A stretch of DNA of 64,000 bases from Oscillatoriales cyanobacterium CG2_30_40_61 (GTDB lineage Bacteria; Cyanobacteriota; Cyanobacteriia; Cyanobacteriales; Microcoleaceae), in the NCBI GenBank assembly GCA_001873365.1, contig MNYZ01000099.1:1-64000 (forward strand), written 5' to 3'. Below are positions 1 through 64,000 of this stretch, one piece after another. Numbering within the stretch: the stretch's first letter is position 1; each line of letters begins with the position of its first letter. The notes beneath the pieces were generated by a model, which was not told the origin of the DNA, searched no databases, and saw only the letters and a list, made by a program, of their open reading frames with translations. The position numbers and the translations under genes were made by a program.

Positions 1-130
1 CAGGGGAGGCAGGGGAGGCAGGGGGGGCAGGGGGAGCACCGGGAGGGAAACTTCTGCTATTACCCATTACCCATTACCCATTACCCATTACCCATTACCC
101 ATTCGTAATTCGTAATTCGTAATTATTGAA
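1..130. repeat. G-rich minisatellite and heptamer tandem repeats after ftsY
   Basis: The first 48 bases are imperfect units related to GGGAGGCAG and GGGAGCACC. Then come several copies of the heptamer CCCATTA and of ATTCGTA. The block ends just before the ftsY stop codon. It is a typical cyanobacterial STRR (short tandemly repeated repetitive) block with no coding potential. The same units recur at 1737-1905 and, for the 9-mer, inside ftsY. Confidence 0.85.
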
Positions 131-1726
131 CTAGCCACTGAGGAGGGCTTCGATAAACTCGTAGCTGGAAAAGGGGCGTAAATCTTCGATACTTTCCCCA
201 ACTCCGATAAATCGAATCGGTAAGCCGAGTTGCTGGACAATAGCTAGGGCAACACCACCTTTAGCAGTTCCATCGAGTTTTGTCAAGACCACTCCACTTA
301 ATTGAGCCACTTCGGAAAAAACTTCGGCTTGGCGTAAACCGTTTTGACCCAGGGTAGAATCCAATACTAACAAAGATTGGATTTTAGCGGATGGAGCGCG
401 CTTATCAATGACTCGACGAATTTTATTGAGTTCCTCCATTAAATTCTTTTTATTTTGCAAGCGCCCGGCTGTATCAATAATTAACAATTCCGTATTTCGA
501 GATCGGGCTGCTTCGATCGCATCATAAACCACCGCCGCCGGATCGGTATTTTTTCCGGGGTTAGCCACGACTTCTACACCCGTGCGTTCTCCCCAGACCT
601 TCACCTGATCAACGGCCGCCGCCCGAAAGGTGTCTCCGGCTGCGATTAAACACCGATAACCGGATTTTTGGGCTAAATGGGCAATTTTGCCAATTGTAGT
701 GGTTTTACCCGCCCCATTAACTCCGGTGACTAACCAAATATTTAGGGTATCTTTTTCCGGTGCAAAGTTAATCGGATAACCTTGGGAAAAGGGTTCTTCT
801 AAAATTTCCCTTAAGATTTGTTTCAGATAGGCGATCGCCTGTTCTGGAGGTAGGGCCTCTTGACGGAGTTTGTCTTGTAAGGCTGCAATCACGCGATCGG
901 TGGCTGCAACCCCCACATCCGCCTGTAATAGCATAGACTCAATTTCATCAACGGCCTGTTGATTTAATGGCCCCTGACCGACAATGGCCTTTAATTGGTT
1001 AAGTAAGTTGCGCCGCGTCCGTCCTAGGGCTTTCCAGAGTTTCTGTAACCAGGTAATTTCTTCTAAGGCCACTTGATCGGGACGGCGACCTTGATCGGCT
1101 AAGACTTGAGCCGACCACATAAAGACCTCATCAAACACCATTCCCGCTTCTCCAGAGGCACTTTCGCTGGTTTCGGGTTCCGGTTCAATGGCGGTTTCTT
1201 TCAGACGTTCTAGGCGGGTCTGGCGTTCTGTGGTTGATGCGGCCCAAAAGGGGGCAGGGGGAGTAGGGAGAGCACCGGAGGCAGGGGGAGCAGGGGGAGC
1301 ACCGGAGGCACCGGGAGCACCGGGAGCACCGGGAGCACCGGGAGCACCGGGAGCACCGGGAGCAGGGGGAATAGACTCTAAAACAGCTTCGGGTTCTGGT
1401 TCTGTCTCCTCAACGGCAATGGTTTCTACAGGGGTTTCAACAGCCGTTTCTAGTTCTTGAGTTTCTTGGGTTAAAACCGTCTGTTCAACTTCTAGTTCAA
1501 CTTCCGGTTCAACTTCTGGTTCCAGTTGCTGTTGTTTCTGAATATTTTTATAAGCCGCTTTTGCCCACTGTAAATAATCCTCAGAAATTTGAGGTTTTTC
1601 TTCAGAAATATCAGCCGTTTCCGCAGGTTGTTCTACCTGGAGAGGTTCGGATTTAACCTCCGTTTCCGGTTCTTGATTCTGATCGTTTTTTTCATTAAAT
1701 TGACGACGAAACCAGTTGAATACCAT
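131..1726 (-). CDS. ftsY: Signal recognition particle receptor FtsY
   Basis: FtsY is the membrane-associated GTPase that docks SRP-ribosome complexes at the translocon. The C-terminal NG domain is complete: a helical N domain at about residues 225-320, the P-loop [10 protein letters not shown] with Lys341, then [12 protein letters not shown] and the guanine-specificity TKLDG motif near the end. The first 215 residues form an acidic, Glu/Pro-rich A domain, as in many FtsY proteins. Unusually, residues 119-160 are a Gly-Ala-Pro low-complexity tract encoded by a 9-bp minisatellite that also occurs in both flanking intergenic regions. The gene follows DUF502 and nusB on the same strand. The product is secure; the tract is probably length-variable between strains (inference). 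Confidence 0.97.
1246..1372 (-). repeat. In-frame 9-bp minisatellite inside ftsY
   Basis: The plus strand shows tandem GGGAGCACC units, at least five of them exact, flanked by degenerate GGGGGAGCA units. Read on the minus strand, the 9-bp period keeps frame and encodes Gly-Ala-Pro triplets. The same unit occurs outside the gene at about 36-46 and 1753-1803. Confidence 0.9.
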
Positions 1727-1736
1727 AGTTTTTTTT

Positions 1737-1905
1737 AATATTAGTTATTAGGAGAGCACCGGGAGCACCGGGGAGCACCGGGAGGCAGGGGGAGCACCGG
1801 GAGGTAAACTTTTTTTATTACCCATTCGTAATTCGTAATTCGTAATTCGTAATTCGTAATTCGTAATTCGTAATTACCCATTACCCATTACCCATTACCC
1901 ATTAC
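1737..1905. repeat. Minisatellite and heptamer block between nusB and ftsY
   Basis: The block holds GGGAGCACC-type units (about 1753-1803), then about seven ATTCGTA heptamers and about five CCCATTA heptamers. The heptamers run into the 3' end of nusB, so the nusB stop and last codons lie inside the repeat. The minisatellite begins about 25 bp upstream of the ftsY start, so it lies in the ftsY leader if the two genes are co-transcribed. Confidence 0.85.
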
Positions 1906-2526
1906 CTGTTCGTCGGCTTTTAATTTATCGACAAATCGACGGAGAACGCCATTAACGAAGCGATAACTTTCTTCATCGCTGTAACGTTTTGCGAGTTCAA
2001 TGGCTTCATTAATTGCTACTTGTTCTTTTAAGTCTAAATACATTAATTCGGCAACGGCAATGCGGAGAATATCGCGATCAATTCGGGGAAGTCGGTTGAG
2101 TTGCCAATCCACTAATACATCGATTAATAACTGATCAATTTCCGCTTTATGGATATTGACTTGGATGAGAATATCAAGGGCATAATTACAGACTTCTTTT
2201 TGATTGGCTAATTGTACCAATTCCGGTAATTCAATAGCGGTACTCAAGCGATTAATCGCCCCTTGAACTAATTCAATGGCTTCATAAACCATTGTCCTAG
2301 AACTTTGTAAATCACTCGCCCGAATTTGGCTACTCAAAAGGCGATCGCTACTGCGTTGTAATTCAGTAGCTGCTGTTTCTAAGGACTCTTGACCTTCAGT
2401 GGTTAACGTCCTGACAGCGGCAATTAAAACATCATGTAATTCTTGAGATTCTAGGCGTTCGGAAGTCGCAGGAAGTTGACTAATTCCCAGTAAAGCGAGT
2501 TCACGAGCAATACGACGGGCTTGCAT
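1888..2526 (-). CDS. nusB: Transcription antitermination factor NusB
   Basis: NusB binds boxA RNA with NusE (S10) and supports antitermination of rRNA operons. The all-helical NusB fold is recognisable in the C-terminal 130 residues: the [18 protein letters not shown] segment, followed by [26 protein letters not shown]. At 212 residues it is longer than enterobacterial NusB (about 139) because of an N-terminal helical extension, as in other cyanobacteria. It starts 32 bp after the DUF502 gene stop on the same strand. The last six residues, QVMGNG, and the stop codon are encoded by the GGGTAAT heptamer repeat, so the original C-terminus was probably rewritten by repeat expansion. Confidence 0.93.
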
Positions 2527-2558
2527 AAGTTTAACAATAAAGAATAAAGTTTGTCCCT

Positions 2559-3308
2559 TTAATTTTCGCCGACCCCAATTCCCTCATCTTCTAGGACAAT
2601 AGCTGGAATTATATTTTCTCCCTTAACCATAGATTCTAATGGGAGTTTAGGTTTAGGGATCAGGGCTTTCACCGTCGTTGAAGACGTTGTATTAACAATT
2701 CCACCGGACACGATAATTTTAAACGCATCTTCTACCGAGAGGGTCAGGTTGATCACCTCGTGCTGTGGAACAATAGCATACCATCCACTGGTAGGGTTCG
2801 GAGTAGTGGGAATAAATACACTGACCATTTCCTCAGACAATTTAGACTGCATATCATCGCTTACCAACCCAGTAACAAAAGCCAGTGACCAAAGACCTCG
2901 ACGGGGATATTCAACTAAGACCACACGACTAAATTTATCGTTAGAATCTCGTAAAAGGGTTTCTAAAAGTTGTTTCAGGGTTTTGTAAACCGAACCCGCT
3001 AAGGGAATAGCTTGTAAGATTTTTTCACCAAAGCCCAAAAGCCATTGTCCCGCGATATTACGGGCCATAAAACCAATAAATAAAATCCCTAACAGGGGTA
3101 CAGCTAAACCGACCAAAACGTTGAGCAGGTTAACTAAAATTGGATGCAAACCATCAAAGGGATTAATTTGCTTAGGAATACGGGTTAGAAACTCAATCAC
3201 GGAACTGGAGATGGTGATAGTCAACCAGATTGTGGTTGCTAGGGGAATCACGACCAACAGACCTGCAATTAAGTCATTTTTCAAGTCATGCTTTAAGCGT
3301 TGGAACAC
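2559..3308 (-). CDS. DUF502 family membrane protein
   Basis: This 249-residue protein has two membrane segments (about residues 14-38 and 58-85) and then a soluble domain. [17 protein letters not shown] is a hallmark segment of the DUF502 family. The family is widespread in bacteria and plants; plant members are LIKE-COV proteins tied to vascular patterning. No biochemical role is established in bacteria. It is upstream of nusB with a 32-bp gap, so the two are probably co-transcribed. The C-terminal tail is acidic and low-complexity. The family call is firm; function is unknown. Confidence 0.88.
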
Positions 3309-3380
3309 AGAGCGTCCAGTCTCCTCTTTTTTTGGTGTTTCTCTTTTCTATTATCAACGATTATCTGTCTTTGCAGCGAT

Positions 3381-6300
3381 CTATTTACCAAAGGTTAACT
3401 GTCGAATCTGTTGAAATTGAAAATCCCTGGCTAAAGATCTCAAACTCGTGGCTAAAGATTGATGTTCGGGGGGGATTTGTTGGACTAAATGCAGAACTTC
3501 TTCTTCATCACAGAGGAGACAGGCTTCCTGTAGGGCGATAATCCATTCCTTCGCCATCACTAACAGACTATCGGAGGTTAGGGGCGGGTTAACTGAAGAT
3601 GAGAGAATAGAGGACTGGGAGACGGAAGGGGTGGAGTCCGCATAGACATATTTTAATTTCAAATATTCGGCCATTTTACTAAATAGTTCATCTTCTTGGA
3701 AGGGTTTACTCAAGTAGTCATTACATCCGGCCGATAAAGCTAAGTTGCGATCGCTTTTGGAAGCATAGGCGGTTAAGGCAATAATAACGGTATTTTCACC
3801 ATCTAAACTCGCGCGAATTCGTTGAGTGGCTTCATAACCATTCATAATCGGCATTCTAATATCCATCCAAATCAAATGGGGCCGCCATTCTTCCCATAAA
3901 TGGAGGGCTTCTTGTCCATTTTCAGCCTCTTTCACCTGTAGGCCAATTTGAGTTAATAATTTAATCATCAATTGTCGATTTTCGGGTTGATCATCTACTA
4001 CTAAAATTTTATATTCGGGTTGACCCGGGACTAAACTCAAGACCTGGCGACTAATTTCTAGGGATTGAATTGGGCTTCCCTGGCTGACTAATACCGGAAT
4101 TTCAAACCAAAAGATACTCCCAACACCTAGGGTACTTTTAACTCCCAAATCTCCCCCCATTAACTCAACAAATTTCCGAGTAATGGTCAGTCCTAAACCC
4201 GTTCCTTCGAGGGCTTTTTTCCCCGATTGACTTTGAATAAAAGCATCAAAAACATTATTTAATTCTGCCTCAGCAATTCCCGCTCCCGTATCTTCTACCT
4301 CAAATTTCAGGGTTAGGTATTGACCTTGACCGTTGAGGAGTGGGGGTTGGCTATTTACTATTGACTTTTGAACTTTAGGGATTGAAGGTTCTCCCTCACT
4401 CCCTAGAGATACAGTTAAAATCACACTTCCTTTCTGGGTAAATTTAATCGCATTTCCTAAAATATTAATTAAAATTTGTCGAAGTTTATTCGAGTCTGTA
4501 ATAATATATTGAGGAACATCTGGTTGCAGATTGAGACAAAATTTTAATCCTTTTGTTTCTACCCGTAAACGGAACATTTCCCAGATGGATAAAATCAAAT
4601 AATTCAGATCAAAGGTACTTTCGTCAACGGTCATCCGTCCAGCTTCTATTTTAGATAAATCCAAAACATTATTAATTAAATGGAGCAGATAATCACCACT
4701 ACGGCGAATAATTTCTAAATTTTCTTGTTGATAGGCGGGAAGGGCGGAATCATGGCTCATTAATTGAGCAAATCCTAGAATTGCATTTAAGGGAGTTCTT
4801 AACTCATGACTCATATTAGCAATAAAAATACTTTTGGCTTTATTAGCAACTTCTGCGGATTCTTTCGCTGTTTGGAGTTCTAATTCCACTTGTTTGCGAT
4901 CGCTAATATCTAAAGCTGTTCCAAACAGTTGTACAATATTTCCTTGTTCATCTCTGACCCCTTCTCCCCGAACTTCTAAATACCGAATTGAACCATCTGT
5001 GCGAATAATTTTATAATCTAGTTCAAAGGAAACTCCGGTTTTAATTGCTTGTTTAATATGATATTCAATCTGGCGAAGATCTTCGGGATGAACATACTGT
5101 AAATACTCCACATAACTCGATTCAGTCTGGGATTGTTCTAAACCAAAAATTCTTAACATTTCCTCTGACCAAATCATTTTTTGAGTGGCGACATCAAATT
5201 TCCAATTACCAATATGAGCAATCCGTTGAGCTTCTACTAATGCTTCTTCACTTTGTCGTAATTTTTCTTCAGCAATTTTTAGTTCGGTTAAATTTCTAAT
5301 ACTAATTACCACCCCAGAAATATTCTGATTCAGTTCATAATAAGGGGCGTAGGTAATACTCAAAAATTGATGGTCTAGGGATGGTAAATCTGACCAACAA
5401 TGATAATGAATAACCTCTCCTGCTAAACACCTTTCCAAGTTAGGTTTCATCACCTGTTCAAATTGGTCTTGACCGACAAAATCCATCACCGGACGACCGA
5501 TTAATGCTTCCAAAACTTGATGATAAAGACTCAAATAAGCCGGGTTAGCTAACTGATAGGTATAGTTACGATTAATCAAACAAATTTTATCCGTTGTCGC
5601 CGCCACAATTCTTTCGTAACGGCGTAAAGATTCCTCCGTGCGTTTACGTTCACTAATATCTTCACAAATTCCCATGGCGGCAATAATTTGACCTTGGGAA
5701 TTTCTAACTAAAGCTGTAGATAAACTAATATCTACTAAAGATCCGTCTTTTCGTAGACGTTTTGTTTCCACTTGGCTCAAGGTATTAGCTGAAAAAGTAT
5801 TTTCAACTATTTGTTGAAATTCCTGTTGAGCATCTTGAGGAATCATCGGTAATTTTTGACCGATTACTTCATGGAAACTCCAACCAAAAATCCTTTCAGC
5901 CGCCGGATTCCAAACTAATATATTACCATGATGATCAATAACATCAATCGCCACGGGGGCGGCTTGAATGGTGGCTTGTAATAGGTCATTAATCGCTTGT
6001 AATGTGGCTTCAGTTTGTTTACGTTCTGTGATATCTTGATAAACTGTTAAAAATAGTTCTCCCCATTCATCCGCTAATAATACGGTTGAAACTAATAGGG
6101 TTTTTGTTTGTCCTAATTTAGTAATAATAGTGGTTTCAATATTATGTAATGAGCCTTCATGGATTACCTGTTGTAATCGTTCCCCAGCCTGTTGATAAGC
6201 TAGACTATCAGGATAAAGTAAGCGCATAAAATCCGGATGATTTTGAGTATCTTCTACACCATATCCAGTGATTCTTTCCATTTGGGAATTAAAGATTAAA

Positions 6301-8243
6301 AATTTGCCTTGGGTATTGCTCAAGGTAATCCCATTTCCAATAGTTTCAATTACTGTTTGTAAGCGTCTTTGGGTAATTTTTAGTTCAGATTCAGCTTTTT
6401 TACGCTCATTAATATCGACCCAATATCCGACAATTTCTAAAGGTTTACCTTTGGGATCTCTAACTAACTGCATTTGCATATCTAACCAATGATAGGTATA
6501 ATCAGCGTGTAAAAATCTATATTCATAATTAAAGAAATCTCGCTTTAAAATCTGCTTTAATCCAGAACGGAATAGTTGAATATCTTCCGGGTGAACATGA
6601 TGCAACCAAAAACCAGGATTTCTGAGAAATTCCTGAGCGGAATAACCCAATAAACGATAAACATTATCACTAATAAAAGTAATTTCATAATCTCCATCCC
6701 ATTGACAACTAAAAATTACCACGGGACTCACGGTTAATAAATATTGCAACCGTTCACTAACAGACCGTAATTCTAATTCTACGCGCTTACGTTCGGTAAT
6801 ATCTAATAACACCCCACCCACTCCAGATGCACCACTTTTAATATTAGTAGATAGGGGAAAAAAGGAGGCCATCCAATAACTCCTAATTCCGGGTTGTACA
6901 TATTCTCCACTAATTTCTAAATCCAGAATCGGGTTGCCTTTATTTAATACTTCATCACAAACAAATTCTAAAATCGCTGTATATTCATAAAAAACATTCT
7001 GAATTGATTGCCCAATATGATCCTTGGGAGAAATTTTGTGCATTTGGGCGATCGCATTGTTAATTTTGATGATTTTTTTTTGATCATCTAAAATCAATAA
7101 TCCGGCGGGAGCACAAGCAAAAAAAGCATCTAACCAGGATTCTCGTTGCGCTAATTCTCGCTGCAAAGTTTGGTGTTCTGTAATATCTCGTCCCTCAGCA
7201 ATTAAAAGTTTTACTTTTCCCTCTTCATCTAATAAAGGACGTAGAGAAAAATCAATGGTTTTAATTTGATTATCTTGACCTAACATATCAATTTCATAGC
7301 GAATAAATTCTCCTTGAGTAGCCCGATTAATTGCATCTTTGAGCTGGGCTTGGGACTGGGGAGAAATCGGCCACCATTTCCCTTCCCAAAAAGGTTTATC
7401 CACAACCTCTTGCAGTTGTAAACCGGAAAAATCTAAGGCAGTTTGATTAATTTCTAAGGTCAGTCCTGCACAGGTTAATAGTCCCATGAATTGAAAGGTT
7501 TGATTAAAAATCCCTCGGAAACGGGCTTCACTGTCTCTCAGGGCGGCTTCTACCTGTTTACGGTCGGTAATTTCAGCGACAACAACTCCCAGGGCTATGG
7601 GTTTTTGAGCTTGTGAATTGATCGGAAAATAAGAGACTAACCAAGTGCGATGAATACCGGGTTGTTTGGGGGTTGCTCCAGAAATTTCAACGGCAAGAAT
7701 TGTGTTTCCAGTATTCAAAACTTCTTGGAATATTTTTTGTTGTTGAATGGCGATTTCAGGTACGATATCCCAGGGAGTTTTACCAATATGATCGGCTACG
7801 GAAACCCCATTTATATCGGCGAGGGCTTGATTAATAAAAGTATATTTGAGTTGGGTATCCAGAATCGTCATCCCTACGGGCGCACTGGTAATAAAGGCAT
7901 CTAATAATTGTTGTTTTTGGAGTAATTCTGCTTCGAGTTGTTGGCGATCGCTAAGATCTTGCTCAATTTCAGAAACTCCGATCAATTCTCTGGGAGAGGA
8001 TTTAATTTTAATCCAAATATCATAACCATAAACTAATAAAATTAATCCACTTAAAATTAAACTAATCAGATGGTGAATTATAGGGATAGGAAGATAATCA
8101 GTAAAAATCCATTTACTGATACCAGTGACTAAAACTATAAATCCTAACCCAAATATCAATAAATTTATCCGCGCAGAAAAACCGTTAATATATCCTAAAT
8201 ATGGAGTAGGATTTGATGAAAATGACCTTTTATTACCGATCAT
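3381..8243 (-). CDS. Multi-PAS hybrid sensor histidine kinase
   Basis: A 1620-residue hybrid kinase. Two membrane helices at about residues 27-74 anchor it with almost no periplasmic loop, so it probably senses cytoplasmic or membrane-borne signals. Eight consecutive PAS/PAC units follow (about 95-1120), most ending in a DIxERK-type linker. Next are HisKA with [14 protein letters not shown] (His1146), a HATPase domain with the [11 protein letters not shown] loop, and a receiver domain with [13 protein letters not shown] (Asp1461) and a KPF lysine motif. The C-terminal 100 residues after the receiver carry no recognised domain. The gene lies 61 bp after the diguanylate cyclase on the same strand, so phosphotransfer between the two is plausible but unproven. 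The ligand cannot be read from sequence. Confidence 0.93.
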
Positions 8244-8304
8244 AATACCTGCCCTTTTTAGTGGATATACCTAGAATAATCTGAATTGAAAAATCTGGTT
8301 AATC

Positions 8305-9816
8305 TTAAAAACAACAAACAATATTTCTGCCTTTATTTTTGGCTTTATATAGAGCTTGATCTGCTCTTTTAATTAATATTTGTGGTTTTTCGTCTACTAA
8401 AGGAATTAAACTACTAACGCCTAAACTCAGGGTTACTACACCTTTTTCTGGAGATTTTTCATGGAATAATTGCAAGTTATAAATGGCTTCTCGAATTTTT
8501 TCCGCGACTTGTAGTGCCCCTGGTAGGGAGGTATTAGGAAGAATCACGACAAATTCTTCTCCTCCATAACGGGCAACTAAATCGGCAGGACGTTTGAGGG
8601 TTTGATTAATAGTTTGGGCAATTTGTTTTAAACAATCATCTCCGGCTAAATGACCATAGGTATCGTTATATAATTTGAAATAATCAATATCAGCTAAAAT
8701 TAGAGAAATGGGCAGTTTTTCCCGTCGGAGTCTGAGCCATTCTTGTTGTAAAATTTGATCAAACCGCCGGCGATTTGCCACCTGGGTTAATCCATCTAAA
8801 TTTGCCAGATTTTCTAATTCTTGATTAGCTTGGTGTAGTTGTTGATAAAGTTGAGATTGTTCGATGGCGATCGCTAATTGATCCGTAACCACTACCGCCA
8901 ATTCTACATCGCTTTCTGACCAAGGAACAGAGTGATGTCTAACAATACTTAAACTTCCCCAAGCATCTCCATTAGAATCCACAGGAATCGGCAACCAAAT
9001 CCTAGAATATTGTTCAACCAAATCCTGATTAAAGGGGTTGATTATGGTTTCGGGATCTTCGACACAAAAAGTCTGCAATAATTTTAAACGTTCTGTTAAT
9101 AAATAACCGGTATTAGACAGTTTGATATTGACTAATTTAGCCAGGTCAGAATTAGGAAAATATTCAACAATTGGTTGCCAAGTTTCGGATTCAGAGAAAT
9201 GTTGAACAATGGCTACCCAATCGGCCTGTAAAAGTTGACCAATTTCTGTCACCGCCGTAGAAAATACCGTTGATATTTCTAAGGAATTACGCATCGCCCG
9301 AATCACTCGGTTTAAGGCTTGTTCCCGTTGATATTGCGATCGTAAAGCCTCTTGAGCCTGTTCCCGTTCTAAAATTTCAAGCTGAAGTTGTTTTTTGTGC
9401 CATTGAATGGTGAGTTGATTTTTTACCCGAGCTAACACTTCTTCGACTTGAAATGGTTTAGTAATATAATCTGAACCTCCCACACTAAATGCTTTAACCT
9501 TATCTAATCCATCACTCAAAGCACTTAAAAAGATAATCGGAATATCCTGAGTTATGATATCCTGTTTTAAGATTTGGCAGACTTGATAACCGGATAAATC
9601 CGGCATCAAAATATCTAATAAGATTAGGTCGGGAGGACTCTTTTTAATCGTCTCCAGAGCCTCGTAACCATTACTAACCGCTCGAACTTTATAGCCGTTA
9701 TCCCGAAGGAGATTGACCAAGAGCCTTAAATTCGCTAGTGTATCATCAATAACTAGCAAATCTGCCCGAGGCGCAAAATTATAAGACACATACATTTGCT
9801 CTAATTCAGCTAACAT
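8305..9816 (-). CDS. Response regulator with GAF and GGDEF domains (diguanylate cyclase)
   Basis: 503 residues in the order REC, coiled linker, GAF, GGDEF. The receiver has DD at 24-25 and the phosphoacceptor Asp68 in LILLDILMPDLSG. A coiled linker (about 140-165) leads to a GAF domain (about 170-320). The catalytic loop GGEEF is intact at 418-422. A product-inhibition RxxD motif (RPAD) lies five residues before it, so this is predicted to be an active, feedback-inhibited c-di-GMP synthase. It is upstream of and co-directional with the 8-PAS kinase, forming a likely two-component c-di-GMP module. Confidence 0.92.
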   Translation of the reverse strand: MLAELEQMYVSYNFAPRADLLVIDDTLANLRLLVNLLRDNGYKVRAVSNGYEALETIKKSPPDLILLDILMPDLSGYQVCQILKQDIITQDIPIIFLSALSDGLDKVKAFSVGGSDYITKPFQVEEVLARVKNQLTIQWHKKQLQLEILEREQAQEALRSQYQREQALNRVIRAMRNSLEISTVFSTAVTEIGQLLQADWVAIVQHFSESETWQPIVEYFPNSDLAKLVNIKLSNTGYLLTERLKLLQTFCVEDPETIINPFNQDLVEQYSRIWLPIPVDSNGDAWGSLSIVRHHSVPWSESDVELAVVVTDQLAIAIEQSQLYQQLHQANQELENLANLDGLTQVANRRRFDQILQQEWLRLRREKLPISLILADIDYFKLYNDTYGHLAGDDCLKQIAQTINQTLKRPADLVARYGGEEFVVILPNTSLPGALQVAEKIREAIYNLQLFHEKSPEKGVVTLSLGVSSLIPLVDEKPQILIKRADQALYKAKNKGRNIVCCF

Positions 9817-10176
9817 AATAAACCTCAGATTAAATAGTTTTTAATCTGCTAGTCTGAGATTACTCCCTATTATACCCCGATCACAGACCTAAGTTTTATT
9901 TATTCTATCTTAATCTGTTCTGAATAGGAGTAAAGTTAATGATTCTGCAAACTTAGACCTAAATAGATCGGGAATGGGGTTAATTACTTCCACTTGTCAA
10001 TGTTGTAACTATCACAAGGAAGAACAACAAATCATTTAATCTTCACAAATCTATTGTTAATGTAAAATCAATATAAAGCAATGATTAAATATTGCCAATT
10101 ATCTGAAACAGAGCTATGATGGTTTTAGGAGTATTATTACTCAAGGTATCTAACAGTTTATTGGGTCAGGAAAAAA
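9817..10176. other. Divergent intergenic region, no gene seen
   Basis: This AT-rich 360-bp region separates the minus-strand diguanylate cyclase from the plus-strand pentapeptide gene and must hold promoters for both. I see no convincing small ORF or RNA hairpin. CAGGA about 6 bp before the downstream TTG is a usable ribosome-binding site. Confidence 0.5.
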
Positions 10177-12447
10177 TTGATTAGCAACTCCTATCACACT
10201 TCCGACCATTCTACCGGTCACTCCTTTTCTACTCCTTTAGGCGTGACAGCAGAAGCAATCTATGAGTTTTTCCTGCATGGGGTACAAACATCGAGCCCAG
10301 ACGCCGTTTTAGATACCTTTGAACAACTATTCTTTTACCTGCTTTGTTCAAACGAACCCAAAGTGCAAAGGGCTTTAGAGGCTATTCTGAGTGTGGAAAC
10401 TGGGGAATCTTGTTTTCATAGTACGATTCAAAGATGTTGCTATATTCTGATTAATAATTGGCTGCTTAGACGTCAACAAAGGTTGATTAAAAACCTAATC
10501 CAAAGATTATCAAACCCCCCGGACATTAATCAAACCTGTTTATCAATTCAAGAAAGCCGACTGATTTTATGGGTTAACAACTTTTTAAACAGTGAAGATT
10601 ATCAAAATTTACTCCAATGTGCCAATTTTGATCGGAATAATTGGAGTAGCCGTTATCAGTCCTATTTATTAATTCCTCAATACTTGAATCCTCGCAATTC
10701 CAGAGAACAAAAAGAAGTCGCTCGTAATTTAGTCAAACAGCTTAAAGATCAATATAAATTTGATTTAGCGATGTATATTGCCCGCTTGGACTCGCCAACG
10801 GGAAAAAATCGTAAACTGAATAATCCTACCCAACTCGGGGATGAAGTCATAAGTTTAATTAAACAAACAATTTCCACCCAGCGAATCTTTAATTATGGCA
10901 CTCAAGCCAATTTATTTTTACAAAATACCCAAAATTTTAATTATCAAAAATTTAAACAATGTTTGCCTCAATATTTGTTATTTAATGTCAGTCAGCAATA
11001 TCCGGCGAATATTCTCAGAGATAAAATAGAAGAAAAATTACAATCTTTGTACCGTCTTCATGATGAAAAAATTGTTAATAAAGCTCTAATTATTAGAACC
11101 TGCAACCGACTGATTGAATTTTTATTAATTGAACAGGGTCAACCTCCCTCGTTTTTATTTAACTTAATGATTCGTCAAGGAAGTCAACTAACTTTAGTGA
11201 TTTTACTGCTCAAATCAGTATTATTGGGGAGCCCCTGTCGAACCTATTTAGACATTTGTATTGCTAATTTAGTTCAATTCTATCAAGACCATGAGGAAGT
11301 CCGGTGTCAGGGCTTAATTCAATTTTTAGAAATTTTTAATTTAGTCTTTACCTTATTTACAGAAAATGTCCAATATTTTTTAGTCAAAACTAAAGATTTA
11401 GTCCCCGGAAGTCAGTCGGAAACAGAATTAGACACCTATCGTTTATTTTGTCAATTTAAAGGGCCCGATTTACGCCATACCAATATCAAAGAAATTGAGT
11501 TAAAAGGTCAGGATTTACGCGGTGCAGATTTGCGCGACATGGATTTAAAATCTATTAAACTCATTGGAGTAGATTTAAGTCTGGCTAAACTCAGCCATGC
11601 AGATTTAAGTCAGGGAATTTTTACGGAAACTAAATTTTTTATTTCTAATCTTAATTATACGAATCTGACGGAGGCTGATTTAATTAAAACAGATTTTCGT
11701 CGGGCGGAATTGAAACACGCTAATTTAACTGCTACGAATTTACAAGAGGCTAATTTTAACCGTGCTGATTTAAGAGGAGCAATTATCACAAAAGCGAATT
11801 TACAAGAAGCGAATTTAGAAAATACTGATTTAACTGAAGTAGATTTATCCGCTTCTAATTTACAACGGGCTAACCTGAGTCGAGCTAATTTAAAAGGTGC
11901 TAATTTAAAAGGTGCTAATTTAAAAGGTGCTAATTTAAAAAGAGCCAATCTGGAAGAAGTTAATCTCGAAGGTGCAAACCTCGAAGGCGCAAATCTCGAA
12001 GGCGCAAACCTGGAAGGCGCAAATCTCGAAAATGCTAATTTAAAAGATGCTATTTTATCTCAAACTAACCTGAAATCCGCCGATTTATCTAATGTAAATC
12101 TCATGGGTGCAATGGTTAATCAAGCTAATTTAAGTCAGGCTATTTTAATTAATTCTCAACTCAGAGATACTAATTTAGCCCAAAGTAATCTAAGTTATGC
12201 AGATTTAACTAAAGCCGATTTAACTAGAGCTAATTTAATGCAGGTTGATTTTACTTATGCGTCTTTAAGGGATGCAATTGTTCGTCATACTAATCTCAAA
12301 GATGCTATTTTATTATATGCAGATTTACAGGGCGCTAATCTGTTTTGCAGTGGGATTTCCCAAGCACAAATTGTTGGGGTTAAATTAGGGAATAATGCGG
12401 GATTATCGGATCAAACTCGAATTTTTCTGAATGGGGAGGAGATTTAA
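10177..12447 (+). CDS. Pentapeptide-repeat protein with large N-terminal helical domain
   Basis: 756 residues. The N-terminal 420 residues form a helical region with no motif I recognise. From about residue 430 to 745 the protein is a run of A(D/N)LxX pentapeptides, which fold as a right-handed quadrilateral beta-helix. The start is a TTG: there is no in-frame ATG until far downstream, and CAGGA sits about 6 bp upstream. Cyanobacteria encode many such proteins and few have known functions, so none is assigned. Residues 570-620 are encoded by nearly identical 15-bp units, a sign of recent slippage expansion. It is flanked by its own intergenic regions and appears monocistronic. Confidence 0.85.
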   Translation: MISNSYHTSDHSTGHSFSTPLGVTAEAIYEFFLHGVQTSSPDAVLDTFEQLFFYLLCSNEPKVQRALEAILSVETGESCFHSTIQRCCYILINNWLLRRQQRLIKNLIQRLSNPPDINQTCLSIQESRLILWVNNFLNSEDYQNLLQCANFDRNNWSSRYQSYLLIPQYLNPRNSREQKEVARNLVKQLKDQYKFDLAMYIARLDSPTGKNRKLNNPTQLGDEVISLIKQTISTQRIFNYGTQANLFLQNTQNFNYQKFKQCLPQYLLFNVSQQYPANILRDKIEEKLQSLYRLHDEKIVNKALIIRTCNRLIEFLLIEQGQPPSFLFNLMIRQGSQLTLVILLLKSVLLGSPCRTYLDICIANLVQFYQDHEEVRCQGLIQFLEIFNLVFTLFTENVQYFLVKTKDLVPGSQSETELDTYRLFCQFKGPDLRHTNIKEIELKGQDLRGADLRDMDLKSIKLIGVDLSLAKLSHADLSQGIFTETKFFISNLNYTNLTEADLIKTDFRRAELKHANLTATNLQEANFNRADLRGAIITKANLQEANLENTDLTEVDLSASNLQRANLSRANLKGANLKGANLKGANLKRANLEEVNLEGANLEGANLEGANLEGANLENANLKDAILSQTNLKSADLSNVNLMGAMVNQANLSQAILINSQLRDTNLAQSNLSYADLTKADLTRANLMQVDFTYASLRDAIVRHTNLKDAILLYADLQGANLFCSGISQAQIVGVKLGNNAGLSDQTRIFLNGEEI
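11884..12030 (+). repeat. 15-bp tandem repeats inside the pentapeptide gene
   Basis: Near-identical units GCTAATTTAAAAGGT run from 11884 to about 11940. GCAAACCTCGAAGGC-type units run from about 11965 to 12030. The period keeps frame and encodes ANLKG and ANLEG pentapeptides. Nucleotide identity between units is higher than in the rest of the domain, which suggests recent array growth. Confidence 0.8.
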
Positions 12448-12461
12448 TTAAACAACGTAGT

Positions 12462-12534
12462 GAGCCCTTCAGGGCTCTATTAAGATGCGCTGAAGCGCAA
12501 CAACGGGTAGAGACGAGCCACGGCGCGTCTCTAC
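12462..12534. repeat. Palindromic intergenic repeats
   Basis: Three inverted repeats lie between the pentapeptide gene and petL: GAGCCCTTCAGGGCTC (12462-12477), GCGCTGAAGCGC (about 12487-12498), and GTAGAGACG with CGTCTCTAC (12507-12534). The first motif recurs at 35441-35456 and the third at 31654-31703. They are dispersed repeats that can form hairpins and may act as terminators for the convergent genes. Confidence 0.7.
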
Positions 12535-12543
12535 GGGGTAGAA

Positions 12544-12648
12544 TTAAATCAGTTTAACTGCTCGCAGGGTAAACATAATTCCTGCTGCTGCGACTAAAGC
12601 GCCCACATAAATGATAACGTAAGCGATCGCGCCATCGGCTGTAATCAT
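12544..12648 (-). CDS. petL: Cytochrome b6f complex subunit PetL (34 residues)
   Basis: A 34-residue ORF with one hydrophobic helix (AYVIIYVGALVAAAGIMF) and the C-terminal motif LRAVKLI, typical of PetL, which ends in (I/L)(K/R)xxKLI in other cyanobacteria. PetL is a single-helix subunit at the periphery of the cytochrome b6f dimer that supports its stability. Translation is backed by GGAGA 7 bases before the ATG. It is too short for most gene callers. Other single-helix photosynthetic peptides are the alternative; the C-terminal motif favours PetL. Confidence 0.72.
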   Translation of the reverse strand: MITADGAIAYVIIYVGALVAAAGIMFTLRAVKLI

Positions 12649-12761
12649 TAGACATCTCCATAAACATTACTCTATTGAATCACGAGTGATCATGCTCTGA
12701 CTATCCGTAACGGGTTAAAAATGGCATACAATTTTTAAGAGTGAGTTAATCAGGGAAAAAT

Positions 12762-13871
12762 ATGGAGTCAACAATTCTAGTAAATTTAGGTTCATTATCC
12801 TATAATATTGCCATCGGTGCTGGAAATTTAGATAGATTAGGGGAGGAGATGATCCCCTTAAATTTAGGTAAAAAAGTATTATTAGTTTCTAACCCTGAAA
12901 TCTTTAATTATTATGGAGAACGCACCCGTACCGCTTTAGAAAAAGCCGGGTTTGATGTGGCAATTTGTACCCTTCCCCCGGGAGAAGAATATAAAACCCC
13001 CGAAACCCTGCAAAAAATTTATGATGCGGCGTTAAAACATAAATTAGAACGTTCCTCCACAATGGTTGCTTTAGGAGGAGGAATTATTGGGGACATGACT
13101 GGATTTGCTGCGGCGACGTGGTTACGGGGAATTAATGTAGTTCAGGTTCCTACCTCTTTATTAGCGATGGTTGATGCGTCTATTGGAGGGAAAACCGGGG
13201 TAAATCATCCCCAAGGAAAAAATTTAATTGGGGCGTTTCATCAACCGAAATTAGTCTTAATTGATCCCGATGTTTTGCCAACCCTTCCTGAACGAGAATT
13301 TCGGGCGGGAATGGCAGAAGTGATTAAATATGGTGTGATTTGGGATCATAAATTATTTGATAAATTGGAACAATCCCAAAACTTAGATAATATTCAATCT
13401 TTAGATAGTGGATTATTACAAGAAATTTTAACCCGTTCCTGTCAAAGTAAGGCGGATGTGGTGAGTCAGGATGAAAAAGAATCGGGGTTAAGAGCAATTT
13501 TGAATTATGGTCATACCATTGGTCATGCGGTGGAAAGTTTAACCGGATATACCGTGGTCATTCATGGGGAAGCGGTGGGAATTGGTATGGTCGCCGCCAG
13601 TCAAATTGCGCTTAAATTAGGATTATGGGATGAAGATAGCGATCGCCGTCAGTTGGCCATGATTGAGAAGGCAAAATTACCAACCCAACTTCCCCCCGGA
13701 CTGAATATTGATGATATTTTGGAAAGTCTACAAACGGATAAAAAAGTCAAAGCTGGAAAAGTCCGATTTGTTTTACCGACCCGCATCGGAGCCGCAACGG
13801 TAACAGATATTGTTAGTTCTGATATAATTCGTCAGGTGTTAGAAAGTTCTTCTATTAGTTGTCTAGCTTAA
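12762..13871 (+). CDS. aroB: 3-dehydroquinate synthase
   Basis: AroB catalyses the NAD- and metal-dependent cyclisation of DAHP to 3-dehydroquinate, the second step of the shikimate pathway in the cytosol. At 369 residues it has the usual length. It carries the NAD-binding [13 protein letters not shown] segment, the substrate loop [11 protein letters not shown], and the metal-binding region around [12 protein letters not shown] and [11 protein letters not shown]. The ATG at 12762 gives the standard N-terminus. An inverted-repeat end begins on the base right after the stop codon. Confidence 0.97.
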
Positions 13872-13965
13872 ACAGGACTTACGCACCCAACCAAAGAAAC
13901 CGGGTTTTTTAGAAAATATCTGGGTGACAACGAAGTATTTTTGTAAAAAAACCCCGGTTTCTTGA
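13872..13965. repeat. Solo GGACTTACGCA end and GAAACCGGG hairpin
   Basis: ACAGGACTTACGCA (13872-13885) starts on the base immediately after the aroB stop. It is identical to the ends of the miniature elements at 26.5, 43.5 and 46.5 kb, but has no matching right end here. An inverted repeat follows (AAGAAACCGGGTTTTTT paired with AAAAAAACCCCGGTTTCTT, one bulge) that could terminate aroB. It reads as a decayed element. Confidence 0.7.
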
Positions 13966-14059
13966 GCCCCATGGGTTGTCTGGCTTAAAATGGGCAAGAC
14001 TTCATAGAAATGTCATCGGACTGACACATTAACTTCATATCCTGACGATAATCTATAAA

Positions 14060-14135
14060 TCAAAGGCAAGTTAACTCCTCACACCCAAATCACGTTTCGT
14101 TCCTCACCACTGGTTCACCCCCAGTGGATTTTTTT
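14060..14135 (+). ncRNA. yfr1: Small regulatory RNA Yfr1
   Basis: The invariant single-stranded motif ACTCCTCACAC is present at 14074-14084. It is followed 22 bases later by a perfect 7-bp terminator stem (CCACTGG/CCAGTGG, 14107-14127) and a run of seven T's. This motif-plus-terminator arrangement defines Yfr1, a trans-acting sRNA known from nearly all cyanobacteria that base-pairs with target mRNAs such as outer-membrane protein messages. The 5' end is estimated. It lies in the gap between aroB and the amidase, on the same strand. The motif match is direct; expression is inferred. Confidence 0.85.
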
Positions 14136-14197
14136 GGCTTGATTAATTGTTGTTGTACACTGGAAAACACTGCACTTAAACCGGGCTAAACTCACCG

Positions 14198-15226
14198 ATG
14201 AGAAAATGGACTCCGATTCTACTGTTAACCCTGTATTTACTGGCGGTAGGGGTAACAATTGGACTGAAAAATCGAGACTGGATTGTGGCTCAAGGGATGA
14301 CATTATGGCAACAACAGCCCGCGCCTGCCCCCTTTGAGCGAGTTATGGCTCAAAAGGTCTCTCCAACACCAAAGCCCGCAGAGGTGAAGCTGGTGGCCGA
14401 TGAGGAGCCCGCCGAACAGCCCCAGGTCAGCGAGCCAGAACCAGAAACCATGGTTAATGTTAATAATATTCCTGTACCCGGAACCTGCGCCCTACAACCC
14501 GACCCGAACCCGCCAGTTAATGGTAGACCCGGGCCAGCCGTTAATCCAGTGACGTTATATCGGTTTCGACGGCCAACGGATGTACAAACGGCCAATCTCC
14601 AAGCAGGGGCGGGTTACACTCCCAATGAATATCAAGCCCTGGCGAATGCGACGAATTACGGACAGCGATTTTTATATGATATTAATGGTCAACCCGTGAA
14701 TAATACCCCGATTGTGGTGCTCCATGAAACCGTATCGGATGTTTATAGTGCGGTGAATTTGTTTCAAAATCCCCAATATTCGGAGGATAATCAAGCCAGT
14801 TATCATACTTTAATTATGTTAACCGGGGATATTGTTTATATTGTTCCCCCGGATTTAAGGGCTTTTGGTGCGGGAAATTCAGTATTTGCTAGTTCAACGG
14901 GAACGGAAACCGTAAAAACCCATGCTACACGTCCGCCTTCGGTGAATAATTTTGCTTATCATGTTTCTTTAGAAACCCCTGTGGATGGTCGTAATAATGC
15001 TAATTCTCACAGTGGTTATACAACTGCACAATATCAATCTTTAGCCTGGTTAATAGCAAAAACTGGGGTTCCTGATGCTAGAATTACAACCCATGCGGCG
15101 GTTGACCGTTCAGGGGAAAGACGAGATCCTAGAAGTTTTGATTCCCAACTGTTTTCGCAATATTTACAATCTTATCCTCGGACTCAAGAAATTATGATTA
15201 GTTGTCAATCAGCTTATTTGAATTAA
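14198..15226 (+). CDS. N-acetylmuramoyl-L-alanine amidase (amidase_2 type), membrane-anchored
   Basis: 342 residues. An N-terminal signal anchor (about 5-25) exports the protein. A Pro/Glu-rich linker (about 45-100) leads to a C-terminal amidase_2/PGRP fold. The zinc-ligand candidates are the His in VVLHETVS, the His in FAYHVSLETP and the region around THAAVDRSGERRDP. Such enzymes cleave the bond between MurNAc and the stem peptide in peptidoglycan remodelling. The family is clear; the exact substrate is not. It is transcribed away from petL and lies 63 bp after the Yfr1 terminator. Confidence 0.82.
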   Translation: MRKWTPILLLTLYLLAVGVTIGLKNRDWIVAQGMTLWQQQPAPAPFERVMAQKVSPTPKPAEVKLVADEEPAEQPQVSEPEPETMVNVNNIPVPGTCALQPDPNPPVNGRPGPAVNPVTLYRFRRPTDVQTANLQAGAGYTPNEYQALANATNYGQRFLYDINGQPVNNTPIVVLHETVSDVYSAVNLFQNPQYSEDNQASYHTLIMLTGDIVYIVPPDLRAFGAGNSVFASSTGTETVKTHATRPPSVNNFAYHVSLETPVDGRNNANSHSGYTTAQYQSLAWLIAKTGVPDARITTHAAVDRSGERRDPRSFDSQLFSQYLQSYPRTQEIMISCQSAYLN

Positions 15227-15259
15227 AATGACATTATCACAAAACTTTTTAAGGATACT

Positions 15260-15505
15260 ATGCAAGTTAAAGGGATAAAAAGAGGCAAGACCATTGAATT
15301 ATTGCAAGATATTGACCTACCCGACGGCGTAGAAATTACCGTTGAAGTTAAAACAATACCAATTTTAAGTTTATCGGAACGCCTTAACCGTTTAAGAGCT
15401 ATTTTTGGAGCTTGGCAAAATCAACCCGAACTCGATGAGATTTTTTCAGAAATAGATCAAGAACGCCATCACTATCACGGTAGAAAAATGATTGATTTCG
15501 ATTAA
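15260..15505 (+). CDS. Antitoxin of a PIN-type toxin-antitoxin pair
   Basis: 81 residues. The N-terminal half is a short beta-rich segment (VKGIKRGKTIELLQDIDLPDG) typical of antitoxins cognate to PIN toxins. The C-terminal half is an acidic helix that would wrap the toxin. The stop codon lies 4 bp before the preferred toxin ATG, giving the tight coupling usual for such pairs. AAGGA precedes the start by about 6 bp. Autoregulation by the pair is expected from family behaviour but was not read from an operator here. Confidence 0.75.
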   Translation: MQVKGIKRGKTIELLQDIDLPDGVEITVEVKTIPILSLSERLNRLRAIFGAWQNQPELDEIFSEIDQERHHYHGRKMIDFD

Positions 15506-15509
15506 AATT

Positions 15510-15908
15510 ATGTATTTACTAGACACTAATATTTGTATTGCTTTATTAAAAAATAATCCTCTGGCTGTTTCTGAGTTTACCGTCAAAACAGAGACATCCT
15601 ACTTGTCTACAATTGTTGTTGCTGAATTATATAAAGGGGTATATTGTTCTCGTCGAGTTGAGGATAATTTAAAAACCTTAAATGAATTTATTAGTTTAAT
15701 TCCAATTCTTGAATTTGATTTACAAGCTTCCCTAGAATTTGGGAAGATACAGGCTGAATTAAGAAAAATTGGAAAACCAACCGGAGAAATGGATGCTATA
15801 ATTGCAGCAGTCGCTCGTTCTCGTCAGTTTATTCTGATTACAAATAATATTCGACATTTTGAAAATATTCCTAATTTGCGAGTAGAAAATTGGTTAAACT
15901 CCAATTAA
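15510..15908 (+). CDS. vapC: VapC-like PIN-domain ribonuclease toxin
   Basis: The PIN signature is intact. MYLLDTNICI holds the first catalytic aspartate, a Glu follows in VVAELYKGV, and GEMDAIIAA plus ITNNIRHFENI complete the acidic centre. PIN toxins cleave tRNA or rRNA when their antitoxin is degraded. I chose the ATG at 15510 because it puts MYLLDTN at the N-terminus as in the family. An upstream TTG at 15492 would overlap the antitoxin. Length (132 residues) is normal, so the toxin appears functional. Confidence 0.87.
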   Translation: MYLLDTNICIALLKNNPLAVSEFTVKTETSYLSTIVVAELYKGVYCSRRVEDNLKTLNEFISLIPILEFDLQASLEFGKIQAELRKIGKPTGEMDAIIAAVARSRQFILITNNIRHFENIPNLRVENWLNSN

Positions 15909-15931
15909 AAACCATCACAAAAATATTAATA

Positions 15932-17662
15932 TTATAATGCAACTTTTGCCTGGTGAGGACTACCCCAAATCACGGTTTCATGTTTATAAATAACCATCCC
16001 AGGTTTAGCCCCTTTAGGTTTATAAACGTGCTTAGGTTTAGTATAAATAACCGGAACTTGTTCACTATTTCTAGCCCGACTATAATAGGCTGCTAAATTA
16101 GCGGTAAATTGTAAATCAATATCATCAGCAACCTGTCCGGGGTTTAACCTTAATAAGACATGACTTCCGGGGATTTCTTGAGTATGAAACCACAAATCAT
16201 AGTCCGTTGCTAATTTAAAAGTTAACTGATCATTTTGACGATTATTTCTGCCAATTAAAACCTCAATTCCGTTAGGAGTTTGATACCGATGAAATTCTGT
16301 AGATAAAGTCGAATTAGGACTGCGATAATCAGGAATATTAATATAACCTTGTTGGATTAATTCCTCTCGAATTTCCGCTAAGGTTTGTAAATCTTCGGCG
16401 GTTTTGTAGGTTTCAACTAAACTAATCGCTGACTCGACTTGTTCTAAATAGTTAATTTCGGTTTTAACTGCATTTAATAGGGGTTCTACCGCAATTCTCG
16501 CCCGTTTTAACTTTTGATGTCGTTTATATAAACTTTGAGCGTTTTGGACGGCATTACTCTCGGGATTTAAGGGTATTTTAACGGCTTTTCCCGTCTCAAA
16601 ATCTGGTAAATTAATCTCCTTCATTCCCGGTTTCCATTCGTGTAGAAAAGCCATTAACAAATCCGCTTTTGCCCGATAATCGTCCGCTTCATCGGATTGT
16701 TGTAACCGTTGAATAAATTGATCTGCTTTAACCTGTAGTTTCTTTAAAACACTATTCAGTTTTTGACTAACTTGATGGTGTAGTTGTTTAAATTCCTGTT
16801 GATTTAATTCATTTGTATAATAAGTATTAATTAAAACCTGAACCGTTTTAACTTCAGCAATAATATCTAAATTCCAAGGAATAATATCATAACCTTTTGT
16901 GGTATAATGGGGGATAAAATTATTATTTTCTAAGGTTTCTAGCCAAGTTTGCCAACTTTTAAATAACCGATTCCAGTCCTCTGAATTTAAACTATTAGTT
17001 AGTTGAGTTGGATCTAAACTTGCAGCTTCAATCATCCCTTGCACTAACCCAGAACTTAAACCACGATAGTTTTTTAATAGTTGTTGTTTTAAAGCACTAG
17101 GAATTAAACTAACCCGCTCTTGCCAAAGGGATTGATCTTGATTTAAACTCGGAATTGGTTCGGTTAATTTAGGTGGGAGTTCATAAAATTGATTAGTTAA
17201 AATCGGTCGAACACTCGACTGTTGTAAATTCACTTGATGGGCAGCCGTGACAATAATATTGTCCGATCCCGTTAAAATTACATTACTATATTTTCCCATA
17301 ATTTCCACATACAAATGCCACAGGGGAGCATCCCCCGGACGTTGGGCAAATTGCAGATCTAAAATTCTTTCCCAGGGGTCAAATTGTCGAATTTCAACTA
17401 ATGCTAATCCCGCCAATTGATGACGGAGTTGATCACTAAAAGTAAAGGTATCAGGAATGCGGGGGGGAGGATCACCAACACAAATTCTAGCCGCTTGGGG
17501 ATGCCAAGAAATATCTAACCAGCCTCGACTTTTGAGGGTGCGTAACCCCAAAGAAATTGTAAACCGATCGCGTTGATAAACCTGTTCTAACCGGGCTGGA
17601 AGCCAGTCTGGACGCAGTTCACAACAGATGGCGATTAATGTTGTTAAATCAAAAGATTGCAT
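15932..17662 (-). CDS. RqcH/NFACT-family ribosome quality control protein
   Basis: 576 residues with NFACT architecture: an N-terminal NFACT-N domain (from MQSFDLTTLIAI to about 200), a central coiled-coil pair (about 290-420), and a C-terminal NFACT-R domain with DLWFHTQEIPGSHVLLR. Bacterial members (RqcH, formerly annotated as fibronectin-binding protein A) bind stalled 50S subunits and add C-terminal alanine tails to nascent chains. Cyanobacterial members have not all been tested, so the role is inferred by family. It converges with vapC, with only 23 bp between the two stops. Confidence 0.88.
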   Translation of the reverse strand: MQSFDLTTLIAICCELRPDWLPARLEQVYQRDRFTISLGLRTLKSRGWLDISWHPQAARICVGDPPPRIPDTFTFSDQLRHQLAGLALVEIRQFDPWERILDLQFAQRPGDAPLWHLYVEIMGKYSNVILTGSDNIIVTAAHQVNLQQSSVRPILTNQFYELPPKLTEPIPSLNQDQSLWQERVSLIPSALKQQLLKNYRGLSSGLVQGMIEAASLDPTQLTNSLNSEDWNRLFKSWQTWLETLENNNFIPHYTTKGYDIIPWNLDIIAEVKTVQVLINTYYTNELNQQEFKQLHHQVSQKLNSVLKKLQVKADQFIQRLQQSDEADDYRAKADLLMAFLHEWKPGMKEINLPDFETGKAVKIPLNPESNAVQNAQSLYKRHQKLKRARIAVEPLLNAVKTEINYLEQVESAISLVETYKTAEDLQTLAEIREELIQQGYINIPDYRSPNSTLSTEFHRYQTPNGIEVLIGRNNRQNDQLTFKLATDYDLWFHTQEIPGSHVLLRLNPGQVADDIDLQFTANLAAYYSRARNSEQVPVIYTKPKHVYKPKGAKPGMVIYKHETVIWGSPHQAKVAL

Positions 17663-17815
17663 AATATTTGTCCGATCGCCTTAATAATTACCCATTATCT
17701 CACTATTTTTCCTCTCCACTTGACCTAATTTTCCAGAATCAAGTTTTTTTAACCTATACTGGGTTTAAAATTTTCAATTATTTTTGATCTGCGACTTAAT
17801 TTTGAGTAAATTTTT

Positions 17816-19228
17816 ATGAAAAACCTGCTGACTCGCTTAGATTTATCTTATCTTTATGTCTTTTTAGGAGAAGCAACCCTAGGTTTAACCTTTATTTTTT
17901 ATATCCTGTTGGCGCGGGTTTTAGGGCCACAGGAATATGGAGTTTTCACCTCAGCTTCTGCTTTAGGGGCAATTTTAGCCCTATTAATTCAGTTTGGTTT
18001 ACCTGTGCTTTTAAACCGAGAAGTTTCTGCTAATGCCGAAGTCGGATCAAAATTAACATCTCGGTTTATTTTATTAGAATTATTAACATCAATTCCGGTT
18101 TTTATCATTCTATTTCCCATTGCAATTTTCATGGGATATAACGAAGAAAATACCCTAATTATTTGTTATCTGGTGGTATTTTCAGAAATTTGCCGCGCCA
18201 TCAAAATGACCCTACGGGGAACATTAAAAGGCATGGGATGGTTTAGGACAGAAACGGTTTTTGTTGCCCTAGAACGGGGTGCTACAGTGGTCATTTCTTT
18301 GGGAGTATTATATGCTACAAAAAGTTTAATTTTAGTAGTTATGAGTATTGTGGTTGTTAGACTTTTAGACATTTTAGTTATACTCTACTACCTCAGTCGT
18401 AAACTGCCAATTTGGTCGCCCTTTACGATTAGCGATTGTTGGGATTCATTACGCATGGCTTATCCTTTCGCCCTATCGGGAGTTTTATGGATTTTATATT
18501 ATCAAGTGGATTTAGTCATGTTACAAGCAATTGGATCAACCGTTGAAGCGGGATATTATAGTGCAGCCTATAAAGTTATGGAGATGTTTTTTGCCTTACC
18601 CAGAGTCATTTTTCAGGTAATTTTTACTCGATTTGCTAAATATCATGCGAATGATCCCAGTCGTTTACCTGAACAATTATATAAAGCAACTCGCCTTTTA
18701 TTAATTGGAGTTTTACCTGCGGTAATTATGGCTGGATTCCTACAACAAATTTTACTTCCTTTAATTTATGGCCCGGAATTTCAGCGCTCAGTTTACTCCC
18801 TAGCAATTTTGTTACCAAGTTTAGGAATTAGTATGTTTGGTAATTTGGCTCAACGATTTTTACAAGCAACAGGACAAGAAAAAACCTTACCTAATATTTT
18901 ATTTTGGACAGCATCGGGTAATGTTTTAATCAATTGGTTTTTAATTCCCCAGTTTGGAGGGCCAGGGGCTGCGATCGCGACTTTAATTAGTGAAATTGCC
19001 CTATGTTTATTAGGGCTACAAATTATGATTCGCACACCCTATTCCCACATTGCTAAAAAAATTATGGGGATATGTTTACTCAGTTTATTCGCAGCCGCCT
19101 GTCCTTCTTTTATTATTTATGGCTTAAATCCTGCTATCGGAATTGCTTTAATTATGGGTTTACTTTTAGCAATTCTCTATTTATCTCAACGTCGTCGTTT
19201 TCTGGGTGAATCTAATCCTTCTGTCTAA
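17816..19228 (+). CDS. Polysaccharide/lipid-linked oligosaccharide flippase
   Basis: 470 residues, almost entirely hydrophobic, with 12-14 predicted membrane helices. The N-terminus (LGEATLGLTFIFYILLARVLGPQEYGVFTSA) is characteristic of the Wzx/RfbX-type polysaccharide biosynthesis family of the MOP superfamily. Such proteins flip undecaprenyl-linked glycans across the inner membrane. No glycosyltransferases sit next to it, so the substrate is unknown. The ATG at 17816 begins directly before the first helix. Confidence 0.85.
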   Translation: MKNLLTRLDLSYLYVFLGEATLGLTFIFYILLARVLGPQEYGVFTSASALGAILALLIQFGLPVLLNREVSANAEVGSKLTSRFILLELLTSIPVFIILFPIAIFMGYNEENTLIICYLVVFSEICRAIKMTLRGTLKGMGWFRTETVFVALERGATVVISLGVLYATKSLILVVMSIVVVRLLDILVILYYLSRKLPIWSPFTISDCWDSLRMAYPFALSGVLWILYYQVDLVMLQAIGSTVEAGYYSAAYKVMEMFFALPRVIFQVIFTRFAKYHANDPSRLPEQLYKATRLLLIGVLPAVIMAGFLQQILLPLIYGPEFQRSVYSLAILLPSLGISMFGNLAQRFLQATGQEKTLPNILFWTASGNVLINWFLIPQFGGPGAAIATLISEIALCLLGLQIMIRTPYSHIAKKIMGICLLSLFAAACPSFIIYGLNPAIGIALIMGLLLAILYLSQRRRFLGESNPSV

Positions 19229-19448
19229 AATTTTTGAGGATAAAAATACAGTTTTTGTCGGGGCGGGTTCACCCAAATCTATGCACTTGCGCCCAAATAT
19301 TAAATAACCCGCCCAACCTCAATTAAGATTCTTATATATAGCAACCGCGCCTAGCTATTAGGACATTCTTGAAAGCTAAAAGCTGCTCACAGTAAGTATT
19401 TACCTATTGCCCATTGCCTATTCCCTCTTGCTATATACTCAAACCAAA
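19229..19448. repeat. Intergenic GGGCGGGTT inverted repeat
   Basis: GGGCGGGTT (19261-19269) pairs with AACCCGCCC (19306-19314) across 36 bases. The same G-rich core recurs at 33115-33278. The rest of this gap between convergent genes shows no ORF. The hairpin may act as a terminator. Confidence 0.6.
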
Positions 19449-21371
19449 CTAAGAACTTTTAGAGGTTAAATAAAATTGAAATCGCTGTTGCATTTGTTCT
19501 ATTGTTAGTTTTTGTGTCCAATATTCCACTAAAGCATGACCAAACGCCCAAGCATTTTTGTCTGGGGGATGGGGATTTTCTAATAGTAACGGCCAGAGAG
19601 AGAGTAAATCGAAATTGAGCGGATCAGACTCTCCTGAATTTAACAACAAAAACAAGTCATAGGCCATCTGCAATTTACCAATAACAACGGGTAATTGTTC
19701 AACCGGAATTTTTTCAGCTAATAATAATGCCAAGGTAGGAGATCCGGTTGCTAAGGTGGAAATAAAACTCAGAATTGGACTTTTTAATAAAGCGGCTAAT
19801 CCTTGAGTAGTTGCCATTTGAAAAGTATAATGATCAATGATTTTAGCCGTTGCTAGAATCCGAGCTTCTTGATTTTTTAAAAATCGAGCTAAACGTAGTT
19901 GTTTAGCAGGATTAATTGTTTCTAAAATTGCAATTGATAACAAATCTACCCCCCAAGGTTGGCGCTGGGTTTGACTATCTTGGGTAACAATTGGTAAGAC
20001 GCGATCGCAATATTCTCCTAACTGTTCTAATCGGTATTCTGTGGCTTCTCGAATGGCTTTTTCCTTGGGAAGATTTCCCCATTGCCAATCATAGGGCGGT
20101 TGCCATTCGCGGATCGGACGTAAGCGATCAACTTGGCTAACAATTATAATAACTGGTAACTCTAAATCCTGCTGTTTAATCTCTTGTAAAAAATCTACAT
20201 CCATTTGCAAAGCCGGGTCAAGGGCTGGGGTAATTAATAATAATAAATCTGCCTTACTTGCCTGGTCTAAAACCTGTTCTCGTAACTCGGAACGATTCAC
20301 CTGTTCATAACCAGGAGTATCCCATAAATTTAGGCTTTCTCCGGTGTCGGTTTGCCATTGATAATTTTGAATTTGATCCGTACTAGGTAGGACATCAACA
20401 ACGGCTTGATCAGCCTTAAATAATGTATTAATTAAACTACTTTTTCCTGCCCCTGTTCGTCCAATTAACAGCAAATTAACGGGTTTTTGTTCCAAGATTT
20501 CAACAGGTTCTGTTACTGTTAAAATATCTCGTAGGGTTTGAGTTTTAGCTTGAGGAAAGGAAAGATTATTAACAGAAAATTCAGTTGCGGGTAAAGTATT
20601 GCCACCGTAGAGGGCGATCGCTTGACAACACAGATTTCTAAGCGCCACTTCCCGTAAAGATTGACCCAAATTAACTAATAATTGTTGTGTAGCTTGATTG
20701 GTAGTTTTTTGAGTCGAAACCCGTGCTAAAGCCGACACTGGATTTAATAACCATTGCGCCCAATTCCAGACTTTTAAAAGTTTACGCGCCGAGGGTTCTA
20801 ACTTCTGATAAACTTGATAGGTTTGATAGGCTTGCCCAACGGTAACTTGATTTAATGCGGGAGATAATTTTTGCATTAATTGATCTAAATCATCCATAGT
20901 TCCCCGGATTAATTGATAGGCTTGGGGAAGATAAATACTCAACATAGGATATTTAACTTCTGGGTGATAAATATTAGCCACGGTTGTTACCACATCTTGA
21001 CAGCGTTGCCAAAAAATTGAACTTTCTGCCCAAATTGGAGGATCATTCTGGGCGGCTTTTAAAATTTCTTGTAGGGCTGTTTCAACTTGGGTAATATTAG
21101 GATTTGTAGAAGGTTGTAATCTTGATTGATCTAGGGATAATTCTAGTTCTTGATTGACTTTAGCGGTGACATTTTCCATCTCTTTGAGCATGGGTTGAGT
21201 CCATTTAACTAATAACCAACGCCAACCGACAAAAATTAAGGTAAATACCGCCCAAATCCAATTAATTCCCCAATCATGAATCGTGAATCCCGCCGCCGTG
21301 AGTAAAAAAATTACCATGATTGCGATCGGCATGATCAATATTATCCATTGCCATAGTTTGAGTCTAACCAT
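19449..21371 (-). CDS. Membrane-anchored Era/HSR1-like GTPase
   Basis: 640 residues. Two N-terminal membrane helices (about 8-30 and 34-54) precede a helical region. A GTPase domain spans about 295-480, with P-loop IGRTGAGKSSLINTLF, switch II DTPGYEQ, and a degenerate G4 motif SQVD in place of NKxD. The C-terminal part has another hydrophobic segment (about 520-570) of the type seen in GTPases fused to DUF697-like domains. These proteins are common in cyanobacteria and their role is not established; membrane remodelling has been proposed for relatives. It is divergent from the transporter downstream. Confidence 0.78.
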   Translation of the reverse strand: MVRLKLWQWIILIMPIAIMVIFLLTAAGFTIHDWGINWIWAVFTLIFVGWRWLLVKWTQPMLKEMENVTAKVNQELELSLDQSRLQPSTNPNITQVETALQEILKAAQNDPPIWAESSIFWQRCQDVVTTVANIYHPEVKYPMLSIYLPQAYQLIRGTMDDLDQLMQKLSPALNQVTVGQAYQTYQVYQKLEPSARKLLKVWNWAQWLLNPVSALARVSTQKTTNQATQQLLVNLGQSLREVALRNLCCQAIALYGGNTLPATEFSVNNLSFPQAKTQTLRDILTVTEPVEILEQKPVNLLLIGRTGAGKSSLINTLFKADQAVVDVLPSTDQIQNYQWQTDTGESLNLWDTPGYEQVNRSELREQVLDQASKADLLLLITPALDPALQMDVDFLQEIKQQDLELPVIIIVSQVDRLRPIREWQPPYDWQWGNLPKEKAIREATEYRLEQLGEYCDRVLPIVTQDSQTQRQPWGVDLLSIAILETINPAKQLRLARFLKNQEARILATAKIIDHYTFQMATTQGLAALLKSPILSFISTLATGSPTLALLLAEKIPVEQLPVVIGKLQMAYDLFLLLNSGESDPLNFDLLSLWPLLLENPHPPDKNAWAFGHALVEYWTQKLTIEQMQQRFQFYLTSKSS

Positions 21372-21508
21372 GTCGCCCCTTTCCCAAAATTTATAGATTA
21401 CTTTTTAAGCTACATTATCAAATTAGAATTTAACGGATAAATAACGTGGTATCTTAAGTCAACGAGATCCGTTAAAATGTCAACCTTGGCTAAAATTGAG
21501 TCATCCTA

Positions 21509-22573
21509 ATGGATAATTTACCTCCCAATTCTCAGGATAATGCTTTTTGGAACCGGATTAGTACGAATGGTTTAGTACGGTTTTTATTATTTTTTGCCTC
21601 GGGATGGGCATTAATTTTAATTTTTAACTATTTTGAAAGTATCTTTTTTACCTTTATATTGGCTGCTATTTTTGCCTTTCTTCTCAACTATCCTGTACGA
21701 TATTTGGAGCGCTATTTGGGTCGAGGATTCGCCTTGGGAATTGTCATATTTCTGAGTTTATTTATAGTGGTTGCGATCGGATTGGCTTTAGGAACTATGT
21801 TTTTTAATCAGTTTCAACAGCTTCTCTCCCTGGTGGTGGAAAATTTAACCTCAACGGATAATCCTTTCGATGACTTACAACAGTTTTTGACTAATCGAAA
21901 AGTTAATATTAATCTTGCTCCCCTAGAAGCTGAATTTAATAAGTCTTTAGTCGCACTCGCTAGTATTCTTGTCGGTACTTTTTCTTCTTTACCAAATGCG
22001 TTTATTTCATTTGTAATTATCTTTGTGATTTCCTTTTTTATGTTGATTGATGGAGAAAGACTATGGTTTTTACTCTTAAAAATTATTCCTTGTAGCCATC
22101 GTAGTCAATTTTCTTTAGCGGTTCAAAGAAGTTTTTTAGGCTTTTTTAGAGGTCAACTTTTATTATCAATTTTCTTGGGAACATCTAGTTTTATTGTTTA
22201 TAGTATCTTAGGAATACCTTTTTCTTTGTCCCTAGCTATTATTATCAGCCTATTTGATTTTATCCCCGGAATTGGCGCAACTTTAGGAATTTTAACCATC
22301 AGTCTAATTATTTTAATTCAAAGTGGCTGGTTTGTGATGTTGAAAGTAGTGGTTGCCAGTATAATTTTACAGCAAATTCAGGATAATTTTATTGGCCCTA
22401 AAATTATGCAAAGTTCTGTTAATATTAACCCTGTAGTTTTGTTTTTTTCCTTAATGATTGGGGCAAGAATTGCCGGAATTTTAGGCGTATTTCTATCAGT
22501 TCCTATTGCTGGAGTGATTGTTAATTTATTAGATATTGAAGAAATGCAATCTAAGGAAGGAAGTAGAGATTAA
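21509..22573 (+). CDS. AI-2E family transporter
   Basis: 354 residues with about eight membrane helices. Family features are an N-terminal helix pair, a soluble amphipathic stretch at about 105-150, and the C-terminal motif DFIPGIGATLGI followed by QDNFIGPKIMQ. Members include the autoinducer-2 exporter TqsA and Na+(Li+)/H+ antiporters, so substrate cannot be assigned by homology alone. A perfect hairpin follows the stop by 3 bp. Confidence 0.87.
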   Translation: MDNLPPNSQDNAFWNRISTNGLVRFLLFFASGWALILIFNYFESIFFTFILAAIFAFLLNYPVRYLERYLGRGFALGIVIFLSLFIVVAIGLALGTMFFNQFQQLLSLVVENLTSTDNPFDDLQQFLTNRKVNINLAPLEAEFNKSLVALASILVGTFSSLPNAFISFVIIFVISFFMLIDGERLWFLLLKIIPCSHRSQFSLAVQRSFLGFFRGQLLLSIFLGTSSFIVYSILGIPFSLSLAIIISLFDFIPGIGATLGILTISLIILIQSGWFVMLKVVVASIILQQIQDNFIGPKIMQSSVNINPVVLFFSLMIGARIAGILGVFLSVPIAGVIVNLLDIEEMQSKEGSRD

Positions 22574-22576
22574 CCT

Positions 22577-22609
22577 AGAAACCGGGTTTCTTGAAGAAAC
22601 CCGGTTTCT
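22577..22609. terminator. Perfect GAAACCGGGTTTC hairpin between convergent genes
   Basis: A 16-bp perfect stem (AGAAACCGGGTTTCTT and its complement) with a one-base centre lies 3 bp after the AI-2E transporter stop and 8 bp before the hpnB stop. It is positioned as a bidirectional terminator, though a clean T run is missing. Its core is shared with the miniature elements at 26.5 and 43.5 kb. Confidence 0.7.
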
Positions 22610-22617
22610 GTGGTTTA

Positions 22618-23871
22618 TTAATAAGTTCTACCTTTCCAACTTCCTCCTTTTCCTCGCCAATATCTTAATGCTGAATCTAAAGTCATTAACGTATATAAAA
22701 ATCCAATTAAGGGTAAAGTTAATCCCCAAATTGGAGAAAGCTGATAGAGTTTTAAGGTAGGATAATAGGCAATTTCCATTAATAACCCGGTTAATAAAGC
22801 TAAAAAGATAACTAAATTATTTCCATGAATAATTCCCCCAATTAAACTTAAAGGAAAAATTAAATAAATTAAAACCATCCCGATTAGGGTTAATCCTAAT
22901 AAAATAGGTGAAAAATTAAGTTGACTAAATGCTGTTCTGGCTACCATATCCCAAATACTAGATAAATTAGGATAGGGTCTTAAACTGTAGGTTGTTTCTG
23001 TTAACCCTAACCAAATAGGATAATAGGATTTTGAGGTAAAAGGAAAGATAAAACTTCTTAGAGAAAACCCTTGATTAAATTCTCCTTCTTCTACCCCATT
23101 ACCGAGGGGATTTGGCGGGGTATTCTTCACCGCTTGAGCTAAAGAACAATCATCAATCAAAGCTTGTTTTAATATTGCTAAACCCCCAATTCTAGTTAAT
23201 GCTTCCTGACGAATTAAAATACATCCCCCCGCCGCCGCCGCTAATTGACTTTGGGGATGATTTACCCAAGGAAAGGGATACAATTTTTGAAAGAAAAATA
23301 CAAAGGCGGGAATTAACAACTTTTCCCAAAAACTCTGACACCGTAATAACACCATTAAGGAAACTAATTGTAAATTTTCAGTTTCGGCTTTTTCAACTAA
23401 TTGCTTTAAATTATTAGGAGAATGTTCAATATCAGCATCAGTAAATAAAATATATTTGGGAATATAATTTAACATATTAGTATATTTAACTCCCTGTTCC
23501 ATCGCCCAAAGTTTCCCCGTCCATCCCGGAGGTAAATCTTGACAGGTAATTATATTTAACCTGTCTGTTTGATTTAATAATTTAGCGGTTTCTTGAGCAA
23601 TATTTGCGGTATCATCACTACTTTGATCATCGACTAAAATAATAGAAAATAAACCGGGATAATTTTGATTCAGAAGCGATCGCAAACTGGTAGAAATTAA
23701 CTCTGCTTCATTTCTAGCGGGTACAATTATAGCAACAGATGGATAATTTAGTAAAGGTTCAAGAACCTCAGAAATCCGTTGATCTGCTTGCCAAAATTGT
23801 CCCCTAAATAGTAATAATATTATCCATATCATTAGAGACAATAGCGTTAAAATTAAAATCAAATTTTCCAT
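22618..23871 (-). CDS. hpnB: Hopene-associated glycosyltransferase HpnB
   Basis: 417 residues: an N-terminal membrane helix, a GT2 (GT-A) domain at about 45-270, and three to four C-terminal helices. HpnB-specific signatures include FRGQFWQADQR, PARNEAELISTSL, LPPGWTGKLWAMEQG, the metal-binding DADIEHSPNNL, and LIPAFVFFFQKLYPFPWVNHP. HpnB is found in hopanoid loci of many bacteria, but its exact acceptor is not established. It is close to shc and is preceded by a two-gene DUF4160/DUF2442 unit ending only 7 bp upstream, so those genes may share a transcript. A poorly conserved insert around residue 255 looks like a loop expansion. Confidence 0.88.
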   Translation of the reverse strand: MENLILILTLLSLMIWIILLLFRGQFWQADQRISEVLEPLLNYPSVAIIVPARNEAELISTSLRSLLNQNYPGLFSIILVDDQSSDDTANIAQETAKLLNQTDRLNIITCQDLPPGWTGKLWAMEQGVKYTNMLNYIPKYILFTDADIEHSPNNLKQLVEKAETENLQLVSLMVLLRCQSFWEKLLIPAFVFFFQKLYPFPWVNHPQSQLAAAAGGCILIRQEALTRIGGLAILKQALIDDCSLAQAVKNTPPNPLGNGVEEGEFNQGFSLRSFIFPFTSKSYYPIWLGLTETTYSLRPYPNLSSIWDMVARTAFSQLNFSPILLGLTLIGMVLIYLIFPLSLIGGIIHGNNLVIFLALLTGLLMEIAYYPTLKLYQLSPIWGLTLPLIGFLYTLMTLDSALRYWRGKGGSWKGRTY

Positions 23872-23878
23872 TTTACAA

Positions 23879-24154
23879 TCAATAAATACTCGTAGTTTTT
23901 AACTGTATTGGTTCCTGGGACAAATGGGAATACAATACATCCGGATCCAAGTCAGCACCACTATCCCAATAAACAGTTCCCCACTCGCTAGAAAGTTTGA
24001 CTTGATTAAAGTAATCAGGATTTTTTAGAGGTTCAAATACCCCTGTAAACTGAACGAGTTTAGACACATCAATTACCCCTTCTACTCCATCTTCAAAACG
24101 AAGTTTTAGCTGGTAATTTATTAATGGATAAACTTCAACAATATCTTTAAGCAT
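23879..24154 (-). CDS. DUF2442 family protein
   Basis: 91 residues with the DUF2442 pattern: a beta strand VYPLINYQLKLRFEDGVEG, VIDVSKL, and WGTVYWDSGADLDPDVLY near the C-terminus. It lies 3 bp after the DUF4160 gene. The two families are very often adjacent in bacterial genomes, and the pair has been proposed to act as a toxin-antitoxin-like unit, but I know of no firm proof. Function is therefore left open. Confidence 0.8.
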   Translation of the reverse strand: MLKDIVEVYPLINYQLKLRFEDGVEGVIDVSKLVQFTGVFEPLKNPDYFNQVKLSSEWGTVYWDSGADLDPDVLYSHLSQEPIQLKTTSIY

Positions 24155-24157
24155 GAT

Positions 24158-24424
24158 TTACTCCAGGGGTTCAATTTTATTCAAAATTAGATTTTGTCGG
24201 GCTAATTCCCAATTAGCAAGTAGTTCATTTTTGTATAATGCTGTCCATTCTTGAATTAATTTTAGCAATCTGGGGGAAAGATTTCCTTCTAATATTTCTC
24301 CAGTTTGAATGCTGATCAATGCCTTCTGTTGACCATAGCGAACATGAAAATGAGGGGGAGGATGCTCGTTATAATACATAGTAATTACAGCCCCAAAAAA
24401 TCGGCTAATTTCTGGCATAAACAC
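24158..24424 (-). CDS. DUF4160 family protein
   Basis: 88 residues with the family core ISRFFGAVITMYYNEHPPPHFHVRYG, then LSPRLLKLIQEW. Invariant histidines in the HPPPHFHV segment suggest a metal or nucleotide site, but none is demonstrated. It heads a minus-strand run with DUF2442 and hpnB and is divergent from shc (129 bp between starts), so that gap must carry promoters for both directions. Confidence 0.82.
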   Translation of the reverse strand: MFMPEISRFFGAVITMYYNEHPPPHFHVRYGQQKALISIQTGEILEGNLSPRLLKLIQEWTALYKNELLANWELARQNLILNKIEPLE

Positions 24425-24553
24425 CTTCTTGGTAACAAGATTAAATCGGCAGTTAACAGAAAATTACAAAATTAGCTTTAAAATTTATTATATAATAAAT
24501 TTCCGATAAATTAAATAAAAAATATGATAGAATATCTATAACCCATTTGAAAA

Positions 24554-26521
24554 ATGATATCCTCAAAAACAATAAAAATGGAAAATAAAATCTCTGTAAC
24601 TCAATTAAAAGATGGGATCACAGCCAGCCAAAACTTTCTTTTATCTCAACAATATCCCGAAGGTTATTGGTGGGCTGAATTAGAATCTAATGTCACAATT
24701 ATATCAGAAATTATCCTTTTACACAAGATTTGGGGAACCGATAAAACTCGGCCTTTATCTAAAGCCGAAACCTACCTACGTTCGCAACAACGAGATCATG
24801 GCGGTTGGGAATTATTCTATGGGGATGGAGGAGAACTTAGTACCACCGTTGAAGCCTATATGGCGTTAAAAATATTGGGGGTATCTGAAACAGATTATGC
24901 TTTAATTAAAGCCAAACAATTCATTTTAGCACGGGGAGGAATTACTAAAACTAGGATTTTTACTAAGCTACATTTAGCCTTAATTGGGTGTTATGAATGG
25001 CGCGGAATTCCCTCAATTCCTCCTGGGATTATGTTGTTACCCGAAGGTTCTCCCTTTACGATTTATGAAATGTCTAGTTGGGCTAGAAGTAGTACGGTTC
25101 CTCTATTAATTGTATTTGATAAAAAACCAGTTTTTCGGTTTGATTCTAGCATTAATTTAGATGAATTATATGTGGGAGGACGAGAAAATGCAGTATTTGA
25201 ACTGCCTAAAAATAACGATTGGACAGATATATTTATCGAGTTAGATAATATTTTAAAATTTGCCGAAAATTTTAATCTTGTTCCCCTACGGGAACCAGGG
25301 TTACAAGCCGCGGAAAAATGGATTTTGGAACGACAAGAAGTAACTGGAGATTGGGCCGGGATTATTCCAGCCATGTTAAATTCTTTATTAGCCTTAAAAT
25401 GCTTAAATTATTCCGTATCTGATCCGACAATTCAACGGGGTTTAAAAGCTATAGATAATTTTGCTATAGAAACAGAAGAAAGTTATCGGATGCAAGCCTG
25501 TATATCTCCGGTTTGGGATACAGCTTGGGTTGTTCGAGCTTTAATTGAATCAGGAATTGCCCCTAATAACGATGCTATTGTAAAAAGTTCAGAGTGGTTA
25601 ATTGGTCAACAAATTTTAGATTATGGAGATTGGATAATTAAAAATAAACAGGGAAAACCTGGGGGATGGGCGTTTGAATTTGCAAATCGATTTTATCCCG
25701 ATTTAGATGATTCTGCCGTGGTAGTTATGGCATTAAATCAAGCTAAAATTGCTGATGAATCCTTAAAAATAGCAACAATTATTAGAGGGATTGATTGGAT
25801 GATCTCAATGCAGTGTAAAGCCGGAGGTTGGGCGGCTTTTGATATTGATAATGATCAGGAATGGATTAATGGAATTCCCTATGGGGATTTAAAAGCTATG
25901 ATTGATCCTAATACGGCGGATGTGACGGCGAGAGTGATTGAAATGTTAGGAGAATTAGATCCTAATTCTTCAGAATTTCAATTAAAAATTCAAACTTTTA
26001 AAACAGCCATTGAACGGGCGATTTCCTATTTAAAACAGGAACAGGAAACCGATGGGAGTTGGTTCGGGCGTTGGGGAGTTAATTATATTTATGGAACCAG
26101 TGGAGTATTATCAGCTTTAGCAGTAATTAATCCGATTTATAAAAGTTGGGGTTATACTTCTCTTAACCCCTTAATAGAAAGGGGCGCAAATTGGTTAGTC
26201 AGTTGTCAAAATATTGATGGAGGTTGGGGGGAAACTTGCCAGAGTTATAATGATCCTAAATTAAAAGGAAAGGGCGTTAGTACCGCTTCACAAACTGCTT
26301 GGGCGTTAATTGGTTTAATGGCGACGGGATCTGATAAACTGGAGGTAATTCAAAAAGGAATTAACTATTTAATTTCCACCCAACTATCTGATGGTCGCTG
26401 GGATGAATCTGAATTTACCGGAACTGGATTTCCCGGTCATTTTTATATCAAATATCATTACTATCAACATTATTTTCCCTTGTTAGCATTAGGACGTTAT
26501 CAAAAATTACAACAACTTTAA
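24554..26521 (+). CDS. shc: Squalene-hopene cyclase
   Basis: This enzyme cyclises squalene to hopene and diplopterol, the first committed hopanoid step, as a monotopic membrane protein. The catalytic DxDD motif is DLDD at residues 383-386, in PDLDDSAVVV. QW motifs recur through both domains, for example in DHGGWELFYGD and GSWFGRWGVNYIYG, and the C-terminal motif FPGHFYIKYHYY is present. Length (655) is typical. A second in-frame ATG at 24578 would remove eight residues and is equally plausible. Codon use matches the neighbours. A miniature element begins 7 bp after the stop. Confidence 0.96.
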   Translation: MISSKTIKMENKISVTQLKDGITASQNFLLSQQYPEGYWWAELESNVTIISEIILLHKIWGTDKTRPLSKAETYLRSQQRDHGGWELFYGDGGELSTTVEAYMALKILGVSETDYALIKAKQFILARGGITKTRIFTKLHLALIGCYEWRGIPSIPPGIMLLPEGSPFTIYEMSSWARSSTVPLLIVFDKKPVFRFDSSINLDELYVGGRENAVFELPKNNDWTDIFIELDNILKFAENFNLVPLREPGLQAAEKWILERQEVTGDWAGIIPAMLNSLLALKCLNYSVSDPTIQRGLKAIDNFAIETEESYRMQACISPVWDTAWVVRALIESGIAPNNDAIVKSSEWLIGQQILDYGDWIIKNKQGKPGGWAFEFANRFYPDLDDSAVVVMALNQAKIADESLKIATIIRGIDWMISMQCKAGGWAAFDIDNDQEWINGIPYGDLKAMIDPNTADVTARVIEMLGELDPNSSEFQLKIQTFKTAIERAISYLKQEQETDGSWFGRWGVNYIYGTSGVLSALAVINPIYKSWGYTSLNPLIERGANWLVSCQNIDGGWGETCQSYNDPKLKGKGVSTASQTAWALIGLMATGSDKLEVIQKGINYLISTQLSDGRWDESEFTGTGFPGHFYIKYHYYQHYFPLLALGRYQKLQQL

Positions 26522-26528
26522 CTAAATT

Positions 26529-26631
26529 AGGACTTACGCACCAAACCGGGTTTGGTGAACGAGAAATCTCGATTTCATCCGCAAAATCACCGGCCAGAAA
26601 CCCGGTTTCTTTGGTCTTGTGCGTAAGTCCT
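26529..26631. mobile_element. Miniature inverted-repeat element, copy A
   Basis: A 103-bp element bounded by AGGACTTACGCA and TGCGTAAGTCCT, with two internal palindromes (CCAAACCGGGTTTGG and AGAAACCCGGTTTCT). It is the reverse complement of the element at 43524-43625, with about ten mismatches by eye. If the end is taken as AGTCCTGT, the flanks AAATT and AAATA could be an imperfect 5-bp target duplication. It has no coding capacity, so it must have been mobilised in trans. It sits 7 bp after the shc stop. Confidence 0.85.
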
Positions 26632-26749
26632 GTAAATATTGGATGGTTTTTACCCTAGCCTAAATTTAATTTGTGTCAAGAGTGGATTCAGGGTTTATAA
26701 TTTTTGCAATTAGGGTTCAACCCCAACAACGAATTAACTTTAATTGAAA

Positions 26750-27193
26750 ATGGGTAATCGAGAAAAGGCAATTGTAATCTTAGGTTTAATCGCATCAATT
26801 ACATCTTTAGTGATGGGAATAGCTAGGACGGCTACAGTGTCCGAAAAAACTAAGGTCAAACCCGATTATGAACGATTAGCCTATTTATTATCTGCCAAAC
26901 AATTTACCAAAGCAGAAAGACAAACCTATCGGGTGATGTTATTAGCTTTAGGCAAAAATCCTAAATATTCCGAGCCCGTTGAATTAAAAAAAAGGGATAT
27001 TGCTAAACTTCCTTGTGAAGATTTAAGGAAAATAGAAAAAATTTGGCATCCCTATAACCCCGGAAAAATTCAGTTTAGAAATAGAGTTATAAGTTGGGAA
27101 AATGATCAAAAAGAGATCAACTCTGCTATTATAAATCGGCTGGGTGATTGTCAACTCCAAGAACTCCAAACTGTTCAGGTTAAACCGAATTAA
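26750..27193 (+). CDS. Membrane-anchored GUN4-like protein
   Basis: 147 residues. An N-terminal helix (about 5-25) is followed by a domain I read as GUN4-like. It follows the family order: YERLAYLLSAKQFTKAERQTYRVML, then DIAKLPCEDLRKIEKIW, then a Y-x-PGKIQFRNRV tail. GUN4 proper binds Mg-protoporphyrin and stimulates Mg-chelatase. Here the usual FGFS core is replaced by IQFRN, so porphyrin binding is uncertain. I chose the ATG at 26750 over the TTG two codons upstream. No chlorophyll gene is adjacent, so the function is open. Confidence 0.6.
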   Translation: MGNREKAIVILGLIASITSLVMGIARTATVSEKTKVKPDYERLAYLLSAKQFTKAERQTYRVMLLALGKNPKYSEPVELKKRDIAKLPCEDLRKIEKIWHPYNPGKIQFRNRVISWENDQKEINSAIINRLGDCQLQELQTVQVKPN

Positions 27194-27202
27194 TTTCCCC
27201 GG

Positions 27203-27395
27203 TTGACTTTTGATTAAGCTGAAATCAAATATGCCTGAATCCGTAAACCCCTGTAGTCCGTTGGCGCAGTCACCGGATGAGCCGTGGTTCCCAAATCCCT
27301 CGATCCCCTTGCTGTTTGAGTCTGTGTAATGCTATAACACCCAAGAAGCCCATAGTGTTTCCCTGGTCTTGAATGGGGTTAGAATCCTAGTTTGC
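27203..27395 (+). other. GC-rich, possibly structured transcribed region
   Basis: A TTGACT hexamer (27203-27208) followed at 16 bp by TCAAAT could be a promoter. The downstream 150 bases are visibly more GC-rich than their surroundings and contain potential pairing (AAACCCC near 27245 with GGGGTT near 27380, and short GTGT/ACAC helices). It may be a long structured leader of the next gene or an independent RNA of 6S-like size. I could not match it to a known family. Confidence 0.3.
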
Positions 27396-27419
27396 TTGAA
27401 GCCGTTTGAGTTAATTGTA

Positions 27420-29651
27420 ATGAGCGAAAACCAACAAGAACAAAGTCAAAGCCAATCTTCTAATGCTACGGTTTCAGGGAGTTCGCCGCAAATTCCGATT
27501 CGTTCCCTGGTGAGAAAAAGTCGTGCGGAATGGCTGAAAGAACTTTGCACGAGCTTGGAGGCCCGGAATACCCCACAACCAACGGCCGATGAAACACCTA
27601 ATTCCCCTGCATTAACCGAAACAGCCGGCCAGATGGTTCTTTATCAACCGCCTCAAGGGTCATCTTCTCCTCAACCCAAAAAACGCCAACCCTTTGTTTT
27701 TCCTAAAACTATTCCAGTTAAGCTGGTTCCCCTGGTCTTAGCACTATTGATTTTAGTTCCGGGGGGAATTGGGGTCTTAGCGATGACTCTGTTGTTCCGT
27801 TTGCCCGCCTTACCCAATTGTCCTAAAATTTTCTGGCCCGTAGCTTCGGCTTCCCTACGTTTATATTGTGCAGAATCCGCCGCCAATAAACAAACCGTTC
27901 CAGACTTATTAGTAGCTATTGATTTAGTTAATAGTTTATCGAAAGATCATCCCCTGCGCCCGGAAATTAATCGCCAAATTGAAAAATGGTCAATGGATAT
28001 TCTGAATTTGGCTGAGGAAATGTTTCAAGCCGGACAACTTTCAGAAGCCATCGCCGCCGCCGAAAAAACCCAGGAACATACTCCCGCCGCCGCCGAAGTT
28101 TCTAAACGGATTGACCAATGGAATTCTATTTGGGATAAAGCCGAAGAAACCTATCAAAAATCTGAGGAATTAATGCGCCAAGAAAAGTTAAATTCGGCGT
28201 TCAAAGAAGCAACTTTATTATTGAATTTAGGGAATAATTATTGGGCAACTACAAAATATCAAGAACTGACGGATTTGATTGCGATTACCCGGGAAGATAG
28301 CCAAAAATTAGCTAAAGCTAGGGGTTTAATTGCAGAGAGCAGTTTAGACAGTTGGATAGAAGCAACTAAGTTAATTGAACAACTATCTACTGAAAGTTAT
28401 TTAAAAGAAGCCGGACAAAAAGAAATTACCACCGTCGCCAATAAAATGATGAATTTGGCAGAAGAAACCCTCAAAAATGGCAACTGGCAAGAAGCAATTA
28501 ATATCGCCAATAAAATTCCCGGTAGTGCGAATTTACAAGAAAATGTTAAGGATTTTACGGTCTTAGCAAAAGCTAATGTTCCGGCTTTATTAGATACGGT
28601 GGCGGGTTTAAAAGATGCGATCGCCCAAGCTCAAAAAATTGGTCAAGATCGGCCCCTTTATCAAAAAGCTCAATCCTATATTCGCAATTGGCAAGACTCC
28701 ATTGCCGATGTTGCTACCATAGAACGGGCGCGACAATTAGCCCAACCCGGCGGTGTCAGTGACCTGCGGGCCGCCATTGCCCAAGTTCAAACTATCCCGG
28801 CCTCCAACCCCCGAGGCAACGAGGCTAAAACTGAAATGGTGAGTTGGATCAGGCGGATCGAAGAAATTGAAGATAGACCGTTATTAGATACGGCGGAACA
28901 GTTGGCCAGTTTTGGCGATGCCGATTCTCTGAAACAAGCGATCGCCCAAGCTCAAAAAATTGGTCGAGGACGCACCCTCTATGAAACCGCTCAAAATCAG
29001 ATTAGTCAATGGACAGATCGCAGTCAGAGATTAGAATATCAGCCCATTTTAGATCGGGCGGAACAGTTAGCAGCCGAAGGCAATTATGCTGAGGCCATTT
29101 CCCAAGCCCAACAAATCAACTCTGGTATCGTATTATACAACACCGCCAAAACCAAAATTAGCCAGTGGAAAAGCCAACTCCGAGATGCCGAAAACCTTCG
29201 CAATTCAGAAGTTCTGGCTTCCCCCGGAACCCCAGACTCCTATGTGGCAGCGATTAGAATGGCCAATCAAGTCTCCAATTCCAGTAAGTTAAGGAGTCGG
29301 GTTGAGCAACTAATCGATCAATGGGGTCAAAATCTATTGCAATTGGGCCTAGATCAATCCACCTATGATCTTCCCGGCGCCATTGGAATCTTAAAGAAAA
29401 TTCCCCCCCAAAGCACCGCCTATTCCCAAGCTCAAGCCCAGATCCAAGATTGGCAACAATGGTTAAATCCCCCCCCACCACAACCGGAATATCAACCCCC
29501 CGCCGAAACCTACGAACCTCCGGTGGAACAGGTACAGCCCCCCGTTGAACCCGATCAACCGTCCCCAGAACCGCCCCCCACTCCAGAAATATCAAATCAA
29601 CCTCCAATTGAGTTAAATAAACCCCTAACCACTCCAGCAACTGACATCTAA
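27420..29651 (+). CDS. Membrane protein with degenerate helical repeats
   Basis: 743 residues from the ATG at 27420; an upstream TTG would add 17 unlikely residues. A Ser/Gln/Pro-rich cytoplasmic start of about 95 residues precedes a membrane helix (about 103-125). At least six degenerate units of about 45-50 residues follow, each with the pattern A-E-Q-L-A, A-I-A-Q-A-Q-K-I, L-Y-x-x-A-Q, and a closing W. They resemble TPR/SEL1-like helical hairpins. The C-terminal 60 residues are Pro-rich. This kind of protein is common in filamentous cyanobacteria, sometimes mis-annotated as a chromosome segregation ATPase; no ATPase motif is present. Function unknown; probably a scaffold. Confidence 0.75.
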   Translation: MSENQQEQSQSQSSNATVSGSSPQIPIRSLVRKSRAEWLKELCTSLEARNTPQPTADETPNSPALTETAGQMVLYQPPQGSSSPQPKKRQPFVFPKTIPVKLVPLVLALLILVPGGIGVLAMTLLFRLPALPNCPKIFWPVASASLRLYCAESAANKQTVPDLLVAIDLVNSLSKDHPLRPEINRQIEKWSMDILNLAEEMFQAGQLSEAIAAAEKTQEHTPAAAEVSKRIDQWNSIWDKAEETYQKSEELMRQEKLNSAFKEATLLLNLGNNYWATTKYQELTDLIAITREDSQKLAKARGLIAESSLDSWIEATKLIEQLSTESYLKEAGQKEITTVANKMMNLAEETLKNGNWQEAINIANKIPGSANLQENVKDFTVLAKANVPALLDTVAGLKDAIAQAQKIGQDRPLYQKAQSYIRNWQDSIADVATIERARQLAQPGGVSDLRAAIAQVQTIPASNPRGNEAKTEMVSWIRRIEEIEDRPLLDTAEQLASFGDADSLKQAIAQAQKIGRGRTLYETAQNQISQWTDRSQRLEYQPILDRAEQLAAEGNYAEAISQAQQINSGIVLYNTAKTKISQWKSQLRDAENLRNSEVLASPGTPDSYVAAIRMANQVSNSSKLRSRVEQLIDQWGQNLLQLGLDQSTYDLPGAIGILKKIPPQSTAYSQAQAQIQDWQQWLNPPPPQPEYQPPAETYEPPVEQVQPPVEPDQPSPEPPPTPEISNQPPIELNKPLTTPATDI

Positions 29652-29745
29652 ATCAGTTATCAGTTACCAGTTACCCATCACAGATTTAAGAAGATGACAC
29701 AAATTAAAATCCGTGAAATCCGTGAAATCCCTTTAAATCTGTGAT
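29652..29745. repeat. Short STRR and GAAATCCGT repeats between convergent genes
   Basis: The gap contains CAGTTATCAGTTACCAGTTA-type heptamers and two copies of GAAATCCGT. No gene fits. The heptamer is the same family as at 31.6 and 61.4 kb. Confidence 0.7.
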
Positions 29746-31587
29746 CTATATTGTCAACATTTGCAAGTTATATAAACTGGCATATAATCCATTTTGTTGA
29801 AGTAATTCGTCATGATTTCCCGACTCCACTAATTGACCCCGTTTTAATACTAAAATTCGATCCACATTTCTAATCGTTGAAAGACGGTGAGCAATAATAA
29901 TCGCCGTACGTTCTGTTAACAGACGTTCTAAGGCTTCTTGAATTAAAACTTCCGTTCCCACATCTAAATTAGCCGTAGCTTCATCTAAAACTAAAATTTG
30001 AGGATTCCGAATCGCCGCCCGGGCAAAGGCTAAGAGTTGTTTTTGACCACTGGATAAATTAGTTCCCCGTTCTCGAAGTTCCGTATTATATCCTTGGGGT
30101 AACTGTTCAATAAAATCATTTACATTCGTACTTTTCGCCGCCTGTTGAATGTCTTCAAAACTATAGGATTCTCCCAGGGTAATATTACTTTTAACATCTC
30201 CAGCGAATAAAAAACCATCCTGTAAAATTACCCCAATATGACGTCTAAGTTCGGTTTGACGTAACTCTCTAATATCAATCCCATCAACTAAAATTCGGCC
30301 TTGAGTTGGTTCATATAATCGACACAATAGCCGAATAATCGTACTTTTTCCGGCTCCCGTTGGCCCGACTAAGGCTACTTTTTCCCCGGGACGAATGGTT
30401 AAATTTAAGTTTTTGATCACATAGTCATCATCTTTATAGGCAAACCAAACATTTTCAAACCGAATTTCTCCCATTTGTACCCAGTTATGATCATCAGAAT
30501 CTAAGCTGGAAAGATGGGCAGTAATTTGATCTAGATCTTGAATTTCTATCGGTTCATTGAGAATATTATTAATCCGTTCAATTGCAGTTAATCCAGATTG
30601 AATAGCGGTGAATTTTTCCGCAAATTGTCGCAGGGGATCAAATAATCGTTGGGCATATAAAATAAAAGTTGATAACGTCCCAAAAGTCAATTCATTTTCT
30701 ACAACTTGCTGACCGCCAAACCACAAAACAACCCCAATGGCAATTAAGGCAATCCATTCCAAAGTTGCGGATACCGCCGAATCGTAAAAAATAGTCTGAT
30801 CTACTGCTTTAATATACCGCAGATTCGTAGCCCGAAATAATTCAGAATTAAATCTTTCTCGGCGAAATAATTGTACTACCCCAATTCCTACCATATTTTC
30901 TTGAAGCTGGGAATTAAGATTAGAAAGTTCGTCTCTGGATTTATAATTAGCTTTTCGGTATTGTTGTTGAAAATAAACAATTATAGCCGTTACCGGAACC
31001 ATCATCAAGACTAAAATTAATGCTAATTTCCATTGCATCATAAACATTAAAATGGCAATGACTAAAATGGAAAATAAATCATTAATAATCCCAATCGCCC
31101 CCGTAGAAAATACATCCCCCAAGGCATCAACATCACTGGTTAAACGGGTAATTAATCGTCCTACGGGAGTGCGATCGAAAAATTTAACCGCTAAGGAGGT
31201 AACATGATCAAACAAATCATTTCTAATATCCGTCGTGATTTGTTGACCAATTTTTTGTACCCAATATCCTTGAATTGCCTGCAATAAAAATCTAACTAAA
31301 ATGGTAACTAAAAGAATAATTGCTAAAACATTCAATCCATCGGATACAGACATTTCTCTGAGCCAAGGATGGGTAGTTGGTTCTTGACGAATCAGAGAAA
31401 TTGCTTGTCCGACTATAATCGGTTGAACTGCACCAGAAACCGATAGGGGAATTAATAAAATCAAGCACAAAATTAATAACCTTTGATTGCGTTTCGCATA
31501 CTCAGCAACCCGTAGGAGTAAGCGCCAATCTGTCTCACGGGAGTTCTGTTCTTGAGGATTATTATTAGGAGAAATTAGGCTAGTCAT
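29746..31587 (-). CDS. ABC exporter, fused permease and ATPase (MsbA-like)
   Basis: 613 residues. An exporter-type membrane domain with six helices (about 35-340) contains the coupling segment LFDHVTSLAVKFFDRTPVGRLITRLTSDVDAL. The ATPase domain carries Walker A VGPTGAGKST, the Q-loop in GVILQDGFLF, signature LSSGQKQL, Walker B ILVLDEATANLD and the H-loop in AHRLSTI. Such half-transporters dimerise and export lipids, peptides or drugs; the substrate is not predictable. The start codon is directly preceded by TAACTGATTA heptamer repeats with no visible Shine-Dalgarno sequence, so the native leader may have been displaced. Confidence 0.92.
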   Translation of the reverse strand: MTSLISPNNNPQEQNSRETDWRLLLRVAEYAKRNQRLLILCLILLIPLSVSGAVQPIIVGQAISLIRQEPTTHPWLREMSVSDGLNVLAIILLVTILVRFLLQAIQGYWVQKIGQQITTDIRNDLFDHVTSLAVKFFDRTPVGRLITRLTSDVDALGDVFSTGAIGIINDLFSILVIAILMFMMQWKLALILVLMMVPVTAIIVYFQQQYRKANYKSRDELSNLNSQLQENMVGIGVVQLFRRERFNSELFRATNLRYIKAVDQTIFYDSAVSATLEWIALIAIGVVLWFGGQQVVENELTFGTLSTFILYAQRLFDPLRQFAEKFTAIQSGLTAIERINNILNEPIEIQDLDQITAHLSSLDSDDHNWVQMGEIRFENVWFAYKDDDYVIKNLNLTIRPGEKVALVGPTGAGKSTIIRLLCRLYEPTQGRILVDGIDIRELRQTELRRHIGVILQDGFLFAGDVKSNITLGESYSFEDIQQAAKSTNVNDFIEQLPQGYNTELRERGTNLSSGQKQLLAFARAAIRNPQILVLDEATANLDVGTEVLIQEALERLLTERTAIIIAHRLSTIRNVDRILVLKRGQLVESGNHDELLQQNGLYASLYNLQMLTI

Positions 31588-31707
31588 TTTAATCAGTTAT
31601 TAGTTATCAGTGTAAGAGTTAAAAGTAATCACTTTTCAGTCTGTATATCAGTGTAGAGACGCGCCAATAGCCTACGGCATCGCTGCGCTAGGGCACGTCT
31701 CTAATAG
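31588..31707. repeat. STRR heptamers and TAGAGACG palindrome
   Basis: TTATCAG-type heptamers lie at both ends. Between them TAGAGACG (31654-31661) pairs with CGTCTCTA (31696-31703), the same dispersed repeat as at 12507-12534. The left heptamers abut the ABC exporter start. The right ones run into the hisG stop. Confidence 0.7.
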
Positions 31708-32352
31708 TTATCTGATAACTGTTAATTGTTCTTGGATTTGAGTAATTAAATCTTTCAGTCCACCCGTATTCAAACGATAACTTAACGGATGAGCAATTAA
31801 GTAGGCGGTACTTTCAAATAAAACCTCAATTTCTGTTAATCCATTTTGCTGTAATGTTTTACCCGTAGAAACTAAATCCACAATCGCTTCAGACATTCCC
31901 GTAATCGGCCCCAATTCAACGGAACCATAGAGTGGTATAATTTCTACAGGTAAATCCAAACTCTCAAAATACTCGCTGGCACAGTGGACAAATTTAGAAG
32001 CTACCCGACTATGGGGCGGTAATTCTACCGGAATTTGATAGGGACTTGATTGTTTAACCGCAACCGACATCCGGCACTTGCCAAACTTGAGATCAACCAG
32101 AGAAGCCACTTGAGGCTTTTTCTCCCGCAGGACATCATAACCGACAATCCCTAACTGGGCCTGACCATATTCCACATAAACCGGGACATCTTGCGCCCGC
32201 ACTAATAACGCCTTAGCCGTTTGGGTGGGATCATGAATTTGAAGTTGTCGATTGCTGGGATCTAAAAAAGCACTAAAATCAAGTCCGACGGCTTGCAGAA
32301 GCCGGATAGTATCTATCAATAAAGCGCCTTTAGGTAGTGCTACGGTGATCAT
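31708..32352 (-). CDS. hisG: ATP phosphoribosyltransferase, short form
   Basis: HisG condenses ATP with PRPP in the first step of histidine biosynthesis. At 214 residues it is the short form, which lacks the C-terminal regulatory domain and needs HisZ; no hisZ lies in the window. Motifs seen are the N-terminal [21 protein letters not shown] and the PRPP loop [20 protein letters not shown]. The C-terminal residues and stop (reading TVIR-stop) are encoded by the CAGTTATCAG heptamer, so the last residues appear to be repeat-derived. Confidence 0.95.
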
Positions 32353-32454
32353 AAAGATGAGAAATGAGGGATATAGGATTTATTAATACAGTTGGCCGAA
32401 AATTCGGTATCTGATAAAACTGCAATAATTACCTTAACTTTTATTTACCAGATT

Positions 32455-33096
32455 ATGGGACAGTTAACTCTGGTGATTGGCAATAAAAATTATTCTTCTT
32501 GGTCGTTGCGTCCTTGGTTACTTCTGAAGCAAGCCGGAGTTAATTTTTCGGAAATTTTGATTGATTTAGGAATTCCAACCACCTATAAGGAAATCAGGCG
32601 CTATTCTCCGTCGGGAAAAGTTCCGGTCTTATTAGATGGAGATTTAACGGTATGGGAATCCCTAGCTATTTGTGAATATATCGCTGAAAATTTTATTCAT
32701 GATTTATGGCCTCGAGAATTAGAAGCCCGAACTTATGCTCGTTGTGTCAGTTATGAAATGCACGCCGGATTTACTAATTTAAGGCAACAAATGCCAATGA
32801 ATTGTCGGACTCGTTACCCCAGAGAAGGAATGAAACCGGACGTACAAAACGATATTGATCGAATTACCTCAATTTGGCGAGAATGCCGAGAAAAATATGG
32901 TTCTCGCGGTGAATTTTTATTCGGAAATTTTACTATTGCAGATGCCATGTTTGCCCCGATTGTTTCTCGATTTGTTACCTATGATGTGAAGTTGGGAGAA
33001 ATTGAACAAGATTATGTTGAAACTATTTGGGCACTTCCAGCTATGCAAGAATGGATTAATGCTGCTTATTTAGAACCGGAAATTATGCACTTTTGA
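32455..33096 (+). CDS. Glutathione S-transferase family protein
   Basis: 213 residues. A thioredoxin-like N-terminal domain (LTLVIGNKNYSSWSLRPWLLLKQAG) contains the catalytic serine region YSSWS, and SGKVPVLLDGDLTVWESLAICEYI forms the cis-proline and glutathione-binding part. The C-terminal domain is helical. It is related to GSTs with broad peroxide or electrophile substrates. The ATG at 32455 matches the family N-terminus; an upstream start would add 21 unrelated residues. It stands alone between repeat-rich gaps. Confidence 0.87.
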   Translation: MGQLTLVIGNKNYSSWSLRPWLLLKQAGVNFSEILIDLGIPTTYKEIRRYSPSGKVPVLLDGDLTVWESLAICEYIAENFIHDLWPRELEARTYARCVSYEMHAGFTNLRQQMPMNCRTRYPREGMKPDVQNDIDRITSIWRECREKYGSRGEFLFGNFTIADAMFAPIVSRFVTYDVKLGEIEQDYVETIWALPAMQEWINAAYLEPEIMHF

Positions 33097-33114
33097 AGGG
33101 GTTTTGTGATCAAT

Positions 33115-33278
33115 TGTAGGGGCGGGTTCTGTAAAAAGTTATGTTTCCCAAAAATAACTGTTCAAAACCCGTCCCACCCAGGCTTAATATTGAATTGATT
33201 ATAAATTATGTTGAGTTTATGGGCGGGTTTTAGTAAGTTATTTGTGGATATTATAGATTTATTTGAACCCGCCCCTAC
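33115..33278. repeat. Two GGGCGGGTT-type inverted repeats
   Basis: GGGCGGGTTC at about 33120 pairs with AACCCGTCCC around 33168. A second GGGCGGGTTTT near 33220 pairs with GAACCCGCCCC ending near 33276. These are copies of the dispersed G-rich palindrome also seen at 19261. No coding content. Confidence 0.6.
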
Positions 33279-33344
33279 AGACCCTGATTTTGGGAAAATT
33301 ATTGTTAATTGTATTAACTTTATTCTGAGATACTATTACTAATT

Positions 33345-34028
33345 ATGCGAATTTTATTAGTTGATGATGAAGTCGAATTAACAGAACCTTTGAGTCGGGT
33401 ATTAACCCGTGAAGGATATAGGGTTGATATTGCAATAGATGGAAATTCAGGTTGTGATTTAGCCCGTAAAAATCCTTATAATTTATTAATTTTAGATTGG
33501 ATGTTACCCCAAAAATCCGGTTTAGAAATTTGTCAGGAATTGCGATCGCATTCCGATCAAACCCCCATTCTATTTTTAACCGCAAAGGATACCCTAGATG
33601 ACCGAGTTCAAGGACTAGACGCGGGCGCAGATGACTATTTAATGAAACCCTTTGAATTACGGGAATTATTAGCCCGAGTTCGTGCCCTCCTCCGTCGTTA
33701 TCAAGTCCTAGAATCTTCCCCGATTAATTCTAACCGTTTGCAGGTCTTAGACTTAGAATTAGACCCCGATAATCAACTCGCCTATCGAGGAGGACGAATC
33801 ATTGATTTATCGGAAAAGGAAAGTCAACTTTTAGGGTATTTGATGCGCTCCCCCGGACAGTTATTAACCCATGAGCAAATCCATCACCATCTCTGGGGAG
33901 AGGGTGAACAACCAAGCAGCAATGTATTAGCCGCCCAAATTCGCCTGTTAAGAAGAAAAATTGAAATTAATGGAGAAACACCCCTGATTCATACGGTTTA
34001 TGGCAAAGGATATCGTTTTGCAGAATAG
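33345..34028 (+). CDS. OmpR-family response regulator (RppA-like), orphan
   Basis: 227 residues. The receiver has DD at positions 7-8, phosphoacceptor Asp51 in LLILDWMLPQKSG, and the KPF lysine. It is followed by a winged-helix DNA-binding domain ending in TVYGKGYRFAE. Closest in pattern to cyanobacterial RppA/NrsR-type regulators of redox or nickel responses, but that assignment needs a phylogeny. No kinase gene is adjacent, so its partner lies elsewhere. Confidence 0.9.
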   Translation: MRILLVDDEVELTEPLSRVLTREGYRVDIAIDGNSGCDLARKNPYNLLILDWMLPQKSGLEICQELRSHSDQTPILFLTAKDTLDDRVQGLDAGADDYLMKPFELRELLARVRALLRRYQVLESSPINSNRLQVLDLELDPDNQLAYRGGRIIDLSEKESQLLGYLMRSPGQLLTHEQIHHHLWGEGEQPSSNVLAAQIRLLRRKIEINGETPLIHTVYGKGYRFAE

Positions 34029-34037
34029 TTAAATATA

Positions 34038-34095
34038 CAGGGAACAGGGAACACCGGAACAGGGAACAGGGAACAGGGAATAGGGAATAGGGAAT
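34038..34095. repeat. ACAGGGA heptamer STRR array
   Basis: Heptamers of the ACAGGGA and ATAGGGA type repeat about seven times with one CACCGGA interruption. It is a classic short tandem repeat with no coding potential. A weak inverted repeat around 34145-34170 may terminate the upstream regulator gene. Confidence 0.8.
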
Positions 34096-34217
34096 GAGTT
34101 TGCATTAAGGTTATAATTGCTCATACAGGACAGAATAAAAAACCCAGCTTCTTTTTCAAGAAACCAGGCTTTTAATCAATTAACTTAGACGGTTTAATAC
34201 AAAAATTGAGGGTCTAA

Positions 34218-35297
34218 TTAAACAGCAACAGCCGTTTTAGTAGTAGCACTCAATTCACCTTTAGCGTATTTAGCAGCAAACTCATCTAAAGTTTGAACTT
34301 TGATCTTATCTGCATTACCAGCAGAACCGAATTGATTATAACGATCCGCACAAACTTTCTTCATATATTTAATAGAAGGTTTCAGGAAGTGACGAGGATC
34401 AAAGTTAGAAGGATCTGAGAAAGCCGCTTCCCGAAAGGCTGCGGTAATCGCTAAACGGTTGTCAGTATCAATATTAACTTTACGGACACCGCTCTTAATT
34501 CCTTTTTGGATTTCTTCCACAGGAACACCGTAGGTTTCAGGGATCTGACCGCCGTATTTGTTGATGATTTCTAACAAATCTTCAGGAACAGAAGAAGAAC
34601 CGTGCATCACCAAATGAGTATTCGGTAAACGGCGGTGAATTTCTTCAATGCGGCTAATGGCCAGAATTTCTCCGGTGGGTTTCCGGGTGAATTTGTAAGC
34701 CCCGTGACTGGTGCCAATAGCGATCGCTAAAGCATCTACTTGGGTACGTTCTACGAATTCAACGGCTTGATCAGGGTCAGTTAATAACTGTTCCATGGTC
34801 AATTTCCCTTCAGCACCGTGACCATCTTCTTTGTCACCTTGCATGGTTTCCAGGGAACCTAAACAACCCAGTTCGCCTTCAACGCTAACCCCAATGGAGT
34901 GAGCCACTTTCACCACTTCCGAGGTGACAGCCACGTTATATTCAAAGCTGGCAGGGGTTTTACCATCGGCTTCGAGGGAACCATCCATCATCACACTGGT
35001 AAAGCCATGACGCATGGCAGAATAGCAGGTGGCGGGGGAGTTGCCGTGGTCTTGGTGCATGGCAATGGGGATGTGGGGATAGGTTTCCACCGCCGCTAAA
35101 ATCAAGTGGCGCAGGAAGCTTTCACCAGCATATTGACGAGCACCGCGAGAAGCTTGCAAAATCACAGGGCTATTAGTTTCTTGAGCAGCCTGCATAATGG
35201 CTTGGATCTGCTCCATGTTATTCACATTGTATGCAGGAAGTCCATAATCGTTTTCAGCCGCATGATCCAGCAAAAGCCGCATGGGTACGAGCGCCAT
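34218..35297 (-). CDS. fba: Class II fructose-bisphosphate aldolase
   Basis: This enzyme splits or forms fructose-1,6-bisphosphate and sedoheptulose-1,7-bisphosphate in glycolysis and the Calvin cycle. At 359 residues it has the CbbA/FbaA class II layout. Metal and catalytic residues are visible in [37 protein letters not shown] and [10 protein letters not shown]. The start has AGGAGG 7 bases upstream, a strong ribosome-binding site suiting a highly expressed gene. It is monocistronic by spacing. Confidence 0.96.
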
Positions 35298-35440
35298 AAA
35301 ATTGCCTCCTAAGTCGTTGTTTTGTTAATTTGTTCCGAGGTCGTAACTAATTAAAATAATATTAGGACAATTTGGTAATTTCCGGTGGCTCTGATCAGAA
35401 ATTTGTTATTTTTTTAGGGGCAGGGCTTCAAAATTGTAGT

Positions 35441-35456
35441 AAGCCCTTCAGGGCTT
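35441..35456. repeat. AAGCCCTTCAGGGCTT palindrome
   Basis: A 6-bp stem with a TTCA loop, same core as the palindrome at 12462-12477. It lies in the fba upstream region, which otherwise holds no gene until the tRNA. Confidence 0.65.
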
Positions 35457-35515
35457 CAATCTCATGGCTACAGATAAAGAACTTCAATTTTAGTAGCAAA
35501 TTCAATATTAAAAAA

Positions 35516-35587
<72 letters not shown>

Positions 35588-35657
35588 GCGTGTTTTTCCT
35601 TTTCTCACGCACAGTTTCTAATAGTAACACAACACTTTGGGGTTGGCAAGGGGTTTA

Positions 35658-36551
35658 TTAAAAAAATGTTGCATTCAGGTGGACGAGCATCTCACAACTG
35701 GCTCCGGGTTTGAGATAGGTCAATAATTTTCCCGTATTCATCGCATTGCGAGGGGCCGTCCAAGGTTCCAAACAATAGTAATCCTTGCCCTTGAGTGTCC
35801 AATAGACCACACTAGAATAGTCGGAACTATAGCCCATAATAATTTTAGAACGACGACTATGATCAAAGGTAGTGGTGGCCAACCCGGTTAGGGGATTAAA
35901 CAGGCCGTCTATTTCCTCCTCCAAAGGATCAAAGCGCCCGGTGAACACATGGTTTTTCTGGCTACGTTGATCTCGATACTGCATGGCTGGAATTTCAAAA
36001 GCCAACTGCTCCTTATCCAAAGTTAAAAAATAGGGATGTAACCCCGTGGAAAAGGGCATAGTCTGGGCGGGTAAACTATCGGTTGTCCCGCAAAGGTTGG
36101 TATAGCGCTGGAAAATCCGTAAAGAATTAGCTTTGAGGGTATAGGTAAATTCCACTTCAAAATCAAAGGGATAAACCGACCGGGTTTGGGGATTACTTTG
36201 CAAGACCAAGGTAATCGCAGCCCCCTGATTTGTCTCCTGTTGTACTACTGTCCAGGGCAAATTTCGAGCAAAACCATGTTGTTTGAGGTGATACTTTTGA
36301 CCCTGATAGGTGTAGGTATCATCGGGTAAATTACCACAAATGGGGAATAAAATCGGGATTCCGCCCCGTACCGTTAACTCAGGATTAGCAAACCGTTCAC
36401 TATCCAAATACAGTAAATCCTGACCCCCGACTTGCCAACGGGTAATGATTCCGCCCCGTTCGGGTACAACTTCCAAGACCGACTGGGTAGCCGGGTCAGA
36501 CAGGACGTAGGTTTTATATTGTTGATGGGGTTTCAGTGCGATCGCAAACAC
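35658..36551 (-). CDS. Aldose 1-epimerase family protein
   Basis: 297 residues with the galactose-mutarotase fold. Family features include RGGIPILFPICGNL, HGFARNLPW and the sugar-binding GLHPYF segment, with YCLEPWTAPRNAMNTG near the C-terminus. It most resembles the D-hexose-6-phosphate mutarotase/YeaD-like branch, so the substrate is a hexose or hexose phosphate. It follows the CapA-like gene on the same strand with a 57-bp gap and may be co-transcribed. Confidence 0.85.
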   Translation of the reverse strand: MFAIALKPHQQYKTYVLSDPATQSVLEVVPERGGIITRWQVGGQDLLYLDSERFANPELTVRGGIPILFPICGNLPDDTYTYQGQKYHLKQHGFARNLPWTVVQQETNQGAAITLVLQSNPQTRSVYPFDFEVEFTYTLKANSLRIFQRYTNLCGTTDSLPAQTMPFSTGLHPYFLTLDKEQLAFEIPAMQYRDQRSQKNHVFTGRFDPLEEEIDGLFNPLTGLATTTFDHSRRSKIIMGYSSDYSSVVYWTLKGKDYYCLEPWTAPRNAMNTGKLLTYLKPGASCEMLVHLNATFF

Positions 36552-36608
36552 AGTAATAGTTAGGAATAAATAAACTTTGGACAGTTGAACAAATGCACTC
36601 AGGGGATC

Positions 36609-38633
36609 TTAGCCTAGGGCTTGATCAAATTCCCAATGTTTGAGAGGAAGATCAATCCTAGGGTGATTTCCCCGCCCTCGACTTGAGACCGAACCCTCCG
36701 ACTCCGTTGCTAGGGATTCCGGTTTAGGAATGGCAATTTGAAAGGAGATCGGTGAGGAGGAACCCTGATAACTTTGGGTGTTAGGTCTAGGGGTTTGGGG
36801 AAAAGAGGGTAAGGAAATAAACGGATCTTTAATAAAAGGTTGATCAATATAGGGTTTGAGATCCTCCTTAGTTTGGGCATTGCCATCCAGTTTAGGGGAT
36901 AGGGAGGATTCAGTCTGTGACCTAGACCCCGACTCCCGAAAAACTGGAGCCTGCATGGGTTCGGAAAACAGGGTTTTCGGCGGTGCCGACGGGACAATCT
37001 CCGTGACCGTTGGTGGACTGGGAGGCTCGGTTTCCTTCACTAAGGGCACAGGTGTTTCTAGGGTTGGGGTTAAGGTGGTATCAGCCCGTTGAATTTGCCG
37101 TGGTGGAGTGTCTAAAACCACCCCGGAGTGCATGGGTTGATCAAAAATTTGGGAGAGTCGCCCCACCCGTTTAATAATCTCCTCACCCTTGGGAGTGGAG
37201 ATCACCCGAGCTTGATATTGGGTAACTTCTACGGGTAAAAACTCCACCTTCATTTGACGATTAGCGTTTAAAGCCACCCTGACCACAGCCGTGTCATAGT
37301 CTTTGCGACTATTTCCCCCAAAAATAAAATTTCCTAGGGAGTAAACAATTGGCCGACCTTTATAAATTTCTGCACCCTGTAGGGTATGGGGATGATGACC
37401 AATCACCACATCGGCTCCCTGGTCAATGGTAAATCGGGCTAGGTCAATTTGCCAGTCCCCCGGATATTCCGCCAGTTCTACCCCCCAATGGTAGTTGACC
37501 ACTACCCAATCCACCTGATCGCGAATGGCTTTAATATCGGCGGCGACCCGCTCATCATAACGGGGATTGGTTCCCGCCAAACTATCGGTGGCGGCGTGAA
37601 AGTCAGCGTCATAATAGCCGAAATAGGCAATCCGTTGACCTTTAACTTCAATAATCGAGGGGCGACGAGCCTCTTTAAGATCTCGACCTGCTCCCACAGC
37701 CTTAATTCCAGCTTGGTCTAAAGTGGCCATGGTTTCCACTAGCCCGGGTTCCTCATAATCCATCGTATGATTATTGGCGAGATTGACAAGATCAATTCCA
37801 CCTTGAGTTAAAACCTGAACTGCTTCTGGGTCAGCTTTAAAATTAAATTGTTTGTTGGGACGGCGCAGGGTGGAACGGGTGAGGGGATTTTCTAAATTCA
37901 CCATCGCCACATCGGCGTCCCGATATTCGGGGAGTTGGGCAAAGGGTAGGGAGTAGTTTGTCCCAATCACATTTTCAACGTGATCGGAGAGGGTGACATC
38001 TCCCCCAAATACTAAAGTTACCGTGGGATCTTGGGGGTTTTTCACCTCTTGGTGTTGAACCACTGGAACCACTTCTAGGGCAGCTTGGACGGTATCGGGG
38101 CGTTTAGAGGGCGGTGGGACCATCGCTATCTGGGGTTGGGGGTTGGATAGGGGCAGTTGTTGGGCGTTGACTTCGTAGTAACTCACCCAACAGCCTAAGA
38201 CAAAGGCAGAAACGGCCGAACCCATCATAAACATTAACCGCAGGGTTTTAAACTTAATCCAGTCGGGTTTTAACCACCGTCGGTATCCCTGTCCTCGATA
38301 CCCTCGATTAGCTGGGGTCACTAGCCGCACCGACTGTTTCCAGAGAATCTCCCCATCTCCTTGATACCGGGCGGCAATTTTTACTCCTGCTAGGTTAGGG
38401 GCGTTGAGTTTCCACAGTAAGTGACAGATAAATTTAACAATGCTTTCGGCTATGGGTTCTTGTTGGAATTCAACCAGGACGGGTAAACAGCCTTTATGAT
38501 CAGGGGGGGCGACCCTCGCTGAGATTCCTTCGGGTCGAAGATAGGTATTAATTAAATCGTTAATTGCCCTGAAGTCCCCGGTACGGGCTAATTCAAAAAT
38601 AGAAGGTTGACCTAAATATTCTGCATAAACCAT
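36609..38633 (-). CDS. CapA-family (PGA_cap) protein with membrane anchor
   Basis: 674 residues. An N-terminal region of about 125 residues of unknown fold is followed by a membrane helix (about 135-155). Then comes a metallophosphatase-like CapA domain (about 205-470) with VTLVFGGDVTLSDHV, VNLENPLT, LANNHTMDY, NYHWGVELAEYPGDWQ and IGHHPHTLQG. The last 180 residues are a Pro/Ser-rich tail. CapA domains occur in poly-gamma-glutamate capsule export systems, but most cyanobacterial members have unknown roles. No other capsule genes are adjacent. Confidence 0.82.
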   Translation of the reverse strand: MVYAEYLGQPSIFELARTGDFRAINDLINTYLRPEGISARVAPPDHKGCLPVLVEFQQEPIAESIVKFICHLLWKLNAPNLAGVKIAARYQGDGEILWKQSVRLVTPANRGYRGQGYRRWLKPDWIKFKTLRLMFMMGSAVSAFVLGCWVSYYEVNAQQLPLSNPQPQIAMVPPPSKRPDTVQAALEVVPVVQHQEVKNPQDPTVTLVFGGDVTLSDHVENVIGTNYSLPFAQLPEYRDADVAMVNLENPLTRSTLRRPNKQFNFKADPEAVQVLTQGGIDLVNLANNHTMDYEEPGLVETMATLDQAGIKAVGAGRDLKEARRPSIIEVKGQRIAYFGYYDADFHAATDSLAGTNPRYDERVAADIKAIRDQVDWVVVNYHWGVELAEYPGDWQIDLARFTIDQGADVVIGHHPHTLQGAEIYKGRPIVYSLGNFIFGGNSRKDYDTAVVRVALNANRQMKVEFLPVEVTQYQARVISTPKGEEIIKRVGRLSQIFDQPMHSGVVLDTPPRQIQRADTTLTPTLETPVPLVKETEPPSPPTVTEIVPSAPPKTLFSEPMQAPVFRESGSRSQTESSLSPKLDGNAQTKEDLKPYIDQPFIKDPFISLPSFPQTPRPNTQSYQGSSSPISFQIAIPKPESLATESEGSVSSRGRGNHPRIDLPLKHWEFDQALG

Positions 38634-39109
38634 GAAAATACTATCCTCTCCTTGACAAATTTTGATTGCAGTTTAGTTGAACAATAAAAATAACCTTAAC
38701 CTTTGGTCAGATCTAACGGTTGATGATTGGATTCAACGGTTTTAACAGGACACTTTTTCCTAACACTATAACTTTCTGGCGAAAAGTTTAACAGGTTTAT
38801 TGTCTGATGTCTGCGAAGTGCGATCGCCAACGGTGTTCGAGACTAGGGCAAATTTATGGCTGGTGCCAACTCCAACTGGATTGAAGTCCTATACTAGATG
38901 CCCTAAACCGAAAAGAAGTCAGTACAGACTAAATTTCTTAGGCTAAATCTATCTTAGGCGTTAAAATATAAAGACAACGGTTTTAACTAGACTGATCACC
39001 TTGTCATCCGGTATAATCCCAGGTACTTAGGTATCCTGCTAAACCTTAAATACTTAGGTTGACAGGGTAAATTCCGATCAGCCAGCGAACTTCTCAGGAA
39101 AAGTAAAAA
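38634..39109. other. 476-bp divergent intergenic region
   Basis: It carries one HIP1-like GCGATCGC at about 38820 and a TATAAT hexamer at 39012-39017 that could be the -10 of the downstream gene, without a clear -35. TACTTAGGT occurs twice at about 39025-39060. I see no ORF or terminator-like hairpin, so an undetected RNA cannot be excluded. Confidence 0.4.
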
Positions 39110-39421
39110 ATGCTACATCGCAAGATTTATCAGCTTTGTTGTGACGGTCGGGAAGTCTCTATTTTCTTACGAGATCAGCAACGTTGGATTGAGAAAGCTA
39201 GAATTACAGATATTGAGGGAGATCTGGTCACGCTACGTTATGAGACGGATGAGGAGGATGAGGTTTGTTCTTGGGAAGAAATGATCCGTATAGAAAGTAT
39301 TGGATCAATTAGTCAGAAGTTGGCCTCTGTTCCTAAGTGCTATTTTGATCTACCAATTTCTGAAGATTGTCCCGAAGCTGAACAAATTCGTTATCCTACT
39401 TCCGAATCTAGTCCTGAATAA
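39110..39421 (+). CDS. Conserved cyanobacterial protein (DUF6679-like)
   Basis: 103 residues. A basic N-terminal half (LHRKIYQLCCDGREVSIFLRDQQRW) leads to an acidic beta-rich part (LVTLRYETDEEDEVCSWEEM). I recognise it as the small conserved cyanobacterial family annotated as DUF6679, from memory only. No catalytic motif is visible. A strong hairpin terminator follows at 39474, so it is probably monocistronic with the promoter in the upstream gap. Confidence 0.65.
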   Translation: MLHRKIYQLCCDGREVSIFLRDQQRWIEKARITDIEGDLVTLRYETDEEDEVCSWEEMIRIESIGSISQKLASVPKCYFDLPISEDCPEAEQIRYPTSESSPE

Positions 39422-39422
39422 G

Positions 39423-39441
39423 TTGGACAATTGCTGTCCAA
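39423..39441 (+). terminator. TTGGACA/TGTCCAA hairpin
   Basis: A perfect 7-bp stem with a five-base loop, one base after the DUF6679-like stop codon. There is no T run, so it may protect the 3' end rather than terminate. The next hairpin carries the T run. Confidence 0.45.
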
Positions 39442-39473
39442 TCCAATTTCCCCAAAAATAGGGGAATCAAGCT

Positions 39474-39519
39474 CCGTCCTAACCTCAATAGGCTTAGTAG
39501 CCTGATAGGACGGATTTTT
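39474..39519 (+). terminator. Rho-independent terminator after the DUF6679-like gene
   Basis: CCGTCCTA pairs with TAGGACGG, with an inner AGGCT-type helix, followed by ATTTTTG. A classic intrinsic terminator in the plus direction, 53 bp past the stop. Confidence 0.8.
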
Positions 39520-39601
39520 GTCTGAGCTTGAGATCCGGCTGTCAGGGGAGCTAATAACTGATATGATCGGGATTGGTAAGTTTAACAAACACACAGAAAT
39601 C

Positions 39602-40069
39602 ATGCCTAAGACTGTTGCTGAGGTGATGACCCCGAATCCAATTCTGGTTGGGCCAGAGATGCCACTCAGAGAAGCGCTGCAACTGATGGTGGAAAAACAT
39701 ATTGGTTGTTTACCTGTGGTCAACGAATCCGGTCATTTGGTGGGTTTGATCTCGGGGACGGATTTGATGTGGCAAGAAAGCGGTGTGATTCCACCCACTT
39801 ATATTACTTTCTTTGATAGTATTATTTACCTGGAAAACTTTTCCCGGTATGAACAGGAATTGCATAAGGCATTAGGTCAAACCGTAGGAGAAGTGATGAC
39901 TCAGGCGCCGATTATTAGCATTACTCCCCATAAATCTTTATCCGATGCCGCCCGGTTATTGAATGAAAAGCGCATTCATCGTTTACCTGTGGTGGATGAT
40001 GCGGGTAAGGTGATTGGGATTCTCACCTGTGGTGATATTCTGCGGGTGATGGCAACGGCAAAGAGTTAA
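39602..40069 (+). CDS. Two-CBS-domain protein
   Basis: 155 residues made of two CBS motifs: VAEVMTPNPILVGPEMPLREAL through LVGLISGTDLM, and VGEVMTQAPIISITPHKSLSDAA through VIGILTCGDILRVM. CBS pairs bind adenine nucleotides and regulate partner proteins, so a nucleotide-sensing role is likely but the partner is unknown. The ATG at 39602 starts right at the first domain; an upstream alternative overlaps the terminator and is rejected. It is similar to other stand-alone cyanobacterial CBS proteins. Confidence 0.86.
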   Translation: MPKTVAEVMTPNPILVGPEMPLREALQLMVEKHIGCLPVVNESGHLVGLISGTDLMWQESGVIPPTYITFFDSIIYLENFSRYEQELHKALGQTVGEVMTQAPIISITPHKSLSDAARLLNEKRIHRLPVVDDAGKVIGILTCGDILRVMATAKS

Positions 40070-40253
40070 AATCTGATCGGATGTTGTTAATAAAAATTAC
40101 GCGGGTCAAGACAGGGGGTTTCGACTCGGATATTTACTGGGTTTTGGCAAATTTTAATCCCAGAAAATATTGATCTATTCACATCAAGTAATATGATATT
40201 ATCCAGATCAATTCAAAACCCTTTAGAGTCTTTAATTCAAAACCTTAATTTTT

Positions 40254-40910
40254 ATGACAATTACCCCTGAATCTGTTCAGCAGTTGTTAAGTTCTAGTGA
40301 TTTTGGCGATCGCTTAATCGGTGTCAATCAACTCCGAAACTTACCCCCGGCGATCGCTTTTGAGTTAATTCAAGCCCCGATTAAGGATAGTAATAGTCGG
40401 GTACGATATGCGGCGGTAAGTCAGATGGCAACTTTGGGAGAGCAGAATTTAGAAACCTCCTATCAAATCCTACACCATCACTTATTAAATGATCCCGAAA
40501 TTGATGTACAAGCAGCGGCGGCGGATGCGTTGGGGGCTTTAAAACTTAAGGACGCCTTTGATGATTTACAAAACCTCTATAATACTACGCCAGAATGGTT
40601 AGTTAAACTGAGTATTGTGGCGGCGGTGGGAGTCATCGAAGAACCTCGGGCTTTTGAATTATTAGAAACAGCACTTCAAGATAATAATAGTTTAATTCAA
40701 ACCGTTGCTATTAGTGCTTTAGGAGAATTAGGAGACAGAAGGGCAGTGGCTTTATTAATTCCTTTTGTGACAAATTCAGATTGGCAAATTCGTTATCGGG
40801 TTGCCCAGGCATTAGGTCGTTTAGGGGGGAGTGAAGTTGAAATGTTATTAAAACAATTAGCAGAGGATGAAGTCGAGATTGTGGCTCAAGAAGCTCAGGT
40901 GAAAGTGTAA
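40254..40910 (+). CDS. HEAT-repeat protein, NblB-like
   Basis: 218 residues of five to six HEAT/PBS-lyase repeats, for example VRYAAVSQMATLGEQN, VQAAAADALGALKLKDA, IQTVAISALGELGDRRA and IRYRVAQALGRLGGSEV. This is the fold of phycobilisome-degradation protein NblB and the phycobilin lyase subunits CpcE/F. The length and N-terminal ITPESVQQLLSS segment fit NblB best, which binds phycobilisomes during nutrient stress. No phycobilisome genes are adjacent. NblB is the preferred call, but a generic HEAT protein remains possible. Confidence 0.68.
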   Translation: MTITPESVQQLLSSSDFGDRLIGVNQLRNLPPAIAFELIQAPIKDSNSRVRYAAVSQMATLGEQNLETSYQILHHHLLNDPEIDVQAAAADALGALKLKDAFDDLQNLYNTTPEWLVKLSIVAAVGVIEEPRAFELLETALQDNNSLIQTVAISALGELGDRRAVALLIPFVTNSDWQIRYRVAQALGRLGGSEVEMLLKQLAEDEVEIVAQEAQVKV

Positions 40911-41070
40911 CTTGGGTAGATATAATACCGATGAAATTATAGCAGGGAAAGCCAGAACAACGCCAGAAAATAATTCACCAGTTTGAGCATCGGTTGATAT
41001 TCTGATTATCAGGCACAACTGCTATAAAAACTAATCGCAGAAACTGACACTTTTTTGAGCAGGAGAAACC

Positions 41071-42189
41071 ATGACGACCGACAAAAAAATTGGCATCGCT
41101 GTGATTGGGACAGGATTTGGTAAAAAAGTTCATATTCCTGCCTTTCAAGACCATCCTAAAACCCAAGTAGTTGCAGTTTATCATCGGGATTTAGAAAAAG
41201 CCAAAGCGATCGCCTCTAGCCATAATATTCCCCATGCTTGTAACAGTATTGAGGAGATTTGTGCTTTATCTGAAGTCCAAGGAGTTGCGATTTCTACCCC
41301 GCCTTTTCTGCATTTTGATATGGCTAAAATAGCCTTGAATGCGGGTAAACATCTGTTATTAGAAAAACCTACGGCTCTAACAGTTTCAGAGGCAAAATAT
41401 CTCTATCACCTCGCCCAATCTAAAGGTTGTATTACCAGCTTAGATTTTGAATTTCGGTTTATTCCCGCTTGGCAACATTTATCTCAACTGTTGGCTAAAA
41501 ATTATGTAGGACAGAAAAGATTAATCAAAATTGATTGGTTAGTTTCTAGTCGTGCCGATGAGACTCGCCCCTGGAATTGGTATGCTCAAAAAGACAAAGG
41601 TGGCGGCGTATTAGGGGCAATTGGTTCCCATAGTTTTGATTATATTTCTTGGTTATTTGGCTCAATTAAACGCCTCTGTGGACAACTGAATACTTCGATT
41701 ACTTTGCGTCCTGACCCTGAAGCTGGGGGAGAATTAAAAACCGTTGATGCCGATGATATTTGTACCCTAATTTTAGAACTAAATGATGGCACTCCCTGTC
41801 AAATTTGTTTAAGTTCTGTTACTTACCAAGGACGGGGACATTGGGTAGAAGTTTATGGTAGTGAAGGTACATTAATTTTAGGTAGTGATAATCAACAGGA
41901 TTATGTGCATGGATTTCGATTATGGGGGAGTCAAAAGGGGCAAGCTTTAAGTGAAATTTCTATCCCCAAATCCTTAGAATTTCCCCGAATTTATCCCGAT
42001 GGTCGGATTGCTCCTTTGCTACGAGTAATTGACCAATGGATAGCAGGAATTGAAGGGGGAACAAGTTTAATTCCTTCGCTCAAAGAAGGGGTTTATTCTC
42101 AACTGTTAATGGATTTAACCCAGGAATCTAATGCAACTGGAACTTGGGTGAATTTACCGGATTTTGCATCTTTTTTGGTGAGTGAATAG
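41071..42189 (+). CDS. Gfo/Idh/MocA-family oxidoreductase
   Basis: 372 residues. The Rossmann fold GVIGTGFGKKVHIPAFQ-type motif (here AVIGTGFGKKVHIPAF) binds NAD(P). LLLEKPTALTVSEA is the conserved EKP catalytic motif, and GAIGSHSFDYISWLFG fits the C-terminal domain with a conserved His. The family oxidises sugars, inositol or biliverdin-type substrates. Substrate cannot be assigned. AGGAGAAACC gives a good ribosome-binding site 6 bases before the start. Confidence 0.9.
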   Translation: MTTDKKIGIAVIGTGFGKKVHIPAFQDHPKTQVVAVYHRDLEKAKAIASSHNIPHACNSIEEICALSEVQGVAISTPPFLHFDMAKIALNAGKHLLLEKPTALTVSEAKYLYHLAQSKGCITSLDFEFRFIPAWQHLSQLLAKNYVGQKRLIKIDWLVSSRADETRPWNWYAQKDKGGGVLGAIGSHSFDYISWLFGSIKRLCGQLNTSITLRPDPEAGGELKTVDADDICTLILELNDGTPCQICLSSVTYQGRGHWVEVYGSEGTLILGSDNQQDYVHGFRLWGSQKGQALSEISIPKSLEFPRIYPDGRIAPLLRVIDQWIAGIEGGTSLIPSLKEGVYSQLLMDLTQESNATGTWVNLPDFASFLVSE

Positions 42190-42252
42190 AAGGGATACAG
42201 CTATCACCCGCCGCGGTGTTCATATTTTATTAGGTGAGTTGGCGATTATTGT

Positions 42253-42413
42253 GGTATGATAGTCTTGTAGTTTCTATCATGCCAGTTTACTCACAGTCGA
42301 TCTCGCAATCCATATAGAGTTAATCAAAAAAGGTGCGGGGTTTTGGTGTCTAAATTCAAGCGCACGCAGGCTTTAAACACCAAAACTTTATACTAAAATC
42401 TTGCTACCTTTTT
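42253..42413 (+). other. Two hairpins, possible ncRNA or terminator
   Basis: GGTATGATAG (42253-42262) pairs with CTATCATGCC (42274-42283). Downstream, a nested structure has an outer stem AAAAAGGT (42327-42334) with ACCTTTTT (42406-42413) and an inner stem GTTTTGGTGT (42340-42349) with ACACCAAAAC (42377-42386). Most of this 448-bp gap is otherwise empty. The paired outer stem ends in T's, so it may also be a terminator. Confidence 0.4.
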
Positions 42414-42637
42414 CGGATGACGATAGCTACAAAATAACATTCAAAAAGTCCTCTTATTAGTCAATACTGTTTCTATTCTATTTCGTTTAATCTAAACGAA
42501 CTTCGATCAAAATTAAAATTAGTCCAGAGAGCCATCTACTAGAACAACGCTAAAATTACCCGATGGGGGCGATTTGTGCTAAGATTATTGCGGTTTAAGT
42601 GTCAACTATTATTAAGGTTAATCCCATGGAGGTTGCT

Positions 42638-42832
42638 ATGATGAAAACCCTGCTTCCTAATGTCTTAGTGTTCAAATGTTTTCGTAACAATATGACTAAT
42701 TCCTATGCCGTGATTGGTTTGAGTTATGTAGTTAGTATATTTTTAATTTTATTTACTTTTTTTTGTGTTGCGGCTTCTCAATCTCCTCATGTTTCTGTTA
42801 AGTCTGTTCAACCCTATCATTCTGGATCATAA
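42638..42832 (+). CDS. Small membrane protein, unknown
   Basis: 64 residues from the ATG at 42638, selected because GGAGG lies 5 bases upstream. One strong hydrophobic segment (YAVIGLSYVVSIFLILFTFF, about 26-45) spans the membrane, followed by a short Ser/His tail with no motif I recognise. The clear Shine-Dalgarno sequence and compact layout argue for a real gene. No family is recognised. It is transcribed towards ispF, with about 160 bp between them. Confidence 0.55.
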   Translation: MMKTLLPNVLVFKCFRNNMTNSYAVIGLSYVVSIFLILFTFFCVAASQSPHVSVKSVQPYHSGS

Positions 42833-42991
42833 ACGTTTTTCTAGTGGAATCAAGGAGAAGAAATTTAACCTATTTTTAAACTATTCTTAAATTTCTTCTC
42901 AAGTTTTGGTTAAAGCCCAAAGGTGGACTTGATATTACCTATTCATGGTAAAATTAGAAACTGTATTAATTTTAATAGGAAAAAATATCCG

Positions 42992-43474
42992 ATGAACATT
43001 CGCATTGGTAATGGTTATGATATTCATAAATTAGTCCCCGGACGGGCATTAATTTTAGGAGGAATTAAAATTGACCATGAATTCGGATTATTAGGACATA
43101 GTGATGCGGATGTTTTGACCCATGCCATTATGGATGCCATGTTAGGGGCATTAAGTTTAGGAGATATTGGGCATTATTTCCCCCCAACCGATGAAAAATG
43201 GGCGGGGGCGGATAGTTTAGTCCTCTTAAAACAGGTAAATCAACTAATATTAGATCGAGGTTGGAAAATCGGAAATATTGACTCCGTAATTGTAGCAGAA
43301 CGTCCTAAATTAAAACCCCATATTAGCGGAATGTGCGATCGCCTTGCCACCACCTTAAACCTCAATTCCGATCAAATTGGGGTGAAAGCCACCACCAACG
43401 AAAAATTAGGCCCGGTGGGTCGAGAAGAAGGAATTGCCGCCTATGCAGTGGCTTTATTAGAAAAAATTAATTAA
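42992..43474 (+). CDS. ispF: 2-C-methyl-D-erythritol 2,4-cyclodiphosphate synthase
   Basis: IspF forms the cyclic diphosphate intermediate of the MEP isoprenoid pathway. At 160 residues it has the standard length. Metal ligands and active-site features are visible: [10 protein letters not shown] (Asp and His), [20 protein letters not shown] and [17 protein letters not shown]. The ATG at 42992 fits the family N-terminus; an upstream ATG-less extension of 23 residues is unlikely. Isoprenoids feed hopanoid, carotenoid and chlorophyll synthesis. A miniature element begins 49 bp after the stop. Confidence 0.96.
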
Positions 43475-43523
43475 AATAAAATTTCTGGGAATATTTATTC
43501 TAGGGGATAGAATAATATTAAAC

Positions 43524-43625
43524 AGGACTTACGCACAAGACCAAAGAAACCGGGTTTCTAGCTGGTGATTTGGCGGATAAAATCGAGACTTATCGTTCAT
43601 AAACCCGGTTTGGTGCGTAAGTCCT
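43524..43625. mobile_element. Miniature inverted-repeat element, copy B
   Basis: A 102-bp element from AGGACTTACGCA to TGCGTAAGTCCT, in the orientation opposite to the copy at 26529-26631. Taking the left end as ACAGG, the flanks are ATTAA on both sides, a perfect 5-bp direct repeat consistent with a target duplication. It lies in the 3' region of ispF and has no ORF. Confidence 0.87.
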
Positions 43626-43766
43626 ATTAAAGATAAATTTTTTAAAGATCATGGAATTTTTGATCAAATTCACTGCATAAATTCCGAATACAAATAACCG
43701 TTAAAATCAAAGCTGAAAGTAGGGGAGAAAACCTAAATTCCCTTGATTTTCTCTAAGCGTTTATCC

Positions 43767-43802
43767 CCCCTAACCCCCCCTTAAAAAAGGGGAAACCGGA
43801 GT
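43767..43802. repeat. CCCCCTAACCCCCC / AAAAAGGGG palindrome
   Basis: An inverted repeat of the common cyanobacterial CCCCCTAA...AAGGGGG type, in the gap between the element and the solute-binding gene. Related blocks occur at 46.6, 50.7 and 54.1-54.2 kb. Confidence 0.6.
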
Positions 43803-43881
43803 TCAAAGTCCTAGCCTTGCCCCTACAGTTTTTTTCAAAAATGATTTAAGATTGCTATAGAAATCAGCCAGTTTTTGTAAC

Positions 43882-45648
43882 ATGATTCTATTCAAAACCC
43901 ATTGGTTCCAAAAGACCCTATTCATCCTCTTAGCCCTGGTTCTGAGCGCCTGTAGTACGGCTCAATCCCAAATTCCGTCTCGGTTGGTGGTAGCCACGCC
44001 CAGCGGCCCAGCCACCTTTAATCCGCCCCTGAGTCAATCTGCCTATACGGTCTTTGGTTATTTGTATGACCCGTTAATTCAAGACGACCCCGTAACTGGG
44101 GAATTAATTCCTAAATCCGGGTTAGCTGAAGGATGGGAAATTTCTGATGATAAACAAAAAATTATTATTACTTTAAAAGAAGGGTTAAAGTGGTCAGATG
44201 GCAAGCCATTCACCGTGGATGATATTATTTTTACCTATAATGATATTTATTTAAACGATAAAATTCCTACCAGTTTTAAAGATATTTTACGAGTGGGAAA
44301 AAGTCGCAGCTTTCCTACGGTCAAAAAATTAGATAATCGTCGGGTGGAGTTTGCTGTTTCCGAACCCTTTGCACCCTTTTTACAATATGTAGCCGGATTA
44401 AGTATTTTACCCGCCCACATTTTAAAAGACTCAATTACCGAAACCGATAGTGAGGGAAACCCCAAATTTTTAACCACCTGGGGCACCGATACCAACCCCC
44501 AAGATATTGTCGGAAATGGTCAATATAGAATCAAAAGTTATACTCCCTATCAACGGGTAATTTTAGAAAAAAATCCCTATTATTGGCGCAAAGATAACCA
44601 GGGAAATCCCCAACCCTATATTGAAGAAATTGTTTGGCAAATTATTGAAAGTACCGATACTCAATTATTAGATTTTCGTTCCGGTTCCTTAGATACTTTA
44701 ACCCTGCAACCGGAAACATTTCCCCTATTAAAACCCGAAGAAAAACGAGGAAAATATACTATTTATAATTCTGGCCCCGATATGGGAACTGTGTTTATGT
44801 CATTAAATATGAATCGGGGGAAAAATCCCCAAGGAAAACCCTTTGTTGATCCAATTAAATCTAAATGGTTTAATAATAAAGCCTTTCGACAGGCGGTTTA
44901 TTATGGGATTAATCGCGAGGCGATGAAAAATAATTTTTATTTGGGATTAGGAGAGCTTCAACATTCCCCCATTCCAGTCCAAAGCCCCTTTTATTTATCC
45001 CCAGAAGCAGGATTAAAAACCTATACCTATAATCCCGAAAAAGCCAGACAAATTCTAATTGATGCCGGATTTAAGTATAATGATCAAGGACAATTACTTG
45101 ATAGTGACGGTAATCAGGTTCGCTTTACTCTCTTAACCAGTGCGGGGAAAAAGATTCGCGAACAAATGGCAACCCAAATTAATCAAGATCTGGGTAAAAT
45201 AGGGATTCAAGTTGATTTATTATTTCTCAGCTTTAATACCTTAGTCGAACGTCTTTCCAGTTCTCGGAATTGGGATGTTTATTTAGGAGGATTTAGCGGG
45301 GGAGGAATTGAACCTCACGGGGGTTATAATATTTGGTCAGTGAATGGAAGGTTACACACCTTTAATCAAGGGCCGCAACCCGGGGAAACCGGGATTACCG
45401 ATTGGCAAGTTTCCGATTGGGAAAAACAAGTGGATAATTTATTTGTGCAAGCTTCCCAAGAATTTGATCTGAAAAAACGGCAAGAACTCTATGGAAAAGC
45501 ACAGAAAATTATCTCCGAGGAACTGCCCCTATTATATATGGTTAATCCCCTTGGCTTTGAAGCTATCCGAGATCGGGTTGAAGGTATTGAATACACACCC
45601 TTGGGGGGAGGCTTTTGGAATTTGTATGAACTCAAAATTGCTGAATAA
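43882..45648 (+). CDS. ABC transporter substrate-binding lipoprotein (family 5)
   Basis: 588 residues. An N-terminal lipoprotein signal has a lipobox ending at LSACS, so it is anchored to the membrane. The mature part is a solute-binding family 5 protein: LVVATPSGPATFNPP, WEISDDKQKIIITLKEGLKWSDGKPFTVDDIIFTY-type core, and AFRQAVYYGINREAM. Family members bind peptides, nickel or opines. No permease or ATPase genes are adjacent. larB follows 15 bp after the stop, a spacing that suggests co-transcription and leaves nickel uptake as an interesting but unproven possibility. Confidence 0.88.
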   Translation: MILFKTHWFQKTLFILLALVLSACSTAQSQIPSRLVVATPSGPATFNPPLSQSAYTVFGYLYDPLIQDDPVTGELIPKSGLAEGWEISDDKQKIIITLKEGLKWSDGKPFTVDDIIFTYNDIYLNDKIPTSFKDILRVGKSRSFPTVKKLDNRRVEFAVSEPFAPFLQYVAGLSILPAHILKDSITETDSEGNPKFLTTWGTDTNPQDIVGNGQYRIKSYTPYQRVILEKNPYYWRKDNQGNPQPYIEEIVWQIIESTDTQLLDFRSGSLDTLTLQPETFPLLKPEEKRGKYTIYNSGPDMGTVFMSLNMNRGKNPQGKPFVDPIKSKWFNNKAFRQAVYYGINREAMKNNFYLGLGELQHSPIPVQSPFYLSPEAGLKTYTYNPEKARQILIDAGFKYNDQGQLLDSDGNQVRFTLLTSAGKKIREQMATQINQDLGKIGIQVDLLFLSFNTLVERLSSSRNWDVYLGGFSGGGIEPHGGYNIWSVNGRLHTFNQGPQPGETGITDWQVSDWEKQVDNLFVQASQEFDLKKRQELYGKAQKIISEELPLLYMVNPLGFEAIRDRVEGIEYTPLGGGFWNLYELKIAE

Positions 45649-45663
45649 TTTGTTTAAATCCTG

Positions 45664-46449
45664 ATGAATCCTGAAGCCTTACAACAGTTATTTGAATCGG
45701 TGGCATCTGGTGAAATTACCCCCAATGATGCCCTAGATAAAATCAAATACTTTGATTTTGAACCCGTCGGAGATTTTGCTCGCATTGACCATCATCGCAA
45801 ATTAAGAACCGGATTTCCGGAAGTGATTTGGGGATTAAATAAAACCCCGGAACAAATTATTAAGATTATCGAGGTAATGCGTGAGCGAAATCCGGTAGTT
45901 ATGGCAACTCGAATTGAACCCCATATTTATCAAGAATTGCAAACCCAAATCCCCGATTTACAGTATTACGAAATTGCTAAAATTTGTGCGATTCAACCTG
46001 ATATAATTCCCCCGGCTAATTCTAAAGGAATCATCACAATTTTAACAGCCGGAACCGCCGATTTACCCGTGGCCGAAGAAGCCGCCATCACTGCTACCCT
46101 ATCGGGTTTTCAGGTTAAACGGTTATCGGATGTGGGAGTGGCCGGAATTCATCGGTTACTGAGTCATTGGCCGATGATAGCCGATGCGGATGTATTAATT
46201 GTGGTGGCTGGGATGGAAGGCGCCTTACCGACGGTGGTGGGAGGGTTAGCCGATTGTCCGGTGATTGCGGTGCCCACTAGCGTTGGTTATGGAGCTAGTT
46301 TTAATGGGTTAGCCCCCCTATTAACCATGTTGAATTCCTGCGCTACGGGGGTAGGAGTAGTGAATATTGATAATGGTTTTGGAGCGGCAATTTTAGCTTG
46401 CCAAATTCTCCGATTAGGAGAACGGTTAAAACGCAGAATTGAGCCTTAA
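45664..46449 (+). CDS. larB: Nickel-pincer cofactor biosynthesis protein LarB
   Basis: 261 residues. LarB carboxylates nicotinic acid adenine dinucleotide in the synthesis of the nickel-pincer cofactor of lactate racemase and relatives. The C-terminal PurE-like domain is clear: ILTAGTADLPVAEEAA, DVGVAGIHRLL, VAGMEGALPTVVGGL and TSVGYGASFNGLAPLL. larC and larE are not in the window. The last 104 bases of the gene are inside a 284-bp tandem duplication, but the stop and reading frame are intact in the first copy. Confidence 0.92.
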   Translation: MNPEALQQLFESVASGEITPNDALDKIKYFDFEPVGDFARIDHHRKLRTGFPEVIWGLNKTPEQIIKIIEVMRERNPVVMATRIEPHIYQELQTQIPDLQYYEIAKICAIQPDIIPPANSKGIITILTAGTADLPVAEEAAITATLSGFQVKRLSDVGVAGIHRLLSHWPMIADADVLIVVAGMEGALPTVVGGLADCPVIAVPTSVGYGASFNGLAPLLTMLNSCATGVGVVNIDNGFGAAILACQILRLGERLKRRIEP

Positions 46450-46914
46450 GCAAGGAGAGACTGAGAAACCCGGTTTTTTAAAAAATACAGGACTTACGCA
46501 AAACAACCATATCTAGTAGGGGCGAACGGCCGTCATGGGTGTCAACTTAAGCCGAAAACCTCTGATTATAGCCGAGATTAGATCCCCCTAAATCCCCCTT
46601 CCCAAGGGGGACTTTGAATTCCTGTTCCCCGGGGGTAGGAGTAGTGAATATTGATAATGGTTTTGGAGCGGCAATTTTAGCTTGCCAAATTCTCCGATTA
46701 GGAGAACGGTTAAAACGCAGAATTGAGCCTTAAGCAAGGAGAGACTGAGAAACCCGGTTTTTTAAAAAATACAGGACTTACGCAAAACAACCATATCTAG
46801 TAGGGGCGAACGGCCGTCATGGGTGTCAACTTAAGCCGAAAACCTCTGATTATAGCCGAGATTAGATCCCCCTAAATCCCCCTTCCCAAGGGGGACTTTG
46901 AATTCCTGTTCCCC
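46346..46914. repeat. 284-bp perfect tandem duplication spanning the larB 3' end
   Basis: Bases 46346-46629 are repeated, by eye without mismatch, at 46630-46913. Each unit holds the last 104 bases of larB, the GAAACCCGG motif, the ACAGGACTTACGCA end and a CCCCCTAAATCCCCC-type repeat. The junction reads CCCCGGGGG, joining the C tract of one unit to the G tract of the next. Confidence 0.92.
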
Positions 46915-46938
46915 CCTTAATGGGTGCGTAAGTCCTGT
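46487..46938. mobile_element. GGACTTACGCA element with internal duplication
   Basis: Perfect 14-bp terminal inverted repeats ACAGGACTTACGCA (46487-46500, repeated at 46771-46784) and TGCGTAAGTCCTGT (46925-46938) bound a non-coding element. Without the duplication it would be about 168 bp. The right end touches the hsdR stop codon. The interior is unlike copies A and B, containing GTGTCAACTTAAG at about 46541-46553 and C-rich palindromes. Confidence 0.78.
46630..46733 (+). pseudogene. Duplicated 3' fragment of larB
   Basis: An exact copy of the last 104 bases of larB, created by the 284-bp tandem duplication. It encodes only the final 34 or so residues ([12 protein letters not shown] to the stop), has no start codon, and is not expected to be expressed. 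Confidence 0.85.
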
Positions 46939-49905
46939 TTAAGCTGTCTTCTTGTCATAGTCCATTTTAAACAGTGTCTCACTCAACCAGGCTTTAAAAT
47001 CGGGATCATTGGTAAACTTGCGATAGGCTTCTGTATGGTCGAAGATAAAGTCTTGAAACTTATCGACTAACTTTTTATCAAAGGTAATTTTAGCATTTTG
47101 ACGGTCGGAATATTGTTTGGCGTTTTGATATTCTTCATCTTGACTAATTTTTGCGGGTAAGTCTTCAAATAATAATTGTCGCACTTGATCTTTTTCTATC
47201 CAATCAATATTCCCAAAGCGGTTATTAAAATCTTGAATAATATTACTAAGTATATCAATATTAGGATCATATTTGCTACCACTGGTATCGGGTGGCGGGG
47301 GGGCAATTTCTACGCTACCTTCAAGCTGAATAGCTAGGGTTGTTTGCCTTTCTACTCGGTAACTCTCCATATCAATACTTTCTAAAATCCCTTTAGATAA
47401 ATCAGCATCATTCAGGCTAGGGAGTTTATTTACAAGTAACTTCAGAAAGGTTTTTAAACTTTCCCAATAGGGATTACGGAAATGGCGAATTTGTACCATA
47501 AACTCATAATTTCGTACAAATAATTTAGCTTTTTTCTTAAAATCTGCTTGTTCATTTTCGTCTAATTCGTCTTTAAAAGTCTGTTGACATTCATTCAGAA
47601 TCGGGTCAAGTTGATCGCGGTCTACACCCTTAATAAATAAATCCATTAATTCATTAACTTGATCTTCAGAATAAACTTGATAGGCGTCGAGGGCGTCTTG
47701 TAAATCATTGAGGCGGTTTAGGTCAGTTTCTTCGCTGAGAATAGTGGTTTTATAGAAAGGGTCAAAGGCGGCTTGAATGGTATCGGCTGAGTTAACAAAA
47801 TCAAGAATAAATGTATCTTTTTTATCGGGTTTATAGGCACGGTTAAGGCGGGATAATGTTTGCACTGCTTTAATATCGGCGATGGTTTTATCAACATACA
47901 TGGTGTGTAATAAAGGTTGATCAAATCCAGTTTGATATTTGTCAGCTACAATTAAAAAGCGATATTCATTTTTTTTAAATTCATCGGGGATATCTTTACT
48001 CGGAAAACCATTCATAGAGGATTCAGTTTCTAATTTTCCATCAACTTCTTTACTCCCCGAAAAAGCAACAATTGTTTTATAAGGAGAGGCAATTTCTGTT
48101 AAATAGGCATCAAAGGCGAGTTTATAACGAATGGCGCTTTCAATACCATTTGTAACTACCATTGCTTTCGCTTGTCCGTTAATTTTCCGTTGACTAATCA
48201 CTTCATCCCTAAAGTGATCGATCATAATTTCTGTCTTTTGGCGGATGGCGTGGGGATGTCCTTCTACATATTTTTTCAGCTTTTTCTTGGCTCGTTTGGT
48301 ATCGAATTGGGGGTCATCTTCTATCTTTTTCTGAATTTTATAATAGCTGTTATAAGTGGTATAATTTTGTAAAATATCAAGAATAAATTCTTCCTCAATG
48401 GCTTGTTTCATCGAATAATTATGAAATGGATAAAATTTATTATCCGTGGGATTTTGCACCCCGAAGGTTTCTAAGGTTTTATTTTTGGGTGTGGCGGTAA
48501 AAGCAAAATAACTGGCATTATTGCACAGTTTTTGTTCTTCAATAATCCTAATAATTCTATCTTCGGTGGTTTCTTCTTCTTCCCCTATTTCTTTACTCAA
48601 TGCCGCACTCATTTGGGCTGCGGTACTTCCGCTTTGGCTAGAGTGAGCTTCATCAATAATAATGGCAAATCGTTGACTAGCTAAGGACTGAATTTCTTTG
48701 ACAATATAAGCAAATTTAAAAACCGTTGTAATAATAATTTTTTTGCCTTCTTCTAAGGCTTGTTTTAGTTGTTTACTTCCTTCTGTGATAGCTTCAACAA
48801 CGCCTTTAACCTGGGCAAATTGTTTAATATTATCGCGGATTTGTTTATCTAAAACTATCCGATCTGTAACTACAATAATAGAATCAAAAATTGTGTTAAT
48901 ATCGTTAGTATCGGTAAGTTCTACGAGTTGATGACTCAGCCAACTAATAGAGTTACTTTTACCTGAGCCTGCGGAATGTTGAATTAAATACCGTTTACCG
49001 ATACCATTAACTTTAACATCGCTTAAAAGTTGCCTTACTGCGTCGAGTTGGTGGTAACGGGGGAATATTAATTTCTTTTTCTCTGGTTTTCCGTCGGCTT
49101 TTTCTTTAACAATATGAACGTATTTTTCAATAATATTACTTAGGCTAGATTTAGTTAGAATTTCTTTCCAGAGATAATCGGTTTTGAGTCCGTTGGGGTT
49201 GATGGGGTTGCCAGCACTATCGGGAAAAACTAGGTTTTGTTCGGATTTTTGACCTTTATTAAAGGGAAGAAAAATAGTTTTATCTCCTTTGAGTTCGGTC
49301 GTCATAAAAATTAGTTCATCATCAACGGCAAAATGAACTAAACAACGGGCAAAACTAAATAAAGTTTCCTTGGGGTCGCGGTCTTTTTGATATTGTTTGA
49401 TAGCATCTTGTACATTTTGTTTAGTTAAGTTATTTTTGAGTTCAAAAGTAATCACGGGTAAGCCATTAATAAAAATTCCCATATCGAGGGAAAGGCGTTT
49501 TCTATCGTCGCTGTATTGCAGTTGGCGAGTCACAGAAAAAATATTGTCGTTGTAGTGTTGGATAGCTTGGGGGTTGAGTTGGGAGTCTGGTTTTTTATAA
49601 TAGAGAGTGAGGCTAACTTCATCGGCTTTAATCCCGTTTCGCAGGATATCAATAATACCTTTTATTTTAATTTGGTCGGAGATGCGTTGCAAGAGTTTTT
49701 GTTCAAATTTTGCTTGATATTTGGTTTCGAGTTTAGCGATTTCTTGGGGTTGGGTATGGCGGAGAAATTGCAGGAGTTTGGTTTTATCGATACAATAAAT
49801 GCGATCGTAATCATTGGGTTGACCTTTGAGATAATGGGAGGTTTCAATTAGGCTTTTTTCGATTAGGGTTTCTAAGCCTTTTTCGGAAGTGTCAGTTGAG
49901 GTCAT
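46939..49905 (-). CDS. hsdR: Type I restriction enzyme R subunit
   Basis: 988 residues. An N-terminal PD-(D/E)xK nuclease region includes LPVITFELKNNLTKQ (about 150-170). A Swi2/Snf2-type helicase motor has Walker A QHSAGSGKSNS (about 310), DEAH box IIDEAHSSQSG, FTATP, and motif VI-like DKYQTGFDQPLLHTMYVDK. The C-terminal helical region would bind HsdM/HsdS. HsdR cleaves DNA after ATP-driven translocation from an unmethylated site. All core motifs are intact, so it is predicted to be active. It is the last gene of the hsd run, downstream of parE on the same strand. Confidence 0.94.
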   Translation of the reverse strand: MTSTDTSEKGLETLIEKSLIETSHYLKGQPNDYDRIYCIDKTKLLQFLRHTQPQEIAKLETKYQAKFEQKLLQRISDQIKIKGIIDILRNGIKADEVSLTLYYKKPDSQLNPQAIQHYNDNIFSVTRQLQYSDDRKRLSLDMGIFINGLPVITFELKNNLTKQNVQDAIKQYQKDRDPKETLFSFARCLVHFAVDDELIFMTTELKGDKTIFLPFNKGQKSEQNLVFPDSAGNPINPNGLKTDYLWKEILTKSSLSNIIEKYVHIVKEKADGKPEKKKLIFPRYHQLDAVRQLLSDVKVNGIGKRYLIQHSAGSGKSNSISWLSHQLVELTDTNDINTIFDSIIVVTDRIVLDKQIRDNIKQFAQVKGVVEAITEGSKQLKQALEEGKKIIITTVFKFAYIVKEIQSLASQRFAIIIDEAHSSQSGSTAAQMSAALSKEIGEEEETTEDRIIRIIEEQKLCNNASYFAFTATPKNKTLETFGVQNPTDNKFYPFHNYSMKQAIEEEFILDILQNYTTYNSYYKIQKKIEDDPQFDTKRAKKKLKKYVEGHPHAIRQKTEIMIDHFRDEVISQRKINGQAKAMVVTNGIESAIRYKLAFDAYLTEIASPYKTIVAFSGSKEVDGKLETESSMNGFPSKDIPDEFKKNEYRFLIVADKYQTGFDQPLLHTMYVDKTIADIKAVQTLSRLNRAYKPDKKDTFILDFVNSADTIQAAFDPFYKTTILSEETDLNRLNDLQDALDAYQVYSEDQVNELMDLFIKGVDRDQLDPILNECQQTFKDELDENEQADFKKKAKLFVRNYEFMVQIRHFRNPYWESLKTFLKLLVNKLPSLNDADLSKGILESIDMESYRVERQTTLAIQLEGSVEIAPPPPDTSGSKYDPNIDILSNIIQDFNNRFGNIDWIEKDQVRQLLFEDLPAKISQDEEYQNAKQYSDRQNAKITFDKKLVDKFQDFIFDHTEAYRKFTNDPDFKAWLSETLFKMDYDKKTA

Positions 49906-49929
49906 ATAATTAGAGTAGAAGGGATATTT

Positions 49930-50247
49930 TTATTCTAGTTCCAGAATTGCGGGTAAATCACGGGCGGCATGAATGATTCGCACTACTGAAAGCAAATCAT
50001 CTTGGGAAAGATAAAAAATTAGGTATTTTTCAAAACGTTTAACTCCTCGTTTACGCAAACCTGCTAGACGTTGGTTATTAAGTTGATATGGGCTGCCTAT
50101 ACCTGGAGTTTGTGCGAGTTGGGCGATAGTTTGGCGGGTAGCATCAAAAAAGCGTAAAGCAACATCGGGATTATTTTGATTAAGGTAGTTAAAGAGATCG
50201 TCTAAATCCTGGTTAGCTTTGGGAGTAATAAAAATGCGTCTATTCAT
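49930..50247 (-). CDS. ParE/RelE-family toxin
   Basis: 105 residues with the ParE/RelE fold: FITPKANQDLDDLFNYL at the N-terminus and RFEKYLIFYLSQDDLLSVVRIIHAARDL at the C-terminus. ParE toxins inhibit DNA gyrase; RelE toxins cut mRNA, and sequence alone does not decide between them, but the ParD-like partner favours ParE. It is 2 bp after its antitoxin and 24 bp before hsdR, so the pair is inserted in the restriction operon. Confidence 0.85.
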   Translation of the reverse strand: MNRRIFITPKANQDLDDLFNYLNQNNPDVALRFFDATRQTIAQLAQTPGIGSPYQLNNQRLAGLRKRGVKRFEKYLIFYLSQDDLLSVVRIIHAARDLPAILELE

Positions 50248-50249
50248 GT

Positions 50250-50501
50250 TTAAGACTGGGGCAAGTTTTGGATTAATTCAGCGCGTTTGTTTTCCCACCA
50301 GTCGTCCGTTATTTCTATGGGGTCGCCACTGTCTAAACCTGCTATTAACATTTCTTCTAATTGCTGTTTAGCATTGCGTTTTTGGTCTTCTAAAATTAGG
50401 TGATAGATGTATTCATCGGTGTTGTTGTAACTACCTTCCCTAACTTGTTGGTCAATAAATTGCTGTAATGATTCGGGTAAGGAAATTTGCAGAGGAGTCA
50501 T
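50250..50501 (-). CDS. ParD-like ribbon-helix-helix antitoxin
   Basis: 83 residues. The N-terminal LQISLPESLQQFIDQQVREGSYNNTDEYIYHLI segment is a ribbon-helix-helix DNA-binding motif of the ParD family. The acidic C-terminal half would neutralise the toxin. A 10-bp palindrome TACAATTGTA (about 50534-50543) lies upstream and may be its operator, by analogy with autoregulated ParD. It precedes parE on the same strand. Confidence 0.85.
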   Translation of the reverse strand: MTPLQISLPESLQQFIDQQVREGSYNNTDEYIYHLILEDQKRNAKQQLEEMLIAGLDSGDPIEITDDWWENKRAELIQNLPQS

Positions 50502-50634
50502 AGTAGGTATGGTTTTATGCAGACTGGGTTAATACAATTGTAGGCTGTGTTTATAAATATTGGCTACATTGTCGCAAGTTCGGGAGGTTTGGGGGAATTT
50601 CCTGTATCGTTGGTATTGTTAAACCCCCCAAGGA

Positions 50635-50916
50635 GTATCAACTTAAGCTGAAAATTTATGATTATAGCCGAGATTAGATCCCCCTAAATCCCCCTTAAAA
50701 AGGGGGACTTTGATCTCTTTTCATCACTCAAAAAAAAGGACTTTGATCTTCTTTACTCCTCAAAAAGGAGGACTTTGATCTCCTTTCCTCCCTTAAAAAG
50801 GGGGACTTGAAAATCCTATCCCCCCCTTGCTAAGGGGGGTTAGGGGGGATCAAAGACTATAAATCCGATCAAAAAATTTTCTGCAAACTCCCCTACTTTG
50901 AGTGTTAAGTTGACAC
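50635..50916. mobile_element. GTGTCAACTTAA-ended miniature element
   Basis: Left end GTATCAACTTAA (50635-50646) is the near-perfect inverted repeat (11 of 12) of right end TTAAGTTGACAC (50905-50916). The 282-bp interior has no ORF and holds four degenerate copies of AAAAAGGGGGACTTTGATC. Its left 60 bases match the interior of the 46.5 kb element. The right end encodes the last codons of hsdS. Confidence 0.7.
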
Positions 50917-51564
50917 CAGTGCAAACCCCCTAACATCTATTTTTCCGGTGACAGCATCGGAAATTAGGGTAGTACGGTATTCTTGGATAAGTTCTATTTC
51001 TTTTTCTATTTGGGCGATCGCAAGATCAATTTTTTCGGATTCATTATCAATAAAAAATACTATTGCTTTTTGTTCTTCAGGAGGGGGGACTAAAATAGGA
51101 AGCCTTTTTAGGTCTTTAAAATTCATGTTTTGCCTAATACCACTTCCCATATTATAAAAAACTTTTAATATGTCATAATTATGCAATAATTTATAAGCAT
51201 ATTCAGCATAAATATGTTGAGTATTTAAGCAAAGATACGCAGAAGTGATTATTCCTTTTTCTTTAACAATACCCACTCTTAAACTTTTTTTATCATTTTG
51301 TAAATCTGTTAGCCTAAGAATTATATTACCAGGGTTAACAATTTGATAGGTTTCAAAAGATTCGGGAAGCAAACCATAATTGCTTTCAAAATCTTTTTTT
51401 ATAATTCTTCCATAGCTCAAAGAAAGGAGGTTCTTTTCTACTAAATTTTTGTTTCGTAAACATTGTTCTTTAAACACTGCAAATGCTGGCATAACTTCCC
51501 AATGTTCAGGAATTTTGCCTAACCAATCTACACCCGAATCTTTATAATTTGGATAATGTTTCAT
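50905..51564 (-). CDS. hsdS: Half-length type I restriction specificity subunit HsdS
   Basis: 219 residues, about half the usual 400-450. The start KHYPNYKDSGVDWLGKIPEHWEV is the standard HsdS opening. One target-recognition domain (about 25-150) is followed by the conserved helix PPPEEQKAIVFFIDNESEKIDLAIAQIEKEI. The end ISDAVTGKIDVRG resembles the normal C-terminus, so one recognition domain and one conserved region are missing. Half-S proteins can dimerise and recognise palindromic sites. The final residues VST and the stop come from a terminal inverted repeat. It overlaps the upstream gene by 4 bp. Confidence 0.9.
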   Translation of the reverse strand: MKHYPNYKDSGVDWLGKIPEHWEVMPAFAVFKEQCLRNKNLVEKNLLSLSYGRIIKKDFESNYGLLPESFETYQIVNPGNIILRLTDLQNDKKSLRVGIVKEKGIITSAYLCLNTQHIYAEYAYKLLHNYDILKVFYNMGSGIRQNMNFKDLKRLPILVPPPEEQKAIVFFIDNESEKIDLAIAQIEKEIELIQEYRTTLISDAVTGKIDVRGFALVST

Positions 51565-51926
51565 TCTCCTCTCCTATAAGCATCAATTTCTTCAGCAATT
51601 TCTTTTTCAGTCAAAGGATTATCAGCGTGTAAAGCTTGCGTTTCTTTACACAAAGCAATAAACTCTTTCGCTAAAGCTTGTTTATGTGGATCAGGTCGAT
51701 AATTATTTTGAATTTCCTGCATCATTTTAACTTTCATTTCTAGTAAACTTTGGGCGGCTTCTCCTGAAAGAATTGTTACTGGTGGCTGAGGTTGATTAAG
51801 CTGTTGTTTTTCTGCTAAAGCTTTTAAAGCATCAGTAATTACCTCATCAGGATTTTTATATTTTCCTGTCTCTAACTGTTCTTGTAATAACTTTTCTTGT
51901 TCTGAATTGAGAATGATTTCAAACAT
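51561..51926 (-). CDS. Ribbon-helix-helix antitoxin-like protein in the hsd operon
   Basis: 121 residues. The N-terminus FEIILNSEQEKLLQEQLETGKYKNPDEVITDAL is ParD-like. The C-terminal helix LTEKEIAEEIDAYRRGE resembles the toxin-binding tail of antitoxins paired with PIN toxins. No toxin follows: its stop overlaps the hsdS start by 4 bp (ATGA), giving translational coupling to hsdS. It is therefore an orphan antitoxin, or a regulator of the restriction genes. It lies 18 bp after hsdM. Confidence 0.75.
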   Translation of the reverse strand: MFEIILNSEQEKLLQEQLETGKYKNPDEVITDALKALAEKQQLNQPQPPVTILSGEAAQSLLEMKVKMMQEIQNNYRPDPHKQALAKEFIALCKETQALHADNPLTEKEIAEEIDAYRRGE

Positions 51927-51944
51927 AAATTACTCCTCTTTTTG

Positions 51945-53999
51945 TTACTCACTGACAATCTGATGTAAAACTCCCTCGGTTGCGGCTTCTAATGCTAAAA
52001 TATCCGCCGCTATTTCCTCCAAACTTCGTAACGGCTTAAACTGATAAAAATACTTAGTAAACGAAATTTCATAACCCCTTACTATTTTATCATAATCAAT
52101 CCAAGCATCGGGGACATGGGGCAAAACCTCACGGGTAAAATAGTCCTCAATCCTTTCTTTAAGTGGTACACTTTCAGTATCTCTTAACTCAGAATCTGGT
52201 TCATAAATTATCCCTTCCTTAGTCTTTTTCTTAATCACAGGTTCGGCGGTTTCATCTTTCTCCGTAAAAGTATCATAAATCAACTTAATCTCAGATTTGG
52301 TTAACTTAATTTCATCCACCTTTAACGCCTTCTCCAAAACCTGCTTAACCTGGTTAAAATCATTATGAATTTCACCGCCAAATAAATCCTTTAAAGTGCC
52401 TAAAATTGGATAAAGTTTCGGTTGTGCTGTCTCCTGAAACTGCTTTATCCGTTCAGGTGTCACCTGAAATCTTAACCGCAAAGGACGGTCAACCGTTATC
52501 TTATGAAAGCCAAAATCTTCATTATCAAAAATTTTAGATTCTTCTGTATTTTCAAAGGCTAAAAAAGTTGCTGTAATTCGTTCAATATCGGCTTGCGTTA
52601 ACTCGCAATTCTTCTTTCCTAAATTCTTTCGTAATTTCCCATACCACTTAGTCCCATCTATTAACTGTACTTTCCCTTTCCGGTGTTCCGATTTCCGGTT
52701 AGACAAAACCCAAATATAAGTGGCAATACCCGTATTATAGAACATATTTAAAGGCAAACCAACAATACATTCTAACCAATCATTTTCAATAATCCAGCGC
52801 CTAATATTACTTTCCCCGCTTCCCGCATCCCCCGTAAATAAAGCCGAACCATTATGAACAATTGCAATCCGACTTCCTAAAGGAGTTGATTGCTTCATTT
52901 TAGAAAGCATATTCACCAAAAATAATAACTGTCCGTCACTACTTCGGGGTAAAAGATTGAGTTTTTCTCCAGAAGGTAAACCCGGATGTTCAACCGCAAA
53001 ACGGCGGTCTTTTACTTCCTTTTTCTTACCATCAAAAATAGCATCCTGATCCACACTCCATGACTTACCATAGGGAGGATTTGCTAACATAAAATCAAAC
53101 TGAAGATCGGAAAAATAGTCATTAGAAATCGTAGAAGCAAAGCGAATCTTTTCAGGATCTCGACCCTTAATTAACATATCCGATTTACAAATAGCATAGG
53201 TTTCCGGGTTCACTTCCTGACCATATAATTCAATTTTGACTTTTTTACCCGTCTTTTCTGCTAACTCTTGAATAAAAGCTTCTGATTCGGTTAACATTCC
53301 CCCAGAGCCGCAAGCATCATCATAAACTAAATAAGTTGTGCTTTGGATCTGATTTTCAATCGGTAAAAATATCAAATTAACCATTAATTGAATAATGTCG
53401 CGGGGTGTGAAGTGTTCCCCCGCTTCTTCGTTATTTTCTTCATTAAACCTGCGAATCAATTCTTCAAATACCGAACCCATATCCAGGTTAGTTAACCCTT
53501 CATAGATAATTTCTCCAGCTTCATTTTTAACAGGTTCAGAACTAAGGTTAATTTGATTAGAAACAAATTTATCAACCAAGGAAAAAAGCCGATTACTTTC
53601 TTCTAAGGTTTCTAGTTGATTTCTTAACTTAAATTTACTAATAATTTCCTGTACATTATCGCTAAATCCATCTAAATAATTCTCAAAATTTACCCGAATT
53701 TGGCTAGGAAAATCCAGTAAACTTTTTAAGGTAAATTTAGATTTATTATAAAAAACATAACCTGATTTTGTCGGTAATTGTTGGGCGATCGCAGTATCAC
53801 CAAAATTCCCTTCTTCGAGTTTTTGATAAAGCTCAAGTACCTGATCTTTAGTGGGTTCTAATAAACAATCTAAACGCCGCAAAACCGTCATCGGGAGAAT
53901 AACATCTCGGTATTTCCCCCGCACATAGACATCCCGCAGGACATCATCAGCGATATTCCAAATAAAGTTAACAATAGTATTGTGTGTAGCATGATTCAT
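51945..53999 (-). CDS. hsdM: Type I restriction-modification methyltransferase subunit HsdM
   Basis: 684 residues. N-terminal HsdM helices are followed by an N6-adenine methyltransferase domain with motif I DDACGSGGML (the usual first Pro is Asp) and catalytic NPPYG at 307-311. EHFTPRDIIQLMVNLIF, the conserved substrate loop, is present. The C-terminal region contacts HsdS. HsdM methylates adenine at sites set by HsdS. It heads the operon, with the promoter probably in the 54.0-54.2 kb gap. Intact and predicted functional. Confidence 0.95.
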   Translation of the reverse strand: MNHATHNTIVNFIWNIADDVLRDVYVRGKYRDVILPMTVLRRLDCLLEPTKDQVLELYQKLEEGNFGDTAIAQQLPTKSGYVFYNKSKFTLKSLLDFPSQIRVNFENYLDGFSDNVQEIISKFKLRNQLETLEESNRLFSLVDKFVSNQINLSSEPVKNEAGEIIYEGLTNLDMGSVFEELIRRFNEENNEEAGEHFTPRDIIQLMVNLIFLPIENQIQSTTYLVYDDACGSGGMLTESEAFIQELAEKTGKKVKIELYGQEVNPETYAICKSDMLIKGRDPEKIRFASTISNDYFSDLQFDFMLANPPYGKSWSVDQDAIFDGKKKEVKDRRFAVEHPGLPSGEKLNLLPRSSDGQLLFLVNMLSKMKQSTPLGSRIAIVHNGSALFTGDAGSGESNIRRWIIENDWLECIVGLPLNMFYNTGIATYIWVLSNRKSEHRKGKVQLIDGTKWYGKLRKNLGKKNCELTQADIERITATFLAFENTEESKIFDNEDFGFHKITVDRPLRLRFQVTPERIKQFQETAQPKLYPILGTLKDLFGGEIHNDFNQVKQVLEKALKVDEIKLTKSEIKLIYDTFTEKDETAEPVIKKKTKEGIIYEPDSELRDTESVPLKERIEDYFTREVLPHVPDAWIDYDKIVRGYEISFTKYFYQFKPLRSLEEIAADILALEAATEGVLHQIVSE

Positions 54000-54479
54000 A
54001 GGAGTTAACTATTAAGTATGCGATCGCATACCAATGATAATAGCAATCGCCCTAAAAAGTCCTAATTATTTATTTTCCCCCCAATGTTGGGGGCTAGGGG
54101 GCTAGATTGCTTGAAATGTATACTGTTTAGAATGCTAAGATTATGAAGGATTGATCAGCAGTTTTAGAGACTATTTCTAAAGCAGCGATATTTGCCCCCT
54201 AAATCCCCCAAAATTGGGGGACTTTAAGAGGTTGTCCTGTTAAAGCGATCTCGTTTGAGTTACGAGCGTGATGGCAGTACCGCCGCCTGTCGGCATCGCT
54301 AACCCATTAGTACGCTACATACAGCGTAACTGCGTAAGTCCTGATCAGTTTAAATGCACAACCGCTTATTTACTGAAAAAAAGATTCAGATACTTGATAA
54401 TTAACTTTTTGCTGTATCAACTGCCGGACAAGAATCTGTCACCACGGACAAATAATCTGGCAATCGACAACTAAATTAA
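54000..54479. other. Repeat-rich intergenic region
   Basis: It contains two CCCCC/GGGGG palindromes (about 54078-54103 and 54195-54222) and a solo right end TGCGTAAGTCCTG at 54331-54343, identical to the miniature-element ends. A short ORF on the plus strand at 54268-54474 covers this debris and is not credible. Probably a decayed element at the edge of the restriction island. Confidence 0.55.
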
Positions 54480-54551
<72 letters not shown>

Positions 54552-54638
54552 GCACAATTGATTAATATAACATAGCTTTTTAGAGTTTGTCAACCCCTTG
54601 ATCCTAAATCCCAGCATTGAGGTGGATTTTTTCCCCTA

Positions 54639-55838
54639 TCAATGACTGCTAAACAAATCGATCAGTTTTTGGACTTCAATATTAATATTATGATCTTCAG
54701 CTACCTTAGCCGCACCGTGTTTTCCCATGGCGGTTAACTCCTCAAGCGGAGTCGTGAGGGCGGTTTTCAGGGCGAGGGTTAAATCTTCTAAAGATCCGGC
54801 CGGAACTAACCAACCATTTTTCCCGGGTTCAACTAATTCAGGAATACCCGCAATATAGGTACTAATTACCGGACGAGATAGGGCGAATGCTTCCATCAAA
54901 ACCACGGGCAACCCTTCGGCAAAACTGGGTAAAACAAACACCTGGGAGGCTAAAATCTGTTGTTGGACTTGGGTATTGGTAGCCCAGCCCGTAATCTCAA
55001 TATAGTTATTTAATTCTAGGGTATCAATTAATTGTTCAATCTGATTTCTTAGGGAGCCATCACCCACAAAGATCAGTTTACACTTTAAGCCCATGGCTAC
55101 GAGTTGACTAAGGGCTTCAATTAAGATTAAATGACCTTTTTGTTCACTTAAACGACCGACACAAACAAAACGAGGTTCCGAAGGTAAAGGCACAAAACTA
55201 TGATCCAAAAATAGGGGATCAACACCACAATGAACAATATGAATTTTTGACCAATCTTGATAATCACACCAGCGCTGGATCTGACTTTTCCCAAAAGAAC
55301 TAATAGCTACGACAAATTTAGCCCGTTTAATTTTTTCAGGGAGTGCGATCGCTTGGGGTTGATCAAATTCCTCTGGCCCATGGATGGTAAAACTATAGGG
55401 TGGCCCCCCTAGGGCATGACAGAGCAGGGCGACGGTTGTAGAATTAGTCCCAAAATGAACATGAAGATGTTCTATCTTAGCTTCAGATAACCAATGTAAT
55501 AAAACACAGGCTTCAGCCAGATAGACAAAGTGCAGCAGAATACCCCGTTCTGAACCCCAACCCAATTTTAAAGTCAGTCCTACCGCACGCCAAAACCTTT
55601 GGGGATGAGTCAATAAAACTCGGAAGAAATTCCACAATAAACCCCCAATTCCGACATTGAGAATAAACTGAGTTTTTTGATATTCTTCTAAATCCTCTTG
55701 ATCGATCAATTCTGACTCTAAAGACCGAATTGAGAAACGCCGAATCTCTACTCCTTGGGCTTCAATGGCCTTGATTTCACGGCGAATAAAACTATGACTG
55801 ACCTTGGGATATTGATTAACGAGATAAGCGACTTTCAT
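54639..55838 (-). CDS. Glycosyltransferase family 4
   Basis: 399 residues with the GT-B fold. The N-terminal domain (VAYLVNQYPKVSHSFIRREIKAI) binds the acceptor and the C-terminal domain the sugar nucleotide: FVCVGRLSEQKGHLILIEAL, then the catalytic PSFAEGLPVVLMEAFALSRPVI segment. It resembles transferases of colanic-acid/exopolysaccharide pathways. The GT2 gene lies 27 bp upstream on the same strand, so the two are likely co-transcribed. Confidence 0.88.
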   Translation of the reverse strand: MKVAYLVNQYPKVSHSFIRREIKAIEAQGVEIRRFSIRSLESELIDQEDLEEYQKTQFILNVGIGGLLWNFFRVLLTHPQRFWRAVGLTLKLGWGSERGILLHFVYLAEACVLLHWLSEAKIEHLHVHFGTNSTTVALLCHALGGPPYSFTIHGPEEFDQPQAIALPEKIKRAKFVVAISSFGKSQIQRWCDYQDWSKIHIVHCGVDPLFLDHSFVPLPSEPRFVCVGRLSEQKGHLILIEALSQLVAMGLKCKLIFVGDGSLRNQIEQLIDTLELNNYIEITGWATNTQVQQQILASQVFVLPSFAEGLPVVLMEAFALSRPVISTYIAGIPELVEPGKNGWLVPAGSLEDLTLALKTALTTPLEELTAMGKHGAAKVAEDHNINIEVQKLIDLFSSH

Positions 55839-55865
55839 GCTTGTGGATAGCGGGTCTAAAGGGAG

Positions 55866-57068
55866 TTAGGATAACACAATATCCCGTTGGGTTCTGACCC
55901 ATTCCTGTTGAGGTTTTTTAAAGAATCCCAAATACATAGGCAATTTCCAGAGAATATAAAGGGGAATACTCAATAGGGTTTTCAGGGACATGATCGAACG
56001 GCCAAAATTAACCCAGGTGATTAGAATTGCGGTTAATAACATAATTCCTTGAACGCTCAGGCATTGCAAGGGGAAAAGGCTGAGATTGAAGATAGCCATT
56101 AAGACACTGGGAACTAAGACTATTGCCCATAATATGACTAAAAAGGCTAAGGGAGGAACACAGAGGTCTAGGGCCATGATTAGTAAATCTCGGCGTTTGA
56201 GACGAATAGAAGCCGCAAGCAGGCGCGGAACTTGAGTACATAAAGTTTTTAAGTGTCCGTGTTCCCAGCGAGTTCTTTGGGTTTTAGCCACTTGTTCTTG
56301 GGCGGGTAAAACCCCAATAACTTTAGCCTCTTGACAAAATATGGGGGAGGCTCCCAATAGGGCTAAATCAATCCCAAGCTGCATATCTTCCACGATATTA
56401 GCACTGGCTAGGGAAACTTTACTAATCATTGACCAGGGAAAGGCCATGCCCGTGCCGGTGAGAACACAGGGACACCCTAATTGAGCGATTCCTTGAGGAC
56501 GAACTGAGTTTTTGACTAAAAAGGCAAAGGCAGAAATGGAATCTTTGGGAGTCGGATTTTGGGGGGTTGCCATTAAATAAGTCGATTGTACGGGTCGCCG
56601 TTTACTCATCGCCTTTTGAGCAATTTTAGAGATAGTACCGGGTTCAATGTGACAATCGGCATCAATCATGACCACAACATCGGGGGGATTTTCAGCTAAA
56701 AACTTTAAACCATAATCCAAGGCGTAGCCCTTACCACGATGTACTAAATCATGGCGTTCTAAAACCGTTGTTCCTAATTGCCGGGCAATATCGGCCGTTT
56801 CATCGGTGCAGTTATCGGCAATCACGACAATACTTTTTCTAACATTAATTTGGGGTAAAATAGTATTTAAGGTAGCTCCGATTCCTGATGCTTCGTTGTG
56901 GGCTGGAATTAACACAGCAATCTTAGGATCAATCCCCGCCACTTTCTGATCTGAGGGGGGCTTTTTAATTAATGCTGCCAGACATTCGGTAAAAAACACT
57001 GAAACTGGGATAGCCAAAGCTAGGGAAATCAGCGTTAGTCCTGCGGTAAGTATCATTGCTAAAATCAT
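55866..57068 (-). CDS. Glycosyltransferase family 2, membrane-bound
   Basis: 400 residues. An N-terminal helix (about 4-30), a GT-A catalytic domain (about 48-260) with VLIPAHNEASGIGATL, MIDADCHIEPG (DxD-type) and QRTRWEHGH (QxxRW), and C-terminal helices (about 290-345). This is a processive-type GT2 of the BcsA/exopolysaccharide group. The promoter probably lies in the 318-bp gap shared with the divergent export gene. Confidence 0.88.
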   Translation of the reverse strand: MILAMILTAGLTLISLALAIPVSVFFTECLAALIKKPPSDQKVAGIDPKIAVLIPAHNEASGIGATLNTILPQINVRKSIVVIADNCTDETADIARQLGTTVLERHDLVHRGKGYALDYGLKFLAENPPDVVVMIDADCHIEPGTISKIAQKAMSKRRPVQSTYLMATPQNPTPKDSISAFAFLVKNSVRPQGIAQLGCPCVLTGTGMAFPWSMISKVSLASANIVEDMQLGIDLALLGASPIFCQEAKVIGVLPAQEQVAKTQRTRWEHGHLKTLCTQVPRLLAASIRLKRRDLLIMALDLCVPPLAFLVILWAIVLVPSVLMAIFNLSLFPLQCLSVQGIMLLTAILITWVNFGRSIMSLKTLLSIPLYILWKLPMYLGFFKKPQQEWVRTQRDIVLS

Positions 57069-57386
57069 ATCTAAAACTTGAGGTAGAGATCTTAAAAGCC
57101 TATCCTATCTTCTGCACCTCGGAAACTTAAAGGCTAAATGTTCCCTTTTGACAATAGCTTTACTAAATATTTACAATTTTTCTGAATAAGGAGAGTTATT
57201 CTATTTTCTGGATCTTCAATTGTTGAGAATTGTTAGTTAGAATACAAGAATCCAGGCTTCCAGAATGCCCATATACTAGGTTAACCAGAGCAGATCAAGA
57301 CCAGAGCCAAAAACTCTGAAAAATAACTAGAAGTAATATGATTGGGTTTAAGTCCCTTCTATTTAGAATTAGCGTTTAATAATTAT

Positions 57387-58835
57387 ATGTTCGTTCGCTG
57401 TGTTTGCTTCGCCCTAACTCCCCTAATTTTAGTTTTAGGAGTTCCCCCGATCTCTGCGTTGCCCCTACAAGCCCAACCTACCCGTTTAATTAATCCTTTG
57501 CCGCCTAAACAACAACCCGTTGCAGAAAATCCAGTTCGAGATTTTCCCTATCTTTTAGGAGTGGGCGATCGGATTCGGGTGGATGTTTTTGGGGTAGAAC
57601 GATATGGGGGTGAACAATCGGTTCTCGCCGATGGCACGATTAGTCTTCAAGGGATTGGGCCTTTAGCCGTTGTGGGTTTAACCCTGGTGGAAACTCAAAA
57701 ATTGATTACTAAACTCTATTCCTCTATCCTGCGACAACCGATCGTCACGGTTAATTTAACCGCATCTCGTCCCGTACAGATTGCGATCGCGGGTGAAGTC
57801 TATCGTCCGGGTTCCTATAATTTAGCCGGAGATCAACAATTTGCTCGACTGACCCAGGCGATTAAAATAGCTGGAGGTCTAACTCAAGCGGCGGATTTAA
57901 GTTTAGTGCAACTGCGACGGGCGACTCCGCAACAACCGATTGTGACTTTGAATTTAGCGGAGTTATTAGAGCAGGGAAACCTGATGCAAGATCCGATTCT
58001 CAGGGACGGGGATAGTATTTTTGTTCCGACCATGACGGGTTTTAACTCCGAACAAATGCGCCAAATCGCTTCTTCTAGTTTGGCTGCGCCGCCGAGTCAA
58101 TCGATTCAGGTGGTGATTGTCGGGGCTGTATTTCGTCCGGGGGCTTATTCCCTAAGTCAACAAGGGGGTGGAACCAATACGGGCACTGGTAACACCGCAG
58201 TAGCCGTCACAACCAATTTACCAACTATTACCCGGGCATTACAAACGGCTGGGGGGATTACCAATGTGGCCGATATTCGTAATATTGAAGTCCAGAGGAT
58301 CACCAGAACTGGGGTACAAACCACAACCATCAATCTTTGGGAATTGTTGCAGTCGGGAGATATCAACCAAGATGTCTTTTTACAGGAGGGAGATACGATC
58401 ATTGTCCCCACGGCTAAGGATATTGCTGCGACTGACTTACAGGAAATTGCTTCCGCCAGCTTTTCTCCATCAACAATCACGGTAAATGTGGTTGGGGAAG
58501 TTAAAAGTCCTGGTTTGATTCAAATTCCCCCTAATCGTCCTTTAAATCAAGCTTTATTATCGGCGGGGGGATTTGAGAACACCCGAGCTAATAAGAGGTC
58601 TGTTGAATTAATTCGTCTTAACCCCAATGGTTCGGTAACTAGAAGAACTATTGATGTGGATTTTGAATTAGGAAATGCCCAGGAGAATAATCCCGTATTA
58701 CAAAATAATGATGTGATTATTGTCCGTCGATCTTTGGTAACTAGACTGGGTGATGGTGGTTCTTCATTGTTACAGCCGATTCAGAACGTCTTTACCTTTT
58801 ATCGGTTATTTGAAATTTTCATCCCGACTAAGTAA
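57387..58835 (+). CDS. Polysaccharide export protein (Wza/SLBB type)
   Basis: 482 residues from the ATG at 57387. A signal peptide (FVRCVCFALTPLILVLGV) directs it to the periplasm or outer membrane. The poly_export domain contains LGVGDRIRVDVFGVERYGGEQSVLADGTI-type residues at about 53-125, followed by three SLBB domains (for example VQIAIAGEVYRPGSYNLAG, VVIVGAVFRPGAYSLSQ and ITVNVVGEVKSPGLIQI). It forms the outer-membrane channel for exopolysaccharide. The Wzc-like kinase follows 197 bp downstream on the same strand. Confidence 0.92.
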   Translation: MFVRCVCFALTPLILVLGVPPISALPLQAQPTRLINPLPPKQQPVAENPVRDFPYLLGVGDRIRVDVFGVERYGGEQSVLADGTISLQGIGPLAVVGLTLVETQKLITKLYSSILRQPIVTVNLTASRPVQIAIAGEVYRPGSYNLAGDQQFARLTQAIKIAGGLTQAADLSLVQLRRATPQQPIVTLNLAELLEQGNLMQDPILRDGDSIFVPTMTGFNSEQMRQIASSSLAAPPSQSIQVVIVGAVFRPGAYSLSQQGGGTNTGTGNTAVAVTTNLPTITRALQTAGGITNVADIRNIEVQRITRTGVQTTTINLWELLQSGDINQDVFLQEGDTIIVPTAKDIAATDLQEIASASFSPSTITVNVVGEVKSPGLIQIPPNRPLNQALLSAGGFENTRANKRSVELIRLNPNGSVTRRTIDVDFELGNAQENNPVLQNNDVIIVRRSLVTRLGDGGSSLLQPIQNVFTFYRLFEIFIPTK

Positions 58836-59032
58836 AGTTATCAGTAAAAACCCTGAGTAATTCCTAAAGGCGTTCTGAAAATGAACTATAATTCCCAAAA
58901 GTTTTATCCATTGATTATTCTTGATTAAATTGTCTAAGTTATGTCAAATGATTTTAAAGGTGGAGAAAAAACTCCAGCCCGGGTTGACCACACCGATTAA
59001 GTAACTTTATATAACAAGGGTATTAAATCACT

Positions 59033-61321
59033 ATGCAGCAAGAAATAGCAGTTCTTGAAGATCAACAACCCCTAGGGGAAACAAAAACTAGACGTCCGGG
59101 TATTCGTCCCTTACTGCGAACCTTAAAACGCAAGGTGTTTTTGATTATTGGGGTAGCAGGGATTACTACTTTTTCGGGATTACCTTTTATTAAAGCACAG
59201 TTACCCTCGGTTTATAAAGGCAACTTTCAACTGTTAGTTGAACCTATTACCAGTGAACAAAAACTATCAGACCCTTTAACCTTTACTCGTTCTGATGGAC
59301 AAGTCAGTGATAAATTTTTTACCTTAGATTATCCGACTCAAATTCTGATTTTAACCAGTCCTGAAGTTTTAAATAATATTGCTAAACAAGTCCAGACTCG
59401 TTATCCTAAAATAACGGCGGAAACTTTAGCAGATAAATTAAAATTAGGCCGGGTATCCAATGGTAAAAGCCCCCTGGATAAAACTAAAATTTTAGAAGTT
59501 CTCTATAAGGGAGAAGACCAAAAAGAAATCCTATTTGTTTTAGAGAAAACCAAAGAAAAATATTTAAAATACAGTTTGGATGAGCGCAAATCTCGGATTA
59601 GTCAAGGGGTGAAATTTATTGATGAACAACTGCCTTTATTGCAAACAAGAGTCGATGACTATCGAGGTAGATTAGAAAAAATTCAACAGGAGTATGAATT
59701 ATTAGAGCCGACCCAAGGCGGTCAGGCTTTATATGAACAAATTCGGACTTTACAAAATCAGAGTCAAGAAACCGAAAGGCAACTGCAAGAACAGAAAGTT
59801 TTATATCAACATCTTCAAGAACAATTATCACTGAATCCCGATGAAGCCGTCGCCGCTTCTGCCTTAAGTGAAAGTCCATTTCGTAAACAAATATTAGATA
59901 GTTTGATGGCAGTTGAAACTCAAATTGCAGTTCAATCAGCTACTTTTAATTCTAATAGTCCAGAACTTCAACAATTAAAAGAACAACAGGTTAATTTATC
60001 ACGATTATTAGAAGCAGAAAATAAAAAAGTTCTGGGAGAAAAAGCCTCACAATTAGAAAATAATTCTTCGGTCATGGCTTTTCAAACCTCAATTCGTCAA
60101 AGTTTAATTGTACAACTGGTAAATACGAATAGTCTAATGAAATCCTTAGAGGTTAGGCTACAAGGGTTAAATAATGCACTGAATACTTTAAATCAACAAG
60201 CCCACATATTTCCCAGTGTCGTTCGTCAATATACTGAAATTCAACAACAACTTGATTTAACTAATAAACGATTGAATTTATTTTTAGACGAGCGAGAAAA
60301 ATTACGCATTGAAGCGGCTCAAAATAACGTTCCTTGGGAGGTTATTTCTCAACCTAGTATTCTCTTGAATGCCAAAGGAAAACCGGTTTCTTCTGAAGCT
60401 GAGGGGCCGATGAAAAAGCTGATTATGGTGGTGGGGGCGGGTCTGGCTTTGGGTGTTTTATTATCACTTTTGTTAGAAAGATTCCGCAATATTTTTTATA
60501 CCCGGGAGGATTTAGAAGATCTGATTCAATTTCCGGTTTTAGGGGAGATTCCTCGCCATAATAATTTTGCTGTTTCTGTTGATCTCAGAAGTCCAAAATT
60601 GGCAAAATCCAACCGCCGAATGTTGGAAAAAATGGCTCAGTTTTTGGGTGCTTTTGATCAAGTTTATGCTAATGTTAGATTTTTATATGCTGATTCTTTA
60701 ATTCGTTCGATTGCCATTTGTTCAGCCGAATCTAAGGATGGAAAATCAACTATTGCGTTACATTTAGCTCAAACTATTGCGAATATGGGCCAGCGGGTTT
60801 TGTTAGTAGATGCTAATTTACGTTATCCCCAACTGCATACGGTTTTAGGAGTATCTAATCAAAAGGGACTTAGTGATTTATTAATGCAAAAAAGCACACC
60901 GAGTTCTGTGATTCAAAGAACACCTTTAGCAGAAACTCTATTTGTTTTAACAGCCGGAGTTCCCTACGCTAATACCTTTAAATTATTGGGTTCAGAACAA
61001 ATGCAAAAAGTGATTGAAACCCTGCAAGATAGTTATGATTTAGTGATTTATGACACTCCAGAATTACATGAATATACCGATACTATATTTTTAGCAGAAC
61101 ATTTGGATGGTTTGATTTTAGTCGCCACCGTCCATAAGACTCATAAAACAGTTTTTCAGCAAACTTTAGATCAACTGAATACTTATCGAATGCCTTGTAT
61201 TGGCTTAATTGTTAATCATATTCAGCTTAATTCTTCTATCACCTATCCCTTTTACCTAACACCATCTTTAGTTAACTTAGAACCAAAATATGAACAGGAA
61301 ACAGTAATCAGTAATCAGTAA
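59033..61321 (+). CDS. Wzc-like polysaccharide co-polymerase and tyrosine kinase
   Basis: 762 residues. Two membrane helices (about 30-55 and 460-480) bracket a periplasmic coiled-coil domain, the Wzz-type chain-length region. The C-terminal BY-kinase domain has a Walker A-like SAESKDGKST (about 567-576), Walker A' VLLVDANLRYPQ and Walker B-like DLVIYDTPE. The C-terminal tail has only three scattered tyrosines instead of the usual dense cluster. The last residues (VISNQ) and stop are repeat-encoded. Works with the Wza-like channel upstream. Confidence 0.9.
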   Translation: MQQEIAVLEDQQPLGETKTRRPGIRPLLRTLKRKVFLIIGVAGITTFSGLPFIKAQLPSVYKGNFQLLVEPITSEQKLSDPLTFTRSDGQVSDKFFTLDYPTQILILTSPEVLNNIAKQVQTRYPKITAETLADKLKLGRVSNGKSPLDKTKILEVLYKGEDQKEILFVLEKTKEKYLKYSLDERKSRISQGVKFIDEQLPLLQTRVDDYRGRLEKIQQEYELLEPTQGGQALYEQIRTLQNQSQETERQLQEQKVLYQHLQEQLSLNPDEAVAASALSESPFRKQILDSLMAVETQIAVQSATFNSNSPELQQLKEQQVNLSRLLEAENKKVLGEKASQLENNSSVMAFQTSIRQSLIVQLVNTNSLMKSLEVRLQGLNNALNTLNQQAHIFPSVVRQYTEIQQQLDLTNKRLNLFLDEREKLRIEAAQNNVPWEVISQPSILLNAKGKPVSSEAEGPMKKLIMVVGAGLALGVLLSLLLERFRNIFYTREDLEDLIQFPVLGEIPRHNNFAVSVDLRSPKLAKSNRRMLEKMAQFLGAFDQVYANVRFLYADSLIRSIAICSAESKDGKSTIALHLAQTIANMGQRVLLVDANLRYPQLHTVLGVSNQKGLSDLLMQKSTPSSVIQRTPLAETLFVLTAGVPYANTFKLLGSEQMQKVIETLQDSYDLVIYDTPELHEYTDTIFLAEHLDGLILVATVHKTHKTVFQQTLDQLNTYRMPCIGLIVNHIQLNSSITYPFYLTPSLVNLEPKYEQETVISNQ

Positions 61322-61483
61322 TAGGTAATGGGTAATAGGTAATAGGTAATAGGTAATAGGTAATGGGTAATGGGTAATGGGGAAAATTACCGCTTTCGCG
61401 GTAATGACAGCCGATAGGTAGTCCTAACAGCCCTGGCGCGGTTGCTATCAACTGATAACTGATAACTGTTGACTGATAACTGA
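61305..61483. repeat. STRR arrays between convergent wzc-like gene and argJ
   Basis: Plus-strand heptamers run as ATCAGTA, then TAATAGG (several), then TAATGGG. A perfect 8-bp hairpin ATTACCGC/GCGGTAAT with loop TTTC (61386-61405) follows, then TGATAAC heptamers up to the argJ stop codon. The array begins inside the wzc-like gene. Confidence 0.85.
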
Positions 61484-62725
61484 TTAAGTGGTGTATTCCG
61501 CGTTAATTTTTACATAGTCATAACTTAAATCGCATCCCCAGGCTTTGCCCACGCCGGAGCCGTTGCCGATTTTAACGGAAATTAATACCGTATCTTCTTT
61601 GAGATATGCTCCTATTTTAGCTTGCTTTAAATACTCATTCGCTGCATTGCGATCAAAAGCTAGGGGTTGACCCTGCTGCATTAAAACAAAATCCCCTAAT
61701 TTGATTTCTAAATCATTTTGGTCAAAATGGACTCCCGCCCGTCCCGCCGCCGCGGCAATTCTTCCCCAGTTGGGATCATCACCAAAAATGGCGGACTTCA
61801 CCAAAGACGAACCGACAATGGTTTTAGCCACTTTACAAGCCGAGGCTTCATCCTGGGCCCCGGAAACTTGAACTTCAATTAAACAGGTGGCTCCTTCTCC
61901 ATCTCGCGCGATCGCCTTGGCCAAATATTCACAAACGGCTGTTAACATCCCTTCTAATTTTTCCGCTTCTGGCCCCATACCCGTAATTGCCGGAGTCCGG
62001 GACGCACCATTGGCTAAGGCAATTAAACAATCATTGGTACTGGTATCACCATCAACAGTAACTTGGTTAAAACTCCGGTTAGCCACACGGCTTAACATTT
62101 CTTGCCAGAGGGGAGGGGAAACCACCGCATCGCAGGTGACAAAAGCTAACATCGTCGCCATATTGGGGTGAATCATCCCCGACCCTTTACAAATTCCCCC
62201 GACTCTCACGGGGCGATCGCCAAACATGGTTTCTAAGGCAATGGTTTTCGGGACTAAATCCGTGGTCATAATTGCTTTGGCTACAGCCGCGTTACCATTC
62301 TCTGACAATTCCTCGACTAACTTGGGAATTCCTGCCTTGAGGATATCCATTTTAATCCGTTGACCGATAACTCCGGTAGAAGCTAGTAAAATCGATTCCG
62401 GTGCAATATTTAAGACTTGAGCCAGAGCTTGGGCCGAGTCTACCGCATCTGTCCAACCGGCTGCTCCGGTGGCGGCATTAGCTTGCCCTGAATTACATAA
62501 AATGGCTTTGGCGCTGGGTTTGGTTTGGAGTTGTTGACGACAATAATCAACACAGGCGGCTCTAACTTGACTGGTGGTAAATACTCCGGCTGCGATCGCA
62601 TCTACATCGGAGACAATTAAGGCTAAATCCGGTAATCCCGATGCTTTCAACCCGGCCGTAATTCCCGATGCCCGATACCCTCTAGGGGCAGTCACCCCAC
62701 CCTCAATCACTGTCCAATCTGTCAT
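61484..62725 (-). CDS. argJ: Bifunctional glutamate N-acetyltransferase / amino-acid acetyltransferase
   Basis: ArgJ transfers acetyl from N-acetylornithine to glutamate (and from acetyl-CoA in bifunctional forms), completing the cyclic arginine pathway. From the ATG at 62725 it is 413 residues; GGGGA lies upstream, and the longer ORF start adds 11 unlikely residues. The autocleavage site is intact: HPNMATMLAF, with nucleophile Thr191. GGVTAPRGYRASGI, GVFTTSQV and the C-terminal GCDLSYDYVKINAEYTT are family features. The stop codon abuts heptamer repeats. Confidence 0.96.
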   Translation of the reverse strand: MTDWTVIEGGVTAPRGYRASGITAGLKASGLPDLALIVSDVDAIAAGVFTTSQVRAACVDYCRQQLQTKPSAKAILCNSGQANAATGAAGWTDAVDSAQALAQVLNIAPESILLASTGVIGQRIKMDILKAGIPKLVEELSENGNAAVAKAIMTTDLVPKTIALETMFGDRPVRVGGICKGSGMIHPNMATMLAFVTCDAVVSPPLWQEMLSRVANRSFNQVTVDGDTSTNDCLIALANGASRTPAITGMGPEAEKLEGMLTAVCEYLAKAIARDGEGATCLIEVQVSGAQDEASACKVAKTIVGSSLVKSAIFGDDPNWGRIAAAAGRAGVHFDQNDLEIKLGDFVLMQQGQPLAFDRNAANEYLKQAKIGAYLKEDTVLISVKIGNGSGVGKAWGCDLSYDYVKINAEYTT

Positions 62726-62866
62726 GATTTCCCCTTGTGTTTGCACTATTACTGACAAGGGATTATATCAAGACCTCAACCATAAAAATATCCCCACTTG
62801 CGATCTTGAAAGCGGGGGCATTGATTAATTGATGGTGAATTTACAGTTATCTGATTGACAACTCAA

Positions 62867-63058
62867 TTAACTCATGGATGAGCCACTGCGGTCATAGCTG
62901 CTCGCGCTGTCTGTCGGTTTACCTTGAATTGTTGTCCGATAATCTCCGGGTTCAATGCCGACTTCATCAGCGATGCGGTTGAGGAGGGATTGTTGACGGT
63001 TTTTGATCGCTTGATGATGACGCATCATTAACGCCCGAGCTTGATTTTGAGTATCCAT
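62867..63058 (-). CDS. Small tandem paralogue 3
   Basis: 63 residues, third and most downstream of three paralogues. The shared core is TQNQARALMMRHH, then IKNRQQSLLNR, EPGD, TIQGKP and a C-terminal YDR. This copy has one extra residue in GDYRTTIQG. A CAGGAG leader element lies about 10 bases upstream, as for the others. Hydrophilic, with no signal peptide. Family not recognised; function unknown. Confidence 0.75.
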   Translation of the reverse strand: MDTQNQARALMMRHHQAIKNRQQSLLNRIADEVGIEPGDYRTTIQGKPTDSASSYDRSGSSMS

Positions 63059-63121
63059 AATTGGTCTCTCCTGTGTTTAAAATTGAATGTTTTTTTGAGC
63101 TTAATATTGTATTTAACTCGC

Positions 63122-63310
63122 CTAAATCATCCCGTTGCCACGGTCATAGTTGCTAACAGAATTGGCACTGGGTTTACCTTGAATGGTTGAGATATCACCG
63201 GGTTCCGTACCCACTTCGTCAGAAACCCGATTTAACATGGATTGTTGACGATTTTTAATCACTTGATGATGACGCATCATTAAAGCCCGAGCTTGATTTT
63301 GAGTATTCAT
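63122..63310 (-). CDS. Small tandem paralogue 2
   Basis: 62 residues, the middle copy. It shares TQNQARALMMRHH, IKNRQQSMLNR, DEVGTEPGDISTIQGKP and SNYDR with its neighbours, and differs mainly in the last five residues (GNGMI). The upstream sequence CACAGGAG is shared with paralogue 3. The spacing of about 60-90 bp is short, so one transcript for all three is likely. Confidence 0.77.
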   Translation of the reverse strand: MNTQNQARALMMRHHQVIKNRQQSMLNRVSDEVGTEPGDISTIQGKPSANSVSNYDRGNGMI

Positions 63311-63401
63311 AATTTGTTTCTCCTGTGTTTAAGATTGAAAGGTTTTTGAACTAAAATTTGCTTAACTAAAATATTAAGAAAGATTGCAATTATTAATCTT
63401 C

Positions 63402-63593
63402 CTAACTCATGGCGGCGTTACTGCGGTCATAGCTGCTCGCAGAATGGGCGCTAGGTTTGCCTTGAATCGTCGATATATCGCCAGGTTCTACACCAACTTG
63501 ATCGGAAACCCGGTTAAGTAAGGACTGTTGACGATTTTTGATGGTGTGGTGATGACGCATCATTAACGCCCGAGCTTGATCTTGAGTACCCAT
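63402..63593 (-). CDS. Small tandem paralogue 1
   Basis: 63 residues, the promoter-proximal copy. The core is TQDQARALMMRHHHTIKN, then QVGVEPGDISTIQGKP and SSYDR. CAGGAG precedes the start. The leader contains a 6-bp hairpin (AGCCTA/TAGGCT at about 63618-63637) and an inverted repeat at 63661-63674 that could control the whole set. Positively charged N-terminal half, Ser-rich C-terminus; no membrane segment. Confidence 0.77.
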   Translation of the reverse strand: MGTQDQARALMMRHHHTIKNRQQSLLNRVSDQVGVEPGDISTIQGKPSAHSASSYDRSNAAMS

Positions 63594-63660
63594 AAGTTTG
63601 TTCTCCTGAATGAATAGCCTAAAAAGTAATAGGCTGTTTTTGTCTTCAATTTCTAATATA

Positions 63661-63674
63661 ACAGAACATTCTGT
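63661..63674. promoter_or_regulatory. ACAGAA-CA-TTCTGT inverted repeat upstream of the small paralogues
   Basis: A 6+6 bp inverted repeat with a 2-bp spacer. On the minus strand it lies directly before TATATT, a possible -10 box, so a regulator bound here would occlude the promoter. It resembles a LexA-type half-site geometry but does not match the known cyanobacterial box closely. Confidence 0.4.
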
Positions 63675-63843
63675 AGTCTATTTTACAAAATGCCCTAAAT
63701 TAACAAATCTTTACATTTTTTTTAGAATCCATAGAGTTGGAATCAGGCTAATTTGCGGATGTAACCCCATGATTAGGGGCAATTTAGAGAAAAAGCAGGC
63801 AGTGTGTAAATGAGGGTATATTTAGGACGGTGATTAGCTCTGA

Positions 63844-64000
63844 TTAAAACAAAGCCCCCAGGGAGCGGCCCATATTTTCCAGTTTCATCGCTTCTACGGC
63901 CGCCGTGGGTTCATAACCACAGTGAACCATGCAATCTACACATTTAGGATTACCACTGGATTTTCCGTATTGTTCCCAGTCGGTTTTTTCCAATAATTCT
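63844..64000 (-). CDS. hpnH: Adenosyl-hopene transferase HpnH, C-terminal part
   Basis: Partial gene running off the right edge; 52 codons of the 3' end are seen. The residues NPKCVDCMVHCGYEPTAAVEA match the characteristic C-terminal Cys-rich motif of HpnH, the radical SAM enzyme that joins adenosyl to hopene on the way to bacteriohopanetetrol. The upstream CxxxCxxC cluster is outside the window. With shc and hpnB it indicates extended hopanoid synthesis in this organism. The tandem paralogues lie about 250 bp downstream on the same strand. Confidence 0.85.
   Translation of the reverse strand, partial: ELLEKTDWEQYGKSSGNPKCVDCMVHCGYEPTAAVEAMKLENMGRSLGALF

Follow-up and report, generated by a model that had tools for sequence, protein, structure and literature searches.

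A tandem array of three gifA-family genes in an Oscillatoriales cyanobacterium, headed by a single NtcA-type site

Three small genes lying in tandem in the stretch of DNA analysed here (64,000 nucleotides from Oscillatoriales cyanobacterium CG2_30_40_61, hereafter the window) belong, by their sequence, to the family of IF7, the cyanobacterial inactivating factor, encoded by gifA, that turns glutamine synthetase (GS) off when ammonium is plentiful. It is very probable that the array is a gifA operon whose three IF7s are repressed through NtcA, released by ammonium and directed at the sole type I GS of the genome. The family of the products, their arginines, the NtcA-type site and its position, the one GS gene with its activating-type site and a genome in which no IF17 was found all enter into this reading, under which NtcA would bind the site, the three genes would be transcribed together and their products would inactivate GS.

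The three genes and their family

The ORFs occupy positions 62867-63593 of the minus strand, and each begins with ATG: copy A, the first of the array (63402-63593, 63 residues), copy B (63122-63310, 62 residues) and copy C (62867-63058, 63 residues). A sequence-only reading of this DNA had described a tandem array of three paralogous genes for products of 62-63 residues, with a common leader and downstream of hpnH, and in these respects it was accurate: the ORFs are as described, CAGGAG is present in the leaders of all three copies, and the gene upstream, on the same strand, matches the hpnH profile TIGR03470 at 547 bits. The order in the direction of transcription is hpnH, copy A, copy B, copy C and argJ. 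A repeat search returned the copies as a single direct-repeat family of 193 nt with start-to-start spacings of 252 and 283 nt; the A-B gap (63311-63401, minus strand) and the B-C gap (63059-63121, minus strand) hold the CAGGAG leaders of copies B and C, respectively, and no strict NtcA-type site. The tails do diverge more than the rest, as that reading held, but its description of the N-terminal 45 residues as nearly identical was overstated, the identities being 38/45 for A-B, 35/46 for A-C and 37/46 for B-C, against 10/18, 12/18 and 7/18 in the residues that follow.

All three products exceed the curated cut-off of 70 bits for the NCBIfam profile NF052599 (IF7A), copy A with 96.7, copy B with 87.9 and copy C with 103.3 bits. 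The sequence-only reading did not recognise the family and proposed that these might be stress-induced small proteins; the homologues have a known function, that of IF7, an outcome which that reading had itself named as speaking against it. The three arginines R8, R21 and R28, which we take to be the GS-binding arginines of IF7, are invariant in all 37 members of an alignment hand-chosen from the fetched loci and including the three window copies. On this alignment AlphaFold predicts a single helix, residues 3-33, that carries all three arginines and is followed by a tail of low confidence (pLDDT per ten residues from residue 1 of 87, 91, 84 and then 65; mean 71; pTM 0.42). For the Synechocystis protein, GS binding is described as requiring three conserved arginines (PMC6316151).

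Synechocystis IF7 (Ssl1911) has in common with the window copies its length, the helix, the three arginines and the tail motifs IQGK and YDRS, together with a single NtcA-type site close to the position from which NtcA represses. The window differs in having three tandem copies and in the altered final residues of copy B, which ends in RGNGMI where copy A ends in RSNAAMS, so that the function of copy B may differ. The Synechocystis gifA mRNA is also a target of the small RNA NsiR4; a literature search that had most subscription journals outside its reach found nothing on NsiR4 in Planktothrix.

No Pfam family was matched at its cut-off by any of the three products, the one sub-threshold match being that of copy B to DUF7678 (E 0.11), and copy A, compared with the sequences of solved structures, gave no match at E up to 1. 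Origins outside the cellular chromosome were considered and rejected: copy B had no match in a phage collection; a search of viral contigs with one relative's IF7 as query, which reaches close relatives only, gave no confirmed match; and plasmids gave one match of 36.9%, within an Acaryochloris DUF4278 protein.

A single NtcA-type site ahead of the array

The sequence GTAAAATAGACTAC (63673-63686, minus strand), which has the GTA-N8-TAC form of an NtcA site and is a putative target of that regulator, starts 93 bp upstream of the ATG of copy A. Comparison of promoters picks out a -10-like hexamer, TATATT (63655-63660, minus strand), and the TG at 63662-63663 makes of it an extended -10, TG-T-TATATT (63655-63663), which would put the start of transcription near 63648. 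Counted from this predicted start, the centre of the site falls at about -31.5 if the -10 stands at its usual distance from the start; judged from the letters alone, this is the repressing position over the core promoter expected of an IF7/GifA gene. Synechocystis gifA is described as NtcA-repressed from a site at -30.5, and Anabaena gifA as having a repressing site at -28.5 and a second at -77.5 (PMC6316151), whereas the window shows one strict site. A sigma-70 consensus scan of 62600-63900 returned 5 promoter-like sites against 3.5 expected in shuffles and did not include the promoter of the array, so that the start and the -10 rest on comparison.

The arrangement recurs among relatives. Of 51 arrays or single genes, 50 have a strict GTA-N8-TAC no more than 130 bp upstream of the first copy; this non-random set consists of the window, 30 loci (one genome each, among the matches listed from 98 relatives searched) and 20 picked arrays; base-shuffled upstream stretches satisfied the same criterion in 333 of 10200 cases. 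The sole miss, L048, has its site at -239, and among the 50 L053 probably matches by chance, since the sequence context usual for such a site is missing there and a second strict site stands 449 bp upstream. Before later copies a strict site was never seen (0/67). One NtcA-type site heading each array suggests a single operon, and we infer that the three window copies are one, within which promoters or terminators may lie between the copies.

The GS target and the search for IF17

The source genome (119 contigs, 99% complete) contains one gene that matches PF00120 at E up to 0.001, a type I GS of 473 residues (TIGR00653, 676 bits), and upstream of it GTA-N8-TAC-N23-TATGAT, starting at -119, has the activating arrangement. 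IF17, the product of gifB, carries a DUF4278 N-terminus, and its leader in Synechocystis contains a glutamine riboswitch. The C-terminal part of IF17 is described as homologous to IF7 (PMC6316151). The window products differ from IF17 in being 62-63 residues long and in lacking the DUF4278 part, and no glutamine riboswitch was found in the window, where Rfam at gathering scores returned two tRNAs only.

Elsewhere in the genome, a search with copy B at E up to 10 and one with the NF052599 profile matched only the three places in the window, and a DUF4278 search gave one gene above cut-off, for which NCBIfam yielded nothing at E up to 0.01. The DUF4278 product of this gene (L058; contig C19, 1416-1905) is 134 residues long and is not matched by NF052599, and a GTA-N8-TAC site starts 85 bp upstream of its ATG. 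Two glutamine riboswitches do score above the Rfam cut-off in the genome (L034 on contig C1 and L035 on contig C71), neither of them on the gifA contig.

The proposed sequence of events can then be laid out. When nitrogen is scarce, NtcA together with 2-oxoglutarate would occupy the single promoter site and keep the operon off, and at the same time it would activate glnA; when ammonium arrives, NtcA would leave the site, all three copies would be produced, and each IF7 would bind type I GS through its arginine-bearing N-terminal helix and inactivate it.

Spread and genomic neighbourhood

Matches to the family were found in 87 of the 98 relatives and two or more in 73, counts in which short, broken and IF17-like matches are included. 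Of the 30 loci among the matches listed, 13 carry another copy within the stretch, and a sample of the phylum gave matches in 96 of its 292 genomes. In the window argJ (61484-62725) comes after the gifA copies in the same orientation, and this holds at 25 of 50 related loci, in a search whose flanks were often shorter than 1.5 kb, so that absence elsewhere says little. Between the array and argJ lies a possible terminator (62784-62819, minus strand), a hairpin GCCCCCGCTTTC...AAGTGGGG followed by ATATTTTT; a 55-nt piece that contains it folds at -13.7 kcal/mol, and the consensus scan did not return it. A TATAAT is also present between the array and argJ.

At seven loci of the window's genus (L037, L038, L040, L041, L043, L044 and L045) the gene upstream of the array is, by eye, a glycoside-hydrolase-like ORF in six; in genome G007 hpnH stands upstream as it does in the window, the sole hpnH match among the 50 short-flank loci. 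Further along the window, GGTAATAGGTAAT-type units form a short run in tandem (61310-61385) directly after an ORF (59033-61321) that by eye has the look of a polysaccharide-type tyrosine kinase.

Relatives also carry what we call mini-IF7s, products in which the helix and the three arginines are retained and the IQGK/YDRS tail is absent; their lengths are 40-52 residues, with one of 58, and they were seen in relatives only. They follow a full-length copy at 11 of the 30 loci among the matches listed, and also in G017, G022 and G065, while in G063 an NtcA-type site stands ahead of a pair of 40-residue mini-IF7s, and G060 has just one. The entries concerned (L014-L017, L024-L029, L033, L055, L072, L073, L074 and L081) lie mostly behind full-length gifA. 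Three mini-IF7s scored on NF052599 reached 67, 64 and 52 bits and thus fell short of the cut-off. They are candidates for lesser inhibitors, decoys or relics, and the repeated near-identical copies in G065 and G017 speak against relics. Titles and abstract openings on IF7, in a literature search beyond which most subscription journals lay, make no mention of a shortened form. Two further loci (L076 and L077) encode proteins of 109 and 112 residues that by eye are DUF4278-like and end in a tail-less IF7 helix module, like a shortened IF17.

Age of the copies and the meaning of their number

The sequence-only reading had also raised the possibility of a dosage-amplified family, and expected that variation in copy number among strains would support recent amplification. 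Copy number does vary, with 2-4 matches per genome in ten genomes of the genus and up to 8 elsewhere (IF17-like and broken matches included), and the tandem paralogous array is real; recent amplification of the window copies, however, is not supported, given their pairwise synonymous distances of 1.0-1.2, which mark them as old duplicates. These and the following distances are rough and in part saturated, as the genes are short, and a fused copy in G005 (a B-C fusion that may be an artefact) was left out. Within the window subclade of six genomes, the median dS between species at the same position is 0.41 for A (15 pairs), 0.44 for B (14 pairs) and 0.25 for C (6 pairs, four genomes), and within a genome it is 1.19 for A-B (6 pairs), 1.76 for A-C (4 pairs) and 0.85 for B-C (4 pairs). 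Between the two subclades the medians are 0.58 for A-A, 0.70 for B-B and 0.88 for C-C. In the second subclade (four genomes) the within-genome A-B median of 0.66 is not above the between-subclade value for B-B, which points to a degree of exchange between these two positions in that subclade.

Within one subclade, median dN divided by median dS gives 0.12 for A (15 pairs), 0.02 for B (14 pairs) and 0.07 for C (6 pairs), values that point to purifying selection at all three positions. In the tree the C-position copies of eight genomes come together in a single clade (ultrafast bootstrap 87), the A position is without resolution and the B position splits by subclade (90 and 68); since the B copies of the two subclades are not one clade, position B is not one stable lineage. 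Relatives do show recent duplications: G002 has two B copies with identical protein, and G018 and G023 have runs of near-identical copies. In G007 (L043, about 1444-3000) the third gifA copy is shortened and followed by a further B-type copy, with, by eye, a transposase-like ORF beside it; the assembly has an N adjoining that copy, so that an assembly error is possible.

Several answers to why there should be three copies fit within the IF7 reading. Most likely, though this is a guess, three copies mean more inhibitor, possibly of graded strength, in a genome in which no IF17 was found. Pure dosage, in which there is one interchangeable inhibitor whose amount is raised and whose copy number shifts by recombination, is a serious contender that falls somewhat short of an even chance: the range of 2-4 matches among genomes of the genus and the identical or near-identical copies just described speak for it, but the synonymous distances between the window copies and the C-position clade indicate that these have not been homogenised. 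A more tentative proposal, to which we give about one chance in four, is that gifA arrays are graded inhibitor sets, the helix binding GS and the tail setting strength or stability, so that lineages would tune how GS is shut off; the mini-IF7s made behind a full-length copy would be its extreme case. It is unlikely that the roles are split, with one or more copies having given up the usual action on GlnA and instead binding another partner or modulating the other copies through their divergent tails: the tails differ more than the helix and are nonetheless held (copy B, median dN 0.010 at dS 0.440), and tail-less versions occur behind full-length copies in relatives, but the helix and the three arginines are kept in all three window copies and the B copies fail to form one clade.

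The inverted repeat over the promoter

An inverted repeat that the sequence-only reading placed over the likely promoter, ACAGAACATTCTGT, is present at 63661-63674, its 6-nt arms being shorter than the 12 nt that the repeat search required. One arm coincides with the TACAGAA at the end of the NtcA-type site, and the other enters the extended -10. Across the 50 promoters TACAGAA is kept in 46, and 37 have a -10-like hexamer that starts 12 nt beyond the site, whereas CAGAA-N2-TTCTG is kept in 14, so that a separate element is unsupported and the best reading of the repeat is a composite of the edge of the NtcA-type site and the -10 region of the promoter. That it is the operator of a second regulator is very improbable, for CAGAA-N2-TTCTG is indeed kept in 10 of 10 promoters of the window's genus and 4 of 40 others, but 36 of the 50 do without it and the two parts of the composite are far more widely kept.

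Significance

Tandem gifA genes have been met before. Limnospira indica PCC 8005 is listed with four gifA genes under consecutive tags, _60802 to _60805 (PMC8400943), and thus shares with the window several gifA genes adjacent in tag order; it differs in also having two gifB candidates, whereas no IF17 was found in the source genome. The window array adds another case to a known family, in an arrangement met before, and it is largely ordinary, because the family is that of IF7 and the repeat is mostly the edge of the NtcA-type site and the -10 region. Less expected are the tail-less mini-IF7s, seen in relatives only, and the linkage of gifA to argJ.

A family that had gone unrecognised in this DNA is now a well-studied one, and the repeat upstream of it has an explanation. 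Strains with one or two inhibitors are those described in the review (PMC6316151), whereas many relatives in the sample have tandem gifA sets under one NtcA-type site. A set of IF7s that differ in their tails may alter the speed or the depth with which GS is shut off.
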